NCBI RefSeq assembly: GCF_024494685.1
Contig: NZ_JANHDM010000004.1
Coordinates: 1-64,000 of the forward strand
Length of the DNA: 64,000 nucleotides
Source of the DNA: Halorubrum rubrum
GTDB taxonomy: Archaea > Halobacteriota > Halobacteria > Halobacteriales > Haloferacaceae
Reading direction: 5' to 3'
In this document: in pieces, positions 1-64,000 of the stretch
Layout of the letters: every line of letters starts with the position of its first letter
Numbering within the stretch: the first letter of the stretch is position 1
Notes under the pieces: model-generated
Told to the model about the DNA's origin: nothing
The model's input: only the letters and a program-made list of their open reading frames with translations
Databases searched by the model: none
Program-made: the position numbers and the translations under genes

Positions 1-1
1 G

Positions 2-280
2 GTTGAAAAGGTGTCTGAGCGGGATACCTCGAAGTCGTGCTCGTGCTGTGGTCGAAAGCGTGACGCGAACCGTGTTGAACGCGGACTGTATGTCTGCGAT
101 GAGTGCGGTACAGTGGCGAACGCGGACGTAAACGGTGCAGAAAACATTCGGCAGAAAGTATCTCCGAGTTCACCGAATCTCTCGGTGAATAGGAGTAACG
201 GCTGGTTGGCACAGCCATCGGCGTTCCTGTTTGACACGGAAACTGGCGCATTCGCGCCTCAAGAACGGGTCACGTCGTAA
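2..280 (+). CDS. tnpB: TnpB (IS200/IS605, IS1341-type) C-terminal part, cut by window edge
   Basis: TnpB is the RNA-guided nuclease carried by IS200/IS605 elements. Only the last 92 codons are visible; the frame is open to the left edge. It contains the C-terminal zinc ribbon with paired cysteines (CSCC and, 16 residues on, CDEC), followed by the NADVNGAENIR segment that carries the last RuvC acidic residue. The tail GAFAPQERVTS is typical of haloarchaeal TnpB. The stop lies 70 bp before the element right end at 350. Whether the full protein is intact cannot be judged from here. Confidence 0.9.
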   Translation, partial: VEKVSERDTSKSCSCCGRKRDANRVERGLYVCDECGTVANADVNGAENIRQKVSPSSPNLSVNRSNGWLAQPSAFLFDTETGAFAPQERVTS

Positions 281-350
281 CCCACAATATCCCAACTCAG
301 CGGCGCAGTGCCGTGGGAATCCTCGCGCTTCAGCGCGGGGAGGATGTCAA
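236..350 (+). mobile_element. Right end of IS200/IS605 element (tnpB tail plus hairpin, ends TCAA)
   Basis: The last 45 bp of tnpB and the following 70 bp form the element right end. It holds the subterminal hairpin CCTCGCGCTTCAGCGCGGGGAGG (positions 321-343 region, arms around CTTCAG) and finishes in TCAA at 347-350, the type of right cleavage site known from IS608. This 115-bp stretch recurs with one mismatch (267 G versus 53028 A) at 52997-53111. In TnpB systems this region also encodes the guide RNA scaffold, so the guide here would begin at 351. Confidence 0.85.
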
Positions 351-832
351 GCCACGAGACGGTCGCTAGAGTTCGGTTGCTTGTAGAACGGGTGTTTCGG
401 GGGAGCGTTGGATGGATAGAAGCGGATCGTTGCTGGGGTGGTGACGACCACCAAAGCCCCAGTCGCGAGGACTCGTGCGACTCGCTGTGCGCTTCGGTCG
501 CTCGCGGTGCTCGCTCCCTCAGTGCTTGCTTCGTCGGACTTCGCCCTCGCGACTGCCCCTTTGAGCCCCGCCCGACCGCACCACCGGAAGACGGTCCTGC
601 GCTCACTTCGTTCGCTGCGCGGGCTGCGACTTCCATGCTCCCGCTCGTTCCACTCGCGGGAACGCACCCGCACCTCACGCCTCCCCAGCCTCGCCGCTCG
701 CGGCTCGCGGCATCCCTCGCGGGCGGTTCGCGCCCGTCGGGCGCTCACCGGCGCGCCACCGCACCGCGAATCTCTCGCTTCTTCACCTGTAGTGAGCATC
801 CGCGAGCGGAACGATCGATTCACCGACGCTCA
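351..832. repeat. Gene-free region with inverted repeats and a shared intergenic motif
   Basis: No convincing gene: open frames overlap on both strands and none resembles a protein I know. An imperfect inverted repeat lies at 452-469 and 546-563 (15 of 18 positions pair; the three mismatches are a GGG/CCC block). The stretch from 671 (CACCTCACGCCTCCCCAG and onward, 26 bp) recurs exactly at 20563-20588, and a diverged inverted version lies near 21440-21463. It looks like a dispersed intergenic repeat of this lineage. Function is unknown. Confidence 0.5.
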
Positions 833-1207
833 CTACGACAGGTGTGCGGTCACGTCGGTCGAGGAGATCATCCCGACGTAGTCGTCGTCGACCACCGGGA
901 GGTGTTTCACGCCGTACATCGTCATCATCGCCGCGACCTCCTCCATCAGCAGGTCCGGGGTGACCGTCTCGACGTCCTCCGTCATCACGTCGCGCACGAG
1001 CGTTTCCTCGGTGTCTCTGCCCTCGGCGACCGCGCCGATGATGTCGCTCTGGGTGACGATACAGCCGCTGCCGGCGGTGACGACGAGCGCGCTGATGTCC
1101 CGTTCGGTCATGCGGCGGGCGGCCTCGCGGATCGGTTCGTCGCCGCCGATCGTCTCCAGCGGCGTCGACATGACCTCGCTGACTCGGGTGCGATCGTGTA
1201 AGTCCAT
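833..1207 (-). CDS. CBS-domain pair protein
   Basis: The 124-aa protein consists only of two CBS motifs (about residues 7-60 and 70-124), which form one Bateman module that usually binds adenosyl nucleotides. Motifs include VSEVMSTPLETI and VRDVMTEDVETV at the start of each repeat and HLPVVDDDYVGMISSTD at the end. There is no attached enzyme or channel domain, so it is probably a stand-alone cytoplasmic energy or nucleotide sensor. It follows a second CBS protein on the same strand 69 bp upstream, so the two may be cotranscribed and may form a mixed dimer. Confidence 0.85.
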   Translation of the reverse strand: MDLHDRTRVSEVMSTPLETIGGDEPIREAARRMTERDISALVVTAGSGCIVTQSDIIGAVAEGRDTEETLVRDVMTEDVETVTPDLLMEEVAAMMTMYGVKHLPVVDDDYVGMISSTDVTAHLS

Positions 1208-1276
1208 ACCACACCTCGACCGTGGGGCGTGTTGGGTCTTCCGGATGGCGCAAGGGGTCGCCGCCCCCGCCGGGGA

Positions 1277-1660
1277 CTACCGGCCGACGAGGTGTTTGGT
1301 GAGATCGGTCGTCGACAGCATTCCGACGACGACGCCGTCCTCGTCGGTCACCGGGAGGTGGCTGTACTCGCCGTCGGCGAGGTCGGCGAGCGCCTCGACC
1401 GAGTCGCCCTCGGACGCGGTGACGACGTCGGCGGTCATACACTCGCCGACGAGCGTCTCGTCGTGCGGGTCGTTCTCGCGGACGAGCCGCACGAAGTCCC
1501 ACCCGGTGAGCAGCCCCTCCAGACGGCCGTCCTCGTCGACGACGAGGATCGAGTTCACGCCCGTCTCTAACATTCGTTCTGCCGCCTCCGCCGCGGTGGC
1601 GTCGGCGGCGACCGTCACGAGCTCCGTCGACATGAGCCGACCGACGGGTACGTCAGTCAT
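1277..1660 (-). CDS. CBS-domain pair protein
   Basis: This 127-aa protein also contains just two CBS repeats (VGRLMSTELVTVAAD near the N-terminus, VGECMTADVVTASEG near the middle, each closing with a VVDEDG or VTDEDG turn). It lies upstream of the other CBS gene on the same strand and is clearly its paralog, though sequence identity is limited. The start is the first ATG of the frame. The ligand and partner are not evident from sequence. Confidence 0.85.
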   Translation of the reverse strand: MTDVPVGRLMSTELVTVAADATAAEAAERMLETGVNSILVVDEDGRLEGLLTGWDFVRLVRENDPHDETLVGECMTADVVTASEGDSVEALADLADGEYSHLPVTDEDGVVVGMLSTTDLTKHLVGR

Positions 1661-1736
1661 GTTCCGCGTCGACGGGGGCCACCATCATTAATCGTGAGGG
1701 TCGTCGCGCGGTTCCGGTTCACTCCTCGGGGGAGAT

Positions 1737-2534
1737 TCACTCCTCGAGGACCGACTCGGGCGCGCCGGCCAGCCCGACGAGCGCCTCCGCCTCGACGTGG
1801 TGGAGGTCGCCGGGGACCACGAGCAGGTGGAGCGGCTCGCCGAACTCGCGCCCGGCGAGCGCCGAGAGCCGGTCGGCGGCGACGACCGCGTCCGGGGATC
1901 CGGCCCGAGCGACGACGACCGCGAGGGCGTCGCGCCAGCCGTCCGCGAGCAGCCCCGCGGCTCGGTCGGCGGTCATGTACTCCTCGTGGTCCGGGTCGGG
2001 TCCGGTCGGGCCGGTTCCCACCTTGATGTCGAGGTAGACGACGGTGTGGAGCCCGCGCTCGCGGTTCGCCTCGATCGTCTCGCGTACGCTGTCCGGCACG
2101 CCGTCGCCGCCGTGCGCGTACGGGAACGGGAGCGTCACGGCCTTCCCGAACCGGTAGTTCTGGAGCCCGGTGAGGCTCGATGCGGCCGACTGCGCGGTGA
2201 CGCCGTGGACCACCCGCGTCTCGATCCCGCGCGCTTCGGCCCGCAGGCGGAGGTCCGTGTGCGTCGTCGAGATCATGGTGTCCCCGGCGGTGAGGAAGGC
2301 GGCGTCGCCGGTCTCGGCGGCCGCGAGTATCGGCTCGGGGTCGCGCTCGACGCCCTCGCGGTCGCGGACCTCGACGTCGACGCCGTGGGCGGCCTCAAGG
2401 TCCGCGACGTCCGCGCCGACGAGCCTGCTGGTGTAGAACTCCGCGAAGACTCGGTCGGCCGACCGCACCGCCTCGCGCCCCTCGACGGTGATCGAGCGCT
2501 CGTCGTAGAGGCCGAGTCCGATGAACGTGAGCAT
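1737..2534 (-). CDS. dphB: Diphthine synthase
   Basis: The enzyme is a SAM-dependent methyltransferase that methylates the modified histidine of elongation factor 2 during diphthamide synthesis. The 265-aa protein matches the family from end to end: MLTFIGLGLYDERSIT at the N-terminus, AFLTAGDTMISTTH and VVHGVTAQSAASSLTGLQNY in the middle, and HLLVVPGDLHHVEAEAL at the C-terminus. Length is normal for DphB/Dph5. The short upstream sequence on this strand has an A-rich CTAAAAG stretch at 2548-2562 that could be its promoter. It stands alone and divergent from the oxidoreductase operon. Confidence 0.93.
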   Translation of the reverse strand: MLTFIGLGLYDERSITVEGREAVRSADRVFAEFYTSRLVGADVADLEAAHGVDVEVRDREGVERDPEPILAAAETGDAAFLTAGDTMISTTHTDLRLRAEARGIETRVVHGVTAQSAASSLTGLQNYRFGKAVTLPFPYAHGGDGVPDSVRETIEANRERGLHTVVYLDIKVGTGPTGPDPDHEEYMTADRAAGLLADGWRDALAVVVARAGSPDAVVAADRLSALAGREFGEPLHLLVVPGDLHHVEAEALVGLAGAPESVLEE

Positions 2535-2774
2535 ACCGCCGTTCCGCGGAGGACGGTCTAAAAGGGCGCGGACCGCCGCCGGGACGCCGTCGGACGCGAT
2601 CGTCGTCGACCCGACGTCGACCGCCCCGTGAAACCCGGAACTCCCGTACGCGCCGAGGAGGGGCCCTCGCTCCGAGGATCGTTCATGATCGTTTCATGTG
2701 AATCCATAGCAAGCCCTAAGAGGTGACCGACACAAGGTTCAGCTACTGGGCCTTACCGGGCCAAGATCCACAAT
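2535..2774. promoter_or_regulatory. Divergent intergenic region between dphB and korA
   Basis: These 240 bp separate two divergent genes. The side next to korA contains GCAAGCCCTAAGAGG (about 2709-2723), a weak TATA-like stretch, followed by a likely 5' untranslated leader with a short hairpin (CTGGGCCTTACCGGGCC). No open frame is convincing. No operator can be named. Confidence 0.35.
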
Positions 2775-4670
2775 ATGACTGACGAAGAACTCATCTGGCG
2801 GATATCGGGAGGATCCGGCGACGGGATCGCTTCCACCAGCCAGAACTTCGCGAAGGCCCTGATGCGGTCGGGGCTGAACGTGTTCACACACCGGCACTAC
2901 CCGTCCCGGATCCGCGGGGGCCACACGTACACGGAGATCCGCGCGTCGGCGGACCCGGTACGTTCCCGCGGTGACGGCTACAACTTCCTGTTGGCGCTCG
3001 GCGACTCCTTCGCCCGCAACCCGCAGGAGGGTGCCGTCTACGGGAACGAAGAGATCAAGCCGCTCTCGGAGAACCTCGACGAGCTCCGCGAGGGCGGCGT
3101 CATCGTCTACGACGAGGGGCTCCTCGACCCCTCGGAGATCCCGGACTTCGAGGAGCGCGTCGAGGAGAACGACTGGCACGTCTTCCCGCTCGACCTCCGC
3201 GGGCTCGCCCGCGACATGGGTCGGGAAGTGATGCGCAACACCGCCGGCGTCGGCGCGACCTGCGCGCTGATCGGCCTCGACCTCGAGCACGTCGAGGACC
3301 TGATGCGCGACGCGATGCCCGAGAAGATCCTCGACCCCAACCTCGAGATCCTCGAGACGGCCTACGACCAGGTCCGCGAGGAGTACGACGTCGGCGACGT
3401 CGACGTCTCGGTTCCGACCGGCGAACACGAGGAGACGCAGCTCCTCATGTCCGGCTCGGACGCCATCTCGTACGGCGCGATCGACGAGGGGTGCCGGTTC
3501 ATCGCCGGCTATCCCATGACGCCGTGGACCGAAGTGTTCACGATCATGACCCAGAACCTCCCGGAGCTGGGCGGGATCTCGGAGCAGGTCGAAGACGAGA
3601 TCGCGGCGGCGGCGCTGGCCGTGGGGGCCTCCCACGCCGGCGTCAAGGCCATGTCCGGCTCCTCGGGCGGCGGGTTCGCGCTGATGTCCGAGCCGCTCGG
3701 GCTCGCGGAGATGACGGAGACGCCCGTCGTCCTCGTCGAGGCCATGCGCGCCGGCCCCTCGACCGGGATGCCGACGAAGCCGGAGCAGTCCGACCTCGAA
3801 CACGTGCTCTACACCTCCCAGGGCGACTCCCAGCGGGTCGTGCTGGCACCCGGCACCGTCGAGGAGGCGTACGAGCAGTCGCGGCTCGCCTTCCGGCTCG
3901 CCTACGAGTACCAGATCCCGACGATCCTCCTGTACGACCAGAAGCTCGGCGGGGAGCTCGTGAGCGTCCCCAAGAGCCACTTCGACCGCGAGCCGAACCC
4001 GACGCTCGGCAAGACGCTCACGGAGGAGGAGCTCGCGGAGCAGCCCCACTCGCCCGACGGGAAGTTCCACCGCTTCCAACACGACGCCGAGGACGGCGTC
4101 ACTCCGCGGTCGATCCCCGGCCAGAAGGGCGGTCGCTTCCTCGCGACGGGCAACGAGCACGACCCGACGGGCCACATCAGCGAGTCGCCCGACAACCGCG
4201 TCGCACAGATCGACCGACGCACCCGGAAGCTCGAGGCGATCCGCGCGGATCTGGACACGGAGGACACGAGCTCCTACGCCGGCCCCGCCGACGCCGAGTA
4301 CGGGATCCTCACGTTCGGGAGCCAGCAGGGGACCGTCGAGGAGGCGGTCGGCCGGCTCAACGACGCCGGCGTCTCGGTGAAGTCGCTCGGGGTCTCCGAC
4401 ATGCTCCCGTTCCCGACCGAGGAGGTCGAGGCGTTCATCGAGAGCGTCGAGGAGGTCCTCGTCGTCGAGATGACCGCCTCCGGACAGTTCCGCGGGCTCG
4501 TCCAGAAGAACCTCGGCCGGCACGGGGAGAAGCTGTCGAGCCTCCTGAAGTACAACGGGAACCCGTTCGAGCCCGCCGAGATCGTCGACGGCTTCGAGGC
4601 GGCGATCGTCGAGGGCGACGGCGACGCGTCCGGTCATCAGACCACCTTCGTCCCAGCAGCAGGTGATTAA
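2775..4670 (+). CDS. korA: 2-oxoacid:ferredoxin oxidoreductase, alpha subunit (gamma-alpha fusion)
   Basis: With the beta subunit it oxidatively decarboxylates a 2-oxoacid to acyl-CoA and reduces ferredoxin; in haloarchaea this replaces the pyruvate and oxoglutarate dehydrogenase complexes. The 631-aa protein has an N-terminal gamma-type domain (about 1-190, with GGSGDGIASTSQNFAKAL and HRHYPSRIRGGHTY) fused to the alpha domain (about 215-600, with AISYGAIDEGCRFIAGYPMTPWTE and SSGGGFALMSEPLG). Sequence alone does not decide between pyruvate and 2-oxoglutarate as substrate. The beta gene follows after 3 bp, so the two form an operon. Confidence 0.9.
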   Translation: MTDEELIWRISGGSGDGIASTSQNFAKALMRSGLNVFTHRHYPSRIRGGHTYTEIRASADPVRSRGDGYNFLLALGDSFARNPQEGAVYGNEEIKPLSENLDELREGGVIVYDEGLLDPSEIPDFEERVEENDWHVFPLDLRGLARDMGREVMRNTAGVGATCALIGLDLEHVEDLMRDAMPEKILDPNLEILETAYDQVREEYDVGDVDVSVPTGEHEETQLLMSGSDAISYGAIDEGCRFIAGYPMTPWTEVFTIMTQNLPELGGISEQVEDEIAAAALAVGASHAGVKAMSGSSGGGFALMSEPLGLAEMTETPVVLVEAMRAGPSTGMPTKPEQSDLEHVLYTSQGDSQRVVLAPGTVEEAYEQSRLAFRLAYEYQIPTILLYDQKLGGELVSVPKSHFDREPNPTLGKTLTEEELAEQPHSPDGKFHRFQHDAEDGVTPRSIPGQKGGRFLATGNEHDPTGHISESPDNRVAQIDRRTRKLEAIRADLDTEDTSSYAGPADAEYGILTFGSQQGTVEEAVGRLNDAGVSVKSLGVSDMLPFPTEEVEAFIESVEEVLVVEMTASGQFRGLVQKNLGRHGEKLSSLLKYNGNPFEPAEIVDGFEAAIVEGDGDASGHQTTFVPAAGD

Positions 4671-4673
4671 CCC

Positions 4674-5612
4674 ATGAGCACGTTTTCAGCCATCGGAGAG
4701 GAACGAGAGATCGACCGCGACGAGTACACCCCCGGCGTCGAGCCGCAGCCCACCTGGTGTCCCGGCTGCGGCGACTTCAGCGTCCTGAAGGCGCTGAAAC
4801 AGGCGCTCCCCGAGGTCGGACGCACGCCCGAGGAGACGCTGCTCTGTACCGGGATCGGCTGTTCGGGCAAGCTGAACAGCTACCTCGACACCTACGGCTT
4901 CCACACGATCCACGGCCGCTCGCTGCCCGTGGCCCGCGCCGCGAAGCTCGCGAACCCCGACCTCGAGGTCATCGCCGCCGGTGGCGACGGTGACGGCTAC
5001 GGGATCGGCGGGAACCACTTCATCCACACGGCTCGGGAGAACCACGACATGACCTACATCGTGTTCAACAACGAGATCTTCGGGCTCACGAAGGGGCAGA
5101 CCTCGCCGACCAGCCCGAAGGGTCACAAGTCGAAGACCCAGCCACACGGCAGCGCCAAGGAGCCGCTCAAGCCGCTCTCGCTGTCGCTCAACGCCGGGGC
5201 GTCCTACGTCGCCCGGACGGCCGCGGTCAACCCGAACCAGGCCAAGGAGATCCTGATCGAGGCGATCGAACACGACGGGTTCGCCCACGTCGACTTCCTG
5301 ACGCAGTGTCCGACCTGGAACAAGGACGCCCGCCAGTACGTCCCGTACATCGACGTCAACGACTCCGACGACTACGAGTTCGACAAGACCGACCGCGTCG
5401 AGGCCGCCGAGATGATGCGGACGACGGAGGAGGCGCTCTACGAGGGCGAGGTCCTCACCGGCCGCTTCTACGTCGACGAGGACCGCCCCTCCTACGGCCA
5501 GGAGAAGCGCCAGATCGGCGAGATGCCGGAGGAGCCGCTGGCCGAGCGCTACTGGGACGACGAGTACGAGTGGGAGCGCTCGTACGACCGGTTCGTCGGC
5601 AAACACGAGTGA
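4674..5612 (+). CDS. korB: 2-oxoacid:ferredoxin oxidoreductase, beta subunit
   Basis: This 312-aa subunit binds thiamine diphosphate and, with cysteines, an iron-sulfur cluster. Visible features are the CPGCGDFSVLKAL motif near residue 28, CTGIGCSGK near 60, and the thiamine diphosphate signature GGDGDGYGIGGNHF followed by NNEIFGLTKGQTSPT (about residues 103-145). It lies 3 bp after the alpha subunit gene. The haloarchaeal complex has no separate delta ferredoxin subunit here, in line with the two-subunit type. Confidence 0.92.
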   Translation: MSTFSAIGEEREIDRDEYTPGVEPQPTWCPGCGDFSVLKALKQALPEVGRTPEETLLCTGIGCSGKLNSYLDTYGFHTIHGRSLPVARAAKLANPDLEVIAAGGDGDGYGIGGNHFIHTARENHDMTYIVFNNEIFGLTKGQTSPTSPKGHKSKTQPHGSAKEPLKPLSLSLNAGASYVARTAAVNPNQAKEILIEAIEHDGFAHVDFLTQCPTWNKDARQYVPYIDVNDSDDYEFDKTDRVEAAEMMRTTEEALYEGEVLTGRFYVDEDRPSYGQEKRQIGEMPEEPLAERYWDDEYEWERSYDRFVGKHE

Positions 5613-5692
5613 ACTGACCGGCCCGGTTCGGCGTCTCGACTCCCGTTTTCGGGTTCGCAAGGTATTTTTTCCGTGGTGACAAAGGAGTTCAC

Positions 5693-6121
5693 ATGAGTAC
5701 CGTATCGACGGAAGAGCGTATCCTCTCGGTGTTGGAGGAGGACGCACAGGCCTCCTGTGGGGAGATCGCCGAGCGGGCGGAGGTCTCGAAGCCAACGGTG
5801 CGAAAGTACATCGACAAACTCGAGAAGGAGGGCGTCATCGTCGGCTACTCGGCCGACGTCGACCCGAAGAAGCTCTCGACGCAGTCGATCGCGATGGTGG
5901 GAATGGACGTGGACTCGGGCAAGTACGTCTCCGCGACCCGCGAGCTGAAGGCGCTGGAGGAGGTCGAGGCGCTGTACACCTCCTCGGGCGACCACATGCT
6001 GATGGCGGAGGTGCGCGCCGCCGACGGCGACGAGCTCGGCGACGTCATCAACGACGAGCTGCTCGCCGTCGACGGCGTCACCGCCGCACACCCCTCGTTT
6101 CTCCAGGAACGCCTGAAGTGA
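5693..6121 (+). CDS. Lrp/AsnC family transcriptional regulator
   Basis: The 142-aa protein has an N-terminal helix-turn-helix (about 8-55, GEIAERAEVSKPTVRKYIDKLEKEG region) and a C-terminal AsnC-type ligand-sensing domain (about 65-140). Proteins of this type respond to amino acids and often control nitrogen or central carbon genes. It starts 80 bp after the oxidoreductase operon, preceded by a TATA-like GGTATTTTTT stretch at 5660-5669, about 25-30 nt upstream of the ATG, which suggests its own promoter. Control of the neighbouring korAB genes is plausible but not shown. Confidence 0.85.
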   Translation: MSTVSTEERILSVLEEDAQASCGEIAERAEVSKPTVRKYIDKLEKEGVIVGYSADVDPKKLSTQSIAMVGMDVDSGKYVSATRELKALEEVEALYTSSGDHMLMAEVRAADGDELGDVINDELLAVDGVTAAHPSFLQERLK

Positions 6122-6235
6122 GCGCTTCCTAGCGGTACGCGACCGCGACGAGGAGGGCGGAGCCGAGGCCGGCGGCGGTCATCTCGGTGAGACGAATCGA
6201 TGGCGGAGGGTACCCTCGCGTCGAGTCCGTCGGGG

Positions 6236-6706
6236 TCACGCGACCGTCTCGATCTCGGCCACCACTATCGCCTCGTCGCCGGCGGGGCCGCGCCGCACCG
6301 CGCGCCGGTCGAACCCGTGGGCACGGTAGAACTCGTGGACGCTCGGCCGGTCGTCCGGAACGCTCGCGCGGAGGGTCTCGACGCCGCGTTCGGAGAGCGC
6401 CGACGCGACGCGCGAGAGCAGCTCCTCGGTGACGCCCTCCCCGACGTGCTCCGGGTGAACCCACAGCGCGAGGAGTTCGGCCTCGGGCCCCTCGTCGTCG
6501 GGATGGGCGATCGCCACCCCGATCGGGTCGTCGTCGTCCTCCATGAGAAAACAGCACTCCGCGCCCACCGCCGCCTCCCTGACCCCCGCCGCCGAGACGT
6601 CCAGAAGCGGCGCGCCGATGTCGTCGAACACCGTCGCCTCGCGGGCGCGGGAAACCGTGGTCCGAAGCGTCTCGGCGTCGCCGGGACGCGCCGGTCGAAC
6701 ACGCAT
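6236..6706 (-). CDS. GNAT family N-acetyltransferase
   Basis: The 156-aa protein has the GNAT fold pattern: an N-terminal VRPARPGDAETLR strand-helix, a central beta strand with AELLALWVHPEH, and the acetyl-CoA loop HVGEGVTEELLSR (about residues 90-103), ending with a DRPSVHEFYRAHGFDR motif. The acceptor substrate cannot be inferred. It is transcribed on the same strand as ileS and lies 119 bp downstream of its stop, so it may share that transcript. Confidence 0.8.
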   Translation of the reverse strand: MRVRPARPGDAETLRTTVSRAREATVFDDIGAPLLDVSAAGVREAAVGAECCFLMEDDDDPIGVAIAHPDDEGPEAELLALWVHPEHVGEGVTEELLSRVASALSERGVETLRASVPDDRPSVHEFYRAHGFDRRAVRRGPAGDEAIVVAEIETVA

Positions 6707-6825
6707 ACACGGACCGTGGTGAGGGGACTAGGTATACGTTTCGGGGTCGGCGAGAGCCGCCGTCGATCGCCGCGCGGTCGTCGTGGGTCGGGGGCGGGAG
6801 ACCGGGCGGATCGGGGGCGTCGAAA

Positions 6826-9800
6826 CTACGCGACCGGCTCGATCCCGATCGTCACCGTGACGTCCTCGACGTCCCACTCCTCCACGAGTCCGTCCGGGTC
6901 GTCCGCGGCGTCGTCCGGCTTCTCGAGCCACCCGTCGGCGCGCACCTCGCCCGCGATCAGGTCGGCGTGCTCGTCGACGAAGCCGGCGACGCGCTCGGCG
7001 TCGACGGCGACGCCGAGTCTGATCCGCGCCTCGACGTCGAGGTCGAGCTCCTTGCGCATCTCCTGGACCCGGCGGATCACGTCGCGGGCGTACCCCTCCG
7101 ACTCGATCGCGGGAGTGAGCGAGGTGTCGACGTACACCGTCCCGCCGTCGAAGTCGACGCCGGTGACGTTCTCCGGCGGCTCCGCGACGTACTCGACCAT
7201 CCCCTCGTCGAGGTCGACGGGGTCGCCGCCGACCGTCACCTCGCCGCCCTCTATCTCCGCGCGGGTCGCGCCCTGGACGGCCTCCATCACCTTCTGCGCG
7301 TCGCCGCCGAAGGCGGGGCCGATCGCGGCCATCCGCGGCTCCGCGGTCTCGACCAGCTCGTCGAAGGCGTCCGTCACGCGGACCTCGCGAGCGTTGACGC
7401 GGTCGGCGATGAGGTCGGCGAGGCGGCCGACCGCGCCGGCGACCGCGTCGTCTTCGGTCTCGACGACGACGCGCGGAACGGGCCAGCGGAGCTTGCGGCC
7501 GGCCTGCTGGCGGGCGTTCGCGGCCGCCTCCTCCACGTCGCGGAGGACCGCGACGTCGCGTTCGAGGTCGGGGTCGCGCAGGTCGTCGTCGGGCTCGGGG
7601 TAGGCGAGCTGGTGGACCGTGGTCGCCTCGCCGTCGAGCGTCCGGTACATCCGCTCGGTCAGGTACGGCGCGATCGGCGCGAGCAGCCGAACGACCTCGT
7701 CGAGGACGGTCGCGAGCGTGGCGTACGCGCCCCGCTTCGAGGCGGAGTCGGCCTCCTCCCACATCCGGTCGCGGACCGCCTTCACGTAGAAGCGCGAGAC
7801 GTCCCGCGTGACGAACTCGATCGTCGCGTTGACGGCGTCGCTGACGCGGTAGTCGTCCCAGGCCTCGGTCACCTCCGTCTCGACGGACTGGAGCCGCGAG
7901 AGCACCCACTCGTCGACGAGCTCGAGCTCGCCGTCGTCGAGGGCGGCGTCGGCCGGGTCGTAGCCGTCGAGCTCCATGTACTCGAGCGGGAAGCGGAACA
8001 CGTTCCAGAGGATGTTGAGCTTGCCCTGGATCTCGCCGAGCCCGTCCCACTCGAACGCGAGGTCGACGCCCTGCTGGTCGTGGCTGAGCAGGTACGTCCG
8101 GAGCGGGTCGCGGCCGGCGCGCTCGATCGCCTCCTCGGGCGTGACGATGTTGCCGACGGACTTGGACATCTTGCGGCCGTCCTCGTCGTTGGCGAACCCG
8201 TGCATGATCACCTCCTCGTAGGGGATCTCGCCGACCGCCGCCGTCCCCATTCCGAGCTGGGACCAGAACCAGCCGCGCGTCTGGTCGTGCGCCTCGATGA
8301 TCAGGTCCGCGGGCCACAGCTCGTCGTGCGCGTCCGTCTCGCTCGGGTAGCCGAGCGTGCCCCACGAGGCGACCGAGGAGTCGAGCCATACGTCGAAGAC
8401 GTCCTCCACGCGCCGGTAGGCCGTCCCGTCCTCGACGATGGTGAGGTCGTCGACCGCGGGGCGGTGGAGGTCGATCGTCTCGGGGTCGACGTCCTCCTCG
8501 ACGCGCTCCGCGAGCTCCTCGCGGGAACCGATCACGATCATGTCGTCGTCGAGGCTCCCCTCGTCCGCCCCCTCCGGCACCCAGATCGGGATCGGGATCC
8601 CCCAGTAGCGCTGCCGGGAGACGTTCCAGTCGGGGGCGTCCTCGATGAAGTCGCGGAAGCGGTTGTCGCGGGCCCACTCGGGGTGCCACTCCGACTCCTC
8701 CATGTTGTCGAGCAGGTCGGCTTTCACGTCCGTGATCGAGATGAACCACTGGTCGGTGACGAGCTGGATGATCCCGGTATCACAGCGCCAGCAGTGGCCG
8801 TAGCTGTGATCGACGGTGCCGTGCGCGAGCATGTGGCCGTCGTCGACGAGGTCGTCGACGATGTCCTCGTTGGCGTCGCGGACGAACCGCCCGGCGTACT
8901 CGCCCGCCTGATCGGTGAACTCGCCGTTCGGCTCGACGGGACAGAAGATCTCGAGGCCCAGCTCGGTGCCGCGCTCGAAGTCCTCCTCCCCGTGGCCCGG
9001 CGCGGAGTGGACGAGCCCGGTGCGGTCGGCCTCCACGTAGTCGGCGGCGTACACCTCGCCCGCGCCCTCGAAGTCGGGGTACTCGGCGAGCCGGTCGGCG
9101 AGCGGGTGGTCGTACGCCCAGCCGAGCATGTCCGCGCCCGAGAGCTCTGATTCGACCTCGTAGTCGTCGTATCGACCCTCCCGGAGCACGTCCCCGACGC
9201 ACTCGGCCGCGACGTAGAGCAGCTCCTCCTCGCCGTCCTTCTCGGCGCGGACCGCGTTGTACGTGAGCTCCTCGTCGACGGCGACGAAGGTGTTCGCCGG
9301 GATGGTCCACGGCGTCGTCGTCCAGATCACGAGGCTCCCCTCCCGGTCGGACAGGGGGAACTTCACGTAGATCGAGGGGTCCTCGACGTCCTCGTACTCC
9401 ACCTCGTTGTTCGCGAGCCCGGTCTCACACCGCGGGCACTGCGATATCGAGCGTTTCCCCTGCTCGACGAGGCCGTTCTCGGCGACGTTCGAGAACGCCC
9501 ACCACGCGGCCTCCATGTACTCCGGCGAGACGGTCTCGTAGGGGTCCTCCCAGTCCATCCAGACGCCGATCGACTCGAAGTCCTCGTCCATCGCCGCCCG
9601 GTTCTCGAGGGCGAACTCCTTACACCGCTCGATGAACGGCTCCATCCCGTACTCCTCGATGTCCCCCTTGTTCTCGAAGCCGAGCTCCTCCTCGACTTTC
9701 ACCTCGATCGGGAGCCCGTGCATGTCGTAGCCCGGCCGGTCCGTGACCCGGTGACCGGTCATCCGCTTGTGGCGGATGACGGCGTCCTTCAGCGTCTTGT

Positions 9801-9978
9801 TCCAGGCGGTCCCGAGGTGCATCTGTCCGGAGGTGTACGGCGGCCCGTCGACGAAGAAGAAGGGCGGGTCGTCGGCGTGCGCCTCCTTCGCCGCCTCGTA
9901 GGCGTCGGCGTCGGCCCAGTACTCCGCGACCGCCGACTCGACGTCGGCGGGCGCGTACTGGTCGTCGATCTGCTCCAT
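6826..9978 (-). CDS. ileS: Isoleucyl-tRNA synthetase
   Basis: The class I synthetase charges tRNA-Ile. I chose the ATG at 9978, giving 1050 aa, because MEQIDDQYAPADVE begins the conserved N-terminus and an upstream extension to 10104 has no family resemblance. Motifs: the HIGH-like MHLGTAWN near residue 52, the editing domain (about 190-400), DVWLDSSVASWG, and KMSKS near residue 600. The C-terminal anticodon-binding region is complete. A TATA-like TCAAATACG on the minus strand lies about 25 nt upstream of this start, suggesting a nearly leaderless mRNA. Confidence 0.95.
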   Translation of the reverse strand: MEQIDDQYAPADVESAVAEYWADADAYEAAKEAHADDPPFFFVDGPPYTSGQMHLGTAWNKTLKDAVIRHKRMTGHRVTDRPGYDMHGLPIEVKVEEELGFENKGDIEEYGMEPFIERCKEFALENRAAMDEDFESIGVWMDWEDPYETVSPEYMEAAWWAFSNVAENGLVEQGKRSISQCPRCETGLANNEVEYEDVEDPSIYVKFPLSDREGSLVIWTTTPWTIPANTFVAVDEELTYNAVRAEKDGEEELLYVAAECVGDVLREGRYDDYEVESELSGADMLGWAYDHPLADRLAEYPDFEGAGEVYAADYVEADRTGLVHSAPGHGEEDFERGTELGLEIFCPVEPNGEFTDQAGEYAGRFVRDANEDIVDDLVDDGHMLAHGTVDHSYGHCWRCDTGIIQLVTDQWFISITDVKADLLDNMEESEWHPEWARDNRFRDFIEDAPDWNVSRQRYWGIPIPIWVPEGADEGSLDDDMIVIGSREELAERVEEDVDPETIDLHRPAVDDLTIVEDGTAYRRVEDVFDVWLDSSVASWGTLGYPSETDAHDELWPADLIIEAHDQTRGWFWSQLGMGTAAVGEIPYEEVIMHGFANDEDGRKMSKSVGNIVTPEEAIERAGRDPLRTYLLSHDQQGVDLAFEWDGLGEIQGKLNILWNVFRFPLEYMELDGYDPADAALDDGELELVDEWVLSRLQSVETEVTEAWDDYRVSDAVNATIEFVTRDVSRFYVKAVRDRMWEEADSASKRGAYATLATVLDEVVRLLAPIAPYLTERMYRTLDGEATTVHQLAYPEPDDDLRDPDLERDVAVLRDVEEAAANARQQAGRKLRWPVPRVVVETEDDAVAGAVGRLADLIADRVNAREVRVTDAFDELVETAEPRMAAIGPAFGGDAQKVMEAVQGATRAEIEGGEVTVGGDPVDLDEGMVEYVAEPPENVTGVDFDGGTVYVDTSLTPAIESEGYARDVIRRVQEMRKELDLDVEARIRLGVAVDAERVAGFVDEHADLIAGEVRADGWLEKPDDAADDPDGLVEEWDVEDVTVTIGIEPVA

Positions 9979-10136
9979 ACGGATACGTTCCGGTCCGCGT
10001 ATTTGAATACGGCGAACTCGGGGCCGGTATCGGGGGAGAACCGGAGAGTGGAGTCGCGAGGAACGCGGCGTCGACGTCGCGACAGGGCCGGGTAACGAGC
10101 CCATACCAATACCGTCGGAACCCCTGGGTCCCGTGT

Positions 10137-11420
10137 ATGAACGTCCCGCGTTCGGCTCTCGTCGGAGCGACAGTACTGTTCATCGCGGTCGTCGCGAGCG
10201 GCGGCGCGGCCGGCGCCGACCCGGTCACGCTCACCGTCTCGGTCGCCGACGAGGACGGCGACGCCGTCGGCGGCGTGACCGTCGAGTCGACGTGGGAGAC
10301 CGACGACGGCGAGACGGGGACCGCGGCGGGAACGACGGCGAGCAACGGGAACGTGCTCCTCGACGTCCCCGAGGGAGCGAGCGTCGAGCTGGACGTCGAC
10401 GACGGCACCTACGTCCGGAACCGGCCCCTCCGGATCGCCAACGCGAGCGCGACGAACGTCGAACTCGGCGTCTCCCGGAGCGGAACCGCGACGGTGACCG
10501 TCGTCGACGATCGGAACCGGTCGCAGGCCGACGCGAGGGTGACCGTCCGCGAGGACGGGCGAGCGATCGATCGCGGCGAGACCGACGCGGACGGCGTCTA
10601 CGAGACGGCCCGCCTCGAGCGTGGCACGTACGACGTCAGCGTCGTGAAACCGGGATACCTCGAGACGGAGCGGTCGGTGACGGTGTCGCGGAACGCGGAG
10701 ACGACGGTCGCCCTCGAGCGAGACACCGTGAGGCTCGACGTGCGTACCTTCGACGATCACTTCGACCCGCCCGCGCCGATCGAGACGGGAGCGATCCGGG
10801 TGTCCTCGTCGGTGTACGACGGCGAGGTGAGCGTGACCGAGGGAACGGCCTCGCTCACCGTTCCCGTGAACGCCGCGTACACGATCGCGGTCGTGAAGGA
10901 CGGATACGACGCCACGCCCAAGCGGATCAGGGTTCGGGAGTCCCCGGCGAGCACGAACGTCACGGCACGGCGGACCCCCACGCTGTCCGTCACGCCGGCG
11001 AACGAGCGCGTCCTCGTCGGCGAGACGACCCGCGTGACGGTGCGGAACGCGTACGACGAGCCGGCCGCCGACGCGACGGTCGAGGTCGACGGCGACGCGG
11101 TCGGAGAGACCGACGACCGCGGGGAGGTCGACGTGCCGATATCGTCCGCCGGGAACCGAACGATCGTCGCGCGAAACGAGGACGTCGCGTCCGATCCGGT
11201 CGCGGTCGAGGGCGTCGAGGTCGCGGACGGGACCGATCCGGACGGGAACGGCTCGGGCGACGCCGACGGCGCCGGAAACGACTCCGACGACGGCGACGAC
11301 CCGGACGGAACCGCGAACGGCTCGGATGACGCCGACGACGGCGTTCCCGGCTTCGGCGTCGTCGCCGCGGTCCTCGCCCTCCTCGCGGCCGGCGCGGCGG
11401 GCCGGCTTCGGGATCGGTGA
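10137..11420 (+). CDS. Secreted PGF-CTERM surface protein with carboxypeptidase-regulatory-like repeats
   Basis: The 427-aa protein begins with a Sec signal peptide (about 1-27, hydrophobic LVGATVLFIAVVASGGAAGA). It has several beta-sandwich repeats resembling CarboxypepD regulatory or PEGA domains, for example GVYETARLERGTYDVSVVKPGYLE. Near the C-terminus is an acidic, threonine- and serine-poor linker rich in D, G and N, then a PGF-CTERM signal: VPGFGVVAAVLALLAAGAAG followed by arginines. Such tails are cut by archaeosortase ArtA and lipid-anchored. The role at the cell surface is unknown; no enzyme motif is present. It is divergent from ileS with 158 bp between starts. Confidence 0.85.
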   Translation: MNVPRSALVGATVLFIAVVASGGAAGADPVTLTVSVADEDGDAVGGVTVESTWETDDGETGTAAGTTASNGNVLLDVPEGASVELDVDDGTYVRNRPLRIANASATNVELGVSRSGTATVTVVDDRNRSQADARVTVREDGRAIDRGETDADGVYETARLERGTYDVSVVKPGYLETERSVTVSRNAETTVALERDTVRLDVRTFDDHFDPPAPIETGAIRVSSSVYDGEVSVTEGTASLTVPVNAAYTIAVVKDGYDATPKRIRVRESPASTNVTARRTPTLSVTPANERVLVGETTRVTVRNAYDEPAADATVEVDGDAVGETDDRGEVDVPISSAGNRTIVARNEDVASDPVAVEGVEVADGTDPDGNGSGDADGAGNDSDDGDDPDGTANGSDDADDGVPGFGVVAAVLALLAAGAAGRLRDR

Positions 11421-11448
11421 AGGGCCGGGCCGCGCCGGAGCCGTTCCG

Positions 11449-12636
11449 CTATCGCTCGATTCCCGCCTCCGCGAACGTCGCCATCCGGTCGTGGCTCCGG
11501 CAGGCGGCGCGGTAGGTCGAAAGCGCCAGCGCCGCGCCGGAGCCCTCGCCGAGCCGGAGGTCGTGATCGAACAGCGGCTCGAGGTCGAGGGCGTCGAGTT
11601 GGACCGCGTGACCGGGTTCCGCGCCCGAGTGGGAGGGGAGGAGGTACGGCCGCACGTCGCCCGCGACCGCGTCGGCGACGAGCGCCGCCGCGCCCGAGAC
11701 GGCGCCGTCGACGACGACGGGCGTCCGGTCGGCCGCACAGCCGAGCGCGACGCCGGCGAGGAGGCCGACCTCGTAGCCGCCGACGCGGCGGAGCACCTCG
11801 ACTGCGTCGGCGGCCTCGTCGCCGTCGGAACCGGAGCCGCCGTCGAGCCCGTTCGCCGCGAGCGCCCGCTCTACGACCGCGACCTTGTGCGCGCGGGTCT
11901 CCTCGTCGACGCCGGTTCCGGGCCCCGTGACCCGGTCCGGATCCGCCCCGGTCAGCGCCGCCGTGAGCGCGGCGGCGATCGTTGTGTTGCCGATCCCCAT
12001 CTCGCCGAGCGCGACGATCCCGGCGTCGGCGAGCCGCGTTCGGGCGGTTCGAACCCCGGCCGACAGCGCCGCGACCGCCTCCGATCGAGACATCGCCGGT
12101 CCCGTCGCGATGTCGTCGGTGCCGGAGCCGATCCGCTCGTCGACGACCTCGATCGCACCCACGCCGGCCGTCCCGTCGGTCGCCTCGTCGGCCGTCCCGT
12201 CTCCCGCCCCGTCGATCTCGACCGGCGGCCCTGCGACCCCCGCGTCGACGACGAGCGTGTCCGCGCCGACGACCTCGGCGATCGCGGAGACGGCGGCCCC
12301 GCCGGTCGCGAAGTTTCGGAGCATGGCGCGGGTCACGCGCTGCGGGTACGCCGAGACGCCCCGGTCGACCACGCCGTGGTCGGCGGCGGCGACGACGACT
12401 GCCGGGTCCGCGAGCGTCGGCCGAGGGTCGCCGGTCAGTCCGGCGAGCGCGACCGCGAGGTCCTCTAGGCGACCGAGGCTTCCGGGCGGCTTCGTCAGCT
12501 CGGCCTGCCGATCGCGGGCCGCGTCGGCCGCGTCGGCGTCGAAGTCCGGGATCGGCGGCGGCGAGACGTCGGGCGCCGGCGAGGGGTCGGGCGGCGGCGA
12601 GACGTCGGGCGACGCCACGGGATCGTCGTCCGACAC
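11449..12636 (-). CDS. cobT: Nicotinate-nucleotide--dimethylbenzimidazole phosphoribosyltransferase-like
   Basis: CobT activates the lower ligand base in cobamide (vitamin B12) assembly. The 395-aa protein carries LTKPPGSLGRLEDLAV, ALGEMGIGNTT and GGYEVGLLAGVALG, all characteristic of the family, and a long proline-rich N-terminal tail (about 1-30) beyond the usual length. I chose a GTG start at 12636: no ATG suits, and it lies 2 bp after the stop of the upstream gene, whereas the ATG at 12690 would run back into that gene. Archaeal CobT homologs are sometimes called CobT/CobY-pathway proteins of uncertain base specificity. Confidence 0.85.
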   Translation of the reverse strand: MSDDDPVASPDVSPPPDPSPAPDVSPPPIPDFDADAADAARDRQAELTKPPGSLGRLEDLAVALAGLTGDPRPTLADPAVVVAAADHGVVDRGVSAYPQRVTRAMLRNFATGGAAVSAIAEVVGADTLVVDAGVAGPPVEIDGAGDGTADEATDGTAGVGAIEVVDERIGSGTDDIATGPAMSRSEAVAALSAGVRTARTRLADAGIVALGEMGIGNTTIAAALTAALTGADPDRVTGPGTGVDEETRAHKVAVVERALAANGLDGGSGSDGDEAADAVEVLRRVGGYEVGLLAGVALGCAADRTPVVVDGAVSGAAALVADAVAGDVRPYLLPSHSGAEPGHAVQLDALDLEPLFDHDLRLGEGSGAALALSTYRAACRSHDRMATFAEAGIER

Positions 12637-12638
12637 GG

Positions 12639-13097
12639 TCAGGCGTCGAAGTCCGGGAGGTCGTCGGGGGCCTCGTACTCCGACTCCCACTCGATGTACT
12701 CGTCTTTGAGGGTGTCACAGACGACCTGACCCAGCTCCGTGAGCCCGGCGTTGATCGCGGAGACGGAGCCCCACGAGTCGAGGTCCGCGTGGTAGTTCTT
12801 CTCCTTCCAGTCCTCGGGAACGCCCGGCGCGTGATACCCCACGCGGTCGGCGAAGGAGTCCCAGAAGAAGTCGAACCGGGAGACGAGACCGAGGTCCTCG
12901 ATTATCCGCCAGTCCGACTCGTCGAGGTCGCTGTCGGCGGCCCACTCCGCGAACGCTTCCTCCCAGGCTCCCTCGCGCAGGAACGCCGACAGGTCGTCGC
13001 GGCGGTACTCGCCGCCGGCCACCTCGGCGTCCTCGTACTCGTTCGGGTCGACGGCGGACAGCTCCGGCGGGTCCGGCGTCTCGATGTCGAGCGACAT
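12639..13097 (-). CDS. Conserved haloarchaeal protein, function unknown
   Basis: The 152-aa protein is acidic and tryptophan-rich (EAFAEWAADSDLDESDW, FDFFWDSFADRVGY), without signal peptide or membrane segment. I do not recognise a known family. The start at 13097 (MSLDIETPDPPEL) was preferred over the ATG 27 bp upstream. It lies 2 bp upstream of the cobT start on the same strand, so the two are almost certainly translated from one message; a link to cobamide metabolism is possible but rests on position only. Confidence 0.7.
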   Translation of the reverse strand: MSLDIETPDPPELSAVDPNEYEDAEVAGGEYRRDDLSAFLREGAWEEAFAEWAADSDLDESDWRIIEDLGLVSRFDFFWDSFADRVGYHAPGVPEDWKEKNYHADLDSWGSVSAINAGLTELGQVVCDTLKDEYIEWESEYEAPDDLPDFDA

Positions 13098-13219
13098 GGT
13101 CGCCCGTCCGCGCCGCGGGGTCAAAACGGTGCGGGCTCGGCGGTCGGAGGACGCGACTCCGGAACTCGGGCACGACCGCGATCCGGTCCTTTTACCGCGC
13201 CGACCGAGTATCTCGGGAC

Positions 13220-13627
13220 ATGAACGTTCGCGCCCGTTCCCGACAGGTCGGGATCGCCGCCGCCCTCGTCAGCGCGCTCCTGCTCGCCGTGCCGTACGCG
13301 CTCGTTTCCGGATTCGACGCCCAGCTCGCCGGCTACTACACGGCCGGTCCCGTGGGAGCCGGCGGGATCGCCCTCTTCGCGCTGTTGAGCGCGGTCGTGT
13401 TCGCCTCCGTCGAGCAGGGGAACGTCGATCCGGGGACGCTCGCCGGCGCGCTCGTCGTCCTCGGGAGCGTGACGACCCTGCTCGCGGCGGTCTGGTGGCT
13501 CTCCGTCGAGCCGACGACGATGTTCGGCGAGTACCGGTGGCTGGAGTACCACGCGCTCGCCGTGACCGTCGCGTCGCTGCCGGTCCCGGTCTCCGCCGGC
13601 GTCTACGCCCGAGAGCTGCTCGGGTAG
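13220..13627 (+). CDS. Small membrane protein with four predicted helices
   Basis: The 135-aa protein has four hydrophobic stretches (about 11-31, 40-63, 74-94 and 107-128) separated by short loops, with an EYRWLEYHA loop before the last. It resembles unnamed haloarchaeal membrane proteins; no catalytic motif is visible. A TATA-like CTTTTACCG at 13189-13197 is about 25 nt upstream of the ATG, so the transcript is probably leaderless. It is divergent from the cobT operon. Confidence 0.7.
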   Translation: MNVRARSRQVGIAAALVSALLLAVPYALVSGFDAQLAGYYTAGPVGAGGIALFALLSAVVFASVEQGNVDPGTLAGALVVLGSVTTLLAAVWWLSVEPTTMFGEYRWLEYHALAVTVASLPVPVSAGVYARELLG

Positions 13628-13710
13628 GGCTCGATATCCGGACGCCGACGCCCCCGGACGACCTCCCGTCCCGCGAACGAAAGGCCCTTATGGGGCACCC
13701 ATGTATGTCG

Positions 13711-14022
13711 AGGCGGACTAGGTCGGGCGGTTAGGCCCCGCTCGTCACCCGTGAGGTAGTCTTCAGCGGGGACCGAACACCGGGCGCGTCCGGATAGACC
13801 GGCGCGGGCCCCGAGAGCCAACGTGGAAGCCTCGTCCGCCGGGGACAGCGGTCCGCGGCGCCCGCTCGCAGGAGCGGTCCGTCGCGGTTCGCCGGCGACA
13901 ACGGGTCAGGCGCGGAAGCGAGCAGCCCACCGCCGGACGCCCGTCGCTCGTCGGGTCGCGGGGTGGAGGAGGCAACCGGGATACCCCGTGCCGGAACGTC
14001 GGGCTACCCCGGCCGTCCACCA
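13711..14022 (+). ncRNA. ffs: Signal recognition particle RNA (archaeal 7S RNA)
   Basis: The region carries the SRP domain IV signature GTCAGGCGCGGAAGCGAGCA (about 13905-13924), which binds SRP54, followed by the CC bulge. The 5' end (GGCGGACTAGGTCGGGCGG) can pair with the 3' end (CCCCGGCCGTCCACC) to close the long rod, as in other archaeal 7S RNAs, and the total of about 312 nt fits. A TATA-like CCTTATGG at 13685-13692 lies about 25 nt upstream. Ends are estimated from the pairing. No open frame here looks like protein. It faces trpS, with 35 bp between. Confidence 0.9.
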
Positions 14023-14057
14023 TTCATACCGGATCGGCAGTCGCGTAGCGGCCGTGC

Positions 14058-15683
14058 TCAGTGTTCTCCGCCCGTGCCGCGCCGATCGGAGTCGAGATCG
14101 ATGTCGAGCCCCTCGAGGACCTCCTCCGCCTCCTCGCGTTTCTCCTGGTGTTCCGCGAGGAACTCGCGCATGAGTTCGGCCGCCTGCTCCTTACAGCCGC
14201 CACAGAGGCGCTCGCCGTTCACGCACTCGGAGTACACCTCGGTCGCGAGGCCGTCGTCGTCGCCCGCGAGCAGGTAGGCGTACAGCTCGTAGACGGGGCA
14301 CTCGTCGGCCTCGCCGCCGAGTTCGCGCTGCTCCTCGGCCGTGTCGCGTCCCCCGGTCGTCGCCGACCGCACCTTGTCGTAGCCGTCCTCGGGGTCGTCC
14401 AGAAGCGAGATGTGGCTCGCGGGGATCGACGAGGACATCTTCCCGCCGGTGAGCCCGGTCATGAAGCGGTGGTAGATCGAGGAGGGCTGCCGGAAGCCGA
14501 AGCCGTCGTGGTCGATCTCCACCTCCCGCGCCAGCGACTCGGCCGCCTCCCGCGTCATCTCGAACGCGTCGACGTGGCCCTCGAAGACGCGCTTTTCTCC
14601 CTGTACCGCCCCGATCAGCGCCTCGAACGCCTCGTCGGTGGCGTTGCGGTCGAAAAAGCGGACGCGCGGTCGGAGCGGCTCCTTGCCGCCGGCCCGGAGC
14701 TTGTCGAGGGCGCTCGCCTTGGCGGCCTCGAGGTCGACCTCCTCGGCGTCGACCGCCGGCGGCTCGTAGTCGGCGAGCCACTCGGCGGCGTCCTCACAGC
14801 GCACGTCGTCGGCGTCACGGTTGACGGCCTCACCGTCGTCGTCGCTTCCGTCGCCCGCCAGCGCGTCGTAGGCCGCCCGCACCAAGGTCCGCTCCGCGTC
14901 GTCGAGCTCGAAGCTCGCGAACGCCTCGGTCACCTTGAAGTACCGGAGCCGGGTCGCGAGGTCGCGCGTCAGCCGGACGTGCGGGTCCTGGTCGGGGCCG
15001 ACCGGGATCACGGTGGGTTTCGGCTCGTCGACCAGCTGCGGGTAGAGGATGTCCGCGGTCTGGGTGACGACGCTCTGCATGTGCGAGATGTTCGTCTCGC
15101 CGTCGAAGCCGTAGATCGCCTCGAACTCCGAGAAGTTCGCCTTCGACCCCAGCTCGAACCCGAGGTCCTGGACCTCGCGGTTGTCGGACTGCCGGTAGAG
15201 CTCGCCCGCCTCGGGGTCGAACCCGAGCGCGAGCAGCGAGAGGAGGTAGCTCCGGGCGTGCTCGTCGATCTCGTCCCACGACATCCCGCGGGCCGAGTGG
15301 GCCTCCAGGTCGGCGATCAGCCCGAACACGTCGCCGCCCCGCCGTTGGTGCCAGATCAGCTCGTCGAACACGAGCTTGTGGCCGATGTGCGGGTCGCCGG
15401 TGGGCATGAACCCCGAGAGCGCGGCGAACGGCTCGTCGTTCGCCATCGCCTCGGCGACCGCGTCGTACTCGCGGTGGCCGAAGATGACGCCGCGGCGCAT
15501 CAGGTAGTGCGGGTCGACCACGTCGTCGGCGACGTCGTCGAACGCCTCGATGCCGAACTCGGCGAACAGGTCGGCGTAGTCGCCGACCGACGCCGACCCC
15601 CACGGGTCGAGCGCGACGTCCTCGCTCGGCTCGCCGTCGGCGCGCTCGGTCCCGCCGTCCGTGCGGGGGGTGTCCTCGTCCAT
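14058..15683 (-). CDS. trpS: Tryptophanyl-tRNA synthetase
   Basis: The 541-aa class I synthetase charges tRNA-Trp. The start at 15683 (MDEDTPRTDGG) is preferred; an upstream extension to 15776 lacks family similarity and would run towards endA. Motifs: HIGH-type GDPHIGHK near residue 96, VIPVGPDQDPH, and KMSSS near 415, with the archaeal-type C-terminal CVNGERLCGGCKEQAAELMREF. The N-terminal acidic tail and an inserted acidic segment (about residues 285-325) make it longer than many archaeal homologs. It is downstream of endA on the same strand, 123 bp apart, a pairing common in haloarchaea. Confidence 0.93.
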   Translation of the reverse strand: MDEDTPRTDGGTERADGEPSEDVALDPWGSASVGDYADLFAEFGIEAFDDVADDVVDPHYLMRRGVIFGHREYDAVAEAMANDEPFAALSGFMPTGDPHIGHKLVFDELIWHQRRGGDVFGLIADLEAHSARGMSWDEIDEHARSYLLSLLALGFDPEAGELYRQSDNREVQDLGFELGSKANFSEFEAIYGFDGETNISHMQSVVTQTADILYPQLVDEPKPTVIPVGPDQDPHVRLTRDLATRLRYFKVTEAFASFELDDAERTLVRAAYDALAGDGSDDDGEAVNRDADDVRCEDAAEWLADYEPPAVDAEEVDLEAAKASALDKLRAGGKEPLRPRVRFFDRNATDEAFEALIGAVQGEKRVFEGHVDAFEMTREAAESLAREVEIDHDGFGFRQPSSIYHRFMTGLTGGKMSSSIPASHISLLDDPEDGYDKVRSATTGGRDTAEEQRELGGEADECPVYELYAYLLAGDDDGLATEVYSECVNGERLCGGCKEQAAELMREFLAEHQEKREEAEEVLEGLDIDLDSDRRGTGGEH

Positions 15684-15806
15684 ACCTCCCCTCCCGTCGG
15701 TCGACGCAAAAACCGTTCGCTTGCGCGGGAGCGGCTCGCGGGCGGGTCGGGACGACGCCCGCGCGTCGCTACCCACCGACCCGCGCGCGCCGGCGCTCCC
15801 CCGACC

Positions 15807-16946
15807 TCACGGCGTCAGCCGCCCCACCGAGAGCCACTCGATCCCGGCGTCGGACCCCCCGCCGGCCGCGCCGTCGTCGACCAGCGCGAACAGCAGCTCC
15901 TTGCGGACGCCGCCGGCGAGCCGCACGTCGAGCGAGAGCTCGCGCGGCGCGAACGCGTGGTCGGGAGCGATCACCCGCACGAGGTGTTCGGAGTGCGGGA
16001 GGTCCTCGACCGTCTCCACGTCGAGGTACGTCCGGAAGTCCGCGCCGAACTTGAACCCCGTCTTGGGAACCGCCCGGCGCTCGCGGAGGTCGCGGTAGGC
16101 GGCGAGCCGGCGGTCGAACCGGTCGCCCTCGACGGCGCGGCCGCGGGCGACGACCGCGGCCGCGGCGCTCGCGGACTCCTCGTCCGCGTCCCGTCCGCCG
16201 TCGTCGACGACCTCGGAGAGACTGAGGCTCCCGTCGGCCGCGAGCGACGCGGCCTCGACGAGCGAGAGCTGGACGATCCCCTCGACGGCGGCCGCCCGCC
16301 CAGTCAGCGGCTGGCCGTAGAACCCGCGCTCGTAGAGGTCGGGCGGCGCGCCCCAGACGGCGACGCGGTCGGAGAGGAGGACGCCGGTCAGGTCGTCGGG
16401 CGGGTCGTAGTCGGTCGAGCCCGCCAGGTCCGGACGACCGGCCTCGAAGTAGGTGATGTCGCTCTCCTCGTCGACGACGGCGAGGGTCTGGCCGGCCACG
16501 CCGGCGGCGGGGACCGACTCGCGTTCGCCCACGACGCGCACCAGGTAGCGGACGTCCCCGGCGTCCGGCGTCGACCCGCGCTCGTAGGCGACGACGTCGA
16601 CGGCGTCGGGCACGTCCGCCCGGCCGCCCGGCCACGGCTCGCGGGCGGGAGAGAGGTAGAACCCGCGGTCGCGGAGGTCGGCGTAGACGAGGTAGCGCAC
16701 CGCGAAGCGGTCGGTCGCGGCGGCGCTGTCGACGAAGAACCGCTCGAACCCGACGGGGTCGGCGCCGGACGCGAGACGAACCCCGGCGAGGTCGCCGCGG
16801 AACAGCAGGTGGGCGGTCTCGACCCGCGAGAGCTCGATCGCGTTCCCGCCCACCGGCCGACCGTAGCCGCGCGAGTCGTAGAACCGCTGTCTGGCGTCCC
16901 CGCCGACGTGGACGGCGTCGCCGCGGAGGTCGCCTGTCGGTTGCAT
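15807..16946 (-). CDS. endA: tRNA-splicing endonuclease
   Basis: The enzyme cuts introns from archaeal precursor tRNAs at bulge-helix-bulge motifs. The 379-aa length fits the fused two-repeat form that acts as a homodimer. The C-terminal repeat shows the likely catalytic triad: tyrosine in FGADFRTYL, histidine in HSEHLVRV and lysine in GGVRKELLFA. The N-terminal repeat has a FFVDSAAATDRFAVRYLVYADLRDRGF segment lacking that triad. I chose the ATG at 16946 because MQPTGDLRGDAVHVGG begins the conserved part. Confidence 0.92.
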   Translation of the reverse strand: MQPTGDLRGDAVHVGGDARQRFYDSRGYGRPVGGNAIELSRVETAHLLFRGDLAGVRLASGADPVGFERFFVDSAAATDRFAVRYLVYADLRDRGFYLSPAREPWPGGRADVPDAVDVVAYERGSTPDAGDVRYLVRVVGERESVPAAGVAGQTLAVVDEESDITYFEAGRPDLAGSTDYDPPDDLTGVLLSDRVAVWGAPPDLYERGFYGQPLTGRAAAVEGIVQLSLVEAASLAADGSLSLSEVVDDGGRDADEESASAAAAVVARGRAVEGDRFDRRLAAYRDLRERRAVPKTGFKFGADFRTYLDVETVEDLPHSEHLVRVIAPDHAFAPRELSLDVRLAGGVRKELLFALVDDGAAGGGSDAGIEWLSVGRLTP

Positions 16947-17078
16947 GCCTCCACTCGCGGCCGGCCAGGGTAAGGGGGTTGCGGTCGGCGGAGGCGCGTC
17001 GCGGCCGGCGGAGGCGCGCGTCGCGACCGGCGGACGCCCCCGAGTAAGGGTAAAGGACCAGCGGACGGAAGGCGACGC

Positions 17079-19382
17079 ATGAACGAGACCGCCGGCGTCA
17101 GGCTCACCGTTCGCGCCGCCGAGAAGCGCGACGCGGGCCGCGGCATCGCCAGGCTCCCCGAACCCGCGCGCAAACGACTCGGCCTCCTCAGCGGCGACAC
17201 GGTCCGGATCGACGGCGAGCGCTCCGCCGTCGCGAAGGTGTGGCCCGGCGGCCCCGACGCGCGGGACGGCTCCGTCCTCATCGACGCCGACACCCGCGCG
17301 AACGCCGGCGTGAAGGTCGGAGACGTCGTCACCGTCAGCCCCGTCGACGTGGTCGACGCCGAGCGCGTCGTCCTCGCCGCGCCCGCCCGCCTCGCGTCGG
17401 TGGACGTGAGCCGCGAAGTCGTCGAGCGCGCGCTCGCCCGCGACCTCCGCGACCGGCCGATCTCCCGCGGCGAGGCCGTCCACGTGGAGCGGCTCGGCGG
17501 CCTCCGCTTCGTCGTTCGGGAGACCGATCCGAACGGCACCGTCCGGGTCGCGGGCGGCACCGACGTGTCGGTCGCCTACGCGGACGCCGACGGAGCGCGG
17601 GATCGATCCGGGCCGGCCGCCGGCGATCGGAGGGGAACCGGGACGAGGGCTGGAACCGGGACGAGGGCCGGAACCGGGAGCGAGACCGGAACCGGTGCCG
17701 ACGCGTCCGACGAGACGCGGGAGGCCGGTTCGACGCCCGGAACCGACGGTCGCCCCGCGGGCGAGGGTGGGCCCCCCCCGGCGGAACACACCGCCGGCGC
17801 GACCTACGAGGACATCGGCGGGCTCGACGAGGAGCTGGAGCTGGTGCGCGAGACGATCGAGCTGCCGCTCTCGGAGCCGGGCGTGTTCACCCGGCTCGGC
17901 GTCGACCCGCCGAAGGGCGTCCTCTTGTACGGGCCGCCGGGCACCGGGAAGACGCTGATCGCCCGCGCCGTCGCCAACGAGGTGGACGCGACGTTCATCA
18001 CGGTCGACGGCCCGGAGATCATGTCGAAGTACAAAGGCGAGAGCGAGGAGCGGCTCCGCGAGGTGTTCGAGCGCGCGAGCGAGGACGCCCCCGCGATCGT
18101 CTTCTTCGACGAGATCGACTCGATCGCGGGAAAGCGCGACGACGGCGGCGACGTGGAGAACCGCGTCGTCGGCCAGCTCCTCTCGCTCATGGACGGGCTC
18201 GACGCGCGCGGCGACGTGATCGTCATCGGGGCGACGAACCGGGTGGACTCGCTGGATCCGGCCCTCCGCCGCGGCGGTCGGTTCGACCGCGAGATCGAGA
18301 TCGGCGTCCCCGGCGAGGCGGGCCGCAGGCAGATCCTCGACGTCCACACGCGGCGGATGCCGCTCGCCGACGACGTGGACCTCGACCGGATCGCGAGCCG
18401 GACCCACGGCTTCGTCGGCGCGGACATCGAGGGACTGACCCAGGAGGCGGCGATGACCGCGCTCCGGCGCGCCCGTGAGACCGACGCGCGGGCGCTCGAT
18501 TCGGTGACCGTCACGCGGGCCGACTTCGAGGCGGCCCACGCCGCGGTCGAGCCGAGCGCGATGCGCGAGTACGTCGCCGAACAGCCCACCACGGACTTCG
18601 GGGACGTGGGCGGACTCGACGGGGCGAAAGCGAAGCTGGAGCGGGCGGTGAGCTGGCCGCTGACGTACGGTCCGCTGTTCGACGCCGCGAACGCGGACCC
18701 GCCCACGGGCGTCCTCCTCCACGGGCCGCCGGGGACCGGAAAGACGCTGCTCGCGCGGGCGATCGCGGGCGAGAGCGGGGTCAACTTCATCCAGGTCGCC
18801 GGCCCCGAGCTGCTCGACCGGTACGTCGGCGAGTCCGAGAAGGCGGTGCGCGACCTCTTCGACCGGGCCAGACAGGCCGCCCCGGTGATCGTCTTCTTCG
18901 ACGAGATCGACGCGATCGCGACCGACCGCGACGCGGCCGGCGGGGGCGACTCCGGCGTCGGCGAGCGCGTCGTCTCACAGCTGCTCACGGAGTTGGACCG
19001 CGCGAGCGACAACCCGAACCTCGTGGTGCTCGCCGCGACGAACCGCCGGTCGGCGATCGACCGCGCGCTGTTGCGCCCCGGTCGGCTGGAGACGCACGTC
19101 GAGGTGCCCGAGCCGGACCGCGAGGCGAGGCGGGCGGTGTTCGCGGTCCACACCCGCGCGAAGCCGGTCACCGACGACGTCGACCTCGAGCGGCTCGCGG
19201 ACGGGACGGACGGTTTCTCCGGCGCGGAGATCGCGGCGGTCTGCCGGGAGGCGGCGATGACCGCGATCGAGCGGGTCGCGGACGAGCACGGCGAGGCGGC
19301 CAACGACCACGCCGACGAGGTCGCGATCAGCGGCGAGGACTTCGAGACGGCGATCGCGAACGTGGCCGCCTCGCGGCAGTGA
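17079..19382 (+). CDS. CDC48-family AAA+ ATPase (VAT-like)
   Basis: This 767-aa protein unfolds or segregates protein substrates as a hexamer, often feeding the proteasome. It has the N-terminal double-psi barrel (about 6-95) and second N subdomain, then two AAA modules: Walker A GPPGTGKT near 286 and 549, Walker B IVFFDEID near 342 and 605. Between the N domain and the first AAA module lies an unusual low-complexity linker (about 175-240) with GTRAGTG repeats encoded by near-identical 18-bp units at 17635-17690. That linker is likely flexible. It is divergent from endA. Confidence 0.92.
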
Positions 19383-19390
19383 CCGCCGCG

Positions 19391-19891
19391 CTACGCGTCG
19401 TCCTCGACGGTCCCGCCGTCGCCGCCGTTCGTGTGCCCGTGCTCGTGGACGCCCGCCCCGTCGAGGGTCTCCGGCCCCTCCGCGTCGAACTCGTCGACGG
19501 GGGTGACGCTGTAGTCGACGGTGAGGGTGTCCTTCGTGGCGCGGACCTTCCCGACGAACGTGGAGATCTCGGAGAGGCTCCCCTCCAGGACGAAGAGCTC
19601 CATACAGTAGCGGGAGCCGACGTGGTTGTGGAAGTTTGAGGCGACGAGCCCCTCGTGTTCGTGTCGCAGCCGCATCATCCGCTCCTCGACGCTCGTCGTC
19701 TCGTAGTCGAAAAGCACCGTCACGACCGCCATCAGCCGGCGGTCCTCCAGCCGCGCGTCCTCGAACTCGCCGAGGAGGTTTCGGGAGGCCTCCCGGACCA
19801 CCTCGCTGCGCCCGGTGTAGCCGTGTTCGTCGGCGAACTCGTCGATCCGATTGAGCAACTCCTCGGGCATCGACACGCTGACGACGGTCAT
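19391..19891 (-). CDS. nikR: NikR-like nickel-responsive regulator
   Basis: The 166-aa protein combines a ribbon-helix-helix DNA-binding domain (about 1-45, [16 protein letters not shown] and [14 protein letters not shown]) with the ACT-like metal domain of NikR. The expected nickel ligands are visible in [20 protein letters not shown] (two His and one Cys) with a further HEHEG histidine upstream. The C-terminus adds a histidine-containing [11 protein letters not shown] tail beyond the usual length. It would repress nickel-uptake genes when nickel is plentiful; none is in the window. It starts 27 bp from a PadR gene but has its own promoter. Confidence 0.85.
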
Positions 19892-19899
19892 ATGTAATA

Positions 19900-19918
19900 A
19901 CCCACACCCTCTATATTG
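19900..19918 (-). promoter_or_regulatory. nikR promoter (TATA box)
   Basis: On the minus strand the 27 bp between the PadR stop and the nikR ATG is AT-rich and contains AACAATATAGAGGG, with the TATA core about 25 nt before the ATG at 19891. That spacing fits a leaderless archaeal transcript, so nikR can be expressed separately from the gene before it. Confidence 0.55.
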
Positions 19919-20338
19919 TTAACCTTTTAGGTCACAATCGTCGCTGCCGACGTCGTCGGATCGGTCGGCGTGGGGTCGGTCGTCGTCGGATCGGTCGGCG
20001 TGGGGTCGGTCGTCGTCGGATCGGTCGGCGTGGGGTCGGTCGTCGTCGAGTCGATCGTTCCCGGTCTCGACGCGGTCGGAGAGCCACTCGTAGTGGTCGA
20101 GGAGGGCGGTCTCGCCGGCGTCGGTGAGCGCGTACACGTCGGCGAGTCCCTGGGGTCGTCGGGTGAGGTAGCCGGCCTCGACCATCGCGGTGAGGGTCCC
20201 GTAGAAGCTCTGCGGGTCGATCCGCTCGTCGTAGTGGGTCTCGAGCCGGCTCTTGAGCGACTGCGCCCGCAGCTCGCCGGCCTCGTACACCAACACACAG
20301 CAGTCGCGCCGCCGCCCGCTGTGGAACCACTTCGTCAT
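19919..20338 (-). CDS. PadR family transcriptional regulator with repetitive C-terminus
   Basis: The 139-aa protein has a PadR-type winged helix (about 10-90): LVYEAGELRAQSLKSRLE, RIDPQSFYGTLTAMVEAGYL and YALTDAGETALLDHY. Residues about 98-132 are three exact copies of the decapeptide DDDRPHADRS, a hydrophilic, histidine-bearing tail. The start at 20338 (MTKWFHSGRRRDCC) is preferred over an upstream extension that runs into low-complexity DNA. It lies just upstream of nikR. The histidines raise the possibility of metal sensing, but this is speculation. Confidence 0.8.
   Translation of the reverse strand: MTKWFHSGRRRDCCVLVYEAGELRAQSLKSRLETHYDERIDPQSFYGTLTAMVEAGYLTRRPQGLADVYALTDAGETALLDHYEWLSDRVETGNDRLDDDRPHADRSDDDRPHADRSDDDRPHADRSDDVGSDDCDLKG
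19951..20048. repeat. Three exact 30-bp tandem repeats inside the PadR gene
   Basis: Units at 19951-19980, 19981-20010 and 20011-20040 are identical and are followed by the first 8 bp of a fourth. Each unit adds ten in-frame residues (DDDRPHADRS), so copy number can vary without breaking the gene. There are no spacers, so it is not a CRISPR array. Confidence 0.9.
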
Positions 20339-20692
20339 ACCCCGCGTTCCGGTCGCGGCCTCACGACGGTTTCGGTCGATGCCCGTGAACGCCGTTCGCG
20401 GACGGGCGGTCACCGTGTCGGCGTCGGCGAACTCACCACGGGCGGTCCCGGAAGCCACGGGCGTAGGTTCCGCGGTCCCGCATCGTTTCGTCCCGCGCCC
20501 CAACCGTCCGCGTCGCAACCGTCCGCGTCGCAACCGTCCGCAACCGTTCCGCACCGCGACCACACCTCACGCCTCCCCAGCCTCGCCGCGGCCGCCGACG
20601 GCGGCCGCGGGCTCCCTCGCGCACGACTCGCGGCTCCGCCGCTCGTTTCGCGCGCGCCACGGCGATGGACCCGTGTACGGAGAGCCCTCCCG
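20339..20692. repeat. Gene-free stretch with short tandem repeats and shared intergenic motif
   Basis: No gene is supported. It contains CGTCGCAACCGTC units in tandem (about 20505-20545) followed at 20563 by the same 26-bp motif found at 671-696, then G+C-rich inverted repeats (GCCGCGGCCGCCGACGGCGGCCGCGGG, 20586-20612). The motif pair places the same repeat family here and near the left edge. Confidence 0.45.
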
Positions 20693-21343
20693 TCAGCCCA
20701 CCTCGAACAGTTCGTCGAACGCCTCCACGCGGCGGTCGCCGAGGACGCACCGGCCCCGGTCGGCGTGGCCGACGCGCTCGACGTGGACCGCGTCGAGCCC
20801 GGCGTTCCAGGCCGCGCCCACGTCGCTCTCGCCGTCGCCGGCGTAGTACCCCCGGTCGCGGGACTCGACGCCCATCGCGTCCATCGCGACCTCCAGGGGA
20901 CCCGGATCGGGCTTCCAGCCGGTCTCGTCCGTACAGCAGACGACCGCGTCGAACCGGGAACCGAGGTCGAGCCGGTCGAGGACGGGGTCGGCGAGGAACC
21001 GCTGGCAGTGGGTGACGAGCCCGACCGGCCGCCCCGCCGCGTCGAGCCGGTCGAGCAGGCGGGCCGCGTCGTCGTGGAGGTACGTCGCCTCCGCGCGGGC
21101 GATCGGGTCCTCCACGTCGTGAAAGGCCGGCCAGAAGCGGTCGGGGTCGATCCCCATCCCGCGGAGGGTCCCGGCACGCGACCCGCCGAGCCCGTGCCAG
21201 AGGACGTACGCCTCGCGGTCGGAGAAGCGCCGGCCGAGGCGGTCGCCGACCCGGTCGAACACGCCGCGGGTGTACGCCCACTCGGCGTCGACGAGCGTCC
21301 CGTCGAGGTCGAACAGGTGGAAGTCGTACTCGGCGAGGACCAT
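20693..21343 (-). CDS. HAD family hydrolase (phosphoglycolate phosphatase-like)
   Basis: The 216-aa protein shows all four HAD motifs: DLDGTLVD (nucleophile aspartate, about residue 11), the T in VTHCQR (about 112), the lysine in GWKPDPG (about 142) and GDGESDVGAAWNAG (about 170). A helical cap follows motif I, as in subfamily IA phosphatases such as phosphoglycolate phosphatase. The true substrate cannot be told from sequence. It stands alone between repeat-rich intergenic regions. Confidence 0.85.
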   Translation of the reverse strand: MVLAEYDFHLFDLDGTLVDAEWAYTRGVFDRVGDRLGRRFSDREAYVLWHGLGGSRAGTLRGMGIDPDRFWPAFHDVEDPIARAEATYLHDDAARLLDRLDAAGRPVGLVTHCQRFLADPVLDRLDLGSRFDAVVCCTDETGWKPDPGPLEVAMDAMGVESRDRGYYAGDGESDVGAAWNAGLDAVHVERVGHADRGRCVLGDRRVEAFDELFEVG

Positions 21344-21586
21344 CGGATCCGTCGGTAAGCTCCCGGTGGATAAGTGTATTGTGGAGCGTGCGGGCCGGTC
21401 GTGCGGGCCCGACGGTACCCCGGCGCGTAGCGCCGGTGACGAGGCCGAGGTGGCGTGAGGTGCGGTGTGGGACGGGTTCGAGAATCCGCGCCCGCGACTC
21501 CCGGATCGTTCCTTCGACGCCTCTCACGTCGAGATACCCGCTCCCCCTCCCGCGACTTCGCCGTCCGCCGGCGATCGATCGACGGC

Positions 21587-21904
21587 TCAGTCGCCGCCGA
21601 CGAACGGGAGCGGGATCTCGAGCGCGACGGCGAACGCGGCGGCGGCCACCCCGAGCAGCCCGACCGCGATCGGGATCATGACCGGCGATCCGTCGGCCGC
21701 GCCGATCGCCGCGATCCCGCCGAACCAGAGCAGCACGACGGCGAGCGCGAGCAACACGATCGTCCAGAACACGTTCATCAGCGCGTCCTCGACCGCCTTG
21801 CGGACGATCCAGTAGCGTGTCGACGCGTCGACGTCCGGCGCGTCCCCGTCGTCGCCGGACGGCCGATCGCGGGTCTCGGCCACGTCGTCGGATGGAGGGC
21901 TCAC
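21587..21904 (-). CDS. Small membrane protein with two predicted helices
   Basis: The 105-aa protein has a hydrophilic N-terminus (about 1-35) and two hydrophobic segments (about 43-66 and 74-96). Similar short proteins are common in haloarchaea, with no known function. Start is the first ATG. It precedes, on the same strand but after a gap of 85 bp, nothing obviously related. Confidence 0.65.
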   Translation of the reverse strand: MSPPSDDVAETRDRPSGDDGDAPDVDASTRYWIVRKAVEDALMNVFWTIVLLALAVVLLWFGGIAAIGAADGSPVMIPIAVGLLGVAAAAFAVALEIPLPFVGGD

Positions 21905-21989
21905 GGCCGGAACCCACGGGTCGATCCCGTATATATCGTGACGGTCGTAGTGGTCGTGGCAACCGGACGGTCGTGGCGACGCCGCGGCA

Positions 21990-22382
21990 TCAGTCCCGGA
22001 CGTGGATCGACGACCCGAGGTACTTGTGAAGCACCTCGTCGACCGACTCCGCGTTGAACCGGGAGCGGTCCGCGTCGATCGCGGCCTCGAGCGCGTCGAG
22101 GTACGCCCGGTCGGTCCGGAGCTCGCGGAACGCGACGCTCTCCACCTCGACCCCCAGCCGCTCGCCGAGGAACCGGCGGGCCGACGGCTCGTCGCCGACC
22201 TCGCCGCGCCAGAGCCGGTCGCGGAACAGCAGCCACCCCGCCGCGCCGGGCTCCGCCGCGGGGACCTCCACCGTCGTCTCGAAGCGGTCAGGGTCGGTGC
22301 GCGCCCCCTCGGGATCGATCCGAAACGTGACGCGAAAGACGTAGGCGGCGTTCACGCCCGTGTCGTCCACCGATCGGAGCAT
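21990..22382 (-). CDS. LWR-salt-type conserved haloarchaeal protein
   Basis: The 130-aa protein contains LLFRDRLWRGEVGDE (about residues 52-66), the LWR motif that gives this halophile family its name, in an otherwise beta-rich protein (AAYVFRVTFRIDPEG, FETTVEVPAAEPG). No biochemical role is established. I chose the ATG at 22382 (MLRSVDDTGVNAAY); the long upstream extension of the frame lies opposite uppS and is not real. It is divergent from uppS, with 108 bp between starts. Confidence 0.75.
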   Translation of the reverse strand: MLRSVDDTGVNAAYVFRVTFRIDPEGARTDPDRFETTVEVPAAEPGAAGWLLFRDRLWRGEVGDEPSARRFLGERLGVEVESVAFRELRTDRAYLDALEAAIDADRSRFNAESVDEVLHKYLGSSIHVRD

Positions 22383-22490
22383 AACGGTTTCGCCCGGCGT
22401 CGGAACGCGCCGCTTCGCCCCGTCGGCGGGGGCGACTGTCAGCGAGGACGAACGACAAGCTACATACGACCGCGCGGCGTTGTCCCGGCC

Positions 22491-23495
22491 ATGCTGGACC
22501 GGCTCCGCTCGGCCGTCGAACGCGCGTACCTGCGGTACCTCCACCGGCGGGTGGAGACGGTCCCGACCCACGTCGCCGTCATCCAGGACGGGAACCGGCG
22601 GTACGCCCGCGAGCGCGGCGACGACGCGCCGGACGGCCACCGCGCGGGCGCGAACACGACGGAACGCGTCCTCGACTGGTGTGCGGACCTTGGCGTCTCG
22701 GAACTGACGCTGTACGCCTTCTCGACGGAGAACTTCGAGCGACCCGACGAGGAGCTCGAGCCGCTCTTCGACCTCCTCGAGACGAAGCTCCTGGAGTTCG
22801 CCGACGCCGACCGCGTCCACGACCAGGGCGTTCAGGTCCGGGCCATCGGCGACGTCGACCGGCTCCCGCCGCGGGTGCGCGAGGCGGTCGACTACGCCGA
22901 GCGCCGGACCGCCGACAACGACCGCTTCACGCTCAACGTCGCCCTGGCGTACGGGGGACGCACGGAGCTGCTCGACGCGGCCCGCGGCGTCGCCCGCGAG
23001 GTCGCGGCGGGCGACCTCGATCCCGCGGACGTGGACGTCGGGACGGTCGAGCGCCGGCTGTACGACCGGCCGATCCGCGACGTGGACCTCATCGTCCGGA
23101 CCGGCGGCGACGAGCGCACCTCGAACTTCCTGCCGTGGCACGCCAACGGCAACGAGGCGGCCGTCTACTTCTGTACGCCCTACTGGCCCGAGTTCTCCGA
23201 GGTGGACTTCATGCGGGCGATCCGGACGTATCAGGCGCGGGAGGCGTCCTGGCGGCGCGCCCGCGCCGAGCGCGCCGCGGCGCTGGTCCGAGCGATAGCC
23301 GAGGTGGAGATCGCGGAGGCCAGGGGGGTGGCCCGACGGCTCCGCGGCCGGCTGCCGCGGAGCGAGATCGACGTCGTCGCCGAGGAGCTTCCGGAGGGCG
23401 AGGACGTTCCCGCGGCCGAGGCGGTTTCGTCGCCCGCGACCGCGAGCGTCGCGTCGGCCGTCGACGCCGACGACGAGTCCGAGCCGGCGGACTGA
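22491..23495 (+). CDS. uppS: Cis-prenyltransferase (polyprenyl diphosphate synthase)
   Basis: It makes the long-chain polyprenyl diphosphate that becomes the dolichol-type carrier for S-layer and glycolipid sugars. The 334-aa protein has the UppS signatures VIQDGNRRYA (about residue 30), LTLYAFSTENFERP (about 75) and DLIVRTGGDERTSNFLPW (about 202). The C-terminal 50 residues (after about 285) are an acidic, alanine-rich extension not found in bacterial UppS. A TATA-like CTACATACG lies about 30 bp upstream of the ATG. The glycan genes later in the window would rely on its product. Confidence 0.93.
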   Translation: MLDRLRSAVERAYLRYLHRRVETVPTHVAVIQDGNRRYARERGDDAPDGHRAGANTTERVLDWCADLGVSELTLYAFSTENFERPDEELEPLFDLLETKLLEFADADRVHDQGVQVRAIGDVDRLPPRVREAVDYAERRTADNDRFTLNVALAYGGRTELLDAARGVAREVAAGDLDPADVDVGTVERRLYDRPIRDVDLIVRTGGDERTSNFLPWHANGNEAAVYFCTPYWPEFSEVDFMRAIRTYQAREASWRRARAERAAALVRAIAEVEIAEARGVARRLRGRLPRSEIDVVAEELPEGEDVPAAEAVSSPATASVASAVDADDESEPAD

Positions 23496-23545
23496 CTCGG
23501 CGAAAAGAGGGGCCGTACCGACCCGGATATCCCCGCGAGCACCCG

Positions 23546-24004
23546 CTACGCCGGGTTCTTGCGCGTGAGGTCGCTGCCGCAGATCGGACAGCGCTCGCGG
23601 TTCTCCTCGAAGGTCCGACTACAACCGACACACTGGAACCGCCACTCGCGCTCTTCGGTGATGCCGTCGCGGGCGATGGGTTCCACGCCCAGATCGAGTC
23701 GCTCGGCGACGTTCTGCATCGCGTAGTCGTCGGTGACGAGGGTGGCGTCGAGCTCGAGCGCGGTCGCGATCAGCCGCACGTCCGTCTCCGAGAGCTCCGC
23801 GGCGTCGCCGGAACCGCGGGCCGCGCGCTGGACGTTCGTCACCGCCTCCGGGGCCGGCACGTGGATCGTCATCCCCGAGCCCTCCATCGCGTCGAAGCGG
23901 AGCGCCGTCTCCCCCTGGAGCTCGTCGTGGACCTCCGGGACGGAGACCACGGGGTCGTCGGTGGTGTACTCGTGGATGAACGCGGACGTGTCGAGAACTC
24001 TCAT
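23546..24004 (-). CDS. nob1: NOB1-family PIN endonuclease with zinc ribbon
   Basis: NOB1 trims the 3' end of 16S rRNA during small-subunit maturation. The 152-aa protein has a PIN domain (about 1-105) with acidic residues in VLDTSAF, VPEVHDEL, SETDVRLIATA and VTDDYAM, and a zinc ribbon (CVGCSRTF and CPICG, about 122-142). Its ATG overlaps the stop of the upstream PRC-barrel gene by one base (TGATG), a clear sign of translational coupling. Confidence 0.9.
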   Translation of the reverse strand: MRVLDTSAFIHEYTTDDPVVSVPEVHDELQGETALRFDAMEGSGMTIHVPAPEAVTNVQRAARGSGDAAELSETDVRLIATALELDATLVTDDYAMQNVAERLDLGVEPIARDGITEEREWRFQCVGCSRTFEENRERCPICGSDLTRKNPA

Positions 24005-24249
24005 CAGCGGCCGACGACGATGTAGTCTTTCACCGCCCGCACGTTCGCGACCGGCACCAGGAGCCGCCCCGTCTCGTCGACGTCGAACGTGACGCGCTCG
24101 GGGTTGAGCTGTTCGTGCGGGCTCACGAGCAGGTGGTGGAGCTGCCCCGACTTCAGGTCCATCGTGATGTTGTACAGATCGCCGAGCTCGGTCCCGTCCG
24201 ACCCCATCACCGCCTTCCCCGAGAGGTTCTCCGCCAGGATGTTCGCCAT
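24004..24249 (-). CDS. PRC-barrel domain protein
   Basis: The 81-aa protein is a single PRC barrel: [33 protein letters not shown] and [17 protein letters not shown]. The related RimM uses such a domain to bind the small ribosomal subunit. Its stop overlaps the nob1 start (TGATG), so the two are made together; a joint role in 30S assembly is a reasonable inference. The ATG at 24249 gives the canonical MANILAENL start. Confidence 0.88.
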
Positions 24250-24397
24250 GTGCGCACACTTCCGGTCGACGGTATTAAACGCCACGGGGCGTCGGACGGA
24301 CGGCCGACGGATCGCGGGGTCGCCGCGGGCGCGTCCTGAAACACTTAACTGACGCCCGAGCCGAACGGAAGACAACGACCTTCTCGGGGCGATTCTC

Positions 24398-26191
24398 ATG
24401 ACTGACGACACACACACGGACACCCTTCGGACGCCGATCGTCGCCGTGCTCGGCCACGTCGACCACGGCAAGACGAGCCTCCTGGACAAGATCCGCGGCT
24501 CCGCGGTGAGCGAGGGCGAGGCCGGCGCGATCACCCAGCACATCGGCGCGACCGACATCCCGCTCGCGACCATCTCGACGATGGCGGGCGAGCTCGTGGA
24601 TCCCGACGACTTCGATCTCCCCGGACTGCTCTTCATCGACACGCCCGGCCACCACTCCTTCTCGACGCTTCGAGCGCGCGGCGGCGCGCTCGCCGACATC
24701 GCGGTGCTCGTCGTCGACGTCAACGACGGCTTCCAGCCACAGACCGAGGAGGCGATAGACATCCTCCGGCGCACGGGGACCCCCTTCGTCGTCGCCGCCA
24801 ACAAGGTGGACACGACGCCCGGCTGGAACCCCCAGGAGGGCGAGCCGATCCAGCGGAGCCTCGAAGCGCAATCCGAGCGTGCGGAGTCGATGCTCAACGA
24901 GAAGCTCTACGAGATCATCGGTCAGCTGTCCGACGCCGGCTTCTCCGCGGACCTCTACTGGCGGGTCCAGGACTTCCAGAAGAACATCGGGGTCGTCCCC
25001 GTCTCCGCGCTGACCGCCGAGGGGATCCCCGACCTGCTCGCGGTGCTGATGGGCCTCTCCCAGCGGTTCATGAGAGAGGAGATGGCCATCGACGTCTTCG
25101 GTCCCGGCGAGGGGACCGTCCTCGAGGTGAAAGACGAGCGGGGGTTCGGGGCCACGATCGACACCGTGGTGTACGACGGCGTGGTGAAAAACGGTGATCG
25201 GATCGTCGTCGGCGGACAGAACGATCCGATCGTCACGGAGGTGCGTGCGCTGTTACAGCCCCGTCCGCTCGAGGAGATCCGCACCGAGAAGAAGTTCGAG
25301 AAGGTCGCGGAGGTCGGTGCGGCCGCGGGGGTGAAGATCGCCGCGCCCGACCTCGACGACGCGATGGCGGGCGCGCCGGTCCGGGTCGTCCGCGACCGCC
25401 CGGTCGAGGAGGTGATAGCGGAGGTGAAAGCCGAACTCGCGGAGATCGAGGTCGACACCGCGGAGGACGGCGTCGTGATCAAAGCCGACACCCTCGGCTC
25501 GCTGGAGGCGATGGCGAACGCGCTCCGGGAGGCGGAGGTTCCGATCCTCCGCGCCGAGGTCGGCGACATCGCCCCGCGCGATATCGCCGTGGCGGAGACG
25601 GCCAACCAGGAGGAACACAAGGCGATCCTCGGCTTCAACGTCGACCTCCTCGCGAACGCCGAGCGGGAGCTCGAGAGCGCCGACGTCAAGCTGTTCACGA
25701 ACGACGTGATCTACCAGCTGATCGAGGACTACGAGACGTACGTCGAGGAGCGCAAACGCGCCCAACAGGAGACGGTCCTCGACAAGGTGGTTCGCCCCGC
25801 CCGCTTCCGGATCCTGCCCGATCACACCTTCAGACAGAACGACCCGGCGGTCGTCGGCGTCGAGGTCATCTCCGGGACGCTCCAGAACAACCGCAACGTG
25901 GGCTACTTCGAGGGTAACGAGTTCGAGCGGGTCGGCGGGCTCTCGGGGATCCAGAAGCAGGGCGAGGACGTCGACGAGGCCCGCGCCGGCGAGCGCGTGA
26001 GCATCGCGATAGACGGCCCCACCGTCGGCCGCGACATCGCGGAGGGCGACACCCTCTGGACGGAGCTGCCCGAGAAACACGCGAAGATCTTAGAACAGGA
26101 GCTCAGAGAGGAGATCACCGCCGACGAGCGCGAGGCGCTCTCGGGGTACCTCGACACGCGCCGCAAGCGGGACCCCTTCTGGGGGAAGTGA
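24398..26191 (+). CDS. infB: Translation initiation factor IF-2 (aIF5B)
   Basis: This GTPase promotes subunit joining and initiator tRNA placement. The 597-aa protein opens directly with the GTPase domain ([32 protein letters not shown]), followed by the beta-barrel, the alpha-beta-alpha domain ([17 protein letters not shown]) and the C-terminal barrel that binds initiator tRNA. Length and order match archaeal aIF5B without a bacterial N-terminal extension. A TATA-like ACACTTAACTG stretch lies about 50 bp upstream. It is divergent from the PRC-nob1 pair. Confidence 0.95.
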
Positions 26192-26210
26192 CTCGCGGGG
26201 GACGACCGAT

Positions 26211-27065
26211 TCAGTCGTCGGCGGGCGCAGCGCCGGGCGTCGCCGCGCCGAGCCCGGAGGCCATCCCCGCGACGACGGTCTCGTTGCCGGCGACCCACCG
26301 GAGCAGCAGGAACGCGAAGACGTACTTCGCGACGATGTCCATGCCGCTGTACGCCCACGAGGTGATCGCGACGTCGAGCACCGCGAACCCCTCCGCGCCG
26401 AGCGCCCAGAAGATCGGGTAGCCGAGCCACAACACCACGGTCAGTACTTTCAGCGTGTCGAAGATGTCCGCCGTGCCGGCCGCCTCGGCGTCGGCGGACC
26501 ACTCGACGAGGAGAACGTACAGCACCACGGCGAAGAACGCGCAGCTGACCGCGTACCAGAACCAGCGGAGCGCGTACGAGGACGTGGTCAACGCGGCCGC
26601 CAGTCCCGTGACGCACATCCCGATGTCGGCCACGATCGCCGTGAACAGCTTGGTGACGTTCGACCCGGCGAGCAGCCCGAGCGCGAGCAGGATCATCGGC
26701 GTCGACAGCGCCCACGTGAGGTACCGCCCCCACATCGTGAGCACCTCCTCGCCGGCGAGCCTGTGACCGGCCGGCATCTCGAGGAAGCTCACCGTGAGCC
26801 CGGAGGCCAGTCCCAGGTAGCTCGAGATGGAGACGAGCGGGACCATGAGCGTCGCGACGAAGATGAGCTGTGCGCGCGGGTCCTCGACGGTTCGACCCAT
26901 GTAGACGAAAAGCAGGATCGACAGCCCCGCGAGCGCGATGTTCGCCCAGAAGGAGAGGTTCAACAGCTGATCGGCTCGTATCTCTCGATACACCTCGGTC
27001 TGTGTCATCTCCAAGGGGAGGGCCTGTGACGCCACCGTCAGGTCAGCCGCGGCTATCTCTATCAT
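26211..27065 (-). CDS. hop: Halorhodopsin (light-driven chloride pump)
   Basis: The 284-aa protein is a seven-helix microbial rhodopsin. Helix C reads GRYLTWALSTPMILLALGLL, with threonine and alanine at the positions where proton pumps have aspartates, which marks a chloride pump. The GSNVTKLFTAIVADIGMC and AGTADIFDTLKVLTVV segments also match halorhodopsin. The retinal lysine is in MDIVAKYVFAF in helix G. The N-terminal LPLEMTQTEVYREIRADQ is the usual extracellular cap. It stands alone, with the stop 19 bp from the convergent infB stop. Confidence 0.95.
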   Translation of the reverse strand: MIEIAAADLTVASQALPLEMTQTEVYREIRADQLLNLSFWANIALAGLSILLFVYMGRTVEDPRAQLIFVATLMVPLVSISSYLGLASGLTVSFLEMPAGHRLAGEEVLTMWGRYLTWALSTPMILLALGLLAGSNVTKLFTAIVADIGMCVTGLAAALTTSSYALRWFWYAVSCAFFAVVLYVLLVEWSADAEAAGTADIFDTLKVLTVVLWLGYPIFWALGAEGFAVLDVAITSWAYSGMDIVAKYVFAFLLLRWVAGNETVVAGMASGLGAATPGAAPADD

Positions 27066-27222
27066 ACGGTATCCTCAGGTTAGCGGGAAACGGCTTAACC
27101 GATGTACCCAACCAGTGTGGTGTTCGACCGGAAGTCGGGGACTGCGAGGCGGTCGTCGGGAGCGGTTCCCGTTCGACGGGGCCAACCGCGGTATTGAAAC
27201 GGCCGAAACTCCGAGGGCGAGT

Positions 27223-27636
27223 ATGTACCGGAGACGGTTCCTGGAGCGTGCCGGCGCGGCCGGCGTCGCGGTCGGGACCTCGCTCTCGCTCGCCGGCTGT
27301 CTCGCGGACCAGTACGACGTCGGGATGACCGCGACCGGGTTCGTTCCGGACGAGATAACCGTCGAAGTCGGAGACCGCGTCGTCTGGGAGAACACGAGCG
27401 TCCGCGGACACACCGTGACCGCCTACGAGGACGCGATCCCCGAGGAGGCCGACTACTTCGCCTCCGGCGGGTTCGAGACCGAGGCCGCCGCCCGCGAGGC
27501 GTGGTCGGACTTCGGCGGCCGCCTCGAGAACGGCGATCGGTTCTCACACACGTTCTCGGTCCCCGGTCGGTACGACTACGTCTGTATTCCCCACGAGACG
27601 GGCGGGATGGTCGGAGCCGTGGTCGTCGAGGGGTGA
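27223..27636 (+). CDS. Halocyanin-like blue copper lipoprotein
   Basis: The 137-aa protein starts with a Tat signal (RRRFLERAG) and lipobox (SLAGC, cysteine about residue 26), so it should be lipid-anchored outside the membrane. The plastocyanin-type fold carries the copper ligands: His in VRGHTVT, then Cys, His and Met in YVCIPHETGGM. It would carry electrons to a terminal oxidase. The start at 27223 places the twin arginines near the N-terminus. The next two genes handle copper, which fits a shared role. Confidence 0.9.
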   Translation: MYRRRFLERAGAAGVAVGTSLSLAGCLADQYDVGMTATGFVPDEITVEVGDRVVWENTSVRGHTVTAYEDAIPEEADYFASGGFETEAAAREAWSDFGGRLENGDRFSHTFSVPGRYDYVCIPHETGGMVGAVVVEG

Positions 27637-27737
27637 CCCGGCGTCGGGGAACCGGCTGACGGCACTCCCCGTCACCGGCCGGTCGGAGCCGACGAAACCC
27701 ATTAGCGCACGCGCGCCCAACCCACGATGACCACGCG

Positions 27738-28691
27738 ATGGACCCATCCAGTCTGCTCGGCGTCGACGTCCTGTTGTTCCTCGCGATCGGCCTGCTCGGC
27801 GGGGCCCACTGTATCGGGATGTGCGGGCCGCTCGTGACGACGTACGCGGCCCGGATGGACCCAGACGCGGGCCGGACCGACGGCGGGAGGCACGGGTCGG
27901 GCGCGGCGGACGGCGGCGCGAGCGGCGCGGCGACGACCCGGACAGACCGCGACGCCCGCGGCGGCCACCTCACCACCTACGAGGTGCGCCAGCACGCGCT
28001 GTTCAACCTCGGCCGGACGGCGAGTTACGCGCTGATAGGGACGGCGCTCGGCGCGCTCGGCGGGGTCGTCCTCGTGACGACCGCGACGATCACGGGCACC
28101 GCGGGGACGATCCGCGGCGTCGTCGGCCTCGGGGTCGGCGCGCTCGTGATGGCCGTCGGGATCCGGTACGTCCTCGGCGGCGCGACCGGCGGCGTCCACC
28201 TTCCGGGCCTCCAGCGGGTCACGGGGTGGCTGACCGGCCGCGTCGACCGGCTCGCGAACGGACCGGGGATCGTCGCGCTCGGCGCGGTCCACGGCCTCCT
28301 CCCCTGCCCGATCCTCTACCCGGCGTACCTGTACGCGTTCGCCAGCGGGTCGGCCCTGTCGGGCGGACTGGCGCTGGCCGCGCTCGGCGTCGGGACGATG
28401 CCCGCGGTGTTCCTCTACGGTACCCTGATCGGGAGCGTCGACGCGGTCCACCGCCGGCGGGTCCACCGCCTGCTCGGGGTCGCGTTCCTCGCGCTCGGGT
28501 ACGTCCTGTTCGCGCACGGGCTGCTGTCGCTCGGGATCCACGTCCCGCATCCGCGGCTTCCGTTCTGGAACCCGCTCGACGCGGGGATGGGCGCGATGAC
28601 CGTGATGGACTGGACGGCAGGGATGGACTGGACGGCAGGGATGGACTGGACGGGCGGAACGAGCGGAACGGCCGGCCATGGGGGTGGCTGA
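27738..28691 (+). CDS. Sulfite exporter TauE/SafE-type membrane protein
   Basis: The 317-aa protein has about six membrane helices. The motifs GGAHCIGMCGPLVT (about residue 22) and VHGLLPCPILYPAYLY (about 187) are those of the DsbD-like cytochrome biogenesis branch of this family, often next to copper ATPases. A hydrophilic loop (about 42-80) is rich in Gly and Asp. The C-terminus has three copies of MDWT(A/G)G, encoded by 18-bp repeats at 28606-28653. Its last 14 bases overlap the P-type ATPase start, so they form an operon. Copper delivery to oxidases is the likely context. Confidence 0.8.
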   Translation: MDPSSLLGVDVLLFLAIGLLGGAHCIGMCGPLVTTYAARMDPDAGRTDGGRHGSGAADGGASGAATTRTDRDARGGHLTTYEVRQHALFNLGRTASYALIGTALGALGGVVLVTTATITGTAGTIRGVVGLGVGALVMAVGIRYVLGGATGGVHLPGLQRVTGWLTGRVDRLANGPGIVALGAVHGLLPCPILYPAYLYAFASGSALSGGLALAALGVGTMPAVFLYGTLIGSVDAVHRRRVHRLLGVAFLALGYVLFAHGLLSLGIHVPHPRLPFWNPLDAGMGAMTVMDWTAGMDWTAGMDWTGGTSGTAGHGGG

Positions 28692-31287
28692 GGTGGCCGA
28701 ACCCGCCGATCGCTCCGCCGGAGCCGCTCCCGACTGTACGCTCTGTGACCTCCCGACCGAGGGCGTCGACGTCGTCGACGACGACGGCAACCGCTTCTGC
28801 TGTGTCGGCTGTCGGGACGTGTACGACGCGCTCGGCGACGTCGACGTGGACGCCGAGGACGTCGCGGCGCGGCGGGACCGGAACGGCGAAGGGGGCGACG
28901 CCTCGGACGACGCCGCCGGCGACGACGCCGTCCCGGCCGACCACGAGGCGACGTTCCTCGAGGTGGACGGGATGCACTGTGCGACCTGCGAGGCGTTCAT
29001 CGAGACGGTCGCGACCGACACGGAGGGCGTGAGCGCCGCGAGCGCCAGCTACGTCACCGACACGGTTCGGATCGACCACGACCCCGAGAGCGTCTCCGCG
29101 GACGGCCTCGCGGACACCGTGAGCGGGCTCGGTTACAGCGCGTACTCCCGCGACGACGCCTTCTCGCGGCGGCAGTCGAGCAACATGGCGACCGCGCGAC
29201 TCGCGATCGGCGTGCTCGTCGGGATGGCGGTGATGCTCCAGTACGTCGTGTTGATCTACCCGACGTACTTCGCGTTCCCCTTCTACAACGAGCGGACCCT
29301 CGAGTACCTCAATCAGGCGATGTCGTCGACGTCGGGGACGTACTTCTTCATCGTGATCGGCGTGTTGACGACGATCGTCCTCCTCGTCACCGGCAAGCCG
29401 ATCCTCAGGGGGGCGTACGTGAGCGCGCGAACGCGATCGCCGAACATGGACCTGCTCGTGGCGATCGCCGCCGTCAGCGCGTACCTCTACAGCACGCTGG
29501 CGGTCGCGCTGCTTCCCGACCCCTCCATCTACTACGACGTGACGGTCGCGATAATCGTGATCGTCACCGTCGGCAACCACTACGAGTCCTCGGTCAAACG
29601 GCGGGCGACCGAGCTGCTCTCCGATCTCACCGCGGTCCAGGTCGACACCGCGAGGCGGGTTGGCCGGGCGGGAGAGGGGGAACACGACGAGAACGGGTCC
29701 GACGGCGAGCCGACCGAGGTCGCGCTCGACGCGCTGGAGCCGGGCGACCGCGTCCTCGTCCGCGCGGGCGAGCGGGTCCCGGTCGACGGCGAGGTCCTCG
29801 AGGGCGACGCCGCGGTCGACGAGTCGGTCGTGACGGGGGAGTCGATGCCCGTCCGCAAGGAGCCGGGCGACGCGGTCGTCGGCGGCTCCGTCGTCGCCGA
29901 CGGGTCGCTGACGGTCGCCGTGGGCGAGAACGCGAGCTCCAGTCTCGACCGCGTCGCGGAGCTCGTCTGGGACCTCCAGAGCGGGAACCACGGGGTCCAG
30001 AAGCTCGCCGACCGGCTCGCGACCGTCTTCGTCCCCGTGGTGCTCGCGATCGCGGTCGTCGCCGCCGCGGCCAACCTCGCGCTCGGCAACGGGGTCGCGA
30101 CCGCGATGCTCGTCGGGCTCACGGTGCTCATCGTCTCGTGTCCGTGCGCGCTCGGGCTCGCGACCCCGCTCGCGGTCGCCGCCGGGCTCCGCGACGCGCT
30201 CGAGCGCTCCATCGTCGTCTTCGACGACACCGTCTTCGAGCGGATCCGCGGGGCCGACACCGTCGTCTTCGACAAGACCGGCACGCTCACCACCGGCGAG
30301 ATGCGGCTCCTCGAGCGCGACGTCGACGACGACCTGCTCGCGCTCGCCTCGGCGCTCGAGTCGCGCTCGGCGCACCCGGTCGGGCGGGCGATCGCGGCGG
30401 CGCGGGCGGACGGGGCGGACGGGACCGGCCACGGGGGAGACGCCGGGAGCGGAGCCGTCTCCGCCGACGGCGGAACGGTGGCCGAGGGAGCGACCGACGA
30501 CGCCGACCGCGACGCCGCGCCCTCCGACGCGTCCGACGCGGACGAGCCGACCGTCGAGGGCTTCGAGAGCCACGCGCGGGGCGTCTCCGGCGTCGTCGAC
30601 GGGACCGAGGTCGTCGTCGGCCACCCGGACCTGTTCGACGAGCGGGGCTGGGCGGTGCCGGAGGCGGTCCGCGAGGCGGTCGCGGTCGCCCGTGACGTGG
30701 GACGCGTCCCGGTCGCGGTCGGGCGCGACGGCGCGGCCGAGGGCGTCGTCGTCGTCGGCGACGAGCTGCGCGAGGGGTGGGAGGAGACGGTGACCGCGCT
30801 CGCCGACTCGGGCGTCGAGGTGGTCGTCCTGACGGGCGACGACGCGCGCGCGGCGACCGTCTTCCGCGAGCACGACGCAGTCTCGTCGGTGTTCGCGGGG
30901 GTTCCCCCGGAGGGGAAAGCCGAGACGGTCGAGCGGCTGAAGGGTCGCGGGCGGACCGTGATGGTCGGCGACGGCACGAACGACGCGCCCGCGCTCGCGG
31001 CCGCGGACCTCGGCATCGCGCTCGGGGGCGGCACGGCCATGGCGGCCGACGCGGCCGACGTGGCGATCGTCGACGACGACCTCGCGTCCGTCGAGACGGT
31101 CTTCGCGCTGTCGCGGGCGGCGGGCCGGCGCGTGAAGGGGAACATCGGGTGGGCGTTCCTGTACAACGCGGTCGCGGTCCCGCTCGCGGTGACCGGCCTC
31201 CTGAACCCGCTCTTCGCCGCGGTCGCGATGGGCCTGTCGAGCCTGCTCGTGGTGACGAACTCCTCGCGGCCGCTGTTGAAGGAGTGA
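28678..31287 (+). CDS. Copper-transporting P-type ATPase
   Basis: This 869-aa P1B ATPase exports copper or loads it onto oxidases. From the N-terminus: a cysteine-rich module (CTLCDLPTEG, FCCVGCRDVYDAL, about 19-52), a heavy-metal-associated domain (DGMHCATCEAF, about 97), eight membrane helices with the CPC ion motif (VSCPCALGLATP, about 486), DKTGTL (about 532) and GDGTNDAPAL (about 764). The extra cysteine-rich module before the HMA domain is typical of FixI/CcoI-like pumps. An acidic insert of about 45 residues follows the SAHPVGRA motif. It overlaps the TauE/SafE gene by 14 bp. Confidence 0.92.
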   Translation: MGVAEVAEPADRSAGAAPDCTLCDLPTEGVDVVDDDGNRFCCVGCRDVYDALGDVDVDAEDVAARRDRNGEGGDASDDAAGDDAVPADHEATFLEVDGMHCATCEAFIETVATDTEGVSAASASYVTDTVRIDHDPESVSADGLADTVSGLGYSAYSRDDAFSRRQSSNMATARLAIGVLVGMAVMLQYVVLIYPTYFAFPFYNERTLEYLNQAMSSTSGTYFFIVIGVLTTIVLLVTGKPILRGAYVSARTRSPNMDLLVAIAAVSAYLYSTLAVALLPDPSIYYDVTVAIIVIVTVGNHYESSVKRRATELLSDLTAVQVDTARRVGRAGEGEHDENGSDGEPTEVALDALEPGDRVLVRAGERVPVDGEVLEGDAAVDESVVTGESMPVRKEPGDAVVGGSVVADGSLTVAVGENASSSLDRVAELVWDLQSGNHGVQKLADRLATVFVPVVLAIAVVAAAANLALGNGVATAMLVGLTVLIVSCPCALGLATPLAVAAGLRDALERSIVVFDDTVFERIRGADTVVFDKTGTLTTGEMRLLERDVDDDLLALASALESRSAHPVGRAIAAARADGADGTGHGGDAGSGAVSADGGTVAEGATDDADRDAAPSDASDADEPTVEGFESHARGVSGVVDGTEVVVGHPDLFDERGWAVPEAVREAVAVARDVGRVPVAVGRDGAAEGVVVVGDELREGWEETVTALADSGVEVVVLTGDDARAATVFREHDAVSSVFAGVPPEGKAETVERLKGRGRTVMVGDGTNDAPALAAADLGIALGGGTAMAADAADVAIVDDDLASVETVFALSRAAGRRVKGNIGWAFLYNAVAVPLAVTGLLNPLFAAVAMGLSSLLVVTNSSRPLLKE

Positions 31288-31296
31288 GGATGGCGG

Positions 31297-31325
31297 GTCG
31301 AGCGTCGGGCTCGTTTTTGCTCGAC
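31297..31325 (+). terminator. Probable terminator of the copper operon
   Basis: GTCGAGC (31297-31303) and GCTCGAC (31319-31325) form a 7-bp stem around a loop ending in TTTTT, 10 bp after the ATPase stop. The T run lies in the loop rather than after the stem, so the termination may depend on the T tract itself, as is usual in archaea. Confidence 0.4.
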
Positions 31326-31390
31326 GCTTCGGATCGATGTCGTTTCTGACGCGTCCACCTGCGGAACTGATGTGAACGGTTCTAACGCGC

Positions 31391-31431
31391 CGTTTTCAGA
31401 ACCGAAAACGAGCGTCTGACCACCGTCAGAC
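31391..31431. promoter_or_regulatory. Two adjacent perfect palindromes upstream of the S-layer gene
   Basis: CGTTTTC-N6-GAAAACG (31391-31410) and GTCTGAC-CACC-GTCAGAC (31414-31431) lie next to each other, about 50 bp upstream of the S-layer TATA box. They may be operators or RNA hairpins ending upstream transcription. Neither has a T tract after it, so a regulatory role is more likely. Confidence 0.4.
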
Positions 31432-31476
31432 TGCCTTGTGTCGCGTTCACACACCCCGACGAGTTCACACAAAGCA

Positions 31477-31651
31477 TTTATACTGAACCCTACAACACAC
31501 GGTCGCAACCCCTATCCGAAATGCGTCAGTGGACGAGTACTCCCCGACCGAGTCCGGCCGCACAACGAGACGTGGTAGGCGACGACGACCGGGCGCGTCA
31601 CGGAGGTCAGGAGAAAGCCGCTGATGCGACGCAGAACGAAACACAACAACA
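31477..31651 (+). promoter_or_regulatory. S-layer gene promoter and leader
   Basis: A clear TATA box, CATTTATACT (31476-31485), should start transcription near 31508-31512, giving a 5' untranslated leader of about 140 nt before the ATG at 31652. Long leaders are known for haloarchaeal S-layer mRNAs. The leader ends in an A-rich GAAACACAACAACAATG, which lacks a strong Shine-Dalgarno sequence. Confidence 0.6.
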
Positions 31652-34600
31652 ATGACAAACGAAACAAACACACGCAAGAAGGCTAGCGCGGTCTTCTTCA
31701 GCCTGGTCATGGTACTCTCCGTGACTGCGGTTGGCTTCGCTGGCTTTGCCGGGTCCGCAGCGGCCCTCGGAGCCAACGACGGCTATGTCGATATTGATGG
31801 AGACCAAGTCCAAGGAAGTGTCGTCTTCCAGGGTCAGAACGTCTACCTCGTCGGTGACTCGGTAGACTCCGCGTATAACGACGACTCTGTAAGCAATACT
31901 GTCAACCTGCGTCGGGCTACTAACTACGACGATGAAGGTGACACAGTCACAAACAGCCAGCAGGTCGAGCAGCTTGAGATCGAAGAGTTAACCGAGGACT
32001 TCCCGCAGGATGTGCGAGATGCAGCTAATGCGGGCGATGCTGTCGTCGAGATCGACACGGACGATCTCGAAGCTGACGACTACTTCGTCCGTGGTGCCGG
32101 AGATCTCGCGACGAACCCTGAGCAGAGTGAAACCTTCGAGGTCACGGTACAGGACCTCTCCACTGAGTTCGACGACGAGGAAGTCACTGACGAAGGTTCG
32201 AACGCAGTGACCGAGCTCGACATCAGCTCCGACCGTGGAGCGTACTCGATGAACGCGAGTGCTGACGGCGATCTCAGTGAAACGGAACTCGTTAACCTCT
32301 TCGTTACTGGTGAGAACGTGGATGTTAACGATGATGGGTACATTACTGACGAGTTCGACGCAGACGAGGAAGTCACTGTACAGGATGTCCGTGACTACCT
32401 CATCGCTGCGCGTGATAAGGTGTCTGTCGACGACGCTGGTAACCCGGTTCTTGAGAACCCTGACGAAGAAATCGAAGTTGACGACGAAGATACCGGTGTC
32501 ACCCTGACCGAACTCGTCGAAACGGATGCTAATCCGTTCGGTGTTGTCGCGTACAATACCGACGAGGAAGATGCTGACGAGCAGGTCGCTCTGTATAATC
32601 AGGGCGACACCGCCCAGGACGTCTCGTTCAATGGCGTCGACACGGACGAGTACGAGTTCACCTTCGAAGTCGGTGACACCGAAGCAGAGGACAGCGCGTC
32701 CATCACGGTGAACGAGCAAGACACGACCGGTGACTTCAGTCAGGGTGTCTACACCCAGGCTGCGGGTGACATCGCGAACATGACGCTCGAGCTCGAAGAC
32801 ACCGACGACGCGTACGTCCAGATCGGTGACGAAGAATCCGGATTCATCGATGTCCTCTACGTGGAGGACGACGACGATGACGGCGAAGTCACCTTCCAGG
32901 TCAACACCCGGACGCTCGGTACCAGTGCCGACTACGATGATGTCTACGACTCTGAAGAGGACATCGTCGAGAGTGAGATCCACTCTGATGGTGGACTTGG
33001 GGACGATGCGCCCGTCTACCAGGACGAGGACGAAAACCTCCTCGGCGATGAGGGCAACTTCAACGACTACCTCAACGAGTTGGATCTGATCGATGATGAG
33101 GAAGACGGAACGGACCAGCTGGTCCGGCCGCTCCAGCCCACGAACTACGAGGTTGCTGCGAACGGGAACGACGTCTTCATCGTGAACGACGACGAGGAAT
33201 CCGAGCTCGACAACGAGGTCGACCTCGCGACGCTCGAACTGACGGAGCCCGGCGTCGGCGACATCCAGACGTGGACGGCCCCGTCCGGGAACGCTGACGA
33301 CGACACCGAGCTTCAGGACGTTCTCGACACCGTGAACGAGACGGACGAGATCGCCGAGGATGACCGCCTGGTCATTCAGGCCGAGGCGAACGGTATCTAC
33401 GGCCACATGGTCCAGATCGAGGACTTCGACGCGCTCGACGACGGGTTCAGCGCGGGCACCCTCGACGAGATCGACACCCGCACGGGTGAAGGTGTGAACA
33501 TCGAGATCGAGGCCGACGACGCGACCGGAAACCAGGACGCGACATCGCTCAATCTCGCTGACGCATCTGAGAACGACATCCTCGTGCTCGTCGACAACGA
33601 GAACGGGCAGATGTACATCATCGCGGACACGAGTTCCAGCGGCACCTTCGACGGCGACCTCGATCCGGACGCCGAGTTCACGGCCGAGATCGAGTACGAG
33701 GGTGACGAGGACAATCGGTTCGAATTCGATGAGGACGGTAACGGTATCCTCGGTGGAGCTGGCGGCGACCAAGACGAGGCTGCCTTCCCGTACTTCCCGG
33801 CCGAGGACGACGTGACGCAGACGTCGACGGCCGAGTTCACGATCGCCGACCGCGACGCGACCTTCGACAACGTCGACGGTGACGAAGTCCAGGTCGCACT
33901 CGGCGAGGAATCCACCGTCAGCGGCATGACGAACGTTGCACCCGGCTCGGACGCCAGCGTGCGCATCCAGTCCGATGAGGGCGTCACGCCCTCGTTCGTC
34001 GAAACGACTGACGTCGAGATCAACGAGGACGGCGAGTTCAGCGGCGAGTTCGACGTGAGCGCTCAGTCCGTCAACGACACGGGCGAGGTCAGCTTCCGTG
34101 TCGCCGGTAGCTCCATCGCCGACTCGGACATGCGGATCGTCGAGACGGTCGGCGAGCCCGCTAACTTCGAAGTCTCCGACCTCGACCCGCAGGACGTGAC
34201 CGTCACGCAGGGTGACGCGATCGACGTCTCCGCGACGATCGAGAACACCGGCGAGAACTCGGCCACGCAGACGGTCGAGTTCCAGGTCGACGGTGACGCG
34301 GTCGCCGATCAGGACGTCGAGCTCGACGGCGGCGAGGACACCACGGTCGAGTTCACGGACATCGACACGTCCAGTCTCGACCCCGGTGACTACGAGCACG
34401 GCGTCTTCACCGACGACGACAGCCAGACGGCCACGCTGACGGTCGAAGAGGCTGACGACGGCGGTGACGACGACGGTGAGACCGACGACGGCGAAACCGA
34501 CGACGGCGAGACTGACGACGGCGAGACCGACGACGGCGAGACCGACGACGGTGAGGCCGACGACGGTGAGGCCGACGACGGTGAGGCCGACGACGGCGAA

Positions 34601-34723
34601 GCCGACGACGGTGAAGGTGACGACGGTGAGGAGACCGACGACAGCACGCCCGGCTTCGGCGCGCTCGTCGCTCTCGTCGCCCTCGTCGCCGCTGCCCTGC
34701 TCGCGACGCGGCGTCGCGACTAA
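31652..34723 (+). CDS. csg: S-layer glycoprotein with PGF-CTERM anchor
   Basis: The 1023-aa protein forms the cell wall. It has a signal peptide (about 1-38, RKKASAVFFSLVMVLSVTAVGF), an S-layer N-terminal domain starting GYVDIDGDQVQGSVVFQGQNVY, very acidic beta-rich domains, and several NxS/T sites for N-glycosylation. A CARDB-like domain (about 825-925) is followed by a repeat of DDGE(T/A) units and the tail TPGFGALVALVALVAAALLA plus RRRD, cut and lipidated by archaeosortase. The acidic repeat replaces the threonine-rich O-glycosylated stalk of Haloferax. The first third is noticeably less GC-rich than the end. Confidence 0.92.
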   Translation: MTNETNTRKKASAVFFSLVMVLSVTAVGFAGFAGSAAALGANDGYVDIDGDQVQGSVVFQGQNVYLVGDSVDSAYNDDSVSNTVNLRRATNYDDEGDTVTNSQQVEQLEIEELTEDFPQDVRDAANAGDAVVEIDTDDLEADDYFVRGAGDLATNPEQSETFEVTVQDLSTEFDDEEVTDEGSNAVTELDISSDRGAYSMNASADGDLSETELVNLFVTGENVDVNDDGYITDEFDADEEVTVQDVRDYLIAARDKVSVDDAGNPVLENPDEEIEVDDEDTGVTLTELVETDANPFGVVAYNTDEEDADEQVALYNQGDTAQDVSFNGVDTDEYEFTFEVGDTEAEDSASITVNEQDTTGDFSQGVYTQAAGDIANMTLELEDTDDAYVQIGDEESGFIDVLYVEDDDDDGEVTFQVNTRTLGTSADYDDVYDSEEDIVESEIHSDGGLGDDAPVYQDEDENLLGDEGNFNDYLNELDLIDDEEDGTDQLVRPLQPTNYEVAANGNDVFIVNDDEESELDNEVDLATLELTEPGVGDIQTWTAPSGNADDDTELQDVLDTVNETDEIAEDDRLVIQAEANGIYGHMVQIEDFDALDDGFSAGTLDEIDTRTGEGVNIEIEADDATGNQDATSLNLADASENDILVLVDNENGQMYIIADTSSSGTFDGDLDPDAEFTAEIEYEGDEDNRFEFDEDGNGILGGAGGDQDEAAFPYFPAEDDVTQTSTAEFTIADRDATFDNVDGDEVQVALGEESTVSGMTNVAPGSDASVRIQSDEGVTPSFVETTDVEINEDGEFSGEFDVSAQSVNDTGEVSFRVAGSSIADSDMRIVETVGEPANFEVSDLDPQDVTVTQGDAIDVSATIENTGENSATQTVEFQVDGDAVADQDVELDGGEDTTVEFTDIDTSSLDPGDYEHGVFTDDDSQTATLTVEEADDGGDDDGETDDGETDDGETDDGETDDGETDDGEADDGEADDGEADDGEADDGEGDDGEETDDSTPGFGALVALVALVAAALLATRRRD
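34468..34641 (+). repeat. 15-bp tandem repeats coding DDGE(T/A) stalk
   Basis: About eleven units of GACGACGGYGARRCC encode the pentapeptide DDGET or DDGEA just before the PGF-CTERM tail of the S-layer protein. The units vary at third codon positions. Being in frame, the array can change length by slippage or recombination without breaking the gene. Confidence 0.85.
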
Positions 34724-34862
34724 GGCAGCCACCTCGCTCGAGTAACCACCGGCTCCGCGCCGGTCATTCGCGGAACTTCTTTATCGCGACGCTACCCCGA
34801 CCAGCGGCGGTGCTCGGTCGGACCAGTTCTCTCCTACTCGTGACGAGAGGGGTGGCGACGAA

Positions 34863-34891
34863 CCTATGTGTGTGTAGGATCTACACATAGG
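34863..34891. promoter_or_regulatory. Palindromic operator in front of the VapBC-like pair
   Basis: CCTATGTGT and ACACATAGG form 9-bp arms around an inner perfect palindrome TGTGTAG-GAT-CTACACA (34871-34887). The site ends 3 bp before the ATG at 34895, so a bound repressor would block the start of translation or transcription. Toxin-antitoxin operons are usually controlled this way by their own antitoxin. Confidence 0.65.
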
Positions 34892-34894
34892 CCG

Positions 34895-35290
34895 ATGGCC
34901 GAAGAAAAAACTCGCGTCGATTTCAACGCCCCGAAATCCCTCATCGAACGGGCCGACAGCGTCGTCGAGATCCTCGACGTTTCACGGACGCGCCTCCTCA
35001 TCGATGCCCTCGAGGAGGAACTCGAAGCGCTCGCGAACGACGAGAAGTTCCGCCGGCGTCTCGGTGACGCCTACTACGACGGCCGCGTCGACTACGAGAC
35101 CGTCGAAACGGTTCTCGGCCGTGAGGAAGCACTCCGAATGAAGCTCCTCCGCGAATCGATCGATCGGACTCCTCTTGAGCCTCGACTCGAAGACGATCTC
35201 CCGAGTGACGATGCCTTCTACGACGGCGAGATCCCGGAATGGACGGATTCTGCCTCGTCCGAATCTTCGGACGACGAGTCGCACGCCTGA
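34895..35290 (+). CDS. Ribbon-helix-helix antitoxin-like protein
   Basis: The 131-aa protein has an N-terminal segment RVDFNAPKSLIERADSVVEILDVSRTRLLIDAL that fits a ribbon-helix-helix DNA-binding fold, then a long acidic C-terminal region (about 55-131) that could wrap a toxin. I chose the ATG at 34895 because the one at 34868 lies inside the palindromic operator. It ends 2 bp before the PIN-domain gene. Pairing, operator and spacing together point to a VapB-type antitoxin; the family is not otherwise identified. Confidence 0.75.
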   Translation: MAEEKTRVDFNAPKSLIERADSVVEILDVSRTRLLIDALEEELEALANDEKFRRRLGDAYYDGRVDYETVETVLGREEALRMKLLRESIDRTPLEPRLEDDLPSDDAFYDGEIPEWTDSASSESSDDESHA

Positions 35291-35292
35291 GG

Positions 35293-35853
35293 ATGCCGGA
35301 GAAAGCCGTCGCCGTCGTCGACACCAACGTGTTGTTGAATCTGGCGCTCCCCGTCGTTGACCGCCGTCCGAGGGCACCGTCCGGAGCGGATCCCCTCAAA
35401 ACACTCCTCACCGCGTACGACGTTCACGTTCCCGCAAGCGTCCTCGGCGAACTCACCGATGCGACGGGGAGCGGTGACCTGCTGTCTGTAGCTGCCGACC
35501 TCGTGTTCCAGGCAGCACACCATCTGACGACCCACGACGTCGACGATCGAGTCGACGATCCGCTCGATTACGGCCTCGATCGCGGGGAGTCCGACTGTAT
35601 CTGGCTGGCTAACGAGTTGGAGGCGGGTCTGTTCATCACCGACGAGTTCAACACGACCAACTACCTCCTCGTCACCCTCGCGCTCGACGATCGGAACGTC
35701 CTCTTCACGACGCCGCACGTCCTCTGTACGTTCGCGACTCGGGAGATTCTCCCCCTCGAATACGTTTCGGCCGCACTCACATACTATGTCGAGACCAAGG
35801 GATGGGACGCACAATACATCGATCGGCTTCGACGGCAGCATCTCGAGGATTGA
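35293..35853 (+). CDS. PIN-domain toxin-like protein (VapC-like)
   Basis: The 186-aa protein has PIN-fold acidic residues: aspartate in VAVVDTNVLLNLAL (about residue 10), glutamate in ASVLGELTDA, and acidic residues in RGESDCIWLANE and LFITDEFNTTNY. It is somewhat longer than standard VapC, with a C-terminal extension (about 140-186). Its substrate RNA is unknown. It starts 2 bp after the antitoxin-like gene, which supports joint expression. Confidence 0.75.
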   Translation: MPEKAVAVVDTNVLLNLALPVVDRRPRAPSGADPLKTLLTAYDVHVPASVLGELTDATGSGDLLSVAADLVFQAAHHLTTHDVDDRVDDPLDYGLDRGESDCIWLANELEAGLFITDEFNTTNYLLVTLALDDRNVLFTTPHVLCTFATREILPLEYVSAALTYYVETKGWDAQYIDRLRRQHLED

Positions 35854-35937
35854 ATCCCTCTCGCCGATGTTCTCGACCGGGCCGAACCGCCCCGATATCG
35901 ATCGTCTCACGACGCCGGTGAGTGACCCTCTCGCCCG

Positions 35938-36384
35938 CTACTCCACCGGAACCCGGAGGTCCGCGACGCGGCGCGCGCGATAGAACCGCACGTACCGGGT
36001 CGCGATCCGCCAGGCGACGACCGCGAGGCCGGCGCCGGAGGCGTTGGTGAGGACGTCGCCGTAGGTCGCGTAGCGGCCCGAAAGCGTCGACTGGAGCAGC
36101 TCGATCCCGGCCCCGTAGGCGGCGACCGCGAGGAAGACGAGCGCGAGCACTTGCCAGTCGGGTCGGGGCGTGTCGTGGAGGGTGTACGCGAACGTGGCTG
36201 CGAGCCCGCCGTACGCGAGCAGGTGAAGCCAGGTGGAGTAGCCGAGCAGTCCGAAGGGGCCGGTGCGGAAGGTGCCGCTGCCCGGCGCGGGCACGACCGA
36301 GTAGAGGAGGATGACGAGCGCGACGAGCGCGACCGCGGCCCAGCGGACGCCCCGCGGGATCAACGGCAGCCGGATCCGAGCCAT
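35938..36384 (-). CDS. VanZ family membrane protein
   Basis: The 148-aa protein has four membrane helices (about 13-30, 48-66, 76-93 and 112-128) and the family motifs WLHLLAYGGLAATFAY and AGIELLQSTLSGRYATYGDVLTNASGAG. VanZ domains are linked to cell-surface or phospholipid functions, but no activity is proven in archaea. It is divergent from the STT3-like gene with 123 bp between starts and may belong to the same glycan-related group. Confidence 0.85.
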   Translation of the reverse strand: MARIRLPLIPRGVRWAAVALVALVILLYSVVPAPGSGTFRTGPFGLLGYSTWLHLLAYGGLAATFAYTLHDTPRPDWQVLALVFLAVAAYGAGIELLQSTLSGRYATYGDVLTNASGAGLAVVAWRIATRYVRFYRARRVADLRVPVE

Positions 36385-36507
36385 GTACGCCCGGTGGCGG
36401 AGGCGTCGACCTAAAACGTCCGATCCCGAGACGCGAGTCGGGACGAGCGGGCGGTGAACGCGGCGACAACGGAGGGTTTTACCCGATCGCCCGCACAGGG
36501 TCGGGTA

Positions 36508-39000
36508 ATGGCGGACCCGCACGCGGCGGCGCGGGAGCTCCTCGAGGAGCGACCGGCGGTCGAGTCGGCGCTCGAAGCGGTCCTCGCGGCGGACGAGTCC
36601 GGACCGTGGGCGTTCGACGACGTCGACGTCGACTCCGGCACCTTCGGCGAGCTGGTCTCGCGAGGGATCGTCGAGCGCGATGGTGACGAGTACCAGGTGG
36701 CCGATCGGGACGCGGTCCGGGCCGCGCTGGATGGGGAGACGGACCCGTCCGGCGGCTCCGGCGTGGGAAACGCGGCTGGATCGGGTGGACTCACGGACGC
36801 GGTGACCGGACTCGGCGGTGCCGGAGACGGGACGATCCGCGGGGCGCTCCGCGGCTGGCGCGCGGCGATTCATCGCGATCTGCTCGGCGGCTTGTTCGCG
36901 TCGTTCCTCTTTTTGCTCGCGTTTCGGGTCGTCACGGTCGGGAGCGTGTTCCGGGGCGGTCGCGTCGTGTTGCCCGGCAACGACCCGTACCACTACCTCT
37001 ACTGGGTCGAGCGGCTGGCCGAGGCCGACCCCGACCGCTTCGCGTTCGAGGCCATCGCCGGGGTGCTTGGTGGACGCGTGAACGGCGAGCCGCTCGCGTA
37101 CACGCTCGGCTGGTGGATGACGGAGTTCCTCGGCGGCGGGGCCGAGGGGGCCGCGGCGATCGTGGCGTGGATCCCCGTGATCGCGGCGCTCGTCGTCGGA
37201 CTCGGCGTCTACCTGATCGCGGTCTGGACGACGAACGACGAGCGCATCGCGGTGGCCTCCGTCGTCGTCCTCGCGTTGCTTCCCGGACACGCGCTCTACT
37301 CGGGGATCGGCTTCTTCGATCACCACGCGATCGACTACGTCTGGCTCACGCTCTCCATCGTCGGCGTGACGTGGCTCGCACGGGACCACGAGACGCGCGA
37401 CCCGGGCGCGCGCCTCGACCACCTCGCCTCGCCGGCGACGTGGGGGGTGGTCGCCGGGCTCGCGGTCGTCTTCGCCGCGATGGCACACCACTGGAACGGA
37501 TCGCCGATCCTCCTCGTCGGGCTCGCCGTGTACGCGACGCTGCGGGCGGCCTCGGACATGCGGGCCGGGTGGAACCCGCTCGTCGCCGCCACGCCCGTCG
37601 TGAGCGCGCTCGGATTCGGGTTTCTGCTCGCTCACCGGCTCCACACCGCCGCCGGGTGGCAGGAGCCGGTCGCGGTGTACGCGCCGCTTCTGGTCGCGGT
37701 CGGCGTGGCGCTGGTCGCGGTCGCTGCGGCCGTCCTCGGACACTTCGGGATACATCCGGGAGTTCATCTCGCTCTCTCGGCAGTCAGCGTCCTCCCGATC
37801 TGGTTCGGGCTGAACCGGTTCCTTCCGGACGTGGCCGACCGGCTGGCGGAGCGGACGGTCGGGTCGCTCCTCGGACGCGAGGGAATAACCGAGACGCGGA
37901 GCCTCTTCGCGGCCGACTACGGCGTGATCTTCGGACCGATCGACCACTTCGGCTGGTTCCTCTTCGTGGCGCTGCCCGTGCTCGCGTGGGTCGCAGGACG
38001 GTGCGTGCGCGACCACGAGCCACGGTGGCTCGTGGTCGTCGGCTACGCCTCGACGCTCGTCGGCTTCGGGCTCGTTCAGATCCGCTTCGCGGGCGAGGCG
38101 ACGGCCGTCGTCGCGGTGCTCTCCGGCGTGGGGATCGTCTACCTGCTGTCAGTCATCGACCTGGCGGCGCGGCCGACGCCCTTCGGGGAGCGATCCGATC
38201 GAGTCCGGCTCGACCTCCGTCCCGAAGGCGTCTCCGGGCGTGACGTCGGCTACGCCGCGGCGACCGTGCTGTTGGTCGCCAGCCTGAGCCTCTTCATGGT
38301 GCCGGCGGTGATGGACAACGTCGCCGCGACCGACGAAGAGGTGGAGGCGATCGAGTGGATCGACGCCGACGCCGACGAGCGCGAGGGCCCCGACTACGTC
38401 CTGAACGAGTGGGGCCGAAACCGGATGTTCAACTACGCGGTGAACGGCCAGTCGAGCTCCTACGGCTACGCACAGAGCAACTACGAGCCGCTCATCCGCG
38501 ATCCGAATCCGGACGCCCACGCCGATCGGTTCCAAGGACGAGTGGGATACGTGGCGATCTCCGAGATCGAGGACGCCGACGCGCCCCCCGACTCCGGATA
38601 CGCCCAGCTGTTCGAGGCGCGCGGCAGCGCCACCGCGGCGGCGAACGGCTCCGGGCGCTTCCGGCTGGAGTACGTCACCGACGACGGCGGAATCAACGTG
38701 TTTCGGCCCGTGAGCGGCGCGACGGTCGCCGGCCAGGCCGAGCCGGACTCGACGGTGACGGTCGAAACGACCGTCTCCGTTGCCGGCGAATCGTTCGCCT
38801 ACGAGCGGCGGACGACGACGGACGGAAACGGGAGCTACGCGGTCGTCGTCGCCCATCCCGGCGAGTACACGGTCGAGGTCGGTGAGGGGTCCGACGAGGA
38901 CGGAGCCGCGGCCGGGAACGGAACCACGACCGGCAACCGGACGGTAGCCGTACCCGAAGGAGCGGTCTCCGGCGGCGAGCGCGTCGCGGTCGACGGCTGA
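36508..39000 (+). CDS. STT3/AglB-like membrane protein with an altered catalytic motif
   Basis: The 830-aa protein resembles the oligosaccharyltransferase STT3 family: about a dozen membrane helices, a first-loop acidic motif GNDPYHYLYWVERL (about 156) and GIGFFDHHAIDYVWL (about 265). The WWDYG site that binds the acceptor sequon is replaced by VLNEWGRNRMFNYAVNG (about 630). Two extra parts stand out: an N-terminal winged-helix-like domain (about 1-80) and a C-terminal carboxypeptidase-regulatory-like domain (about 735-800). It may transfer a sugar to another acceptor, or may have lost activity. Confidence 0.75.
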   Translation: MADPHAAARELLEERPAVESALEAVLAADESGPWAFDDVDVDSGTFGELVSRGIVERDGDEYQVADRDAVRAALDGETDPSGGSGVGNAAGSGGLTDAVTGLGGAGDGTIRGALRGWRAAIHRDLLGGLFASFLFLLAFRVVTVGSVFRGGRVVLPGNDPYHYLYWVERLAEADPDRFAFEAIAGVLGGRVNGEPLAYTLGWWMTEFLGGGAEGAAAIVAWIPVIAALVVGLGVYLIAVWTTNDERIAVASVVVLALLPGHALYSGIGFFDHHAIDYVWLTLSIVGVTWLARDHETRDPGARLDHLASPATWGVVAGLAVVFAAMAHHWNGSPILLVGLAVYATLRAASDMRAGWNPLVAATPVVSALGFGFLLAHRLHTAAGWQEPVAVYAPLLVAVGVALVAVAAAVLGHFGIHPGVHLALSAVSVLPIWFGLNRFLPDVADRLAERTVGSLLGREGITETRSLFAADYGVIFGPIDHFGWFLFVALPVLAWVAGRCVRDHEPRWLVVVGYASTLVGFGLVQIRFAGEATAVVAVLSGVGIVYLLSVIDLAARPTPFGERSDRVRLDLRPEGVSGRDVGYAAATVLLVASLSLFMVPAVMDNVAATDEEVEAIEWIDADADEREGPDYVLNEWGRNRMFNYAVNGQSSSYGYAQSNYEPLIRDPNPDAHADRFQGRVGYVAISEIEDADAPPDSGYAQLFEARGSATAAANGSGRFRLEYVTDDGGINVFRPVSGATVAGQAEPDSTVTVETTVSVAGESFAYERRTTTDGNGSYAVVVAHPGEYTVEVGEGSDEDGAAAGNGTTTGNRTVAVPEGAVSGGERVAVDG

Positions 39001-39091
39001 AGCGGGGACGACGGCCGGGGAGTTCCGGTCCGCGTGCGGAGTCGCGGACCGCCTCCCGCTCCCGGCGTCGCATACACCCGCGACTTCACAG

Positions 39092-39100
39092 TATTTTTAT
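39092..39100 (+). promoter_or_regulatory. TATA box of the sugar transferase gene
   Basis: TATTTTTAT lies 25 nt before the ATG at 39125, the spacing of leaderless archaeal genes. This is the reason for preferring that start over the in-frame GTG 9 bp upstream. Confidence 0.55.
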
Positions 39101-39124
39101 CATTTCGGCCGGTACGTGTCGGCG

Positions 39125-40540
39125 ATGCTCTCCGGATGGCGGTATCGGCTTGAAAGCGTCGCGGGCGTCGCGGCGTTGACCGCGGTCGCGGTCGCGGTCG
39201 CGAACAGCGTGGCCGTTCACGCGCTGTTGGGCCGGCTTCCGGTCGTCGGCCGGCTGGCGGCGGACGCGCCGATGGGCGCAGAGCTGATCTTCGAGGTCGT
39301 CACGACGGTCGTCGTCGTCACCGCGGCGTTCGTGCCGCTGTACAAGCCGCGCCCGCGGCGCATCCTCGATACCGTCGCGCTCGTACAGAAGCGGGTCATG
39401 GTCGCGATGTTCGCGCTCGCGGCCGTGGGCTACTTCGATTACACCTACCGACTCCCACGAACGACGCTCATCGCGATCACGCCGGTGCTGCTCGTCGTCC
39501 TCCCCGCGTGGTTCGTGTGGATCCGCCGCCGGCCGACCGCCGAGACGGATCGGGTGATCGTCGTCGGTGACGACCCCGCGGAGATCGAGCGGCTCGCCGG
39601 CGACGTGGACCTCCCTCTCCTCGGATACCTCTGTCCGACGAGTTCGATCGACGCGGTCGCGGGATCGGAGGAATCGCGTGCGATCGCGACCGCAGTCGCG
39701 GACGGTGGGGGTCGGATCCGAGAATTGGACCGGCTCGGTGGACTCTCTCGGATCGAGGACGTGCTCGTCGAGTACGACGTGGACACGGCGGTGCTCGCCT
39801 TCGAGCACACCGACCGCGCGGAGTTCTTCGGCGCGCTCGACGCGTGTTATGAACACGGCGTCGCGGCGAAGGTCCACCGCGAGCACGCCGACCGGGTGTT
39901 GACCGCGGACGACGACGTGGGGACGCTCGTCGACGTCGACATCGAGCCGTGGGACGTTCAAGACCACGTCCTGAAACGCGGATTCGACGTGGCGTTCTCG
40001 CTGGTCGGACTGGTCGCGTTGAGTCCGGTCATCGTGGCGATCGCGGCCGCGATCAAGCTGGACGACGGCGGATCGATCCTCTACAGCCAGGAACGGACGG
40101 CAGTGTTCGGCGAGACGTTCGACGTGTACAAGTTCCGGTCGATGATTCCGGAAAGCGAGTCGGTCGAACCGGTCGACGACGAGTCGAACGACCGGATCAC
40201 GCGGGTGGGCCGGTTCCTTCGACAGACGCACCTCGATGAGATCCCGCAGCTGTGGTCGATCCTCGTCGGCGACATGAGCGTGGTCGGTCCGCGGGCGGTA
40301 TGGACCGACGAGGAGTCGCTTCTGGAGGCACAGGAGCGATCCTGGCGCAAACGGTGGTTCGTCAAGCCCGGCTTGACCGGATTGGCCCAAGTGAACGGCG
40401 CGAAAAGCACCGAACCGGAGGAGAAGCTGCGGTATGACCTCCAGTACGTGAAACGCCAGTCGTTCTCGTACGACATGAAACTCGTCACCCGTCAGATATG
40501 GAAGGTTGGTGCGGACGTGGTCGAGACGATACGCGAGTGA
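39125..40540 (+). CDS. Polyprenyl-phosphate sugar phosphotransferase (bacterial sugar transferase family)
   Basis: The enzyme would start glycan assembly by moving a sugar-1-phosphate onto the polyprenyl phosphate made after UppS. The 471-aa protein has four N-terminal helices (about 10-135), a Rossmann-like nucleotide domain (about 145-255, VIVVGDDPAEIERLAG), then the catalytic domain: KRGFDVAFSLVGL (about 285), VYKFRSM and PELESV-type PESESVEP, RFLRQTHLDEIPQLWSILVGDMSVVGPR (about 360-385) and KPGLTGLAQVNG. All family signatures are intact. It follows the STT3-like gene after 124 bp. Confidence 0.9.
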   Translation: MLSGWRYRLESVAGVAALTAVAVAVANSVAVHALLGRLPVVGRLAADAPMGAELIFEVVTTVVVVTAAFVPLYKPRPRRILDTVALVQKRVMVAMFALAAVGYFDYTYRLPRTTLIAITPVLLVVLPAWFVWIRRRPTAETDRVIVVGDDPAEIERLAGDVDLPLLGYLCPTSSIDAVAGSEESRAIATAVADGGGRIRELDRLGGLSRIEDVLVEYDVDTAVLAFEHTDRAEFFGALDACYEHGVAAKVHREHADRVLTADDDVGTLVDVDIEPWDVQDHVLKRGFDVAFSLVGLVALSPVIVAIAAAIKLDDGGSILYSQERTAVFGETFDVYKFRSMIPESESVEPVDDESNDRITRVGRFLRQTHLDEIPQLWSILVGDMSVVGPRAVWTDEESLLEAQERSWRKRWFVKPGLTGLAQVNGAKSTEPEEKLRYDLQYVKRQSFSYDMKLVTRQIWKVGADVVETIRE

Positions 40541-40606
40541 TCGACGGAACCGAACTTCGACGTTACCGCGTCCTCTCGACCGAGACACGAGCCGCTCGAC
40601 AGGATT

Positions 40607-40624
40607 TTCCACCCGCCGGTGGAA
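40607..40624 (+). terminator. Hairpin after the sugar transferase gene
   Basis: TTCCACC and GGTGGAA form a perfect 7-bp stem with a 4-base loop, 66 bp after the sugar transferase stop and preceded by ATTTT. It may end that transcript or act in the leader of hyuA. Confidence 0.35.
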
Positions 40625-40650
40625 CCCTCCCGTAACCCGAAGCGATCCAC

Positions 40651-40722
40651 ATGGAACACATACGACACAGCGACGAGATCCTGGGCACGGCGGCGCGGCC
40701 GACCGCCGCCGGGGTGGCGTAG
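40651..40722 (+). CDS. Possible 23-aa leader peptide directly before hyuA
   Basis: An ATG at 40651 opens a 23-codon frame (MEHIRHSDEILGTAARPTAA and three more residues) whose TAG touches the ATG of hyuA with no base between. Such abutting frames allow coupled translation. It has no known relatives that I recognise and could be a chance frame. Confidence 0.3.
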   Translation: MEHIRHSDEILGTAARPTAAGVA

Positions 40723-42825
40723 ATGGCGGAGCGACGGATCGGCGTCGACGTCGGCGGCACGTTCACCGACGTGGCGCTGGCGCTCGACGGCGCGCTCGTG
40801 ACCGCGAAGGTCCCGACCACCGACGACCAGAGCGTGGGCGTGATGGCCGGGATCGAGAAGGCCTGCGCGGAGGCCGGGATCGACCCCGAGAGCCTCGCGG
40901 AGTTCTCCCACGCGATGACCGTCTCGGTCAACGCCCTCCTCGAGGAGAACGGCGCGCGGACCGCGCTCGTCACGACCGAGGGGTTCCGGGACGTCTTGGA
41001 GATCGGCCGACAGGACCGGCCGTCGCTGTACGACCTCGACGCCGAGAAGCCCGCGCCGCTCGTCCCCCGACGCCGCCGCTTCGAGGTGGACGAGCGCGCG
41101 ACCGCCGACGGGATCGAACGCCCCGTCGACGACGAGGAGGTGCGCGCGGTCGCCGCGGCGATCCGCGAGGCCGACGTCGAGAGCGTCGCCGTCTCGCTGC
41201 TCCACGCCTACGCGCGTCCCGAGAACGAGGCGCGCGTGGCGGAGACGCTCCGGGAGGAACTCGACGTACCGGTGTCGGCCTCCCACGAGGTGCTCGCGGA
41301 GTTCCGCGAGTACGAGCGGACGTCGACGACCGTCGTCGACGCCTACGTCGGTCCGGCGATCGACCGCTACGTGGGCCGGCTCACGGAGCGCGCGCGCGAC
41401 CGCGGCGTCCCGCAGCCGCGGATCATGCAGGCGAACGGCGGGATCACCGACGCCGACACCGTCAGGCGAAACGCCGTGACGACCGTCCTCTCGGGGCCCG
41501 CCGCGGGCGTCGTGGGCGCGAGCGCGATGGCGGCCGCGGGCGGCGGTGGTGACGGAGGTGGGGAGAGCGGAAAGCGCGCCGGCGAGTTCGACGAGGCCGG
41601 GCTCGTCACCTTCGACATGGGCGGCACCTCGAGCGACGTGAGCCTCGTCCGCGACGGCGCGGCCGCGCGGACGACCGAGGGCGAGATCAACGGCCGGCCG
41701 ATCCGGACGCCGATGGTCGACGTCGAGACGGTCGGCGCGGGCGGCGGGTCGATCGCGTGGGTCGACGCCGGCGGCGCGCTTCGGATCGGGCCGCGCTCCG
41801 CGGGGGCCGACCCCGGCCCCGCCTGCTACGGCAAGGGGGGAACGGAGCCGACGGTGACGGACGCGAACCTCGTGTTGGGGTACGTCGGCGCGAGCACCAG
41901 CCTCGGCGGCGAGCTGTCGCTCGACCCGGACGCCGCCCGCGACGCCCTCGCGGATCTCGCCGAGGAAGCGGGCATGGACGGCCCGCTCGCGGCCGCCCGC
42001 GGCGTCCATCGCGTCGCGAACGCGAACATGACGCGCGCGATCCGGTCGGTGACCGTCGAACGGGGGTACGACCCGCGACGGTTCGGGCTCGTCGCGTTCG
42101 GCGGCGCGGGACCGATGCACGCGATCGCGATCGCGGACGGTCTCGACATCGGCCGGGTGGTGGTCCCCCGTGCCTCCGGCGTCCTCTCGGCGTACGGCCT
42201 GCTCGCGGCCGACGAGAAGCGCGACGCGGTGCGGACGTACCAGCGCCCGCTCTCGGCGGTCGATCCCGACGCCGTCGAGGAGGTGTACGCGGAGCTCTCC
42301 GAGGCGCTGCTCGCCGAGGTGAGCGACCCCGACGCGGCGACCGTGCGGTACGCCGCCGACCTCCGGTACGCCGGCCAGAGCTTCGAGCTCACCGTCGACG
42401 TGGAGCGCCCCTTCGACCCCGTCGCGACCGGCGAGGCGTTCGCGGCGGCCCACGAGTCCGCGTACGGCTACCGGGCGGACGAGCCGGTCGCGCTCGTGAA
42501 CTGCCGCGCGACGGCGACCGTCTCCCGGAGCGCGCCGTCGCTCGAGTACGCCACCGCCGGCGAGGCGCGGAAGGGGACCCGTCGGGCGGCATTCGGCGAG
42601 GTCGGCGAGGTCGGGAAGACGACCGACGACGGCGTTCGAGGGGCCCAGGTCGACGACGGGATACACGGGGCGGCCGTCTACGACCGCGAGCGGTTACCGT
42701 CGGGCGAGACGATCGCGGGTCCGGCGGTCGTCGAGGGCGACGAGAGCACGGCCGTGATCCCGCCGGGCTGGAACGTGCGGGTCCGTGCGGACGGCGCGCT
42801 GATAGCGGAGGTGAACGGGACGTGA
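40723..42825 (+). CDS. hyuA: Hydantoinase/oxoprolinase subunit A
   Basis: The 700-aa ATP-dependent subunit opens lactam rings such as hydantoins or 5-oxoproline together with subunit B. It shows IGVDVGGTFTDVALAL at the N-terminus, MTVSVNALLEENGARTALVTTEGFRDVLEIG (about 65-95), and the ATP-site FDMGGTSSDVSLV (about 300) with GAGGGSIAWVDAGG. Its TGA overlaps the GTG start of hyuB (GTGA). The true substrate, perhaps 5-oxoproline, hydantoin or acetone, cannot be fixed from sequence. Confidence 0.9.
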   Translation: MAERRIGVDVGGTFTDVALALDGALVTAKVPTTDDQSVGVMAGIEKACAEAGIDPESLAEFSHAMTVSVNALLEENGARTALVTTEGFRDVLEIGRQDRPSLYDLDAEKPAPLVPRRRRFEVDERATADGIERPVDDEEVRAVAAAIREADVESVAVSLLHAYARPENEARVAETLREELDVPVSASHEVLAEFREYERTSTTVVDAYVGPAIDRYVGRLTERARDRGVPQPRIMQANGGITDADTVRRNAVTTVLSGPAAGVVGASAMAAAGGGGDGGGESGKRAGEFDEAGLVTFDMGGTSSDVSLVRDGAAARTTEGEINGRPIRTPMVDVETVGAGGGSIAWVDAGGALRIGPRSAGADPGPACYGKGGTEPTVTDANLVLGYVGASTSLGGELSLDPDAARDALADLAEEAGMDGPLAAARGVHRVANANMTRAIRSVTVERGYDPRRFGLVAFGGAGPMHAIAIADGLDIGRVVVPRASGVLSAYGLLAADEKRDAVRTYQRPLSAVDPDAVEEVYAELSEALLAEVSDPDAATVRYAADLRYAGQSFELTVDVERPFDPVATGEAFAAAHESAYGYRADEPVALVNCRATATVSRSAPSLEYATAGEARKGTRRAAFGEVGEVGKTTDDGVRGAQVDDGIHGAAVYDRERLPSGETIAGPAVVEGDESTAVIPPGWNVRVRADGALIAEVNGT

Positions 42826-44453
42826 GCGACGACGTGACTCACGGAGAGAACGGCGGAGTCGACGGGATCGATCCGGTGACCCTGGAGATCCTCCGGAACC
42901 AGCTGGAGAGCGTCGCGACGGAGATGGGCCACGTGCTCATCCGAGGGGCGTACTCGCCGAACATCAAGGAGCGACAGGACTGTTCGACCGCGCTCTTCGA
43001 CGCGTCGGGACGGATGGTCGCGCAGGCCGAACACATCCCGGTCCACCTCGGCGCGATGCCGGACGCGGTGGAAACGGTACTCGAACTGGACCCGAAGCCG
43101 GGCGACGTGTTCGTCCTCAACGACCCGTTCGCGGGCGGGACGCACCTCCCGGACGTCACGCTGGTGTCGACGATCGCCCCCGAAGGCGAGGTGATCGGCT
43201 TCGCGGTGTCGCGCGCGCACCACGCCGACGTGGGCGGCAGCGCGCCGGGCAGCATGCCCGCCGGCGCCCGCGAGATATACGAGGAGGGGCTCCGGCTGCC
43301 CGCGGTCCGGCTCGTCGACGGCGGCGAGCCGAACGAGGCGGTGTACGAGTTGATCCGCGCGAACGTCCGGACGCCGGACGAGCGCGAGGCCGACCTCCGC
43401 GCGCAACGCGCCGCGAACGCGCGTGCCGAAGAGCGGGTCGGCGAGCTGCTCGACGAACACGGGTCGACGCTTATCGACGCCTTCGACGCCGTCATCGACT
43501 ACTCCCGAGAGCGCGTCGAGGCCGAGCTCGCCGACCTCCCGGACGGCACCTACCGGGCGCGGGACGTCCTCGAGGGCGACGGCGTCACCGACGACGACGT
43601 GCCGATCGAGGCGACCGTGACGGTCGAGGGCGCGTCGATCGCCGTCGACTTCTCCGGGACCGCAGCGCAGGTGGCGGGCAACCTGAACGCGCCGCTGTCG
43701 GTCGCGAAGAGCGCGGTCTACTTCGTCGTCCGGGCGATCACCGACCCGGAGATCCCGCCGAACCACGGCTGTTACGAGCCGGTGTCGGTGTCGGCGCCCG
43801 AGGGGTCGCTTCTCGACCCGCGCCCGCCCGCGGCGGTCGTCGGCGGCAACGTCGAGACGAGCCAGCGCGTCACCGACGTCACGCTCGCTGCGCTCGCCCC
43901 GGCGGTCCCCGACGTCGTCCCCGCCGGCGGGCAGGGGACGATGAACAACCTGATCATCGGCGACCGCTCGGGCGAGTTCACCTACTACGAGACGATCGGC
44001 GGCGGGTTCGGGGCCCGACCCGGCAAGGACGGCATGGACGGCGTCCAGGTCGGGATGACGAACACGCTCAACACGCCCGTCGAGGCGTTGGAGGCCGCGT
44101 ACCCGCTCCGCGTCGAGCGCTACGCGCTGCGTCCCGCGAGCGGCGGCGACGGCCGGTACCGCGGCGGGTTGGGGCTCGAACGCACCGTCACCGTCGAGAC
44201 CGACGCCACCGTCTCGCTTCTGACCGAGCGCCGGCGGACGGCCCCCGCGGGGCTGGCGGGCGGCGCGGACGGAGCTATGGGGAAGAACCTCGTCGACGGC
44301 GAGCCGGTGCCCGCGAAGGCCTCAATCGACGTCGCGGCCGGGTCGACCGTCTCGATCCGGACGCCCGGCGGCGGCGGCCACGGCGACCCCGCAGAGCGCG
44401 ACCCGGAGGCGGGGGAGCGCGACCGGCGCGACGGGAAGGTCGGCGAGGAGTGA
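42822..44453 (+). CDS. hyuB: Hydantoinase/oxoprolinase subunit B
   Basis: The 543-aa subunit has the HyuB signatures IDPVTLEILRNQLESVATEMG, SPNIKERQDCSTALFD, VFVLNDPFAGGTHLPDVT and the C-terminal TPGGGGHGDP. I placed the start at the GTG overlapping the hyuA stop (GTGA), 15 residues before the conserved region; no ATG lies nearby. The pair forms one enzyme. Confidence 0.9.
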   Translation: MSDDVTHGENGGVDGIDPVTLEILRNQLESVATEMGHVLIRGAYSPNIKERQDCSTALFDASGRMVAQAEHIPVHLGAMPDAVETVLELDPKPGDVFVLNDPFAGGTHLPDVTLVSTIAPEGEVIGFAVSRAHHADVGGSAPGSMPAGAREIYEEGLRLPAVRLVDGGEPNEAVYELIRANVRTPDEREADLRAQRAANARAEERVGELLDEHGSTLIDAFDAVIDYSRERVEAELADLPDGTYRARDVLEGDGVTDDDVPIEATVTVEGASIAVDFSGTAAQVAGNLNAPLSVAKSAVYFVVRAITDPEIPPNHGCYEPVSVSAPEGSLLDPRPPAAVVGGNVETSQRVTDVTLAALAPAVPDVVPAGGQGTMNNLIIGDRSGEFTYYETIGGGFGARPGKDGMDGVQVGMTNTLNTPVEALEAAYPLRVERYALRPASGGDGRYRGGLGLERTVTVETDATVSLLTERRRTAPAGLAGGADGAMGKNLVDGEPVPAKASIDVAAGSTVSIRTPGGGGHGDPAERDPEAGERDRRDGKVGEE

Positions 44454-44472
44454 CGGCGACGCGAGTGGACTG

Positions 44473-44495
44473 ATCCGTCCTTCTTCGGAACGGAT
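44473..44495 (+). terminator. Hairpin after hyuB
   Basis: ATCCGT (44473-44478) pairs with ACGGAT (44490-44495) around a pyrimidine-rich loop, 20 bp after the hyuB stop. It is a weak stem without a downstream T tract. Confidence 0.3.
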
Positions 44496-44629
44496 GTCGG
44501 CGGATCTCCGTATATACGGTAGAAATTCCTCGGACTGGGGGCTTTCCCGTGGATATCTCTAGTAAATGAGAGCGTTAAACCGTCCGTCAGCAACGCTTTT
44601 TATGACTACACGACCTATCGTTACGCACG

Positions 44630-44731
44630 ATGAACTGGGAGAGTGAGCGAGACATGGCGAAAGACGTCGAAGAACACGCCGAATTGTACGACGCGCTCGC
44701 AGATGACGACGACGAGGACGACCCGGAGTAA
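44630..44731 (+). CDS. Small acidic protein convergent with the Fic gene
   Basis: A 33-codon frame begins MNWESERDMAKDVEEHAELY and ends in an acidic run (DDDDEDDPE). A TATA-like CTTTTTATGA (44595-44604) lies about 28 nt upstream of the ATG, the proper distance for a leaderless archaeal gene, which supports it being real. It stops one base from the stop of the Fic gene on the other strand. No family is recognised; a role as a partner of the Fic protein is a guess from position and charge. Confidence 0.5.
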   Translation: MNWESERDMAKDVEEHAELYDALADDDDEDDPE

Positions 44732-44732
44732 C

Positions 44733-45236
44733 TCAACGGTACTCGTTCGGAAGCACATCGGTGAAGAACCGATACCAGACCTCGTACAGTTCGTCCTTTT
44801 GGTACAGCGTGTCGAGACGTATCGCTGGAATCTCCCTCCGCACGTCGTGGGATTCGTCGCGAACGTGCTCGATACGATCGGTCGGCCACGATCCAGGATC
44901 GATCCCGTTGTCACGGAGGAGCTTTCGGAGGAGCGCGATCGCAGTACGATGATTGGCGTCCTCGAAGAAGTGCTTCCCGACGACGGCATGCATCCAGAGT
45001 GCGCACTGCTCCGGGAGTGGTCGATCGGTCGGGAATTCGTCGAGGATCCTTCGAATGTCCCCGTTCCGAACACGCCATATATTCCGGCGCTGTTCGATAA
45101 ACGACACGTCACGTGGGTTGTCGTAGCGATGTCGGTCGCTTTTTAAGAATTCCGTGTTCCGAAACTTGACGTTCTCCGGCTCGATCGACGACAGATCCGT
45201 GATTCGTGGTTCCGTTGGATCCGTCGACGAGTACAT
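44733..45236 (-). CDS. Fic/Doc family protein
   Basis: Fic proteins transfer AMP or phosphate onto target proteins, and many are toxins. The 167-aa protein carries the core motif KHFFEDANHRTAIALLRKLL (about residues 91-110), matching HxFx(D/E)xNxR, with the preceding helix PLPEQCALWMHAVVG. The size and the ANHRTA form resemble Doc-like and mobile-mystery Fic proteins. No inhibitory (S/T)xxxE(G/N) helix is evident. There is no gene upstream on its strand that looks like a Phd antitoxin; the only close partner is the small acidic frame facing it. Confidence 0.8.
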   Translation of the reverse strand: MYSSTDPTEPRITDLSSIEPENVKFRNTEFLKSDRHRYDNPRDVSFIEQRRNIWRVRNGDIRRILDEFPTDRPLPEQCALWMHAVVGKHFFEDANHRTAIALLRKLLRDNGIDPGSWPTDRIEHVRDESHDVRREIPAIRLDTLYQKDELYEVWYRFFTDVLPNEYR

Positions 45237-45360
45237 CTCGTCCGTTGAGATTTGCTCGAGTGTGTTAATTCACTGTGGTTCTCGCGGGATCACGGATGGT
45301 GCTCGACGGGCGAGTTGACGTTGTTCGGATCGGTACTCGTTCGGCGTCGGCCGAGTCCCG

Positions 45361-46293
45361 TTAGTTCGTCTCTGTCGCGTCCTCGAGGTAGGGTCGACAG
45401 ACGCGTTCGACGCCCTCCTCGAAGCCGATCTGGGGCTCCCAGCCGGTGGCGTCGTGGAAGGCGGAGTAGTCGGCCATGGTGTCGTGGACGTAGCCGTCGA
45501 AGGGGCACTCGATGTATTCGGGATCGATATCGGTGCCGAGCGCGTCGTTGATCATCGCGACCATCTCGTTGAAGGAGTACGCCTCCTCGGTGCCGACGTT
45601 GAACACCCCCGTGAGCTTCTCGTCGGCGGCGAGCTCGCAGGCGCGCGCGACGTCCGAGACGTGCGTGAAGTCCCGCGTCTGGGTGCCGTCGCCGAAGAGT
45701 TCGGGAGCCTCGCCGTTCGCGATCGCGTCGGCGAACTGCGCGACCGTGTTGGCGTACTCGCCTTTGTGTTGTTCGTTGCCGCCGAAGCCCTGGTACACCG
45801 AGAAGAAGCGCAGGCCGGCCACGTTCATGTCGTGGTGGTTGGCGTAGTACTCGGCGTAGCGCTCGCGGGCGAGCTTGGAGGCCTCGTAGGCGGTGTGTGC
45901 TTCCACGTCCATGTCGACCGGCGAGGGTTCGGTGCGGCTGCCGTAAATCGAGGAGGTGGAGGCGTAGACGACGGTGTCACAGCCCTCCTCGCGAGCGCGC
46001 TCGACCGTGTTGACGAACCCCTCGACGTTGACGCGGCAGCCGCGCTGGGGGTCGGACTCGTGCATGTTACGCGAGGAGAGCGCGGCGAGGTGGAAGACGA
46101 CGTCGACGTCGGCGGGGTAGTCGTCGTCCAGCACCGAGGCCTCGACGAACTCCACGTCGTCGTCGAGGTTCTCGGGCGTGCCGAGGTAGGTGTCGTCGAC
46201 GGCGATCACGTCGTTGTTCGCGGCGAGGCGGTTCGCGAGGTTCGAGCCGATGAAGCCCGCGCCGCCCGTCACGAGGACGCGTTGACCGTTCAT
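45361..46293 (-). CDS. NAD-dependent nucleotide-sugar epimerase (GalE-like)
   Basis: The 310-aa protein is an extended SDR enzyme: VLVTGGAGFIGSNLANRL binds NAD at the N-terminus, the catalytic tyrosine and lysine are in AYEASK (about residue 150), and STSSIYGS provides the serine/threonine. It is probably a UDP-glucose or UDP-GlcNAc 4-epimerase or a dehydratase for the glycan genes downstream. The start at 46293 (MNGQRVLVTGG) was chosen because 11 upstream residues of the longer frame are not conserved. Confidence 0.87.
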   Translation of the reverse strand: MNGQRVLVTGGAGFIGSNLANRLAANNDVIAVDDTYLGTPENLDDDVEFVEASVLDDDYPADVDVVFHLAALSSRNMHESDPQRGCRVNVEGFVNTVERAREEGCDTVVYASTSSIYGSRTEPSPVDMDVEAHTAYEASKLARERYAEYYANHHDMNVAGLRFFSVYQGFGGNEQHKGEYANTVAQFADAIANGEAPELFGDGTQTRDFTHVSDVARACELAADEKLTGVFNVGTEEAYSFNEMVAMINDALGTDIDPEYIECPFDGYVHDTMADYSAFHDATGWEPQIGFEEGVERVCRPYLEDATETN

Positions 46294-46341
46294 GAACGGG
46301 CGTTGTCGGGGTCGATGGATTACCACTTCGGTTTCGATGGC

Positions 46342-46677
46342 TCACTCCCAGAGCGTCGTCACGCCGGCGTCGCGGATGACCCCGTCGGCTGTGATGACCG
46401 CCTCGGTGTCGTGTGCCCGATGGCTGGCGACGACGAGGCCGTCGTGAATGCTGAACTCGTCCACGACGGCCGCGTACTCGGTCATCGTCTCGTCACCGTC
46501 CCGTGTGACCGACACCGGACCGGTTTCGACCAAGGCTCGACGAGTTCGCTCCGGGGTTCCCGACAGCTCCACGCCACGGACCGTTTTATACGCTTGGCGA
46601 TGAACGTCGATGTGGTAGTCAAGCCGCTCCGCTACCTCTTGTGTTGGGTAGGCGTGGTAGCGGTGACTGTACTCCAT
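46342..46677 (-). pseudogene. Chimera: TnpB N-terminus joined to C-terminal half of a PIN-domain toxin
   Basis: The 111-codon frame begins MEYSHRYHAYPTQEVAERLD and continues to HRQAYK, which is the N-terminal end of haloarchaeal IS605-type TnpB. After that it switches to sequence ending in FSIHDGLVVASHRAHDTEAV and TADGVIRDAGVTTLW, the second half of a VapC-like PIN domain with two of its acidic residues. A deletion between a transposon and a toxin gene is the simplest explanation. It lacks the first catalytic half of the PIN domain, so it should be inactive. Confidence 0.65.
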
Positions 46678-46866
46678 CGCTGTCTCTTGATTAGAGATAT
46701 GTCGATTTAATGGTTTGTACTGGTGTGCGGCGATTCATCCCCTCCCTACTCGCTCGCGATACTCGCTCGTGGAGGAAGGGGCATTCTCGCCTCAAGTTTG
46801 GTAATATCTTAGTTTTGGGGGACCCCGCGAGCGAACCGGCTCGGATCGTCTCTCGGGCACCCACCG
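46678..46866 (-). mobile_element. Remnant of the IS605-type sequence upstream of the chimera
   Basis: On the minus strand the region before the TnpB-like start has AAATCGACATATCTCTAATC, a likely TATA/leader for tnpB, and further out a palindromic stretch around CTCGCTCGCGATACTCGCTC (46750-46772). It is probably the left part of the same element. On the plus strand at 46780-46807 the frame GAFSPQVW plus stop resembles a TnpB tail, so a second fragment may be mixed in. Confidence 0.4.
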
Positions 46867-48012
46867 TCAGTTCGACGCGTCCGCGAACCGCGCCACGCTG
46901 ACGCGGTCGGGGACAGGCATCCGCTCGGTGATCCGGTCGGCGACGACCTTCCCGCTGTAGGGGCCGAGCGTGAGCCCGGTCGCGCCGTGCCCCGTCGCGA
47001 GGTGCGCGCCCTCGACATCTGGAACGGCACCGAGGGCGGGGACGCCGTCGGCACAGACGGGGCGAAGCCCCACCCGGTGCTCGATCACGGTCGCGTCGGC
47101 GAGGCCGGGGGCGAGCCGGATCGCCTCGTCGAGGACCTCCCGCAGGCCGCCGGCCGTGACCCGCGGGTCGAAGCCGCTCCCGGCCTCGCGGGTCGCGCCC
47201 GCGACGAGGCGGCCGTCCGGCCAGGGGACGACGTAGTGGTGCCGGAAGCCCTTCAGGACCGGCCACGAGCCGGTGTCGGCGTCCGGCAGGTCGAGGTGGA
47301 CGATCTGCCCGCGCTTGGGTTCGACGGGGACGTCGACGCCCAGGTCGTCGCCCAAGGCGGGCGACCACGCGCCGCCGGCGACCACGACCCGGTCCGCGTC
47401 GATCCGCGAACCGTCGGCGGTCTCGACGCCGGTCACGCGGGGGTCTCGACTACCGGGGTGCTCTCGGGTTCGGATCCGGGTCACGTCGCGGTCGGCGGTC
47501 TCGAGGCCGTGGGTCCGGCCCGCCTCGCGCAGCGCGCTCGCGAAGGCCTGCCCGTTCACGCGCGCGGCGTCGGGGACGTGGAAGGCCCGCTGCGGCTCCG
47601 CCAGGGCGGGGACGCGCTCGGTCGCCGCCGCGGGGTCGATCTCCTCGACGTTCGGGAGGTCGTCGCGACGCGCCTCGATCCGGGCGGTCGCCTCCTCGTA
47701 GGGGGCGAGCTCGTCGTCGTCGACCGCGGCGGCGATCAGGCCCACCCGGCCGTAGCTCGTGTCGCTCACGCCGTCGGTCGAGAGACGGTCGACGAGCTCG
47801 GGGTAGTAGTCGCCGGCGTCGGTCCCGAACGCGAACCAGTCGTCGTCGTCGGTGCGGCTGCTCGTGCCCGGCGAGACGATGCCCGCGCCGGCGCTCGTCG
47901 CCCGACCCGCATCGCGGCGGTCAACGAGCAGCGTTTCGACTCCCGCGCGCGCCAGGTGATAGCCGACCGAGGAGCCGACGATGCCCCCGCCGACGACGAT
48001 CGCGTCGTACAT
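46867..48012 (-). CDS. FAD-dependent amino acid oxidase/dehydrogenase (DadA/GlyOx-like)
   Basis: The 381-aa flavoprotein has the FAD dinucleotide motif AIVVGGGIVGSSVGYHLARAG at the N-terminus, the DRVVVAGGAWSP segment (about 215) and the C-terminal GVPALGAVPDVEGAHLATGHGATGLTLGP with the second FAD contact. Family members oxidise glycine, sarcosine or D-amino acids. The substrate is not fixed by sequence. It is not obviously part of the glycan locus around it. Confidence 0.85.
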   Translation of the reverse strand: MYDAIVVGGGIVGSSVGYHLARAGVETLLVDRRDAGRATSAGAGIVSPGTSSRTDDDDWFAFGTDAGDYYPELVDRLSTDGVSDTSYGRVGLIAAAVDDDELAPYEEATARIEARRDDLPNVEEIDPAAATERVPALAEPQRAFHVPDAARVNGQAFASALREAGRTHGLETADRDVTRIRTREHPGSRDPRVTGVETADGSRIDADRVVVAGGAWSPALGDDLGVDVPVEPKRGQIVHLDLPDADTGSWPVLKGFRHHYVVPWPDGRLVAGATREAGSGFDPRVTAGGLREVLDEAIRLAPGLADATVIEHRVGLRPVCADGVPALGAVPDVEGAHLATGHGATGLTLGPYSGKVVADRITERMPVPDRVSVARFADASN

Positions 48013-48092
48013 GGCGTGGAGGGTCGTGCGCGGCTCACTTATAGAGTAACGAGACGGAAATCCGTGACATCGCTCGTCTCGTCGCCGACGCG

Positions 48093-48305
48093 CTACGCGT
48101 CGGATTCGACGGTCTCCTCCGCGGACTCGTCGGGGGCGGCCTCGGCGTCCCCCCTGAGGCGACGTTCGGCCTCCTCGCGGTCCTCGGGATAGCCGACGTC
48201 GGTGCGCCGGCCGTCGAGGCCGATGGTGCGACCCGACTGGATGAGGAGGTCGATCGCGTCGGAGACCTCGTACTCGTCGCGGTTCGAGGGCCCGACGAGA
48301 TGAAC
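48093..48305 (-). pseudogene. Duplicate 3' end of the aglF-like gene
   Basis: This stretch matches 49444-49665, the last 70 or so codons of the complete nucleotidyltransferase gene, at clearly above 90 percent identity by eye, with one 9-bp in-frame gap. It still ends in the same ESDA tail and stop at 48093. Similarity also covers about 12 bp beyond the stop. The gene is cut off around 48305, where the sequence changes abruptly. The differences show it is not a very recent exact copy but a diverged allele or old duplicate. Confidence 0.85.
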
Positions 48306-48380
48306 GGTGAGCCGACCACAGGATATAGAATTATTCGAATCACCTCAACTTATTTCTACATAGATACTGTATAGAGGGCT

Positions 48381-48899
48381 ATGAACGACCAACCGCCCCG
48401 AAGCTGGAGTAACGGTCAGTCGGCGGCCGAGCGCGTCGAGGCGGTCGCACTCACCGTCGGCGAACCTCGAACGGCCAACTGGATCGCCACGGAGGCCGAA
48501 GTCGCCCACGAGACGGCGACGAAGTACCTCTCCCGTCTCGTAGACGACGGTAAACTCCGCTCGGATACACGCGGTCAGCGGACGACGTACGAGCCGGACC
48601 TGATCGGTCAGTACCTCCTCGAGATGCGCGAACTCTACGACGAACACTCACCCGACGAGCTCGCTGCGAGCCTCGAGGAGATGAACGAGCAGATCCGGAC
48701 GTGGAAGGCGAAATACGACGTCGAAACGGCCAACCAACTCCGCGCGAGCCTCGGCCGGACGGACGACGTCACGGACGAACGCGACCGTCGACGAGCGGCC
48801 CGTGAGTGGGACCACCTCGAGACGCGCCGGCGTCTCGTCGAGGACGCGCTCCGCCTCTACGATCGCTTCCCCGACGACCGGCGCTCCGCGTCCGCATGA
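48381..48899 (+). CDS. Winged-helix regulator of a two-gene module
   Basis: The 172-aa protein has an N-terminal winged helix (about 15-70; ANWIATEAEVAHETATKYLSRL and DDGKLRSDTRGQRTTYEPD) and a charged helical C-terminus (about 75-165). Its TGA overlaps the ATG of the next gene (ATGA). The gene pair resembles widespread but uncharacterised haloarchaeal two-gene modules. An AT-rich stretch with ACTTATTTCTACATAGA (48349-48365) serves as the likely promoter. The pair lies between the duplicated aglF 3' end and the complete aglF gene. Confidence 0.75.
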   Translation: MNDQPPRSWSNGQSAAERVEAVALTVGEPRTANWIATEAEVAHETATKYLSRLVDDGKLRSDTRGQRTTYEPDLIGQYLLEMRELYDEHSPDELAASLEEMNEQIRTWKAKYDVETANQLRASLGRTDDVTDERDRRRAAREWDHLETRRRLVEDALRLYDRFPDDRRSASA

Positions 48900-49336
48900 C
48901 CGCCGGAACGGAGAATCAGGCCCTCTATCGGACGCTCAAGGACGTGCTGGTACGCCAGACGGAGGTCGCCTCCGTCCGGTTCGAACCGGACGCGATCCAG
49001 AAACGGTACCTCGCCGCCGAGGTCGATCCACAGCGGGTCGTCCCGCCGACCGGACCCGAGCCACCGCAGCTCGAGGTCCACTGGAAGCTCACTCCGCCCC
49101 ACGACGAGTTCAGGATCGACTACGCCGATCCGAACGCGGGGTTCCATTGCGGGTGGCATCGAGACGAGGATCACGACGACCTCGGCGCGGTGCACTTTCA
49201 GTACCGGACGGCTCCGATGGAAACGCCAGAATACGAAGGAGTCGTGTTCGAAGCGGCGTCTCCCCCGAGACTCCTCTGGGAGTGCTGTGAGGAACTCTTC
49301 ACCGACGTGATTCCCGACTACACCGGGGAGCCGTAG
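48896..49336 (+). CDS. Conserved protein paired with the winged-helix regulator
   Basis: The 146-aa soluble protein has no recognised catalytic motif. It is rich in aromatic and acidic residues (LEVHWKLTPPHDEFRIDYAD, FHCGWHRDEDHDDLG) and ends with RLLWECCEELFTDVIPDY. The histidines and aspartates around GWHRDEDHDD could bind metal. It overlaps the upstream regulator by 4 bp (ATGA), so the two are coupled. A toxin-antitoxin-like function has been suspected for such pairs, but nothing in the sequence proves it. Confidence 0.7.
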   Translation: MTAGTENQALYRTLKDVLVRQTEVASVRFEPDAIQKRYLAAEVDPQRVVPPTGPEPPQLEVHWKLTPPHDEFRIDYADPNAGFHCGWHRDEDHDDLGAVHFQYRTAPMETPEYEGVVFEAASPPRLLWECCEELFTDVIPDYTGEP

Positions 49337-49443
49337 ACGGAACCGCCCCGATCAGCGACTCGGTGCCGTGGGAGCCTCGCGCGTTCACGGACGACGGCGA
49401 AGACGATTCGAACTCCCGCGGAGTCGCTCCCGTCGCCGACGCG

Positions 49444-50208
49444 CTACGCGTCGGATTCGACGGTTTCCTCCGCGGACTCGTCGGGGGCGGCCTCGGCGTC
49501 CCCGCTGAGGCGACGTTCGGCCTCCTCGCGGTCCTCGGGGTAGCCGACGTCGATGCGCCAGCCGTCGAGGCCGATGGCGTCGATGGTGCGGCCCGACTGG
49601 ATGAGGAGGTCGACCGCGTCGCTGATCTCGTACTCGTCGCGGTTCGACGGCTGGACGAGGTGACACGCGTGGAAGATCGCGGGCGAGAAGGTGTAGAAGC
49701 CGGTCATCACGAGGTTGCTCGGGGGCTCTTCGGGTTTTTCCACGACGTCCGTGATCTCGCCGTACTGGTTGGTGTCACAGACGCCGTACCTGGAGGCCTC
49801 CTCCCAGGGGACCTCCTCGACGAGGAAGGCGGCGTCCGCGCGGTCCTCGCGCTGGCGGCGGACCACGTCCTTGAGGTTCGCCTGGAACACGTTGTCGCCG
49901 AGGATGAGCATGAAGTCGTCGTCGATGTGCTCCTCGGTGGTGAGGAGCGCGTGCGCGAGCCCCTTCTGCTCGCGCTGGTGGGTGTAGGTGATCGGGACGC
50001 CCTCGTATTCGTCGCCGTAGTGGTCGATGATGACCTCCTTCATGTAGCCGACGACGACGATGAGCTCGTCCGCGCCGAGGTCGATGAGCTGGTCGAAACA
50101 GTGGGTGATGAGGGGTTTGCCGTTCACTTCGACCATCCCCTTCGGTTTGTCTTCCGTGAGCGGTCGGAGGCGCGTGCCCTTCCCGGCCGCGAGTACGACG
50201 GCTTTCAT
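49444..50208 (-). CDS. aglF: Sugar nucleotidyltransferase (AglF/RmlA-like)
   Basis: The 254-aa enzyme joins a sugar-1-phosphate to a nucleotide. The N-terminus VLAAGKGTRLRPLTEDKPKGMVEV is the pyrophosphorylase signature, and LILGDNVF and DVVEKPEEPPSNLVMTGFYTF complete the active site. It matches the haloarchaeal group to which Haloferax AglF (a glucose-1-phosphate uridylyl/thymidylyltransferase of the N-glycan pathway) belongs. The start at 50208 (MKAVVLAAG) is canonical. Its 3' end is duplicated at 48093-48305. Confidence 0.9.
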   Translation of the reverse strand: MKAVVLAAGKGTRLRPLTEDKPKGMVEVNGKPLITHCFDQLIDLGADELIVVVGYMKEVIIDHYGDEYEGVPITYTHQREQKGLAHALLTTEEHIDDDFMLILGDNVFQANLKDVVRRQREDRADAAFLVEEVPWEEASRYGVCDTNQYGEITDVVEKPEEPPSNLVMTGFYTFSPAIFHACHLVQPSNRDEYEISDAVDLLIQSGRTIDAIGLDGWRIDVGYPEDREEAERRLSGDAEAAPDESAEETVESDA

Positions 50209-50267
50209 GATCCGACAGTTCAGTTCAGGCAATCATAAGGATTCTGCCTTCCCAATTCGGGGCTCGG

Positions 50268-50330
50268 TTGACATCCTCCCGTTCCTGAACCCTAGGAATC
50301 CCGCGCGACGGGAGTTCCGGGTCTCCACCC
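50268..50330 (-). mobile_element. Second type of IS605-like right-end remnant
   Basis: Read on the minus strand, the sequence ends in GGGAGGATGTCAA at 50268-50280, the same terminal 13 bp as the IS605-type right end at 350. Beyond that the hairpin region (about 50281-50330, arms around CCCGTTCC and GGGAG) differs, so it belongs to a related but distinct element. No transposase gene is attached. Confidence 0.55.
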
Positions 50331-50384
50331 ACGGACGCCGCCACGTCACGGGACTCCGGTTCGCCCGCTCGTCGTGGTCGGTGG

Positions 50385-50782
50385 CCGCCCGGCCGTGTCA
50401 CCTCCCTCGACGACACCGCGGAACTGGAAGCCGTACTCGCCCACGAACTCGCCCACGCCACGAACCGGGACGCGACGGTGATGGCGGTCGTCTCACTTCC
50501 CGTCGTTCCCGCGAACGGACTCGGGTCCCGACTCGCGGACGTCGAGAGTCCGGGGTGGGCCGCGATCGTCGTCGATCCTCCCGCTTGAACCGGCGGCACT
50601 CGAAACGGTCACGCTCGGCCCAGAGGGCGACACAGCGCCGTCGTACTGGTGGCTTCGCACACGACTTCCGCCTCGAACGATGGCTCTTCGGAACACACCC
50701 ACCAACGGACGACCGCCTCGAACGGCTCGCTACATACGAGCACAGTCACGGACGGCTCTCACCCCCAGAGCGACGGCCCTGA
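50385..50782 (+). pseudogene. htpX: Degenerate HtpX-like M48 metalloprotease
   Basis: The frame from about 50402 reads LDDTAELEAVLAHELAHATNRD, the HExxH zinc site of HtpX membrane proteases, and runs into a stop at 50586. In another frame FRLERWLFGTHPPTDDRLER (50671-50730) is the C-terminal end of the same family. The membrane segments and most of the middle are missing, and the start is gone, so the gene is dead. The IS605-like right end lies just upstream. In haloarchaea, such proteases are often near the regulator/membrane cassettes found next door. Confidence 0.8.
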
Positions 50783-50859
50783 CGGGACGCGACCTGAACC
50801 GTCCGAACGGCCCAACGACGGATGGGACGTGTTTCCTCGTCTCATCCGTAATCGCTGGG

Positions 50860-51183
50860 TCAGGCGCGTCGCGGCATCCACAGTCCGTAGAGGATCGCCA
50901 GGAGTCCCGCGAGTTCACTCAGTTGCCCGACGCTATTAACGATCGGTACCGGCACGCCGAGCCAGAATCGCAGGATCACGAGAGCGGCGCCTGGGACACC
51001 GAGGATGAGCGCGAATCCGAGCGCGATGAACAGCATCGGTCGGCTTCGATTCCGGCGATAGCCGAGGTACGCGAGGTAGCTGATCGCCAAGCCGAGCGCG
51101 ACGGAGATCAATTCACTGTAGGTTCGAATACGGCTTAGCGTATCGAGATCGATCGACTGGAGCAGTAGTTCACGTGTGGTCAT
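50860..51183 (-). CDS. Small membrane protein paired with a winged-helix regulator
   Basis: The 107-aa protein has three hydrophobic segments (about 22-42, 48-72 and 84-104): LISVALGLAISYLAYLGYRR, LFIALGFALILGVPGAALVI and LAGLLAILYGLWM. It looks like the haloarchaeal small membrane protein family that accompanies ArsR-like regulators. Its ATG overlaps the stop of the regulator by 4 bp (ATGA). Possible role: membrane sensor or modulator of the regulator; this is inference from the pairing. Confidence 0.75.
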   Translation of the reverse strand: MTTRELLLQSIDLDTLSRIRTYSELISVALGLAISYLAYLGYRRNRSRPMLFIALGFALILGVPGAALVILRFWLGVPVPIVNSVGQLSELAGLLAILYGLWMPRRA

Positions 51184-51590
51184 CTGTTTTCGACGAAGCG
51201 CGTGAATCGGTCGGCCATCCGCTCGCGACGGGCGACCGTCGTTTCGAAGCCCTCGTCGGTGAGTTCCAGCGTGAGGCTGTGGAGTTGGGCTTGGTACACT
51301 TTGTAGTTCTTCCCGTCCGTAACCGGCTTGATCTCTTCCGACACGAGGTCGTGTTCTCTGAGGCGTTCGAGTCGGCGGTAGATCGTCGGCTCCGACGCGT
51401 CGAGTCGCGTACTGAGCTCGGACGCCGAACAGGGATCGGTTCTCGTTTCGATGAGAATGTGCCGGGCACAGTCGTCCGCGAGGAGGGCTGCGAGCGTCGC
51501 CGCGTCCGATCCGTCCGACACAACGTCTGCCACATCTATCCCGTTTCCCATAACCGTTCGGTGCGTGGTTTCGCTTGTGGCTGGCTTCAC
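51180..51590 (-). CDS. ArsR-type winged-helix regulator
   Basis: The frame gives up to 136 aa; a start at 51551 (MGNGIDVADVV) would give 123 aa and may be the real one. The winged helix covers about residues 35-100: LAALLADDCARHILIETRTD, CSASELSTRLDASEPTIYRRLERLREHDLV and a wing ending in KNYKVYQAQL. It is coupled to the membrane protein that follows (ATGA) and divergent from a CPBP protease gene, so both may answer to the same control region. Confidence 0.78.
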   Translation of the reverse strand: MKPATSETTHRTVMGNGIDVADVVSDGSDAATLAALLADDCARHILIETRTDPCSASELSTRLDASEPTIYRRLERLREHDLVSEEIKPVTDGKNYKVYQAQLHSLTLELTDEGFETTVARRERMADRFTRFVENR

Positions 51591-51646
51591 TCCCTGAAAC
51601 CAGGCGGTCGCGTTCTTTGAGACGGTTCGCGTCGGGTTCGGTATCG

Positions 51647-52684
51647 ATGCCGAAGTCGAACATGCCCCGCGATGCGGACGCCCCCTCCGACCGAGCTACG
51701 CGGATGCTACTCGTCCCGTTCTGGAACCGCTCAGAACGCCGCTTCCGTGCGCTTTGGCGGATTCTCGGTGCGTTCGTGCTCGTCGCAACCGGCTCACAGG
51801 TGCTTCCACGTCTGCTGTTCGCAAACAGCGATCTCCCGCCATCGGCACTGGGGTTCGCTCGGAACCTATTCGCGGTTGGTACCGTGCTTTCCGTGGCCGC
51901 GATCTGGGCTCGGTACGTCGATCGCCGCCGACTCACCGAGTACGGCTTGGACGTCGGACCGGAATGGGTACGGGACGCGGGTGTCGGTGTCGTCGTCGCG
52001 TTCCTCGCGTGGGGACTGGCGCTCGCGGTACATCTCACCGCGGGGTGGGCACACGTTTCGGCCGTGCTGTCGCCGGGCACCGCCGAGAACGCGCTCCCCT
52101 TCGGCCTGGCTCTGATCGCGTTCGTCGGTCAGTTCCTGTTCGTCGGCGTCTGGGAGGAGCTGCTCTTTCGAGGACTCATACTGAGAAACGCCGCGGAGGG
52201 ATTCCGTACACGACGGGTCTCCGACCGCGGCGCAGTACTGGCTGGACTCGTTGCGTCCTCGCTGCTCTTCGGCGTCGTTCACGTCGATCAGGCGACCTCG
52301 TTGCCGGCGCTCGGGTTCTGGGTGTTGATGGGAACGGTTCTTGGTAGTGCGTACGTCATGACCGACTCGCTGGCGATTCCAGTCGGTCTTCATTTCGCGA
52401 CGAACCTCGCGTTCAACAACGTCTACGGGTTGAGCAACGTCCGGCCGGAGACCGCGGCGATCGCTTCCACGGTGCTCCGTCCGGAATTCACCGGTCCGAC
52501 ACGACTCGTCGGCGTCTCAGGGCTCATCAACGTCGGGGCGGTCGTACTCATCGCCGCCCTCACGACCGGATATCTGACGATTCAGTACGACCGTCTCGGA
52601 GTGAGAGTATCGTCCGTCTACGCTCCCGATCGGGATTCGACCCGCGGTGGCGATCTCGATCAGGGAGCACACGCGCGTCGATAG
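51647..52684 (+). CDS. CPBP family intramembrane metalloprotease
   Basis: The 345-aa membrane protein has about eight helices and the CPBP (Abi/CAAX) motifs: WEELLFRGLILR (about 184, the glutamate pair), SLLFGVVHVDQ (about 214) and GLHFATNLAFNN (about 252). Family members cut prenylated or other membrane proteins, and some give immunity to peptide toxins. The start at 51647 is preferred, though the ATG 15 bp later is possible. It is divergent from the ArsR-type regulator. Confidence 0.85.
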   Translation: MPKSNMPRDADAPSDRATRMLLVPFWNRSERRFRALWRILGAFVLVATGSQVLPRLLFANSDLPPSALGFARNLFAVGTVLSVAAIWARYVDRRRLTEYGLDVGPEWVRDAGVGVVVAFLAWGLALAVHLTAGWAHVSAVLSPGTAENALPFGLALIAFVGQFLFVGVWEELLFRGLILRNAAEGFRTRRVSDRGAVLAGLVASSLLFGVVHVDQATSLPALGFWVLMGTVLGSAYVMTDSLAIPVGLHFATNLAFNNVYGLSNVRPETAAIASTVLRPEFTGPTRLVGVSGLINVGAVVLIAALTTGYLTIQYDRLGVRVSSVYAPDRDSTRGGDLDQGAHARR

Positions 52685-52864
52685 GTCCCAGTCGTCCTGG
52701 CGTGGTCCACCACCAAGCAGAACGGACTCGACGCCGAGTGCCGCGATACCGGACCGACGGGCGACCCCGCTAACTCCGAGCTGGAATTGCGGATACGATC
52801 CGACGTGTCGCCGTCGTCCATCGGCTCGCCTTCCGCGATCGTCGTCGGCGAACGTGAACGGGAG
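52685..52864. other. Intergenic region without recognisable gene
   Basis: Between the CPBP stop and the end of the broken membrane-protein gene I see no frame on either strand that looks real and no repeat or hairpin of note. Confidence 0.4.
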
Positions 52865-53246
52865 TCAACGGTCGATCGACCGCTGAACGTAGCTGACGGT
52901 ACAGCCGACGTCCACGAGGGCCGCCCCGGCGACGGCAACTAAAACCGCAGGCGTGTCCCCAGCGGTGAGAACCGAGACGGCGATCAGTGCCGTTACACGG
53001 AAACTGGCGCATTCGCGCCTCAAGAACAGGTCACGTCGTAACCCACAATATCCCAACTCAGCGGCGCAGTGCCGTGGGAATCCTCGCGCTTCAGCGCGGG
53101 GAGGATGTCAACGAGACGACGGGTACCGGGAACGACACCGTGTCATCGAGCATTCCGTGCCGGCGTGAACATCCGACCATCGTGATGCTCAGGGCGGTCA
53201 CAGCGATGCTCGAACCGATAACGGTAGACGTCAGATCGAGCGTCAT
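52865..53246 (-). pseudogene. Small two-helix membrane protein gene interrupted by a 115-bp element
   Basis: The minus-strand ATG at 53246 opens MTLDLTSTVIGSSIAVTALS and runs into the inserted element, where it stops. On the far side the frame resumes as VTALIAVSVLTAGDTPAVLV and ends in YVQRSIDR plus stop at 52865. Removing exactly 52997-53111 (115 bp) joins the halves in frame, giving 88 codons plus stop with two or three hydrophobic segments. It follows an ArsR-like regulator on the same strand after 38 bp, as the intact 107-aa membrane protein does at 50860. Confidence 0.82.
52997..53111 (+). mobile_element. 115-bp IS605-derived non-autonomous element, TTAC target and TCAA end
   Basis: The element matches 236-350 with a single mismatch. 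It follows TTAC (52993-52996) and ends in TCAA (53108-53111), the same pattern of left target and right end known from IS608-type single-strand transposition. It contains the end of tnpB and the right-end hairpin but no left end, so it must rely on a transposase elsewhere or arose by one-ended movement. Similar short palindrome-carrying IS605 derivatives are known from haloarchaea. Confidence 0.88.
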
Positions 53247-53284
53247 CGTCGCACGGTTCCTGTTTCTCGAGCGTATCCGATCGG

Positions 53285-53629
53285 TCACTCGGAGTCGTCG
53301 TGAAACCGAACGACGAGTCGTTCGGTGGCGAGCGCGTAGACCGTCATCTCTCGACCCTTCTCGGAGTACCACGTTTCAATCGGTCTGACGAGTTCCGCTT
53401 CACAAAGTCGGTTGAGGTGGTATGAGACGTTCTGTACCGATTGGTCGACCGACTCGGCGATCTCGGAGGCCGTCTTCGGTTCCGATGTGAGCGTCCCCAA
53501 GATCTCCTGTGCTGACCTGGAGGACAGCATTTGGAGTACGTCGGTCGTCTCGTTTCGGTCGATGACGATGTTCGTTCGCTCACGAGGAGTGTGGGTGACT
53601 GGCGGTTGATGTGGGAAGGCGCTTGCCAT
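53285..53629 (-). CDS. ArsR-type winged-helix regulator
   Basis: The 114-aa protein has a winged helix at about 28-100: VLQMLSSRSAQEILGTLTSE, TASEIAESVDQSVQNVSYHLNRL and a wing TWYSEKGREMTVYALA. It is a distant paralog of the regulator at 51180-51590 and likewise precedes a small membrane-protein gene, here broken by the 115-bp element. It is divergent from the GbsR-like gene. Loss of its partner may leave it without a signal. Confidence 0.8.
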   Translation of the reverse strand: MASAFPHQPPVTHTPRERTNIVIDRNETTDVLQMLSSRSAQEILGTLTSEPKTASEIAESVDQSVQNVSYHLNRLCEAELVRPIETWYSEKGREMTVYALATERLVVRFHDDSE

Positions 53630-53664
53630 AGATTTGATAAGCTGGAACCAGGTTGTTCAGTTTA

Positions 53665-53728
53665 TTCGGCTTACTCCGAACAAACAAATCAAATCGTTTA
53701 ATGCTTACGAAATACGTACTCGACGTAT
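53665..53728. promoter_or_regulatory. Two inverted repeats between the divergent regulators
   Basis: TTCGG-CTTACT-CCGAA (53665-53680) lies near the start of the ArsR-like gene and ATACGT-ACTCG-ACGTAT (53712-53728) about 45 bp before the GbsR-like start. Both are the size of winged-helix operators. The region is AT-rich for this genome. Autoregulation is likely but unproven. Confidence 0.4.
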
Positions 53729-53772
53729 GACTCGACGGACTGCCCATCACGTAGTGGGGACGACAGACACCT

Positions 53773-54279
53773 ATGAGTGAGGACGAGCGCGCCGTCGCGC
53801 GTGAGCGCGTAATCGAGTCGATGGAGCAGTCGGCGGAAGTCTACGGTCTCAGCCGGAGTGCAGGCCGTATCTATGGCGTGTTGTACTTCTTCGAAGAGCC
53901 GCTCTCGATCCCGGAACTCGTCGATGAGACCGGGTACGCGAAATCGACGATCAGCAACGTCACCCGAACGCTAACTCGGGTCGGGCTCATCCGTCGTCGG
54001 TCGTCGAAGGGCGGCGGACGACGCGTGCAGTATACGGCCGAGCGGGAGGTTTGGTTCATCCTCCAGGACGTGTTCCAACAGTACGTCCAACGGGAGATCC
54101 AAACGACGCTCCGTACGATTCAACGCGCGCAAGCACAGCTACCGGACGACAGCGAACCCGAGGCCGAACGGATCGAAGAGCTTCGAGACACCTACGAAGA
54201 CCTCCAGGAGATACTCTCGCTCGTGTCGGAGTTCACCGCCGCGGAACTCCGAGACGCGCTCGAATCCTACGATCGCTAG
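53773..54279 (+). CDS. GbsR/MarR-like transcriptional regulator
   Basis: The 168-aa protein has a winged helix (about 20-95): GLSRSAGRIYGVLYFFEEPLS, VDETGYAKSTISNVTRTLTR and IRRRSSKGGGRRVQYTAER, then a helical C-terminus (about 100-168) for dimerisation. Related proteins control osmolyte (glycine betaine) genes, but many haloarchaeal copies have other targets. It ends exactly where the convergent gene on the other strand ends. A 17-codon frame (53727-53780) overlaps its start and may be a leader or chance. Confidence 0.8.
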   Translation: MSEDERAVARERVIESMEQSAEVYGLSRSAGRIYGVLYFFEEPLSIPELVDETGYAKSTISNVTRTLTRVGLIRRRSSKGGGRRVQYTAEREVWFILQDVFQQYVQREIQTTLRTIQRAQAQLPDDSEPEAERIEELRDTYEDLQEILSLVSEFTAAELRDALESYDR

Positions 54280-54831
54280 TCACCAGTACACGGTGTACGT
54301 ACAGACATCGTCCCCGTCACGACGACACGTCTCACCGGTCTCTTCGATGAAGACGAACGCGTCGACGGACGCGTACCGTTTGGCAACGCCACGGACGAGT
54401 CCCCGGTCGAACGGACAGGGGTACGGATCGTAACACGTGAGTTCGCCGGCCCGATCCTCCGTCTGCTCGAACTCGTAGTAGCCGATGTCGCCACCGCGGT
54501 GGTTCCGTTGGTAGGCCGTATCGATCGACTGGAGTCCGTCGGGAACGGTATCGAAGTCGTTCGGCCATGTAGCGACGGTCGGGAGTTGCTCGCCGAGCCG
54601 ATCGAGGACGTGCGGCTGTAACTCCTCAGCGATCGTCTCGAAGGCGTTCAACCAGGTCTGTTGCGGATACCACACGCCGGGCTCGGGATCGGTGATCCCT
54701 TCGGCAGCAAGTGCGTAGAGTGCCCGCTCCCGATAGGCGTCAGAGAAGCGTCCCATTGCCTTCTCGACGATCGTCAGGACCGTTCGACCGTTCACCTCTA
54801 CGCCCTGGTCAAACGCTTCGTAGGTGGCCAT
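54280..54831 (-). CDS. Unidentified haloarchaeal protein, possibly V4R/heme-NO-binding-like
   Basis: The 183-aa protein starts MATYEAFDQGVEVNGRTVLT and ends CRRDGDDVCTYTVYW. The order (N-terminal helical region, then an alpha/beta half with paired cysteines near the end) is reminiscent of the V4R and heme-NO-binding fold, which sense small molecules. The similarity is weak and rests on pattern only. The ATG at 54831 was chosen over one 27 bp upstream. It abuts the end of the GbsR-like gene. Confidence 0.55.
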   Translation of the reverse strand: MATYEAFDQGVEVNGRTVLTIVEKAMGRFSDAYRERALYALAAEGITDPEPGVWYPQQTWLNAFETIAEELQPHVLDRLGEQLPTVATWPNDFDTVPDGLQSIDTAYQRNHRGGDIGYYEFEQTEDRAGELTCYDPYPCPFDRGLVRGVAKRYASVDAFVFIEETGETCRRDGDDVCTYTVYW

Positions 54832-55182
54832 TATGTGCGCCACTCGTCGAATCAGCAAAGTAACTTCGATGTCGGTACCCCGCGAGTGAATCCGTGGGCT
54901 CTCTCCGCCGTGAAGCGGTTCGGTGGTCGGTCCTCGACGGGGTCGTTCACCGGAGTTGGAGATCGTCGGATTCCGCGTTTCCGGGCGTTCCTCCGGTCCT
55001 CTTCGCTCGAAACCGTGGTGTGTTCGTGTCGTTCGAACACGGGAGGTCGCCGTACACGTCGTGGACGGATCCGGCGTCCCCGCGAAGCCGTCAGGTTAGC
55101 GGTCGGACCGCACGCGGGCGGTGCGGCTCGGGAGCGGTCCGAACCGGTACGTTTGTCTGCGGGCGTTCGGTAGGGAGGCGTA
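54832..55182. other. Intergenic region before the glycosyltransferases
   Basis: No gene is supported in these 350 bp. The sequence is GC-rich with short inverted repeats (TGTGTTCGTGTCGTTCGAACAC, 55018-55039). It may be old decayed coding sequence, since the next frame is itself a gene fragment. Confidence 0.4.
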
Positions 55183-55374
55183 ATGCGAATCCTCCGGGTC
55201 GCGCCGTGGATCTATCCCGACACGAAGGGCGGCGGGGACTACCACGTCCACGCGATGTCGAGAGACCAGGCCGCGATGGGTCACGACGTGACCGTGCTCA
55301 CGACGCGGGCGGACGAGTCGCTGCCGCGGGTCGAGACACAGATAGATCAGCGAGACGGTGGTTTGGAAGCATGA
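55183..55374 (+). pseudogene. Truncated N-terminus of a GT4 glycosyltransferase
   Basis: The frame begins MRILRVAPWIYPDTKGGGDY and continues HVHAMSRDQAAMGHDVTVLT, the N-terminal donor-fold start of a GT4 glycosyltransferase. After about 50 codons the similarity ends and a short unrelated tail leads to a stop at 55374, overlapping the next start by 4 bp. A full enzyme needs about 350 more residues, so this is a remnant. Confidence 0.75.
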
Positions 55375-56582
55375 CGGACGCATCCGAATCGATCCTCGTC
55401 GTAACACAGTACTTCCCGCCGGAAACGGGGGCGTCCCAGACGAGATGGGACGAACTGTCGAAGCGGTGGTCGGAGGAGGCGTCCGTGACGGTTCTGACGA
55501 GCGCACCGGATTATCCGGAGGGAGATATCTACGACGGCTACGAGAACCAGTGGTTACGACACGAGAAACGAGACGACATCGACGTCTACTACACGAAGAC
55601 CATCACATCGTCAAGTGGAAATCTACTTCGTCGAAGTCTGAAGTTCGTCTGGTTCATGCTGATATCGATGCTCGTCGGGATTCGATACACCTCTCCGTCG
55701 GTCGTGATCGCGACGTCGCCGCAACCGCTCACGGGCGTCTCTGCGTGGGTCATCGCGCGTGTCAAACGAGCGACGTTCGTGTTCGAGGTTCGCGATCTAT
55801 GGCCTGAATCTATCCTGGCCGTCAGCGACTTCGACAACAAGCTCGTGATCTGGTCTCTAGAACGTACTGTGGAGTTCCTCTACCGGCATTCAGATCATCT
55901 CGTCGTCGTGTCGAAGGCGTTCATCGACCCTATTATGCACTGTGACGTCGATCGATCGAAGATCTCGTTCCATCCGAACGGGATCGACTTGGCGTTTTAC
56001 GATGTCGAGGAAAACGAAACGTCCGTGTTGGAGGATCTCGATGAAGAGTTCACGATCTCGTACGTCGGCACGATCGGTCGAGCTCATGGCCTCTCGATCG
56101 TGTTGGACGCCGCTCCAAACCTTGACGACGTTCAGTTCGTGATCGTCGGAGACGGAGCGGAGCGGGAGTCGCTCGAAACTCAAGCAGCCGACCTCGACAA
56201 CGTGACCTTTACTGGGCGTCGTCCGAAGGAAGAGGTCCCATACATCCTTCAGAAGTCGGATGTCGCTCTCGTCCATCTGAAGCCTCGCGAGATCTTCGAG
56301 ACCGTGATCCCGTCGAAGCTTCTGGAGTCCATGGCAGCCGAACTTCCGGTTATTCTCGGCGTTCGAGGGGAGGCGAAGCGAATTCTCACGGATGCCGATG
56401 CCGGAATCGCTATCGAACCCGACGACAGCGACGAACTGGTCTCCGCGGCCGAACGGCTTCGTGATAATCCCGACGAGCGACGGGACTTCGGAGCGTCGGG
56501 ACGGAAGTACGTCAACGCACATTTCGACTGGGATTCCATCGCTGAGGAGTATTTCGCGACTATCACCGAACGTAGTGGTTGA
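55371..56582 (+). CDS. Glycosyltransferase family 4 (WcaI/WbuB-like)
   Basis: The 403-aa enzyme has a GT-B fold. The N-terminal half has VVTQYFPPETGASQTRWDELS and FEVRDLWPESI; the C-terminal half has SYVGTIGRAHGLSIVLDA, IVGDGAERESLE and the EX7E site in REIFETVIPSKLLESMAA (about residue 310). It resembles enzymes of capsule and O-antigen clusters that add amino sugars. Its ATG overlaps the stop of the truncated gene before it (ATGA). It would add a sugar to the lipid-linked glycan in the cytoplasm. Confidence 0.88.
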   Translation: MTDASESILVVTQYFPPETGASQTRWDELSKRWSEEASVTVLTSAPDYPEGDIYDGYENQWLRHEKRDDIDVYYTKTITSSSGNLLRRSLKFVWFMLISMLVGIRYTSPSVVIATSPQPLTGVSAWVIARVKRATFVFEVRDLWPESILAVSDFDNKLVIWSLERTVEFLYRHSDHLVVVSKAFIDPIMHCDVDRSKISFHPNGIDLAFYDVEENETSVLEDLDEEFTISYVGTIGRAHGLSIVLDAAPNLDDVQFVIVGDGAERESLETQAADLDNVTFTGRRPKEEVPYILQKSDVALVHLKPREIFETVIPSKLLESMAAELPVILGVRGEAKRILTDADAGIAIEPDDSDELVSAAERLRDNPDERRDFGASGRKYVNAHFDWDSIAEEYFATITERSG

Positions 56583-56648
56583 GCCAAAACGACGAATACG
56601 AGCTTTTAAATCCGCTCTCCGGGTTCATCGATACAACGAATCCACAAG

Positions 56649-57731
56649 ATGTCCTCTACGCTCAGTTTCGTCCTGGGAACGAGACCGGAGATCATCAAAC
56701 TCTCTCCGGTCATCCGTGCCTGTGAACGACGGGACGTGCCGTTCTCGATCGTTCATACGGGGCAACACTACTCCGAGGAACTCGACTCGGTATTCTTCGA
56801 GCAACTCGATCTTCCGACTCCCGACTGCAACCTAGCGATCGGATCCAGTACTCATGGGGAGCAAACGGGGAAAATGGTCGCCGAGATCGAATCCGTGCTC
56901 GAATCCGAACGCCCCGACGTAGTGCTCGTTCAGGGAGACACAAATTCGGTGCTGGCGGGATCGATCGCGGCGACGAAGATGGACGGGATAGAGGTGGGAC
57001 ACGTCGAAGCCGGCCTCCGGAGTTTCGATCGGGAGATGCCCGAAGAGGTCAACCGCCGGCTGGCGGATCACGCTTCCGACTATCTGTTCGCGCCGACTGA
57101 GACGTCGCAGAGCCAGTTGCTCTCGGAGGGCTTGTCCGACGAGTGGATCACGGTCACCGGAAACACGATCGTCGACGCCGTCCAACAGAACGTCGAGATC
57201 GCTCACGAGCGAAGCCAGGTCCTCTCGGAGCTGGATCTCGACGGACCGTTCGCGCTGTTGACGGCCCACCGTGCCGAGAACGTCGACGACCGTGATCGGT
57301 TCGCGGAACTGCTTGACAGCGTCGCGAACGCGGCCGACGAACACAATCTCCCCGTCGTGTACCCGATCCATCCCCGTGCGAAGAAACGACTCTCCGAGTT
57401 CGGGATCGACGTTCCGGAAGCGATCGACGTCGTCGATCCACAGGACTTTCTCGATTTCCTCGTGTTGGAGGACGAGGCGACGATCGTCTTCACAGACTCT
57501 GGGGGAGTCCAGGAGGAGACGTGTATCCTCCGAACTCCCTGTGTCACCTTGCGAGACAACACGGAGCGTCCCGAGACGGTCGACGTCGGCGCGAACCGGA
57601 TCGTCGGAGTTGAGTCGGGGGACGTCCTCACCGGAGTCAACGAAATGCTCACGATGGAACCGGACTGGGAGAATCCCTTCGGGGATGGGAGAGCCGCTGA
57701 ACGAATCCTCGGTACGCTTGGATACGAATGA
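56649..57731 (+). CDS. wecB: UDP-N-acetylglucosamine 2-epimerase (non-hydrolysing)
   Basis: The 360-aa enzyme converts UDP-GlcNAc to UDP-ManNAc. Family motifs are all visible: FVLGTRPEIIKLSPVI, VHTGQHYSEELDSVFF, VLVQGDTNSVLAGS, VGHVEAGLRSFDREMPEE and FTDSGGVQEETCILRTPCVTLRDNTERPE. A TATA-like CTTTTAAAT (56602-56610) gives it its own promoter. Its stop overlaps the wecC start (ATGA). Confidence 0.95.
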   Translation: MSSTLSFVLGTRPEIIKLSPVIRACERRDVPFSIVHTGQHYSEELDSVFFEQLDLPTPDCNLAIGSSTHGEQTGKMVAEIESVLESERPDVVLVQGDTNSVLAGSIAATKMDGIEVGHVEAGLRSFDREMPEEVNRRLADHASDYLFAPTETSQSQLLSEGLSDEWITVTGNTIVDAVQQNVEIAHERSQVLSELDLDGPFALLTAHRAENVDDRDRFAELLDSVANAADEHNLPVVYPIHPRAKKRLSEFGIDVPEAIDVVDPQDFLDFLVLEDEATIVFTDSGGVQEETCILRTPCVTLRDNTERPETVDVGANRIVGVESGDVLTGVNEMLTMEPDWENPFGDGRAAERILGTLGYE

Positions 57732-58990
57732 CAGATACTGAACCACGGATCTGCGTACACGGGCTCGGATACGTCGGACTCCCGACGGCCGCGGTCCTCG
57801 CGAACTCTGGTTACGAGGTGTACGGGTTCGATGCCGACCCGGACCACCGTTCCGACCTCATGAAAGGCTCCTTCGACATCGAGGAACCGGACCTCGACCG
57901 GTTCGTGAGGCGAGCACTCAAAGACGGACTGCGGATCGTCTCTCAACCGCAGGAGGCGGAGTTTCACGTCATCTGCGTTCCGACTCCGTACGACAAGGAC
58001 CTTGACCGGACGGACCTCTCCTACGTCGAGGCAGCAGGCGAGGCGGTCGCGGCGGAACTCCGTGAGGGAGATGTAGTGATCCTCTCGTCGACGGTCCCCC
58101 CAGGAACGACCGCCGGTCGATTGCGGGACGTAGTCGAGAGGTCGGGACTCTCCGCGAGCGAGGACTTCGTTCTTGGCTACAGTCCGGAGACGGTGTTGCC
58201 GGGGAACACTCTCACGGAGCTCCGGGAGAACGACCGGATCGTCGGTACGGTCGGGGGTCAGCCGACCGACCGGCTCGTCGCGCTGTACGACTCGTTCGTC
58301 TCCGGCGACATCAGGACGGCCGATGCCACCACGGCGGAGTTCGTGAAGCTGATCCAGAACGCCTACCGCGACACGAACATCGCGTTCGCCAACGAGATCG
58401 CGAAACTCGCACACGAGTTCGGGATCGACTCTCGGGAGGCGATCGCGATGGCCAACGAACACCCGCGGGTAGAGATCCTGCGTCCGGGTCCGGGCGTCGG
58501 CGGTCACTGTATTCCGATCGATCCGTTATTCCTGAACCACAACAACGACATCCCGATGCTGATCGAGACGGCTCGCCGGGTCAACGACGGGATGCCGGAG
58601 TTCGTAGCCGAGTTGCTCTCGGCGGCGCTCGGTGACCTGGAGGGCATGAGAGTTGCGTTACTTGGTGTTGCCTACAAGGGTGGAGTGTCCGACGTTCGAG
58701 AGACCCCGTCGTTCGTGATCGCCGAGGGATTGTTAGAAAGAGGTGTCGACGAACTTCGATTGACAGATCCGTACGTGAACAGCGACGACATCGGGTACGA
58801 ACTTTCGTCGCTTGAGGAGAGCCTCGATGAGGTCGATGCCGCCGTACTGGTGACGGATCACCCCGAATACGGCGCTCTTTCTCCACAGACGTTCGCTGAC
58901 CGGATGTCGGGTGACGTGATCGTGGACACGCGAGCTATGTTGGATATGGATCGGTGGGAGGCTGCCGGATTCGATGTGTACCAGGTGTGA
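57728..58990 (+). CDS. wecC: UDP-N-acetyl-D-mannosamine dehydrogenase
   Basis: The 420-aa enzyme oxidises UDP-ManNAc to the uronic acid, using NAD twice. It has the N-terminal Rossmann motif VHGLGYVGLPTAAVLANSG, SSTVPPGTTAGRLRD, the catalytic region RVEILRPGPGVGGHCIPIDPLF with its cysteine and histidine, and the C-terminal LLGVAYKGGVSDVRETPS. It directly overlaps wecB, giving the full two-step route to UDP-ManNAcA. Confidence 0.94.
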   Translation: MTDTEPRICVHGLGYVGLPTAAVLANSGYEVYGFDADPDHRSDLMKGSFDIEEPDLDRFVRRALKDGLRIVSQPQEAEFHVICVPTPYDKDLDRTDLSYVEAAGEAVAAELREGDVVILSSTVPPGTTAGRLRDVVERSGLSASEDFVLGYSPETVLPGNTLTELRENDRIVGTVGGQPTDRLVALYDSFVSGDIRTADATTAEFVKLIQNAYRDTNIAFANEIAKLAHEFGIDSREAIAMANEHPRVEILRPGPGVGGHCIPIDPLFLNHNNDIPMLIETARRVNDGMPEFVAELLSAALGDLEGMRVALLGVAYKGGVSDVRETPSFVIAEGLLERGVDELRLTDPYVNSDDIGYELSSLEESLDEVDAAVLVTDHPEYGALSPQTFADRMSGDVIVDTRAMLDMDRWEAAGFDVYQV

Positions 58991-59012
58991 TTAGCGCTAT
59001 TCAAACCCGATA

Positions 59013-60422
59013 ATGAATAACGATCAACAAAGCGTCCTCTATATTACGATCGACTCAATACGAGCAGATCGAGTCGGATTCGTCGGAGACCACCGAGATA
59101 CGACTCCGTTTATGAACGAATTAGCGGATAACGGAACCACTTTCGAACACGCAATAGCTAACGGGATCCCGACGTATTATTCGTTCAAATCCCTTCTCGG
59201 CGGGATCCATTCCCTTAGTCACGAGGAAGGAATCGGTCTTCCAGATTCTGCGGTATCGATCGCGGAAGTCTTCCGACAACAAGGGTACTCGACGGCCGGA
59301 TTCAATGCAAAGAACCCGTGGTTGACGGAAGCTTATCAATACGATCGTGGATTCGACGTGTTTCGGGATTTTACTTCGACAGATGACGCGCGGCTTAATC
59401 CCGGCCGGCTCACTCAGAAACTCAAACGCTTCGCCAAACGAAGCGTTTCGTTTAGTGACGTTCTCACCGACCGACTTGGCCAACTCGGGCGAATGACGAA
59501 CGCGCTCCTCGATTCACAACCCCTCACGCCGGCTGAGCCACTCACTGAGGCCGCAAGCCAATGGTTGGAGACAAGATCTAGTAATGATCCGTTCTTCCTC
59601 TGGGTACACTACATGGATCCGCATTATCCCTGGATACCTCCAGCCGAATTTCTGCCCGCCGATGCCGAATTCACCCGTCTTGAGATCGGTAGACTCTGGC
59701 ATACAGTCGCCCACGAATACAAAAAAGAGAATGCTTCGATAGATGACGAAACCGTCGCCCAAATCAGTCAACTGTACGATGCGGAGATACGTCGCACGGA
59801 TGCCGCGATACGTCGGCTCGTTTCGACGCTGAAAGAACAAGACGCGTTTGAGAATACGTTGATCGCCATCGCAGGTGATCACGGAACCGAGCTCCATGAT
59901 CACGGTGGATTCAGCCACGGTCCTGATACTCTTTATCAGGAGGTCATCCACGTTCCCCTGCTGTTTCACGGCCCGGATGTCGGGCAAGCAACACGTGGAG
60001 TTGCGGCACTCGTAGATGTCCCGCAGACGATCGTCAACTCTGTGAGTGAAATACAGGCCTCTCCAGATAGTTTTGAAGGAATGGATCTGTTCGAAACGAA
60101 GCGGCAAGGCGTTTCGACGGAAGTCGTGTACGATTACGATCCCGCTCTCGGTGAGAATACAGATAACGACGTGTTACAGGCACGAACTGAGCCTCCCTGG
60201 AAATTGGTTCGTAACCAACACACTGGCTCGATCGAACTGTACGATATCGAAGCGGATCCCGAAGAACAGCAGCTAATTCAGGGGGAAGACGAGAAACGCT
60301 CCATGCTCCAGTCCGAACTCGATAGTCACCGAGAGTTCATTCTCCGACGGAATCGAACGATCGCGGAAAAAAGACGGATCAGAGAACGAATCGCGGAACT
60401 CAGACAGGAAGGAAAGATCTGA
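59013..60422 (+). CDS. Sulfatase-like hydrolase/transferase
   Basis: The 469-aa protein has the alkaline-phosphatase-superfamily metal sites: YITIDSIRADRVGF near the N-terminus and IAIAGDHGTELHDHGGFSHG (about 287-306), plus FFLWVHYMDPHYPW. The Cys/Ser-x-Pro-x-Arg site that becomes formylglycine in true sulfatases is absent; ANGIPTYYSFKSLLGG stands there, with threonine or serine as possible nucleophile. It might therefore transfer or remove phosphate-linked groups on the glycan. It follows wecC after 22 bp and is less GC-rich than its neighbours upstream. Confidence 0.82.
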   Translation: MNNDQQSVLYITIDSIRADRVGFVGDHRDTTPFMNELADNGTTFEHAIANGIPTYYSFKSLLGGIHSLSHEEGIGLPDSAVSIAEVFRQQGYSTAGFNAKNPWLTEAYQYDRGFDVFRDFTSTDDARLNPGRLTQKLKRFAKRSVSFSDVLTDRLGQLGRMTNALLDSQPLTPAEPLTEAASQWLETRSSNDPFFLWVHYMDPHYPWIPPAEFLPADAEFTRLEIGRLWHTVAHEYKKENASIDDETVAQISQLYDAEIRRTDAAIRRLVSTLKEQDAFENTLIAIAGDHGTELHDHGGFSHGPDTLYQEVIHVPLLFHGPDVGQATRGVAALVDVPQTIVNSVSEIQASPDSFEGMDLFETKRQGVSTEVVYDYDPALGENTDNDVLQARTEPPWKLVRNQHTGSIELYDIEADPEEQQLIQGEDEKRSMLQSELDSHREFILRRNRTIAEKRRIRERIAELRQEGKI

Positions 60423-60423
60423 T

Positions 60424-60600
60424 ATGGGTGATCGAAAGGACCGCTACGATCTGCTTGTACGGACAGCAGCCAGAAAGAGTCCGAGACAGCTTCCTAGATA
60501 AATAGACTACACACTCATTCGGAGATCTCCGTTCAGAGAGACGGAAAAGATGTTTCTTTCGTCTCCGAAGAAGACTTGAAATTGTATTTAAAACTGGACG
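60424..60600 (+). pseudogene. 5' remnant of a heparinase/alginate-lyase-like gene
   Basis: An ATG at 60424, 1 bp after the sulfatase stop, begins MGDRKDRYDLLVRTAARKSP and QLPR before a stop at 60501. Polysaccharide lyase genes of haloarchaeal glycan clusters start with similar helical segments. In another frame 60522-60600 reads as plausible protein (EISVQRDGKDVSFVSEEDL and on). The IS6 element begins directly after it. Identification is tentative. Confidence 0.45.
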
Positions 60601-61292
60601 GTGTTGAGATAAGGTCGAAGGATGAGGCGGTCAAAAGATCGGGTGGTTCATGCCCAGTTTCGACCGCCTCAGCGGGGATAGCGGTTGTATCGAGTTAGAT
60701 TTTCTGGAGCGAGAGGCGACACCCGAATCCGCGATGAAGCTTGGTATCCGACTCCATTTGGCTGGCCTATCACTTTCGGATACTGTCTCACTTCTTGAGA
60801 ATTTGGGTGTCGCTCGTCATCGAACCACCGTTCATCGGTGGGTACAGAAAGCCGATCTACAGCCGACAGACGGTGCCAACCCGAATCACGTTGCGGTCGA
60901 TGAAACAGTGATTCAGCTCAATTCAGACCGATATTGGCTGTACGCTGCCGTCGATCCCGACACCAACCACCTGCTCCACGTTCGACTGTATCCAACGAGA
61001 ACTAACGCTATTTCCTCGATGTTTCTTTCAGAACTCCGTGAGAAAAATCAGGTTGACGACGCGGTCTTTCTCGTCGACGGTGCGCCATGGTTACACGCGG
61101 CCTGTCATCGTCACGGGCTCCGATTCCAACACATCACACATGGGAATCGGAATGCCGTAGAACGTATCTTTCAAAAAAGAAAACGGCGAAAAAAAAACCA
61201 ATTCTCAAATATGTTTAGCCATGTCGAGCCGAGTACCGCCGAAAATTGGCTACAAGCGTTCGACTTCGCATGGAATCAGCTTATCTAAACAC
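60601..61292 (+). mobile_element. IS6-family insertion sequence (692 bp)
   Basis: Terminal inverted repeats GTGTTGAGATAA (60601-60612) and TTATCTAAACAC (61281-61292) match at 11 of 12 positions. Between them lies one transposase gene in the usual IS6 layout. I see no flanking 8-bp direct repeat, which suggests that DNA beside the element was lost or recombined after insertion. Coding fragments of what may be one gene lie on both sides. Confidence 0.82.
60650..61288 (+). CDS. IS6-family transposase
   Basis: The 212-aa transposase has an N-terminal helix-turn-helix (about 35-70, LSLSDTVSLLENLGVARHRTTVHRWV) and a DDE catalytic core: aspartate in HVAVDETVIQL, aspartate in VFLVDGAPWLH and glutamate in GNRNAVERIFQKRKRR. 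Length is normal for the IS6 (ISH15-like) family. The stop lies inside the right terminal repeat. It looks intact. Confidence 0.93.
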   Translation: MPSFDRLSGDSGCIELDFLEREATPESAMKLGIRLHLAGLSLSDTVSLLENLGVARHRTTVHRWVQKADLQPTDGANPNHVAVDETVIQLNSDRYWLYAAVDPDTNHLLHVRLYPTRTNAISSMFLSELREKNQVDDAVFLVDGAPWLHAACHRHGLRFQHITHGNRNAVERIFQKRKRRKKNQFSNMFSHVEPSTAENWLQAFDFAWNQLI

Positions 61293-61441
61293 TACCAGAT
61301 ATCGAAACCGGTTCCTATTTCCCGAAGTTCGGCGTAGAAATCGATCATGATACCGAGATCGAAGTCGAATTCGAGAGTTCCTCTCGGATGGTCGCTCATA
61401 TCGACGGGCAGACGAGGTCTCTTCCACACATAGAGATATGA
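61293..61441 (+). pseudogene. 3' remnant of a polysaccharide-lyase-like gene
   Basis: The frame open from the IS end reads PDIETGSYFPKFGVEIDHDT and ends at a TGA that overlaps the ATG of the next gene (ATGA, 61438-61441). That coupling shows it was the end of a real gene. GSYFPKFGVEI resembles the C-terminal beta domain of heparinase II/III family lyases. With the fragment at 60424 it suggests one lyase gene largely removed around the IS6 insertion. Confidence 0.5.
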
Positions 61442-62547
61442 GACCGATCACACTCACCAAGAATATCTACCGAGACCTTCGAGGAAAGCAAACGACGCCC
61501 CGATCGGACGAGGAGCATCTCTCGGCGGCGATCGACTGGCTATATCGGAGCCAGGACGTAACCGAATGTGGCGGTTCCGCAGCATACTACAGCTTACTCA
61601 CCGGGTGGTCCGGGCCCTATCCCGAGACTTCGGGCTACATCGTTCCCACGTTGTATGATTATGCTGAGTACGCCGACGCACGGGAAGCGCGTACTAGAGC
61701 CGAACGAATGGCTTCTTGGCTTCTCGAAGTACAGCTCGAAAACGGTGCGTTTCCGGGTGGTGTAGACCCAGGTCCGAACGCCGATCCAAGCGTTTTCAAT
61801 ACGGGTCAAATCCTCTTCGGTCTCGTTCGGGCATACGAGGAAACCGACGAAGAGCGATACAGATCCGCAGCTATAGAGGCAGCGGATTGGTTGGTGTCTG
61901 TTCAACACCAAAATGGATACTGGGACCGTTACGATTATCGGGACGAGAGCCACTCGTACTGTTCTCGTGTCGCGTGGGCACTATTAGAGGTTGGCCGGAT
62001 ATCTGACCGTACATACGAGCCAGCGGCTAGAAACCATCTGAACTGGGTCGTATCCAGACAGACGGAGAACGGATGGTTTAGAAACGCAGGATTCTCCGAA
62101 GGGGAAACACCGTATCTCCACACCCTCGCCTACACGATTCGTGGGTTGCTTGAGAGCGGATTCGTTCTTGATGATTCGACATATATCTCCTCAGCTCGGC
62201 TCGCTGCCGATCAGCTCCGTGAGATCAGGCTCAAAGACGGCCCTCTCAAAGGAAAATACGATTCGGACTGGAATTCTAAGGCTTTCTATTGTTTACCTGG
62301 GAGTATACAAACGGCTCTCGTTTGGCTCCGTATTCATTCGAACATAGCTGAAAATGAGGAATACATAGATAGAGCTAGGGATGAAATACAGAACATCAAA
62401 ACGTATCAACGAATTAATTGTATGTCGATCGATGGAGGTATTAAGGGATCACATCCTGTTTGGGACGAATATATGCGCTTCCGTTATCCGAACTGGGCGG
62501 CAAAATTCTTTATCGACGCACTTTTGTTAATTTCTGAGAATGAATAG
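61438..62547 (+). CDS. Alpha/alpha-barrel protein of the glycan cluster
   Basis: The 369-aa protein has repeated helical hairpins with QLENGAFPGG, WLVSVQHQNGYWDRYDY and WVVSRQTENGWFRNAGF, the QxxNGxW pattern of prenyltransferase/squalene-cyclase-like and sugar-epimerase-like (alpha/alpha)6 barrels. There is no signal peptide and no DXDD cyclase motif. In glycan clusters such proteins often act on sugars, for example as lyases or epimerases. Exact activity is unknown. It is coupled to the lyase-like remnant before it. Confidence 0.7.
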   Translation: MRPITLTKNIYRDLRGKQTTPRSDEEHLSAAIDWLYRSQDVTECGGSAAYYSLLTGWSGPYPETSGYIVPTLYDYAEYADAREARTRAERMASWLLEVQLENGAFPGGVDPGPNADPSVFNTGQILFGLVRAYEETDEERYRSAAIEAADWLVSVQHQNGYWDRYDYRDESHSYCSRVAWALLEVGRISDRTYEPAARNHLNWVVSRQTENGWFRNAGFSEGETPYLHTLAYTIRGLLESGFVLDDSTYISSARLAADQLREIRLKDGPLKGKYDSDWNSKAFYCLPGSIQTALVWLRIHSNIAENEEYIDRARDEIQNIKTYQRINCMSIDGGIKGSHPVWDEYMRFRYPNWAAKFFIDALLLISENE

Positions 62548-62563
62548 TTAGAGTGAATAACAA

Positions 62564-62767
62564 ATGACGGAGATCTCGTTGGAAATACCACAAGAGCATA
62601 TCGAGTACTGTGAGCAAGTCGTTGAAACGACAGAATTCGAAACGGTTGAGGAATATTTATCTTACGTTATTGAAGAAATAGCGATCGGTGTAGACTGTCA
62701 TGAGGGCTCTCCTCATAGTATGCCGGATAACGTGTCTGATCAACTGGAGTCTCTCGGATATCTATAA
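62564..62767 (+). CDS. Small conserved-type protein, unknown function
   Basis: The 67-aa acidic protein (MTEISLEIPQEHIEYCEQVV, then FETVEEYLSYVIEEIA and a DQLESLGYL tail) resembles short haloarchaeal proteins found beside sulfatase and glycosyltransferase genes. The first half could be a ribbon-helix-helix-like fold. It starts 16 bp after the preceding gene, so it is probably in the same operon. Confidence 0.6.
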   Translation: MTEISLEIPQEHIEYCEQVVETTEFETVEEYLSYVIEEIAIGVDCHEGSPHSMPDNVSDQLESLGYL

Positions 62768-62772
62768 TTGTA

Positions 62773-63960
62773 TTATTTAGTTCGTTCAATACGGAGAGAT
62801 TCTCGATAGAATTCTTCATATTTTGATATCTGTTCATTCCAACTGAACGAACGAGCATGGTCTTGGATTTTTTGGTGCTGCCATTCCTGTGTATATGAGT
62901 TGACGATCACATTACTGATCTGTTCAATATCATCTGGTGGAACTCGATATCCTACGTGTTTGTTTGGTATTACTGGTTCTGGTACTTCTGTGGTTCCGAT
63001 CACCGGAATTCCGTGTTGCATAGCCTCAAGGAATACGAGGCCGAACGACTCGCTTCGTGTTGGAACTACGAGGAGATCTGCTTTCGAATACCATTTATCA
63101 ACATCATCGACACGCCCAGGGACAGATACAATATCTTTCACCTGCTGGTCTTTTATATACTTTTCAATCTTTTCAGTATCATCTGAACCAATAATTACTA
63201 ATTTTAGATCAGATACTTTTTTGTAACTTAGTATTGTAGCGTCAATCGTTCTATACACTCCTTTTCGTTCGGTGAACTCTCCAACGTAGAGGAGTGTGTG
63301 TTCTTCTGTTTTTTGCTCATTGTCCTGGATATTTTTATCTATATTATTGATCGAATTATATATGACTTGTGAGTGACCATCAAACGAACCTACGTGTTCT
63401 TCAACTTCACATCGAAGTTTATTGCTTACATATATCAGATGGTCACAGGCAGCATAACTTCGCTGGAGGATCGATCTATATTTTTCCGCTTTCTTTGGTT
63501 CTGAGTATGTAATTGAGTGGACACTGTGAGAGGTTGCTATTAGCGGAGTATTCTCATCAACGACGAGTGATGCCACGTAGTGGCGGAATCTCAGTTCATG
63601 AGCATGAACGACATCTGGATTCGTTTTGTGATATATACCGGTGAGAAAAATATAATAAACGATCATGTGTATTACTCTCACTACTCCGAGTGATCGGTAC
63701 GTAGTTATGATCTCCACTATGTCTGGTAGTTCTATATTTTTCAAAGACAGACCTATGGGTAAATTTCTCACAGATCGGCCTATTACTTGAAACTCTCCGT
63801 GTATATATTGTTTTCCTAAGTAGTTGTCAGCAAAAACGATCACTGAATGATCACTATCCGTTAGATGGGTCGCTAATTGCCAAACGTGAGTAGCTACACC
63901 GCCGCTTTCTTTAAACGCTCCTTTTTCTTTTGGAATTGTTCCTAACTGGAGTATATTCAT
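62773..63960 (-). CDS. Glycosyltransferase family 4
   Basis: The 395-aa GT-B enzyme shows ESGGVATHVWQLATHL and VVHAHELRFRHYVASL in the N-terminal half and LLYVGEFTERKGVYRTIDA, SVPGRVDDVDKWYSKADLLVVPTRSE and ESFGLVFLEAMQHGIPVIG in the C-terminal half, the last with the EX7E site. Base composition is far more AT-rich than the rest of the window (many AT-ending codons), and isoleucine, lysine and asparagine are frequent. That marks it as recently acquired. It is convergent with the small gene before it. Confidence 0.9.
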   Translation of the reverse strand: MNILQLGTIPKEKGAFKESGGVATHVWQLATHLTDSDHSVIVFADNYLGKQYIHGEFQVIGRSVRNLPIGLSLKNIELPDIVEIITTYRSLGVVRVIHMIVYYIFLTGIYHKTNPDVVHAHELRFRHYVASLVVDENTPLIATSHSVHSITYSEPKKAEKYRSILQRSYAACDHLIYVSNKLRCEVEEHVGSFDGHSQVIYNSINNIDKNIQDNEQKTEEHTLLYVGEFTERKGVYRTIDATILSYKKVSDLKLVIIGSDDTEKIEKYIKDQQVKDIVSVPGRVDDVDKWYSKADLLVVPTRSESFGLVFLEAMQHGIPVIGTTEVPEPVIPNKHVGYRVPPDDIEQISNVIVNSYTQEWQHQKIQDHARSFSWNEQISKYEEFYRESLRIERTK

Positions 63961-64000
63961 TGATTGTGTGTATATCCTTTTGGACTTTTACTCTTCAGTC

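Follow-up and report, generated by a model that had tools for sequence, protein, structure and literature searches.

The window is a stretch of 64,000 nucleotides from Halorubrum rubrum (contig NZ_JANHDM010000004.1, positions 1 to 64,000 of the forward strand), part of a 3.23 Mb assembly in 25 contigs. At 36508..39000, on the forward strand, it encodes a protein of 830 amino acids starting from the ATG at 36508, in a frame that the open-reading-frame tool extends upstream to a GTG at 36454. The product is an STT3/AglB-like GT-C protein without the WWDYG motif, and we refer to it and its family as STT3x. A VanZ-like membrane protein lies divergently on the reverse strand (35938..36384; PF04892, 31.1 bits against a cut-off of 30.1). 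Downstream, on the same strand as STT3x, lies a polyprenyl/dolichyl-phosphate glycosylphosphotransferase, hereafter PGT (39116..40540), matched by PF02397 at 194.9 bits and by TIGR03025 at 269 bits, below the cut-off of the latter. Both Pfam matches, PF02397 being the bacterial-type sugar transferase model, agree with the preliminary description of this DNA, which had placed the gene between VanZ and a sugar-phosphate transferase. By homology, PGT is predicted to catalyze the first step in making a pyrophosphate-linked glycan donor.

Upstream on the forward strand is an S-layer-type surface glycoprotein with a PGF-CTERM (31652..34723; BGTF surface domain model NF045517, 71.4 bits; PGF_CTERM, 48.3 bits), which we propose as the acceptor. 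Assuming signal cleavage, its predicted mature N-terminus reads LGANDG, with an Asn codon at 31775..31777 that stands outside any N-x-S/T sequon.

Placement in the STT3 superfamily

Several searches place STT3x near oligosaccharyltransferases, at scores below those of ordinary family members. The NCBIfam model TIGR04154 (archaeo_STT3) matches it with an E-value of 4.6e-47 and 160.9 bits, under the 450-bit cut-off, and the Pfam STT3 model PF02516 reaches 23.6 bits, just under its cut-off of 24.5. The solved AfAglB is matched at E 9.9e-6 with the single sequence and at 1.3e-10 with the family profile, and a profile–profile comparison with haloarchaeal AglB gives a probability of 99.9% and E 3.9e-34 over the membrane core. 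Judged by these sequence and profile matches, the GT-C membrane core of STT3x is homologous to the STT3/AglB/PglB superfamily, as first described, and nothing in them points to a placement outside STT3. An AglB of the ordinary, WWDYG-bearing kind sits on the same contig (141187-144045; TIGR04154, 919.6 bits), and STT3x is therefore a paralogue. AlphaFold models of STT3x, for which the input was limited to seven sequences, were poor (pLDDT of 48.8 for the whole protein and 46.4 for its C-terminal part), with the P1 beta domain alone modeled moderately well. In a literature search that covered few subscription papers, we found no paper giving the family a function.

Catalytic residues and the replacement of WWDYG

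We counted motif residues in an alignment of 58 STT3x proteins from many haloarchaeal genera; a separate alignment paired Halorubrum STT3x proteins with the AglB of the Halorubrum rubrum genome. The residues expected of a working transferase are kept (coordinates on the forward strand throughout). In the first acidic motif, GNDPYHY (residues 157-163; 36976..36996), N158, D159, and Y161 are invariant in all 58 sequences. The second acidic motif, GFFDHH (residues 268-273; 37309..37326), has H272 in 58 of 58, while the D271 column holds Asp in 47, Glu in 10, and His in one. A TIXE-like motif, GITET (residues 459-463; 37882..37896), carries E462 in 57 of 58; this residue aligns with the TIGE of AglB in the profile–profile comparison, and the Thr-Ile part of TIXE is lost. 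Arg526 of QxRF (38083..38085) and the adjacent F527 are each found in every sequence. The preliminary description had stated that the first acidic and the lipid-linked donor motifs remain, and the conservation of N158, D159, and E462 supports it.

The place of WWDYG, by contrast with AglB, is taken by DYVLNEWGRNRMFNYAVNGQ (residues 629-648; 38392..38451), in which V631, R639, and N642 are present in 58 of 58 sequences and W635 and G647 in 57 each. The column of WWDYG reads NEWGRNR in the Halorubrum rubrum protein, just as had been noted from the sequence, and WWDYG occurs nowhere else in the alignment (0/58). Where AglB has S-W-W-D-Y-G-H-W-I, STT3x has S-x-W-G-x-N-R-x-Y-N, and the signature conserved across haloarchaea can be written V-[LF]-S-x-W-G-x-N-R-x-Y-N, with counts among the 58 of S 52, W 57, G 45, N 51, R 58, Y 49, and N 58. 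Conserved as it is across genera, the replacement appears from the alignment to be more than a chance substitution. The profile–profile alignment with AglB stops short of the soluble domain, and the equivalence of the two motifs is drawn from the multiple alignment and from location, because there is no local profile match at that place. The DK/MI region belongs to a soluble domain too short and too diverged in STT3x for confident alignment.

In oligosaccharyltransferases, WWDYG and DK/MI have been described as forming the pocket for the sequon Ser/Thr (PMC8342417). The catalytic residues are kept and the motif that reads the sequon is swapped; therefore, a non-sequon acceptor is supported, and this part of the original suggestion stands. 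The loss of WWDYG and the divergence of the sequence could also mean that STT3x has lost catalysis or plays a regulatory part, for instance as a partner of AglB. Such a role seems very improbable given the near invariance of the metal-binding and TIXE-type residues among the 58 proteins, the conservation of the new motif, and the strong co-occurrence of STT3x with the donor-making enzyme PGT.

Terminal domains

The extra N-terminal domain, about residues 1-95 (36508..36792), is absent from the AglB of the same genome in the alignment, and none of the Pfam models matches it. Its homologues are the N-termini of EMC3/TMCO1-like proteins of haloarchaea: the ~95 residues match the start of a protein of 304 residues encoded in the same genome, and the rest of that protein is EMC3/TMCO1-like (PF01956). 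All 15 Haloferax genomes also encode the domain, in proteins of about the same length, and phmmer matches to four Haloferax proteins and the Halorubrum one fell between 5e-9 and 1.5e-7, values that refer to a tiny database.

At the other end, the soluble domain of STT3x is far shorter than that of AglB and terminates in an AglB_L1 (P1) peripheral beta domain (38716..38985; PF18079, 30.9 bits, cut-off 23.6). Archaeal AglB normally carries this long peripheral domain, and it is also found in the ordinary AglB of Halorubrum rubrum. Of the two end domains that the preliminary description regarded as additions, the N-terminal one is thus a true extra, and the "regulatory-like" C-terminal beta domain is rejected as an addition, being a normal AglB_L1 scoring above cut-off and present in ordinary AglB too.

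Distribution and gene neighborhood

STT3x is widespread in haloarchaea. With a threshold of E <= 1e-20, 183 of the 342 Halobacteriales genomes searched have a match, as do 57 of 89 genera. In Halorubrum, a row count gives 25 of 52 genomes with a family member (the raw tally of 36 also took in genomes where only AglB or only the N-terminal domain matched). In these data, the start codon of predicted genes is written as M, and split or stop-bearing copies, such as that of L035, were kept unmended. The 35 pattern matches on viral contigs included no relative. The family is missing from all 15 Haloferax genomes, where only matches to the end domains were seen, in other proteins and at E 1e-8 or weaker. 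This bears on the low-salt (Agl15) pathway of Haloferax volcanii: its transferase is reported as not known in the available parts of two papers (PMC8241124, PMC3871713), and STT3x might in principle supply it. We reject that identification, whose probability is close to nil, because Haloferax lacks the family.

We surveyed the neighborhood of 49 STT3x loci, taken as one to several per genus with 11 from Halorubrum, out to a distance of about 9 kb. At least one glycan gene, a class from which DUF4330 and VanZ were excluded, lies nearby in 45 of the 49. PGT is the most frequent neighbor (25 loci), followed by a GlmU-like gene (22), an NAD-dependent epimerase (20), GT4 (11), GlmS and UDP-sugar dehydrogenase (10 each), and a BacA/UppP-like gene (5); DUF4330 and VanZ are found at 14 and 11 loci, respectively. 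S-layer-type genes are close to STT3x in most Halorubrum loci. The tie to PGT extends beyond adjacency: among the 342 genomes, and with kinship ignored, a PGT homologue is present in 176 of 183 genomes with STT3x vs. 44 of 159 without it.

STT3x may transfer or ligate its pyrophosphate-linked glycan onto an acceptor other than a protein, such as an exopolysaccharide or glycolipid, so that its link to the S-layer would be indirect. PGT resembles enzymes that initiate exopolysaccharides (TIGR03025), the neighbors are general glycan genes, and WWDYG is lost, all of which would fit. We regard this reading as rather unlikely, since it leaves unexplained the S-layer neighbors, the association with an N-terminal Asn, and the copy linked to csg in Halobacterium salinarum, both described below. 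The lipid or polysaccharide acceptors named in the preliminary description are less well supported than the S-layer, in view of the same S-layer, PGT, and N-terminal Asn links.

Asparagine at the N-terminus of S-layer-type proteins

An early Asn was first spotted by eye in S-layer proteins encoded near STT3x. We compared these with S-layer-type proteins of Halorubrum genomes lacking STT3x and then made the same comparison in genera outside Halorubrum, using mature N-termini predicted by rule, with signal cleavage assumed. In Halorubrum, Asn occurs within the first six residues of 27 of 31 proteins from genomes with STT3x vs. 8 of 28 from genomes without it (p 4.8e-6); by genome, the counts are 25/25 and 8/21. 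All 19 proteins labeled as adjacent to STT3x, i.e., within about 9 kb, have the early Asn. The Halorubrum set comprised 63 loci, of which L199, L200, L176, L193, L208, and L214 were unparsed, with L199 and a second copy in L218 later restored; the counts for genomes without STT3x leave out six of 27 (G016, G020, G021, G034, and G043, unsampled, and G023, unparsed).

The test outside Halorubrum was set down beforehand and run on 79 parsed proteins (five of 84 loci, L138, L251, L253, L296, and L305, were unparsed); relative to the rule set beforehand, the coded cleavage rule had a hydrophobic-core condition added and one polar-residue condition dropped. Here, Asn is found in the first six residues of 34 of 42 proteins with STT3x vs. 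13 of 37 without it (p 3.6e-5), and in the first three residues of 27 of 42 vs. 4 of 37. Under the rules applied, the early Asn is missing from eight of the 42 STT3x-positive proteins outside Halorubrum and from four of the 31 within it. Across the 20 amino acids, Asn alone differs in the same direction, as an enrichment, in both sets (p < 0.01); Thr is lower in STT3x-positive proteins outside Halorubrum only. The commonest place of the early Asn is position 2 (27/61).

Kinship accounts for some of this pattern. When STT3x status was permuted within genera for all 138 proteins, none of 20,000 permutations reached the observed count; outside Halorubrum alone, the family-stratified p is 5e-5 and the genus-stratified p only 0.015, and common descent thus explains part of the signal. 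Such lineage effects, and the frequent adjacency of S-layer and STT3x genes in Halorubrum, would be expected if STT3x modified the S-layer elsewhere, at ordinary sequons or at O-linked Thr, and the N-terminal Asn were a trait of co-travelling S-layer lineages. This explanation appears unlikely to us: the association holds in proteins of STT3x-positive genomes for which no proximity to STT3x is known (29/37 vs. 13/37 in STT3x-negative ones, with the position of STT3x unlisted for about seven of the former 37), and the sequon content at the N-terminal Asn is that of the background, with 16 of 61 early Asn within N-x-S/T and likewise 16 of 61 Asn further downstream.

The Asn-2 glycan of Halobacterium salinarum

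The glycan on Asn-2 of the H. salinarum S-layer protein is among the earliest N-glycans known outside eukaryotes. Genome G110, which we take to be H. salinarum (its bacteriorhodopsin is 100% identical over 249 aa to the query sequence), has a full-length STT3x at G110:C1:932302-934617 (E 5.6e-168), matched by TIGR04154 at 141.1 bits and PF02516 at 29.4 bits, with an AglB_L1 domain at 22.2 bits, just below the cut-off of 23.6. Downstream of csg (TIGR04216, 1181 bits), STT3x follows after a gap of 3.3 kb that contains two other frames, and it is itself followed by GlmS, a pair of archaeal GlmU-type genes, and PGT, in that order. Under the usual cleavage, the S-layer protein of G110 begins A-N-A-D; therefore, the strain retains Asn-2 without a sequon.

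Asn-2 carries a repeating-unit glycan built on dolichol pyrophosphate, and its addition is blocked by bacitracin (PMC2952790). Replacing Ser-4 by Val, Leu, or Asn did not abolish the Asn-2 glycan, as summarized in the same review. The glycan is linked via N-acetylgalactosamine (PMC8674786). In the portions available to us, the 2010 review states that a suitable explanation was lacking for how a single cell attaches two glycans drawn from different types of carrier, one of them without need of the sequon Ser, and that a single oligosaccharyltransferase gene had been found (PMC2952790), and later papers still treat the enzyme as unsettled (PMC6591318, from 2019; PMC3871713).

Proposed function

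Taken together, these observations lead us to propose, with a probability of roughly 0.58, that STT3x is a second, sequon-relaxed oligosaccharyltransferase that transfers a dolichyl-pyrophosphate-linked glycan, started by PGT, to an Asn at or near the N-terminus of the S-layer glycoprotein. PGT would start the glycan on the dolichyl-pyrophosphate carrier; STT3x would receive it from that carrier and, as an active enzyme, attach it outside the cell through an N-linkage to an Asn at or near the N-terminus of the freshly made S-layer protein. The pyrophosphate nature of the donor is predicted from the homology of PGT alone. A second oligosaccharyltransferase is the simplest account because of the PGT partner, the BacA/UppP-like gene in some loci, and the N-terminal Asn acceptors free of a sequon. 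Because the WWDYG pocket is replaced, we propose that STT3x has no need of Ser/Thr at +2; the W-G-x-N-R-x-Y-N motif may instead read something else, such as the chain end. The H. salinarum STT3x would then be the missing enzyme for the repeating-unit glycan on Asn-2.

A more specific version of this proposal, which we put forward as a tentative possibility, holds that STT3x reads the fresh N-terminus in place of a sequon, that it glycosylates an Asn among the first residues past the signal cleavage site while W-G-x-N-R-x-Y-N holds the chain end, that its N-terminal domain docks at the ribosome or translocon, and that it is the missing Asn-2 transferase of H. salinarum, spread over half of the sampled haloarchaea. 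The domain, presumably cytosolic and common to EMC3/TMCO1-type insertases, might by such docking let the N-terminus be modified during export.

In Halorubrum lacusprofundi, deletion of the ordinary aglB strongly lowers staining of the S-layer glycoprotein (PMC10384203), and therefore most of the staining there needs no second enzyme. For Haloarcula, the published glycans are one trisaccharide and one disaccharide (PMC9943897).

Comparison with known systems

STT3x has in common with archaeal AglB the GT-C core, the first acidic motif, the DHH region, the TIXE-type Glu, the Arg of QxRF, and AglB_L1. Unlike AglB, it has no WWDYG in any of the 58 sequences, a signature of its own, a shorter soluble domain, and an extra N-terminal domain, and unlike ordinary haloarchaeal AglB, it scores 161 bits against the 450-bit cut-off of TIGR04154. 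If the proposed function is correct, STT3x would represent a naturally occurring oligosaccharyltransferase not bound by the N-x-S/T rule, relevant to both mechanism and glycoengineering, and would explain why surveys built on ordinary AglB count a single enzyme.

With the EMC3/TMCO1-like (PF01956) insertase, STT3x has only the ~95-residue N-terminal domain in common, the rest being unrelated. The AglB/Agl15 system of Haloferax volcanii likewise serves N-glycosylation of a haloarchaeal S-layer, with the Agl15 glycan passing from dolichol phosphate to Asn-498 (PMC3871713), but in a genus without STT3x (0/15).

The closest parallel is the Asn-2 system of H. salinarum. Reviews, in the parts available, count one oligosaccharyltransferase gene there, and the literature found does not tie the activity to the STT3x gene. 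A dolichyl-pyrophosphate donor, an N-terminal Asn of the S-layer as acceptor, and a dispensable Ser at +2 mark the Asn-2 system and are predicted for STT3x, which in H. salinarum has csg, GlmS, GlmU, and PGT genes nearby. For the enzyme that attaches the second of these glycans without a sequon Ser, the STT3x gene near csg is a candidate.

Genomic neighborhood of STT3x

Across the 49 STT3x loci, a DUF4330 protein (14/49) and an unnamed membrane protein (11/49) are encoded near STT3x, frequently adjoin each other, and may be part of the STT3x pathway. BacA/UppP-like genes accompany STT3x at five of the 49 loci (e.g., at 15237–16064 of the related locus L032), fitting a pyrophosphate-linked donor.

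In the window, an overlapping pair of small genes (34868–35290 and 35239–35853) adjoins the S-layer gene and was taken by eye as a toxin–antitoxin-like (PIN-type) candidate; a family search with the second frame (35239–35853) gave no match above the cut-off. Farther downstream, between 60000 and 64000, G+C content drops from ~70% to 41% at the window end, a possible integrated element.

Possible rearrangement and domain architecture of STT3x

Halorubrum halodurans carries an N-terminal STT3x fragment of 40 residues, with 88% identity (L004:5422–5541, equivalent to 50338–50457 of contig C10 in genome G013), upstream of an S-layer fragment, and this arrangement suggests past recombination in the S-layer/STT3x cassette. 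Searching Halobacteriales genomes identified some with two full-length STT3x copies (G230, G348, G366, and G188, the last with three stops within one copy), and the gene is split at locus L035 (genome G038).

A haloarchaeal EMC3/TMCO1-like protein (L022:2534–3448, − strand) begins with a domain homologous to the N-terminal domain of STT3x (36508–36792, + strand); the presence of this domain in both proteins hints at a common part that would dock to the ribosome or translocon.

Follow-up and report, generated by a model that had tools for sequence, protein, structure and literature searches.

Locus and features

The window analysed here is a 64,000-nucleotide stretch of the Halorubrum rubrum genome (contig NZ_JANHDM010000004.1, positions 1 to 64,000, forward strand). 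A 115-bp insert at 52997-53111, preceded by TTAC (52993-52996) and closing in TCAA, after which the sequence continues CGAGACG, lies between the two minus-strand halves of a small gene that follows a gene for a winged-helix regulator. The features of the locus, and of a related copy at the start of the window, are as follows.

1-350, plus strand: a further copy of the parent element, represented by its right part, with the tnpB C-terminus, the omega-RNA and the right end, which reaches to 350
156-341, plus strand: complete sot0042 omega-RNA of the copy at the window start (RF02656, 161.4 bits)
52865-52996, minus strand: C-terminal part (43 codons and stop) of the interrupted gene
52993-52996, plus strand: TTAC, target and left cleavage tetranucleotide (CL), assigned from the sequence and the IS608 rule (PMC5934647)
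52997-53111, plus strand: right-end remnant, 115 bp, of a tnpB-only IS200/IS605 element with IS608-type ends, assigned from identity to a copy on contig C24
52997-53041, plus strand: final 14 tnpB codons and stop (TETGAFAPQEQVTS, then stop), from translation in the parent reading frame
53006-53019, plus strand: internal hairpin GGCGC-ATTC-GCGCC, part of the omega-RNA fold from the DNA fold and RF02656 pairs, and a possible pseudo left end
53078-53081, plus strand: right-end guide GAAT, from sequence, with the layout of the IS608 right end (PMC5934647)
53081-53102, plus strand: right-end hairpin, from sequence and fold, with the same IS608 layout (PMC5934647)
53108-53111, plus strand: TCAA, right cleavage site and final bases of the element, from the divergence point of full-length copies
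53112-53246, minus strand: N-terminal part (45 codons) of the interrupted gene, which encodes an 88-aa membrane protein
53285-53629, minus strand: winged-helix (HTH_20/ArsR-like) regulator gene (Pfam HTH_20, 3.8e-11)

The interrupted membrane-protein gene

Excision of exactly 115 bp yields a 267-base minus-strand ORF, with its ATG at 53246 and its stop ending at 52865, that encodes 88 amino acids with no internal stop; with the insert left in place, the minus-strand frame shifts and runs into stops within the insert. The ORF begins 38 bp after the stop of the winged-helix regulator gene on the same strand, which is its probable operon partner. Restoration of the frame by itself has a 1 in 3 chance. 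A search across the order (394 genomes) returned one uninterrupted homolog (G408, E = 7e-19), a 94-aa protein from another haloarchaeal family, to which the restored protein aligns over its full length from the start codon (40-42% identity; BLASTP 1e-21, 40% over 89 columns). The junction, S45/V46, falls within a gapless block of this alignment, the lone one-residue gap being found 14 residues further on. A 97-aa paralog from the same genome (25% identity) is likewise gapless over 81-83 residues that span the junction. Because both homolog and paralog align without a gap across the junction, the restored 88-codon gene is, as judged from these alignments, a real one.

The 88-aa protein matched no Pfam family, and at the Halorubrum loci inspected no relative carries a conserved orthologous gene behind the HTH gene, other sequence being present there. 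Both results would suit an accidental frame, with the 115 bp lying in intergenic sequence, but homology running from start codon to end, the paralog and the GC content at the three codon positions (62/52/74%, in keeping with a haloarchaeal gene) refute this reading in practice. Assignment to DUF7521, the family of the neighbouring ORF at 50860, was also considered and dropped, there being no Pfam match. That ORF belongs to a pair at 50860-51590 (minus strand), 2 kb away, in which another HTH gene is followed by a DUF7521 small membrane protein in the same layout as the interrupted operon.

A sequence-only reading of this DNA had already held that the insert splits a small membrane-protein gene and that exact removal of 115 bp rejoins its halves as 88 codons. 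Both claims are borne out by evidence which that reading had not had, since the uninterrupted homologs align without a gap across the junction. The uninterrupted gene that it proposed to look for in related Halorubrum genomes has a counterpart in the one homolog of another haloarchaeal family, and no ortholog at the inspected Halorubrum loci.

After removal of the insert the site reads TTAC/CGAG (a slash marks the junction here and below) within an intact gene and with no repeated bases, as for insertion 3' of TTAC without target duplication. The C at +1 agrees with the preference of IS608 for C after TTAC (PMC5934647), although among the related copies inspected G was commonest at this position, contrary to that preference. 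A search with the joined flanks (restored site TTACCGAG) found no match in the genus genomes or in viral contigs. The lack of target duplication that had been claimed is thus inferred from the homologs and the rule for this IS family, with no orthologous empty site found in the collections searched.

Relationship of the insert to IS200/IS605 elements

At 100% identity the 115 bp match the terminal 115 bp of a full-length tnpB-only IS200/IS605 element (G000:C24:174731-174845, minus strand); their identity to window positions 236-350 is 99%. The C24 element extends upstream into a tnpB gene, as do loci L002-L020, and the TnpB of this parent family contains OrfB_IS605 and Cas12f1-like domains. 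Full-length relatives begin after TTAC (TCAC in one) with nGAGAATCGAGGAGAAAG-CCTCGCGCTTYAGCGCGGGG and end in GAAT-hairpin-TCAA; a copy on contig C25 of the same genome (L055) likewise starts after TTAC with a left end of nGAGAATCGAGGAGAAAG and a hairpin. All 20 of the 20 aligned full-length copies diverge immediately 3' of TCAA. The end signals of the parent family equal those of IS608, namely CL TTAC, CR TCAA, GL AAAG and GR GAAT (PMC5934647).

The insert has the complete set of right-end signals (GAAT guide, hairpin and TCAA cut site). The true left end, with guide AAAG and hairpin after TTAC, was seen only in full-length and MITE relatives and is absent from the 115 bp, in which TTAC runs straight into coding sequence for the TnpB C-terminus. 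With only the last 14 tnpB codons present, neither tnpA nor tnpB is encoded. Read against its parent, the insert contains, besides these 14 codons, the right end and the 3' half of the gene for the omega-RNA (sotRNA). The parent resembles IS608 of Helicobacter pylori (IS200/IS605) in its TTAC left flank, TCAA cut, single hairpin per end and guides AAAG and GAAT at its left and right ends. It differs in coding for tnpB only, and from the 115-bp piece the left end is missing altogether, as are both genes.

The IS605 origin and the TTAC and TCAA boundaries given earlier agree with these comparisons, and a recent event is supported by the perfect identity to the C24 copy and by the open state of both gene halves. 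Treatment of the 115 bp as an element with two ends of its own did not survive: the left end is missing, the inner edge lies in tnpB, and this form occurs once in 53 genomes of the genus.

TTAC occurs at 6.6e-4 per position in this GC-rich 64-kb window (about 1 in 1,500). Given that so rare a tetranucleotide abuts the inner edge, the left junction is very probably, on sequence grounds, the transposase cleavage site. At this edge the parent reads TTTGAC/ACGG and the remnant GTTAC/ACGG; because AC is common to parent and target side, the edge is ambiguous by 2 bp on sequence alone. Across the same point the parent continues TTTGAC/ACGGAAACTGGCGC.

An artefact of the draft assembly, with a full-length copy reduced by collapse to the right end alone, would accord with the several contigs of this genome that end within copies of the parent element. 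It is nevertheless highly improbable, as a collapsed copy would still join TTAC to the true left end, a 2-base overlap is too short for an assembler to bridge, and no contig end lies near the site (C20 = 208 kb).

Distribution of the inner edge

The sequence pattern at the inner edge was searched for in 53 genus genomes and was found at 39 sites in 25 of them. It is preceded by TGAC at 37 sites and TAAC at 1, and only the copy in the window has TTAC. Thirty of the 39 loci were inspected, and all 29 besides the window copy continue upstream into tnpB. As the edge elsewhere always lies within tnpB at inspected loci, the form in the window is unique and is no MITE. A MITE or PATE would be represented by multiple copies with the same two boundaries and would carry a palindrome at each end, or one fused palindrome together with the two termini; here there is one TTAC-edged copy among the 39 sites, with the right end alone, and a 115-bp MITE family is ruled out. 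The host gene is now broken, and the remnant can probably not move on its own.

Omega-RNA content of the remnant

The 115 bp cover positions ~80 to 174 of the RF02656 (sot0042) model and terminate at the right end. The remnant thus shares the 3' part of the model with the omega-RNA of haloarchaeal IS1341-type elements, and differs from the complete sot0042 RNA in having no 5' strands of the central helix. The match reaches 62.8 bits, short of the gathering score of 88, and its 5' half is unrelated flank; the complete fold is therefore not recovered, and a functional omega-RNA within the 115 bp is unsupported. The hairpin at 53006-53019 folds as DNA at -6.7 kcal/mol (z = -2.6), and its pairs occur in RF02656.

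Six other loci (L124, L127, L129, L130, L134 and L140) are tnpB-free elements of ~340-376 bp that have both ends and are present in several copies per genome. Their sot0042-like RNA spans the whole model and scores 75-83 bits, again under the gathering score of 88. These elements are MITE-like and may encode guide RNA without a nuclease.

Origin of the remnant

The earlier interpretation took the locus as direct evidence that a 115-bp unit had inserted. Insertion of a full-length element followed by loss of its left part gives an identical sequence, and we favour this two-step origin, with a probability of roughly 0.6. A full-length tnpB-only element with IS608-type ends would have inserted 3' of TTAC in the membrane-protein gene, leaving the target unduplicated. 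Later, a single deletion would have removed the left end and almost all of tnpB. It would have started exactly at the TTAC cleavage site and stopped after the internal TGAC close to the tnpB stop, the two endpoints having AC in common. Its probable cause is a faulty excision or nick by transposase at TTAC, followed by rejoining to the internal TGAC, or else a microhomology deletion that began at the same point. Identity to the parent, the junctions, the missing left end and the restoration of the gene are all shown by the sequences, and from them we infer both the order of events and the enzyme responsible.

The two-base AC overlap is weak microhomology and counts against a deletion, and no strain with a full-length insertion at this locus was found in the collections searched. 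The only Y1 tnpA detected in the 98%-complete genome is interrupted, so the transposase step would be older, or the enzyme is missing from the assembly. This gene (L254, G000:C24:25506-26274) is split by ~325 bp of inserted DNA, and the tnpB beside it looks intact.

A second right-end-only remnant in the genome, L057 (50 bp, region of G000:C11:442788), reads TTAC/CAGCGCAG. Its site is uninterrupted in 11 orthologs, which read TTTC/GTCAT or close variants and not TTAC, and the parallel to the 115-bp remnant is therefore imperfect and suggestive only. Were right-end-only remnants regularly to keep a TTAC inner edge, a transposase-made deletion pathway would be indicated; the two TTAC-edged remnants of this genome, one of them imperfect, hint at such a pathway. 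A right-end fragment on a Halostagnicola plasmid was considered as a further parallel and rejected, being a longer remnant that keeps tnpB C-terminal sequence and has no TTAC edge.

A one-ended insertion would dispense with the deletion. A transposase acting in trans would have taken TGAC/ACGGAAAC, together with the hairpin GGCGCATTCGCGCC of the omega-RNA, for a left end, cut out the final 115 nt in the form of a single-strand circle and placed it directly after TTAC. TGAC matches TTAC in three of four bases, the A-rich GGAAACT before a stable hairpin loosely resembles the AAAG and hairpin of the true left end, and the junction falls exactly at TTAC with no target loss. We nonetheless consider such an event unlikely: the hairpin lies 9 nt from the tetranucleotide, compared with ~18 nt in the true left end, it is already accounted for as part of the omega-RNA, and the inner edge of L057 is not the same. 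Moreover, the sequence is present in every full-length copy, yet no second 115-bp solo exists in the 53 genomes. That the terminal 115 nt form a minimal transposable unit, with the omega-RNA hairpin and the tnpB TGAC as a cryptic second left end, is accordingly a doubtful proposition. If true, IS605-type elements could release right-end-only pieces and insert them, which would bring the 3' part of the RNA beside new guide sequence.

In this class of element, TnpB is known to cut emptied sites that bear a TTAC-type motif, at a point ~15-20 nt beyond TTAC. An abortive gap repair, in which excision and a TnpB cut were followed by copying of the 115-bp right end from the sister chromosome and its joining to the left flank, would leave remnants of the right side only. 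Given that cut position, a junction exactly at TTAC needs extra trimming, and with no direct trace of such a repair we judge it very improbable.

Under the favoured origin, insertion after TTAC and loss up to the internal TGAC, the remnant belongs to an already known kind of haloarchaeal IS605 decay and is an ordinary scar of a known mobile-element type. Core deletions of haloarchaeal IS605 elements have been published with strain pairs as proof, including Haloquadratum elements that repeat-mediated deletion has reduced to 52-bp terminal-only forms, as well as partial elements that keep a piece of the tnpB C-terminus, e.g. HqIRS71 (PMC3119063). The 115-bp remnant resembles these PATEs and core-deleted elements in being transposase-free, in lacking a target duplication and in having a hairpin near its end (PMC3119063). 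In most of the Haloquadratum deletions the sequence lost lies between the palindromes of the two ends, and both termini remain (52 bp), whereas the remnant described here keeps the right end only and has the bare target TTAC as its left terminus (PMC3119063). It offers a clean example of a single-strand transposon that decays while the target cleavage site stays exactly in place, and it illustrates how a regulator-linked membrane-protein gene was lost.

Other short elements

Short forms of related elements were also observed. A 48-bp single-hairpin unit, TTAC/GGAGAATCGAGGAGAAAGCCTCGCGCTTCAGCGCGGGGAGGATGTCAA, is the left end fused to the right end of the same IS family and occurs at 52 sites in 27 of the 53 genus genomes (L144-L173 among them), exactly after TTAC in 27 of the 30 inspected. 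It resembles the 52-bp terminal-only forms of Haloquadratum, and could be self-moving or merely a deletion scar. In Halorubrum lipolyticum (G005; L026/L154) and Halorubrum saccharovorum (G067; L029) the unit lies just downstream of the same HTH gene that precedes the interrupted gene, in one of them at the stop codon of the HTH gene. With 48-bp units beside this gene in two relatives, the spot appears to have been struck independently at least three times.

Right ends with no recognised left end or tnpB were seen at L056, L132, L137, L204 (plus strand), L206 and L208. They have a common inner edge near GTAAACCACAATATCC, without TTAC and beside unrelated sequence; at L137 this edge is directly 3' of a small antitoxin-like ORF. 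A related short single-hairpin family in G000 (L243-L246 and L249) follows TATG, not TTAC, and carries GGCTAAAACCCCGCCC where the left guide region would be, which suggests a subfamily with another target.
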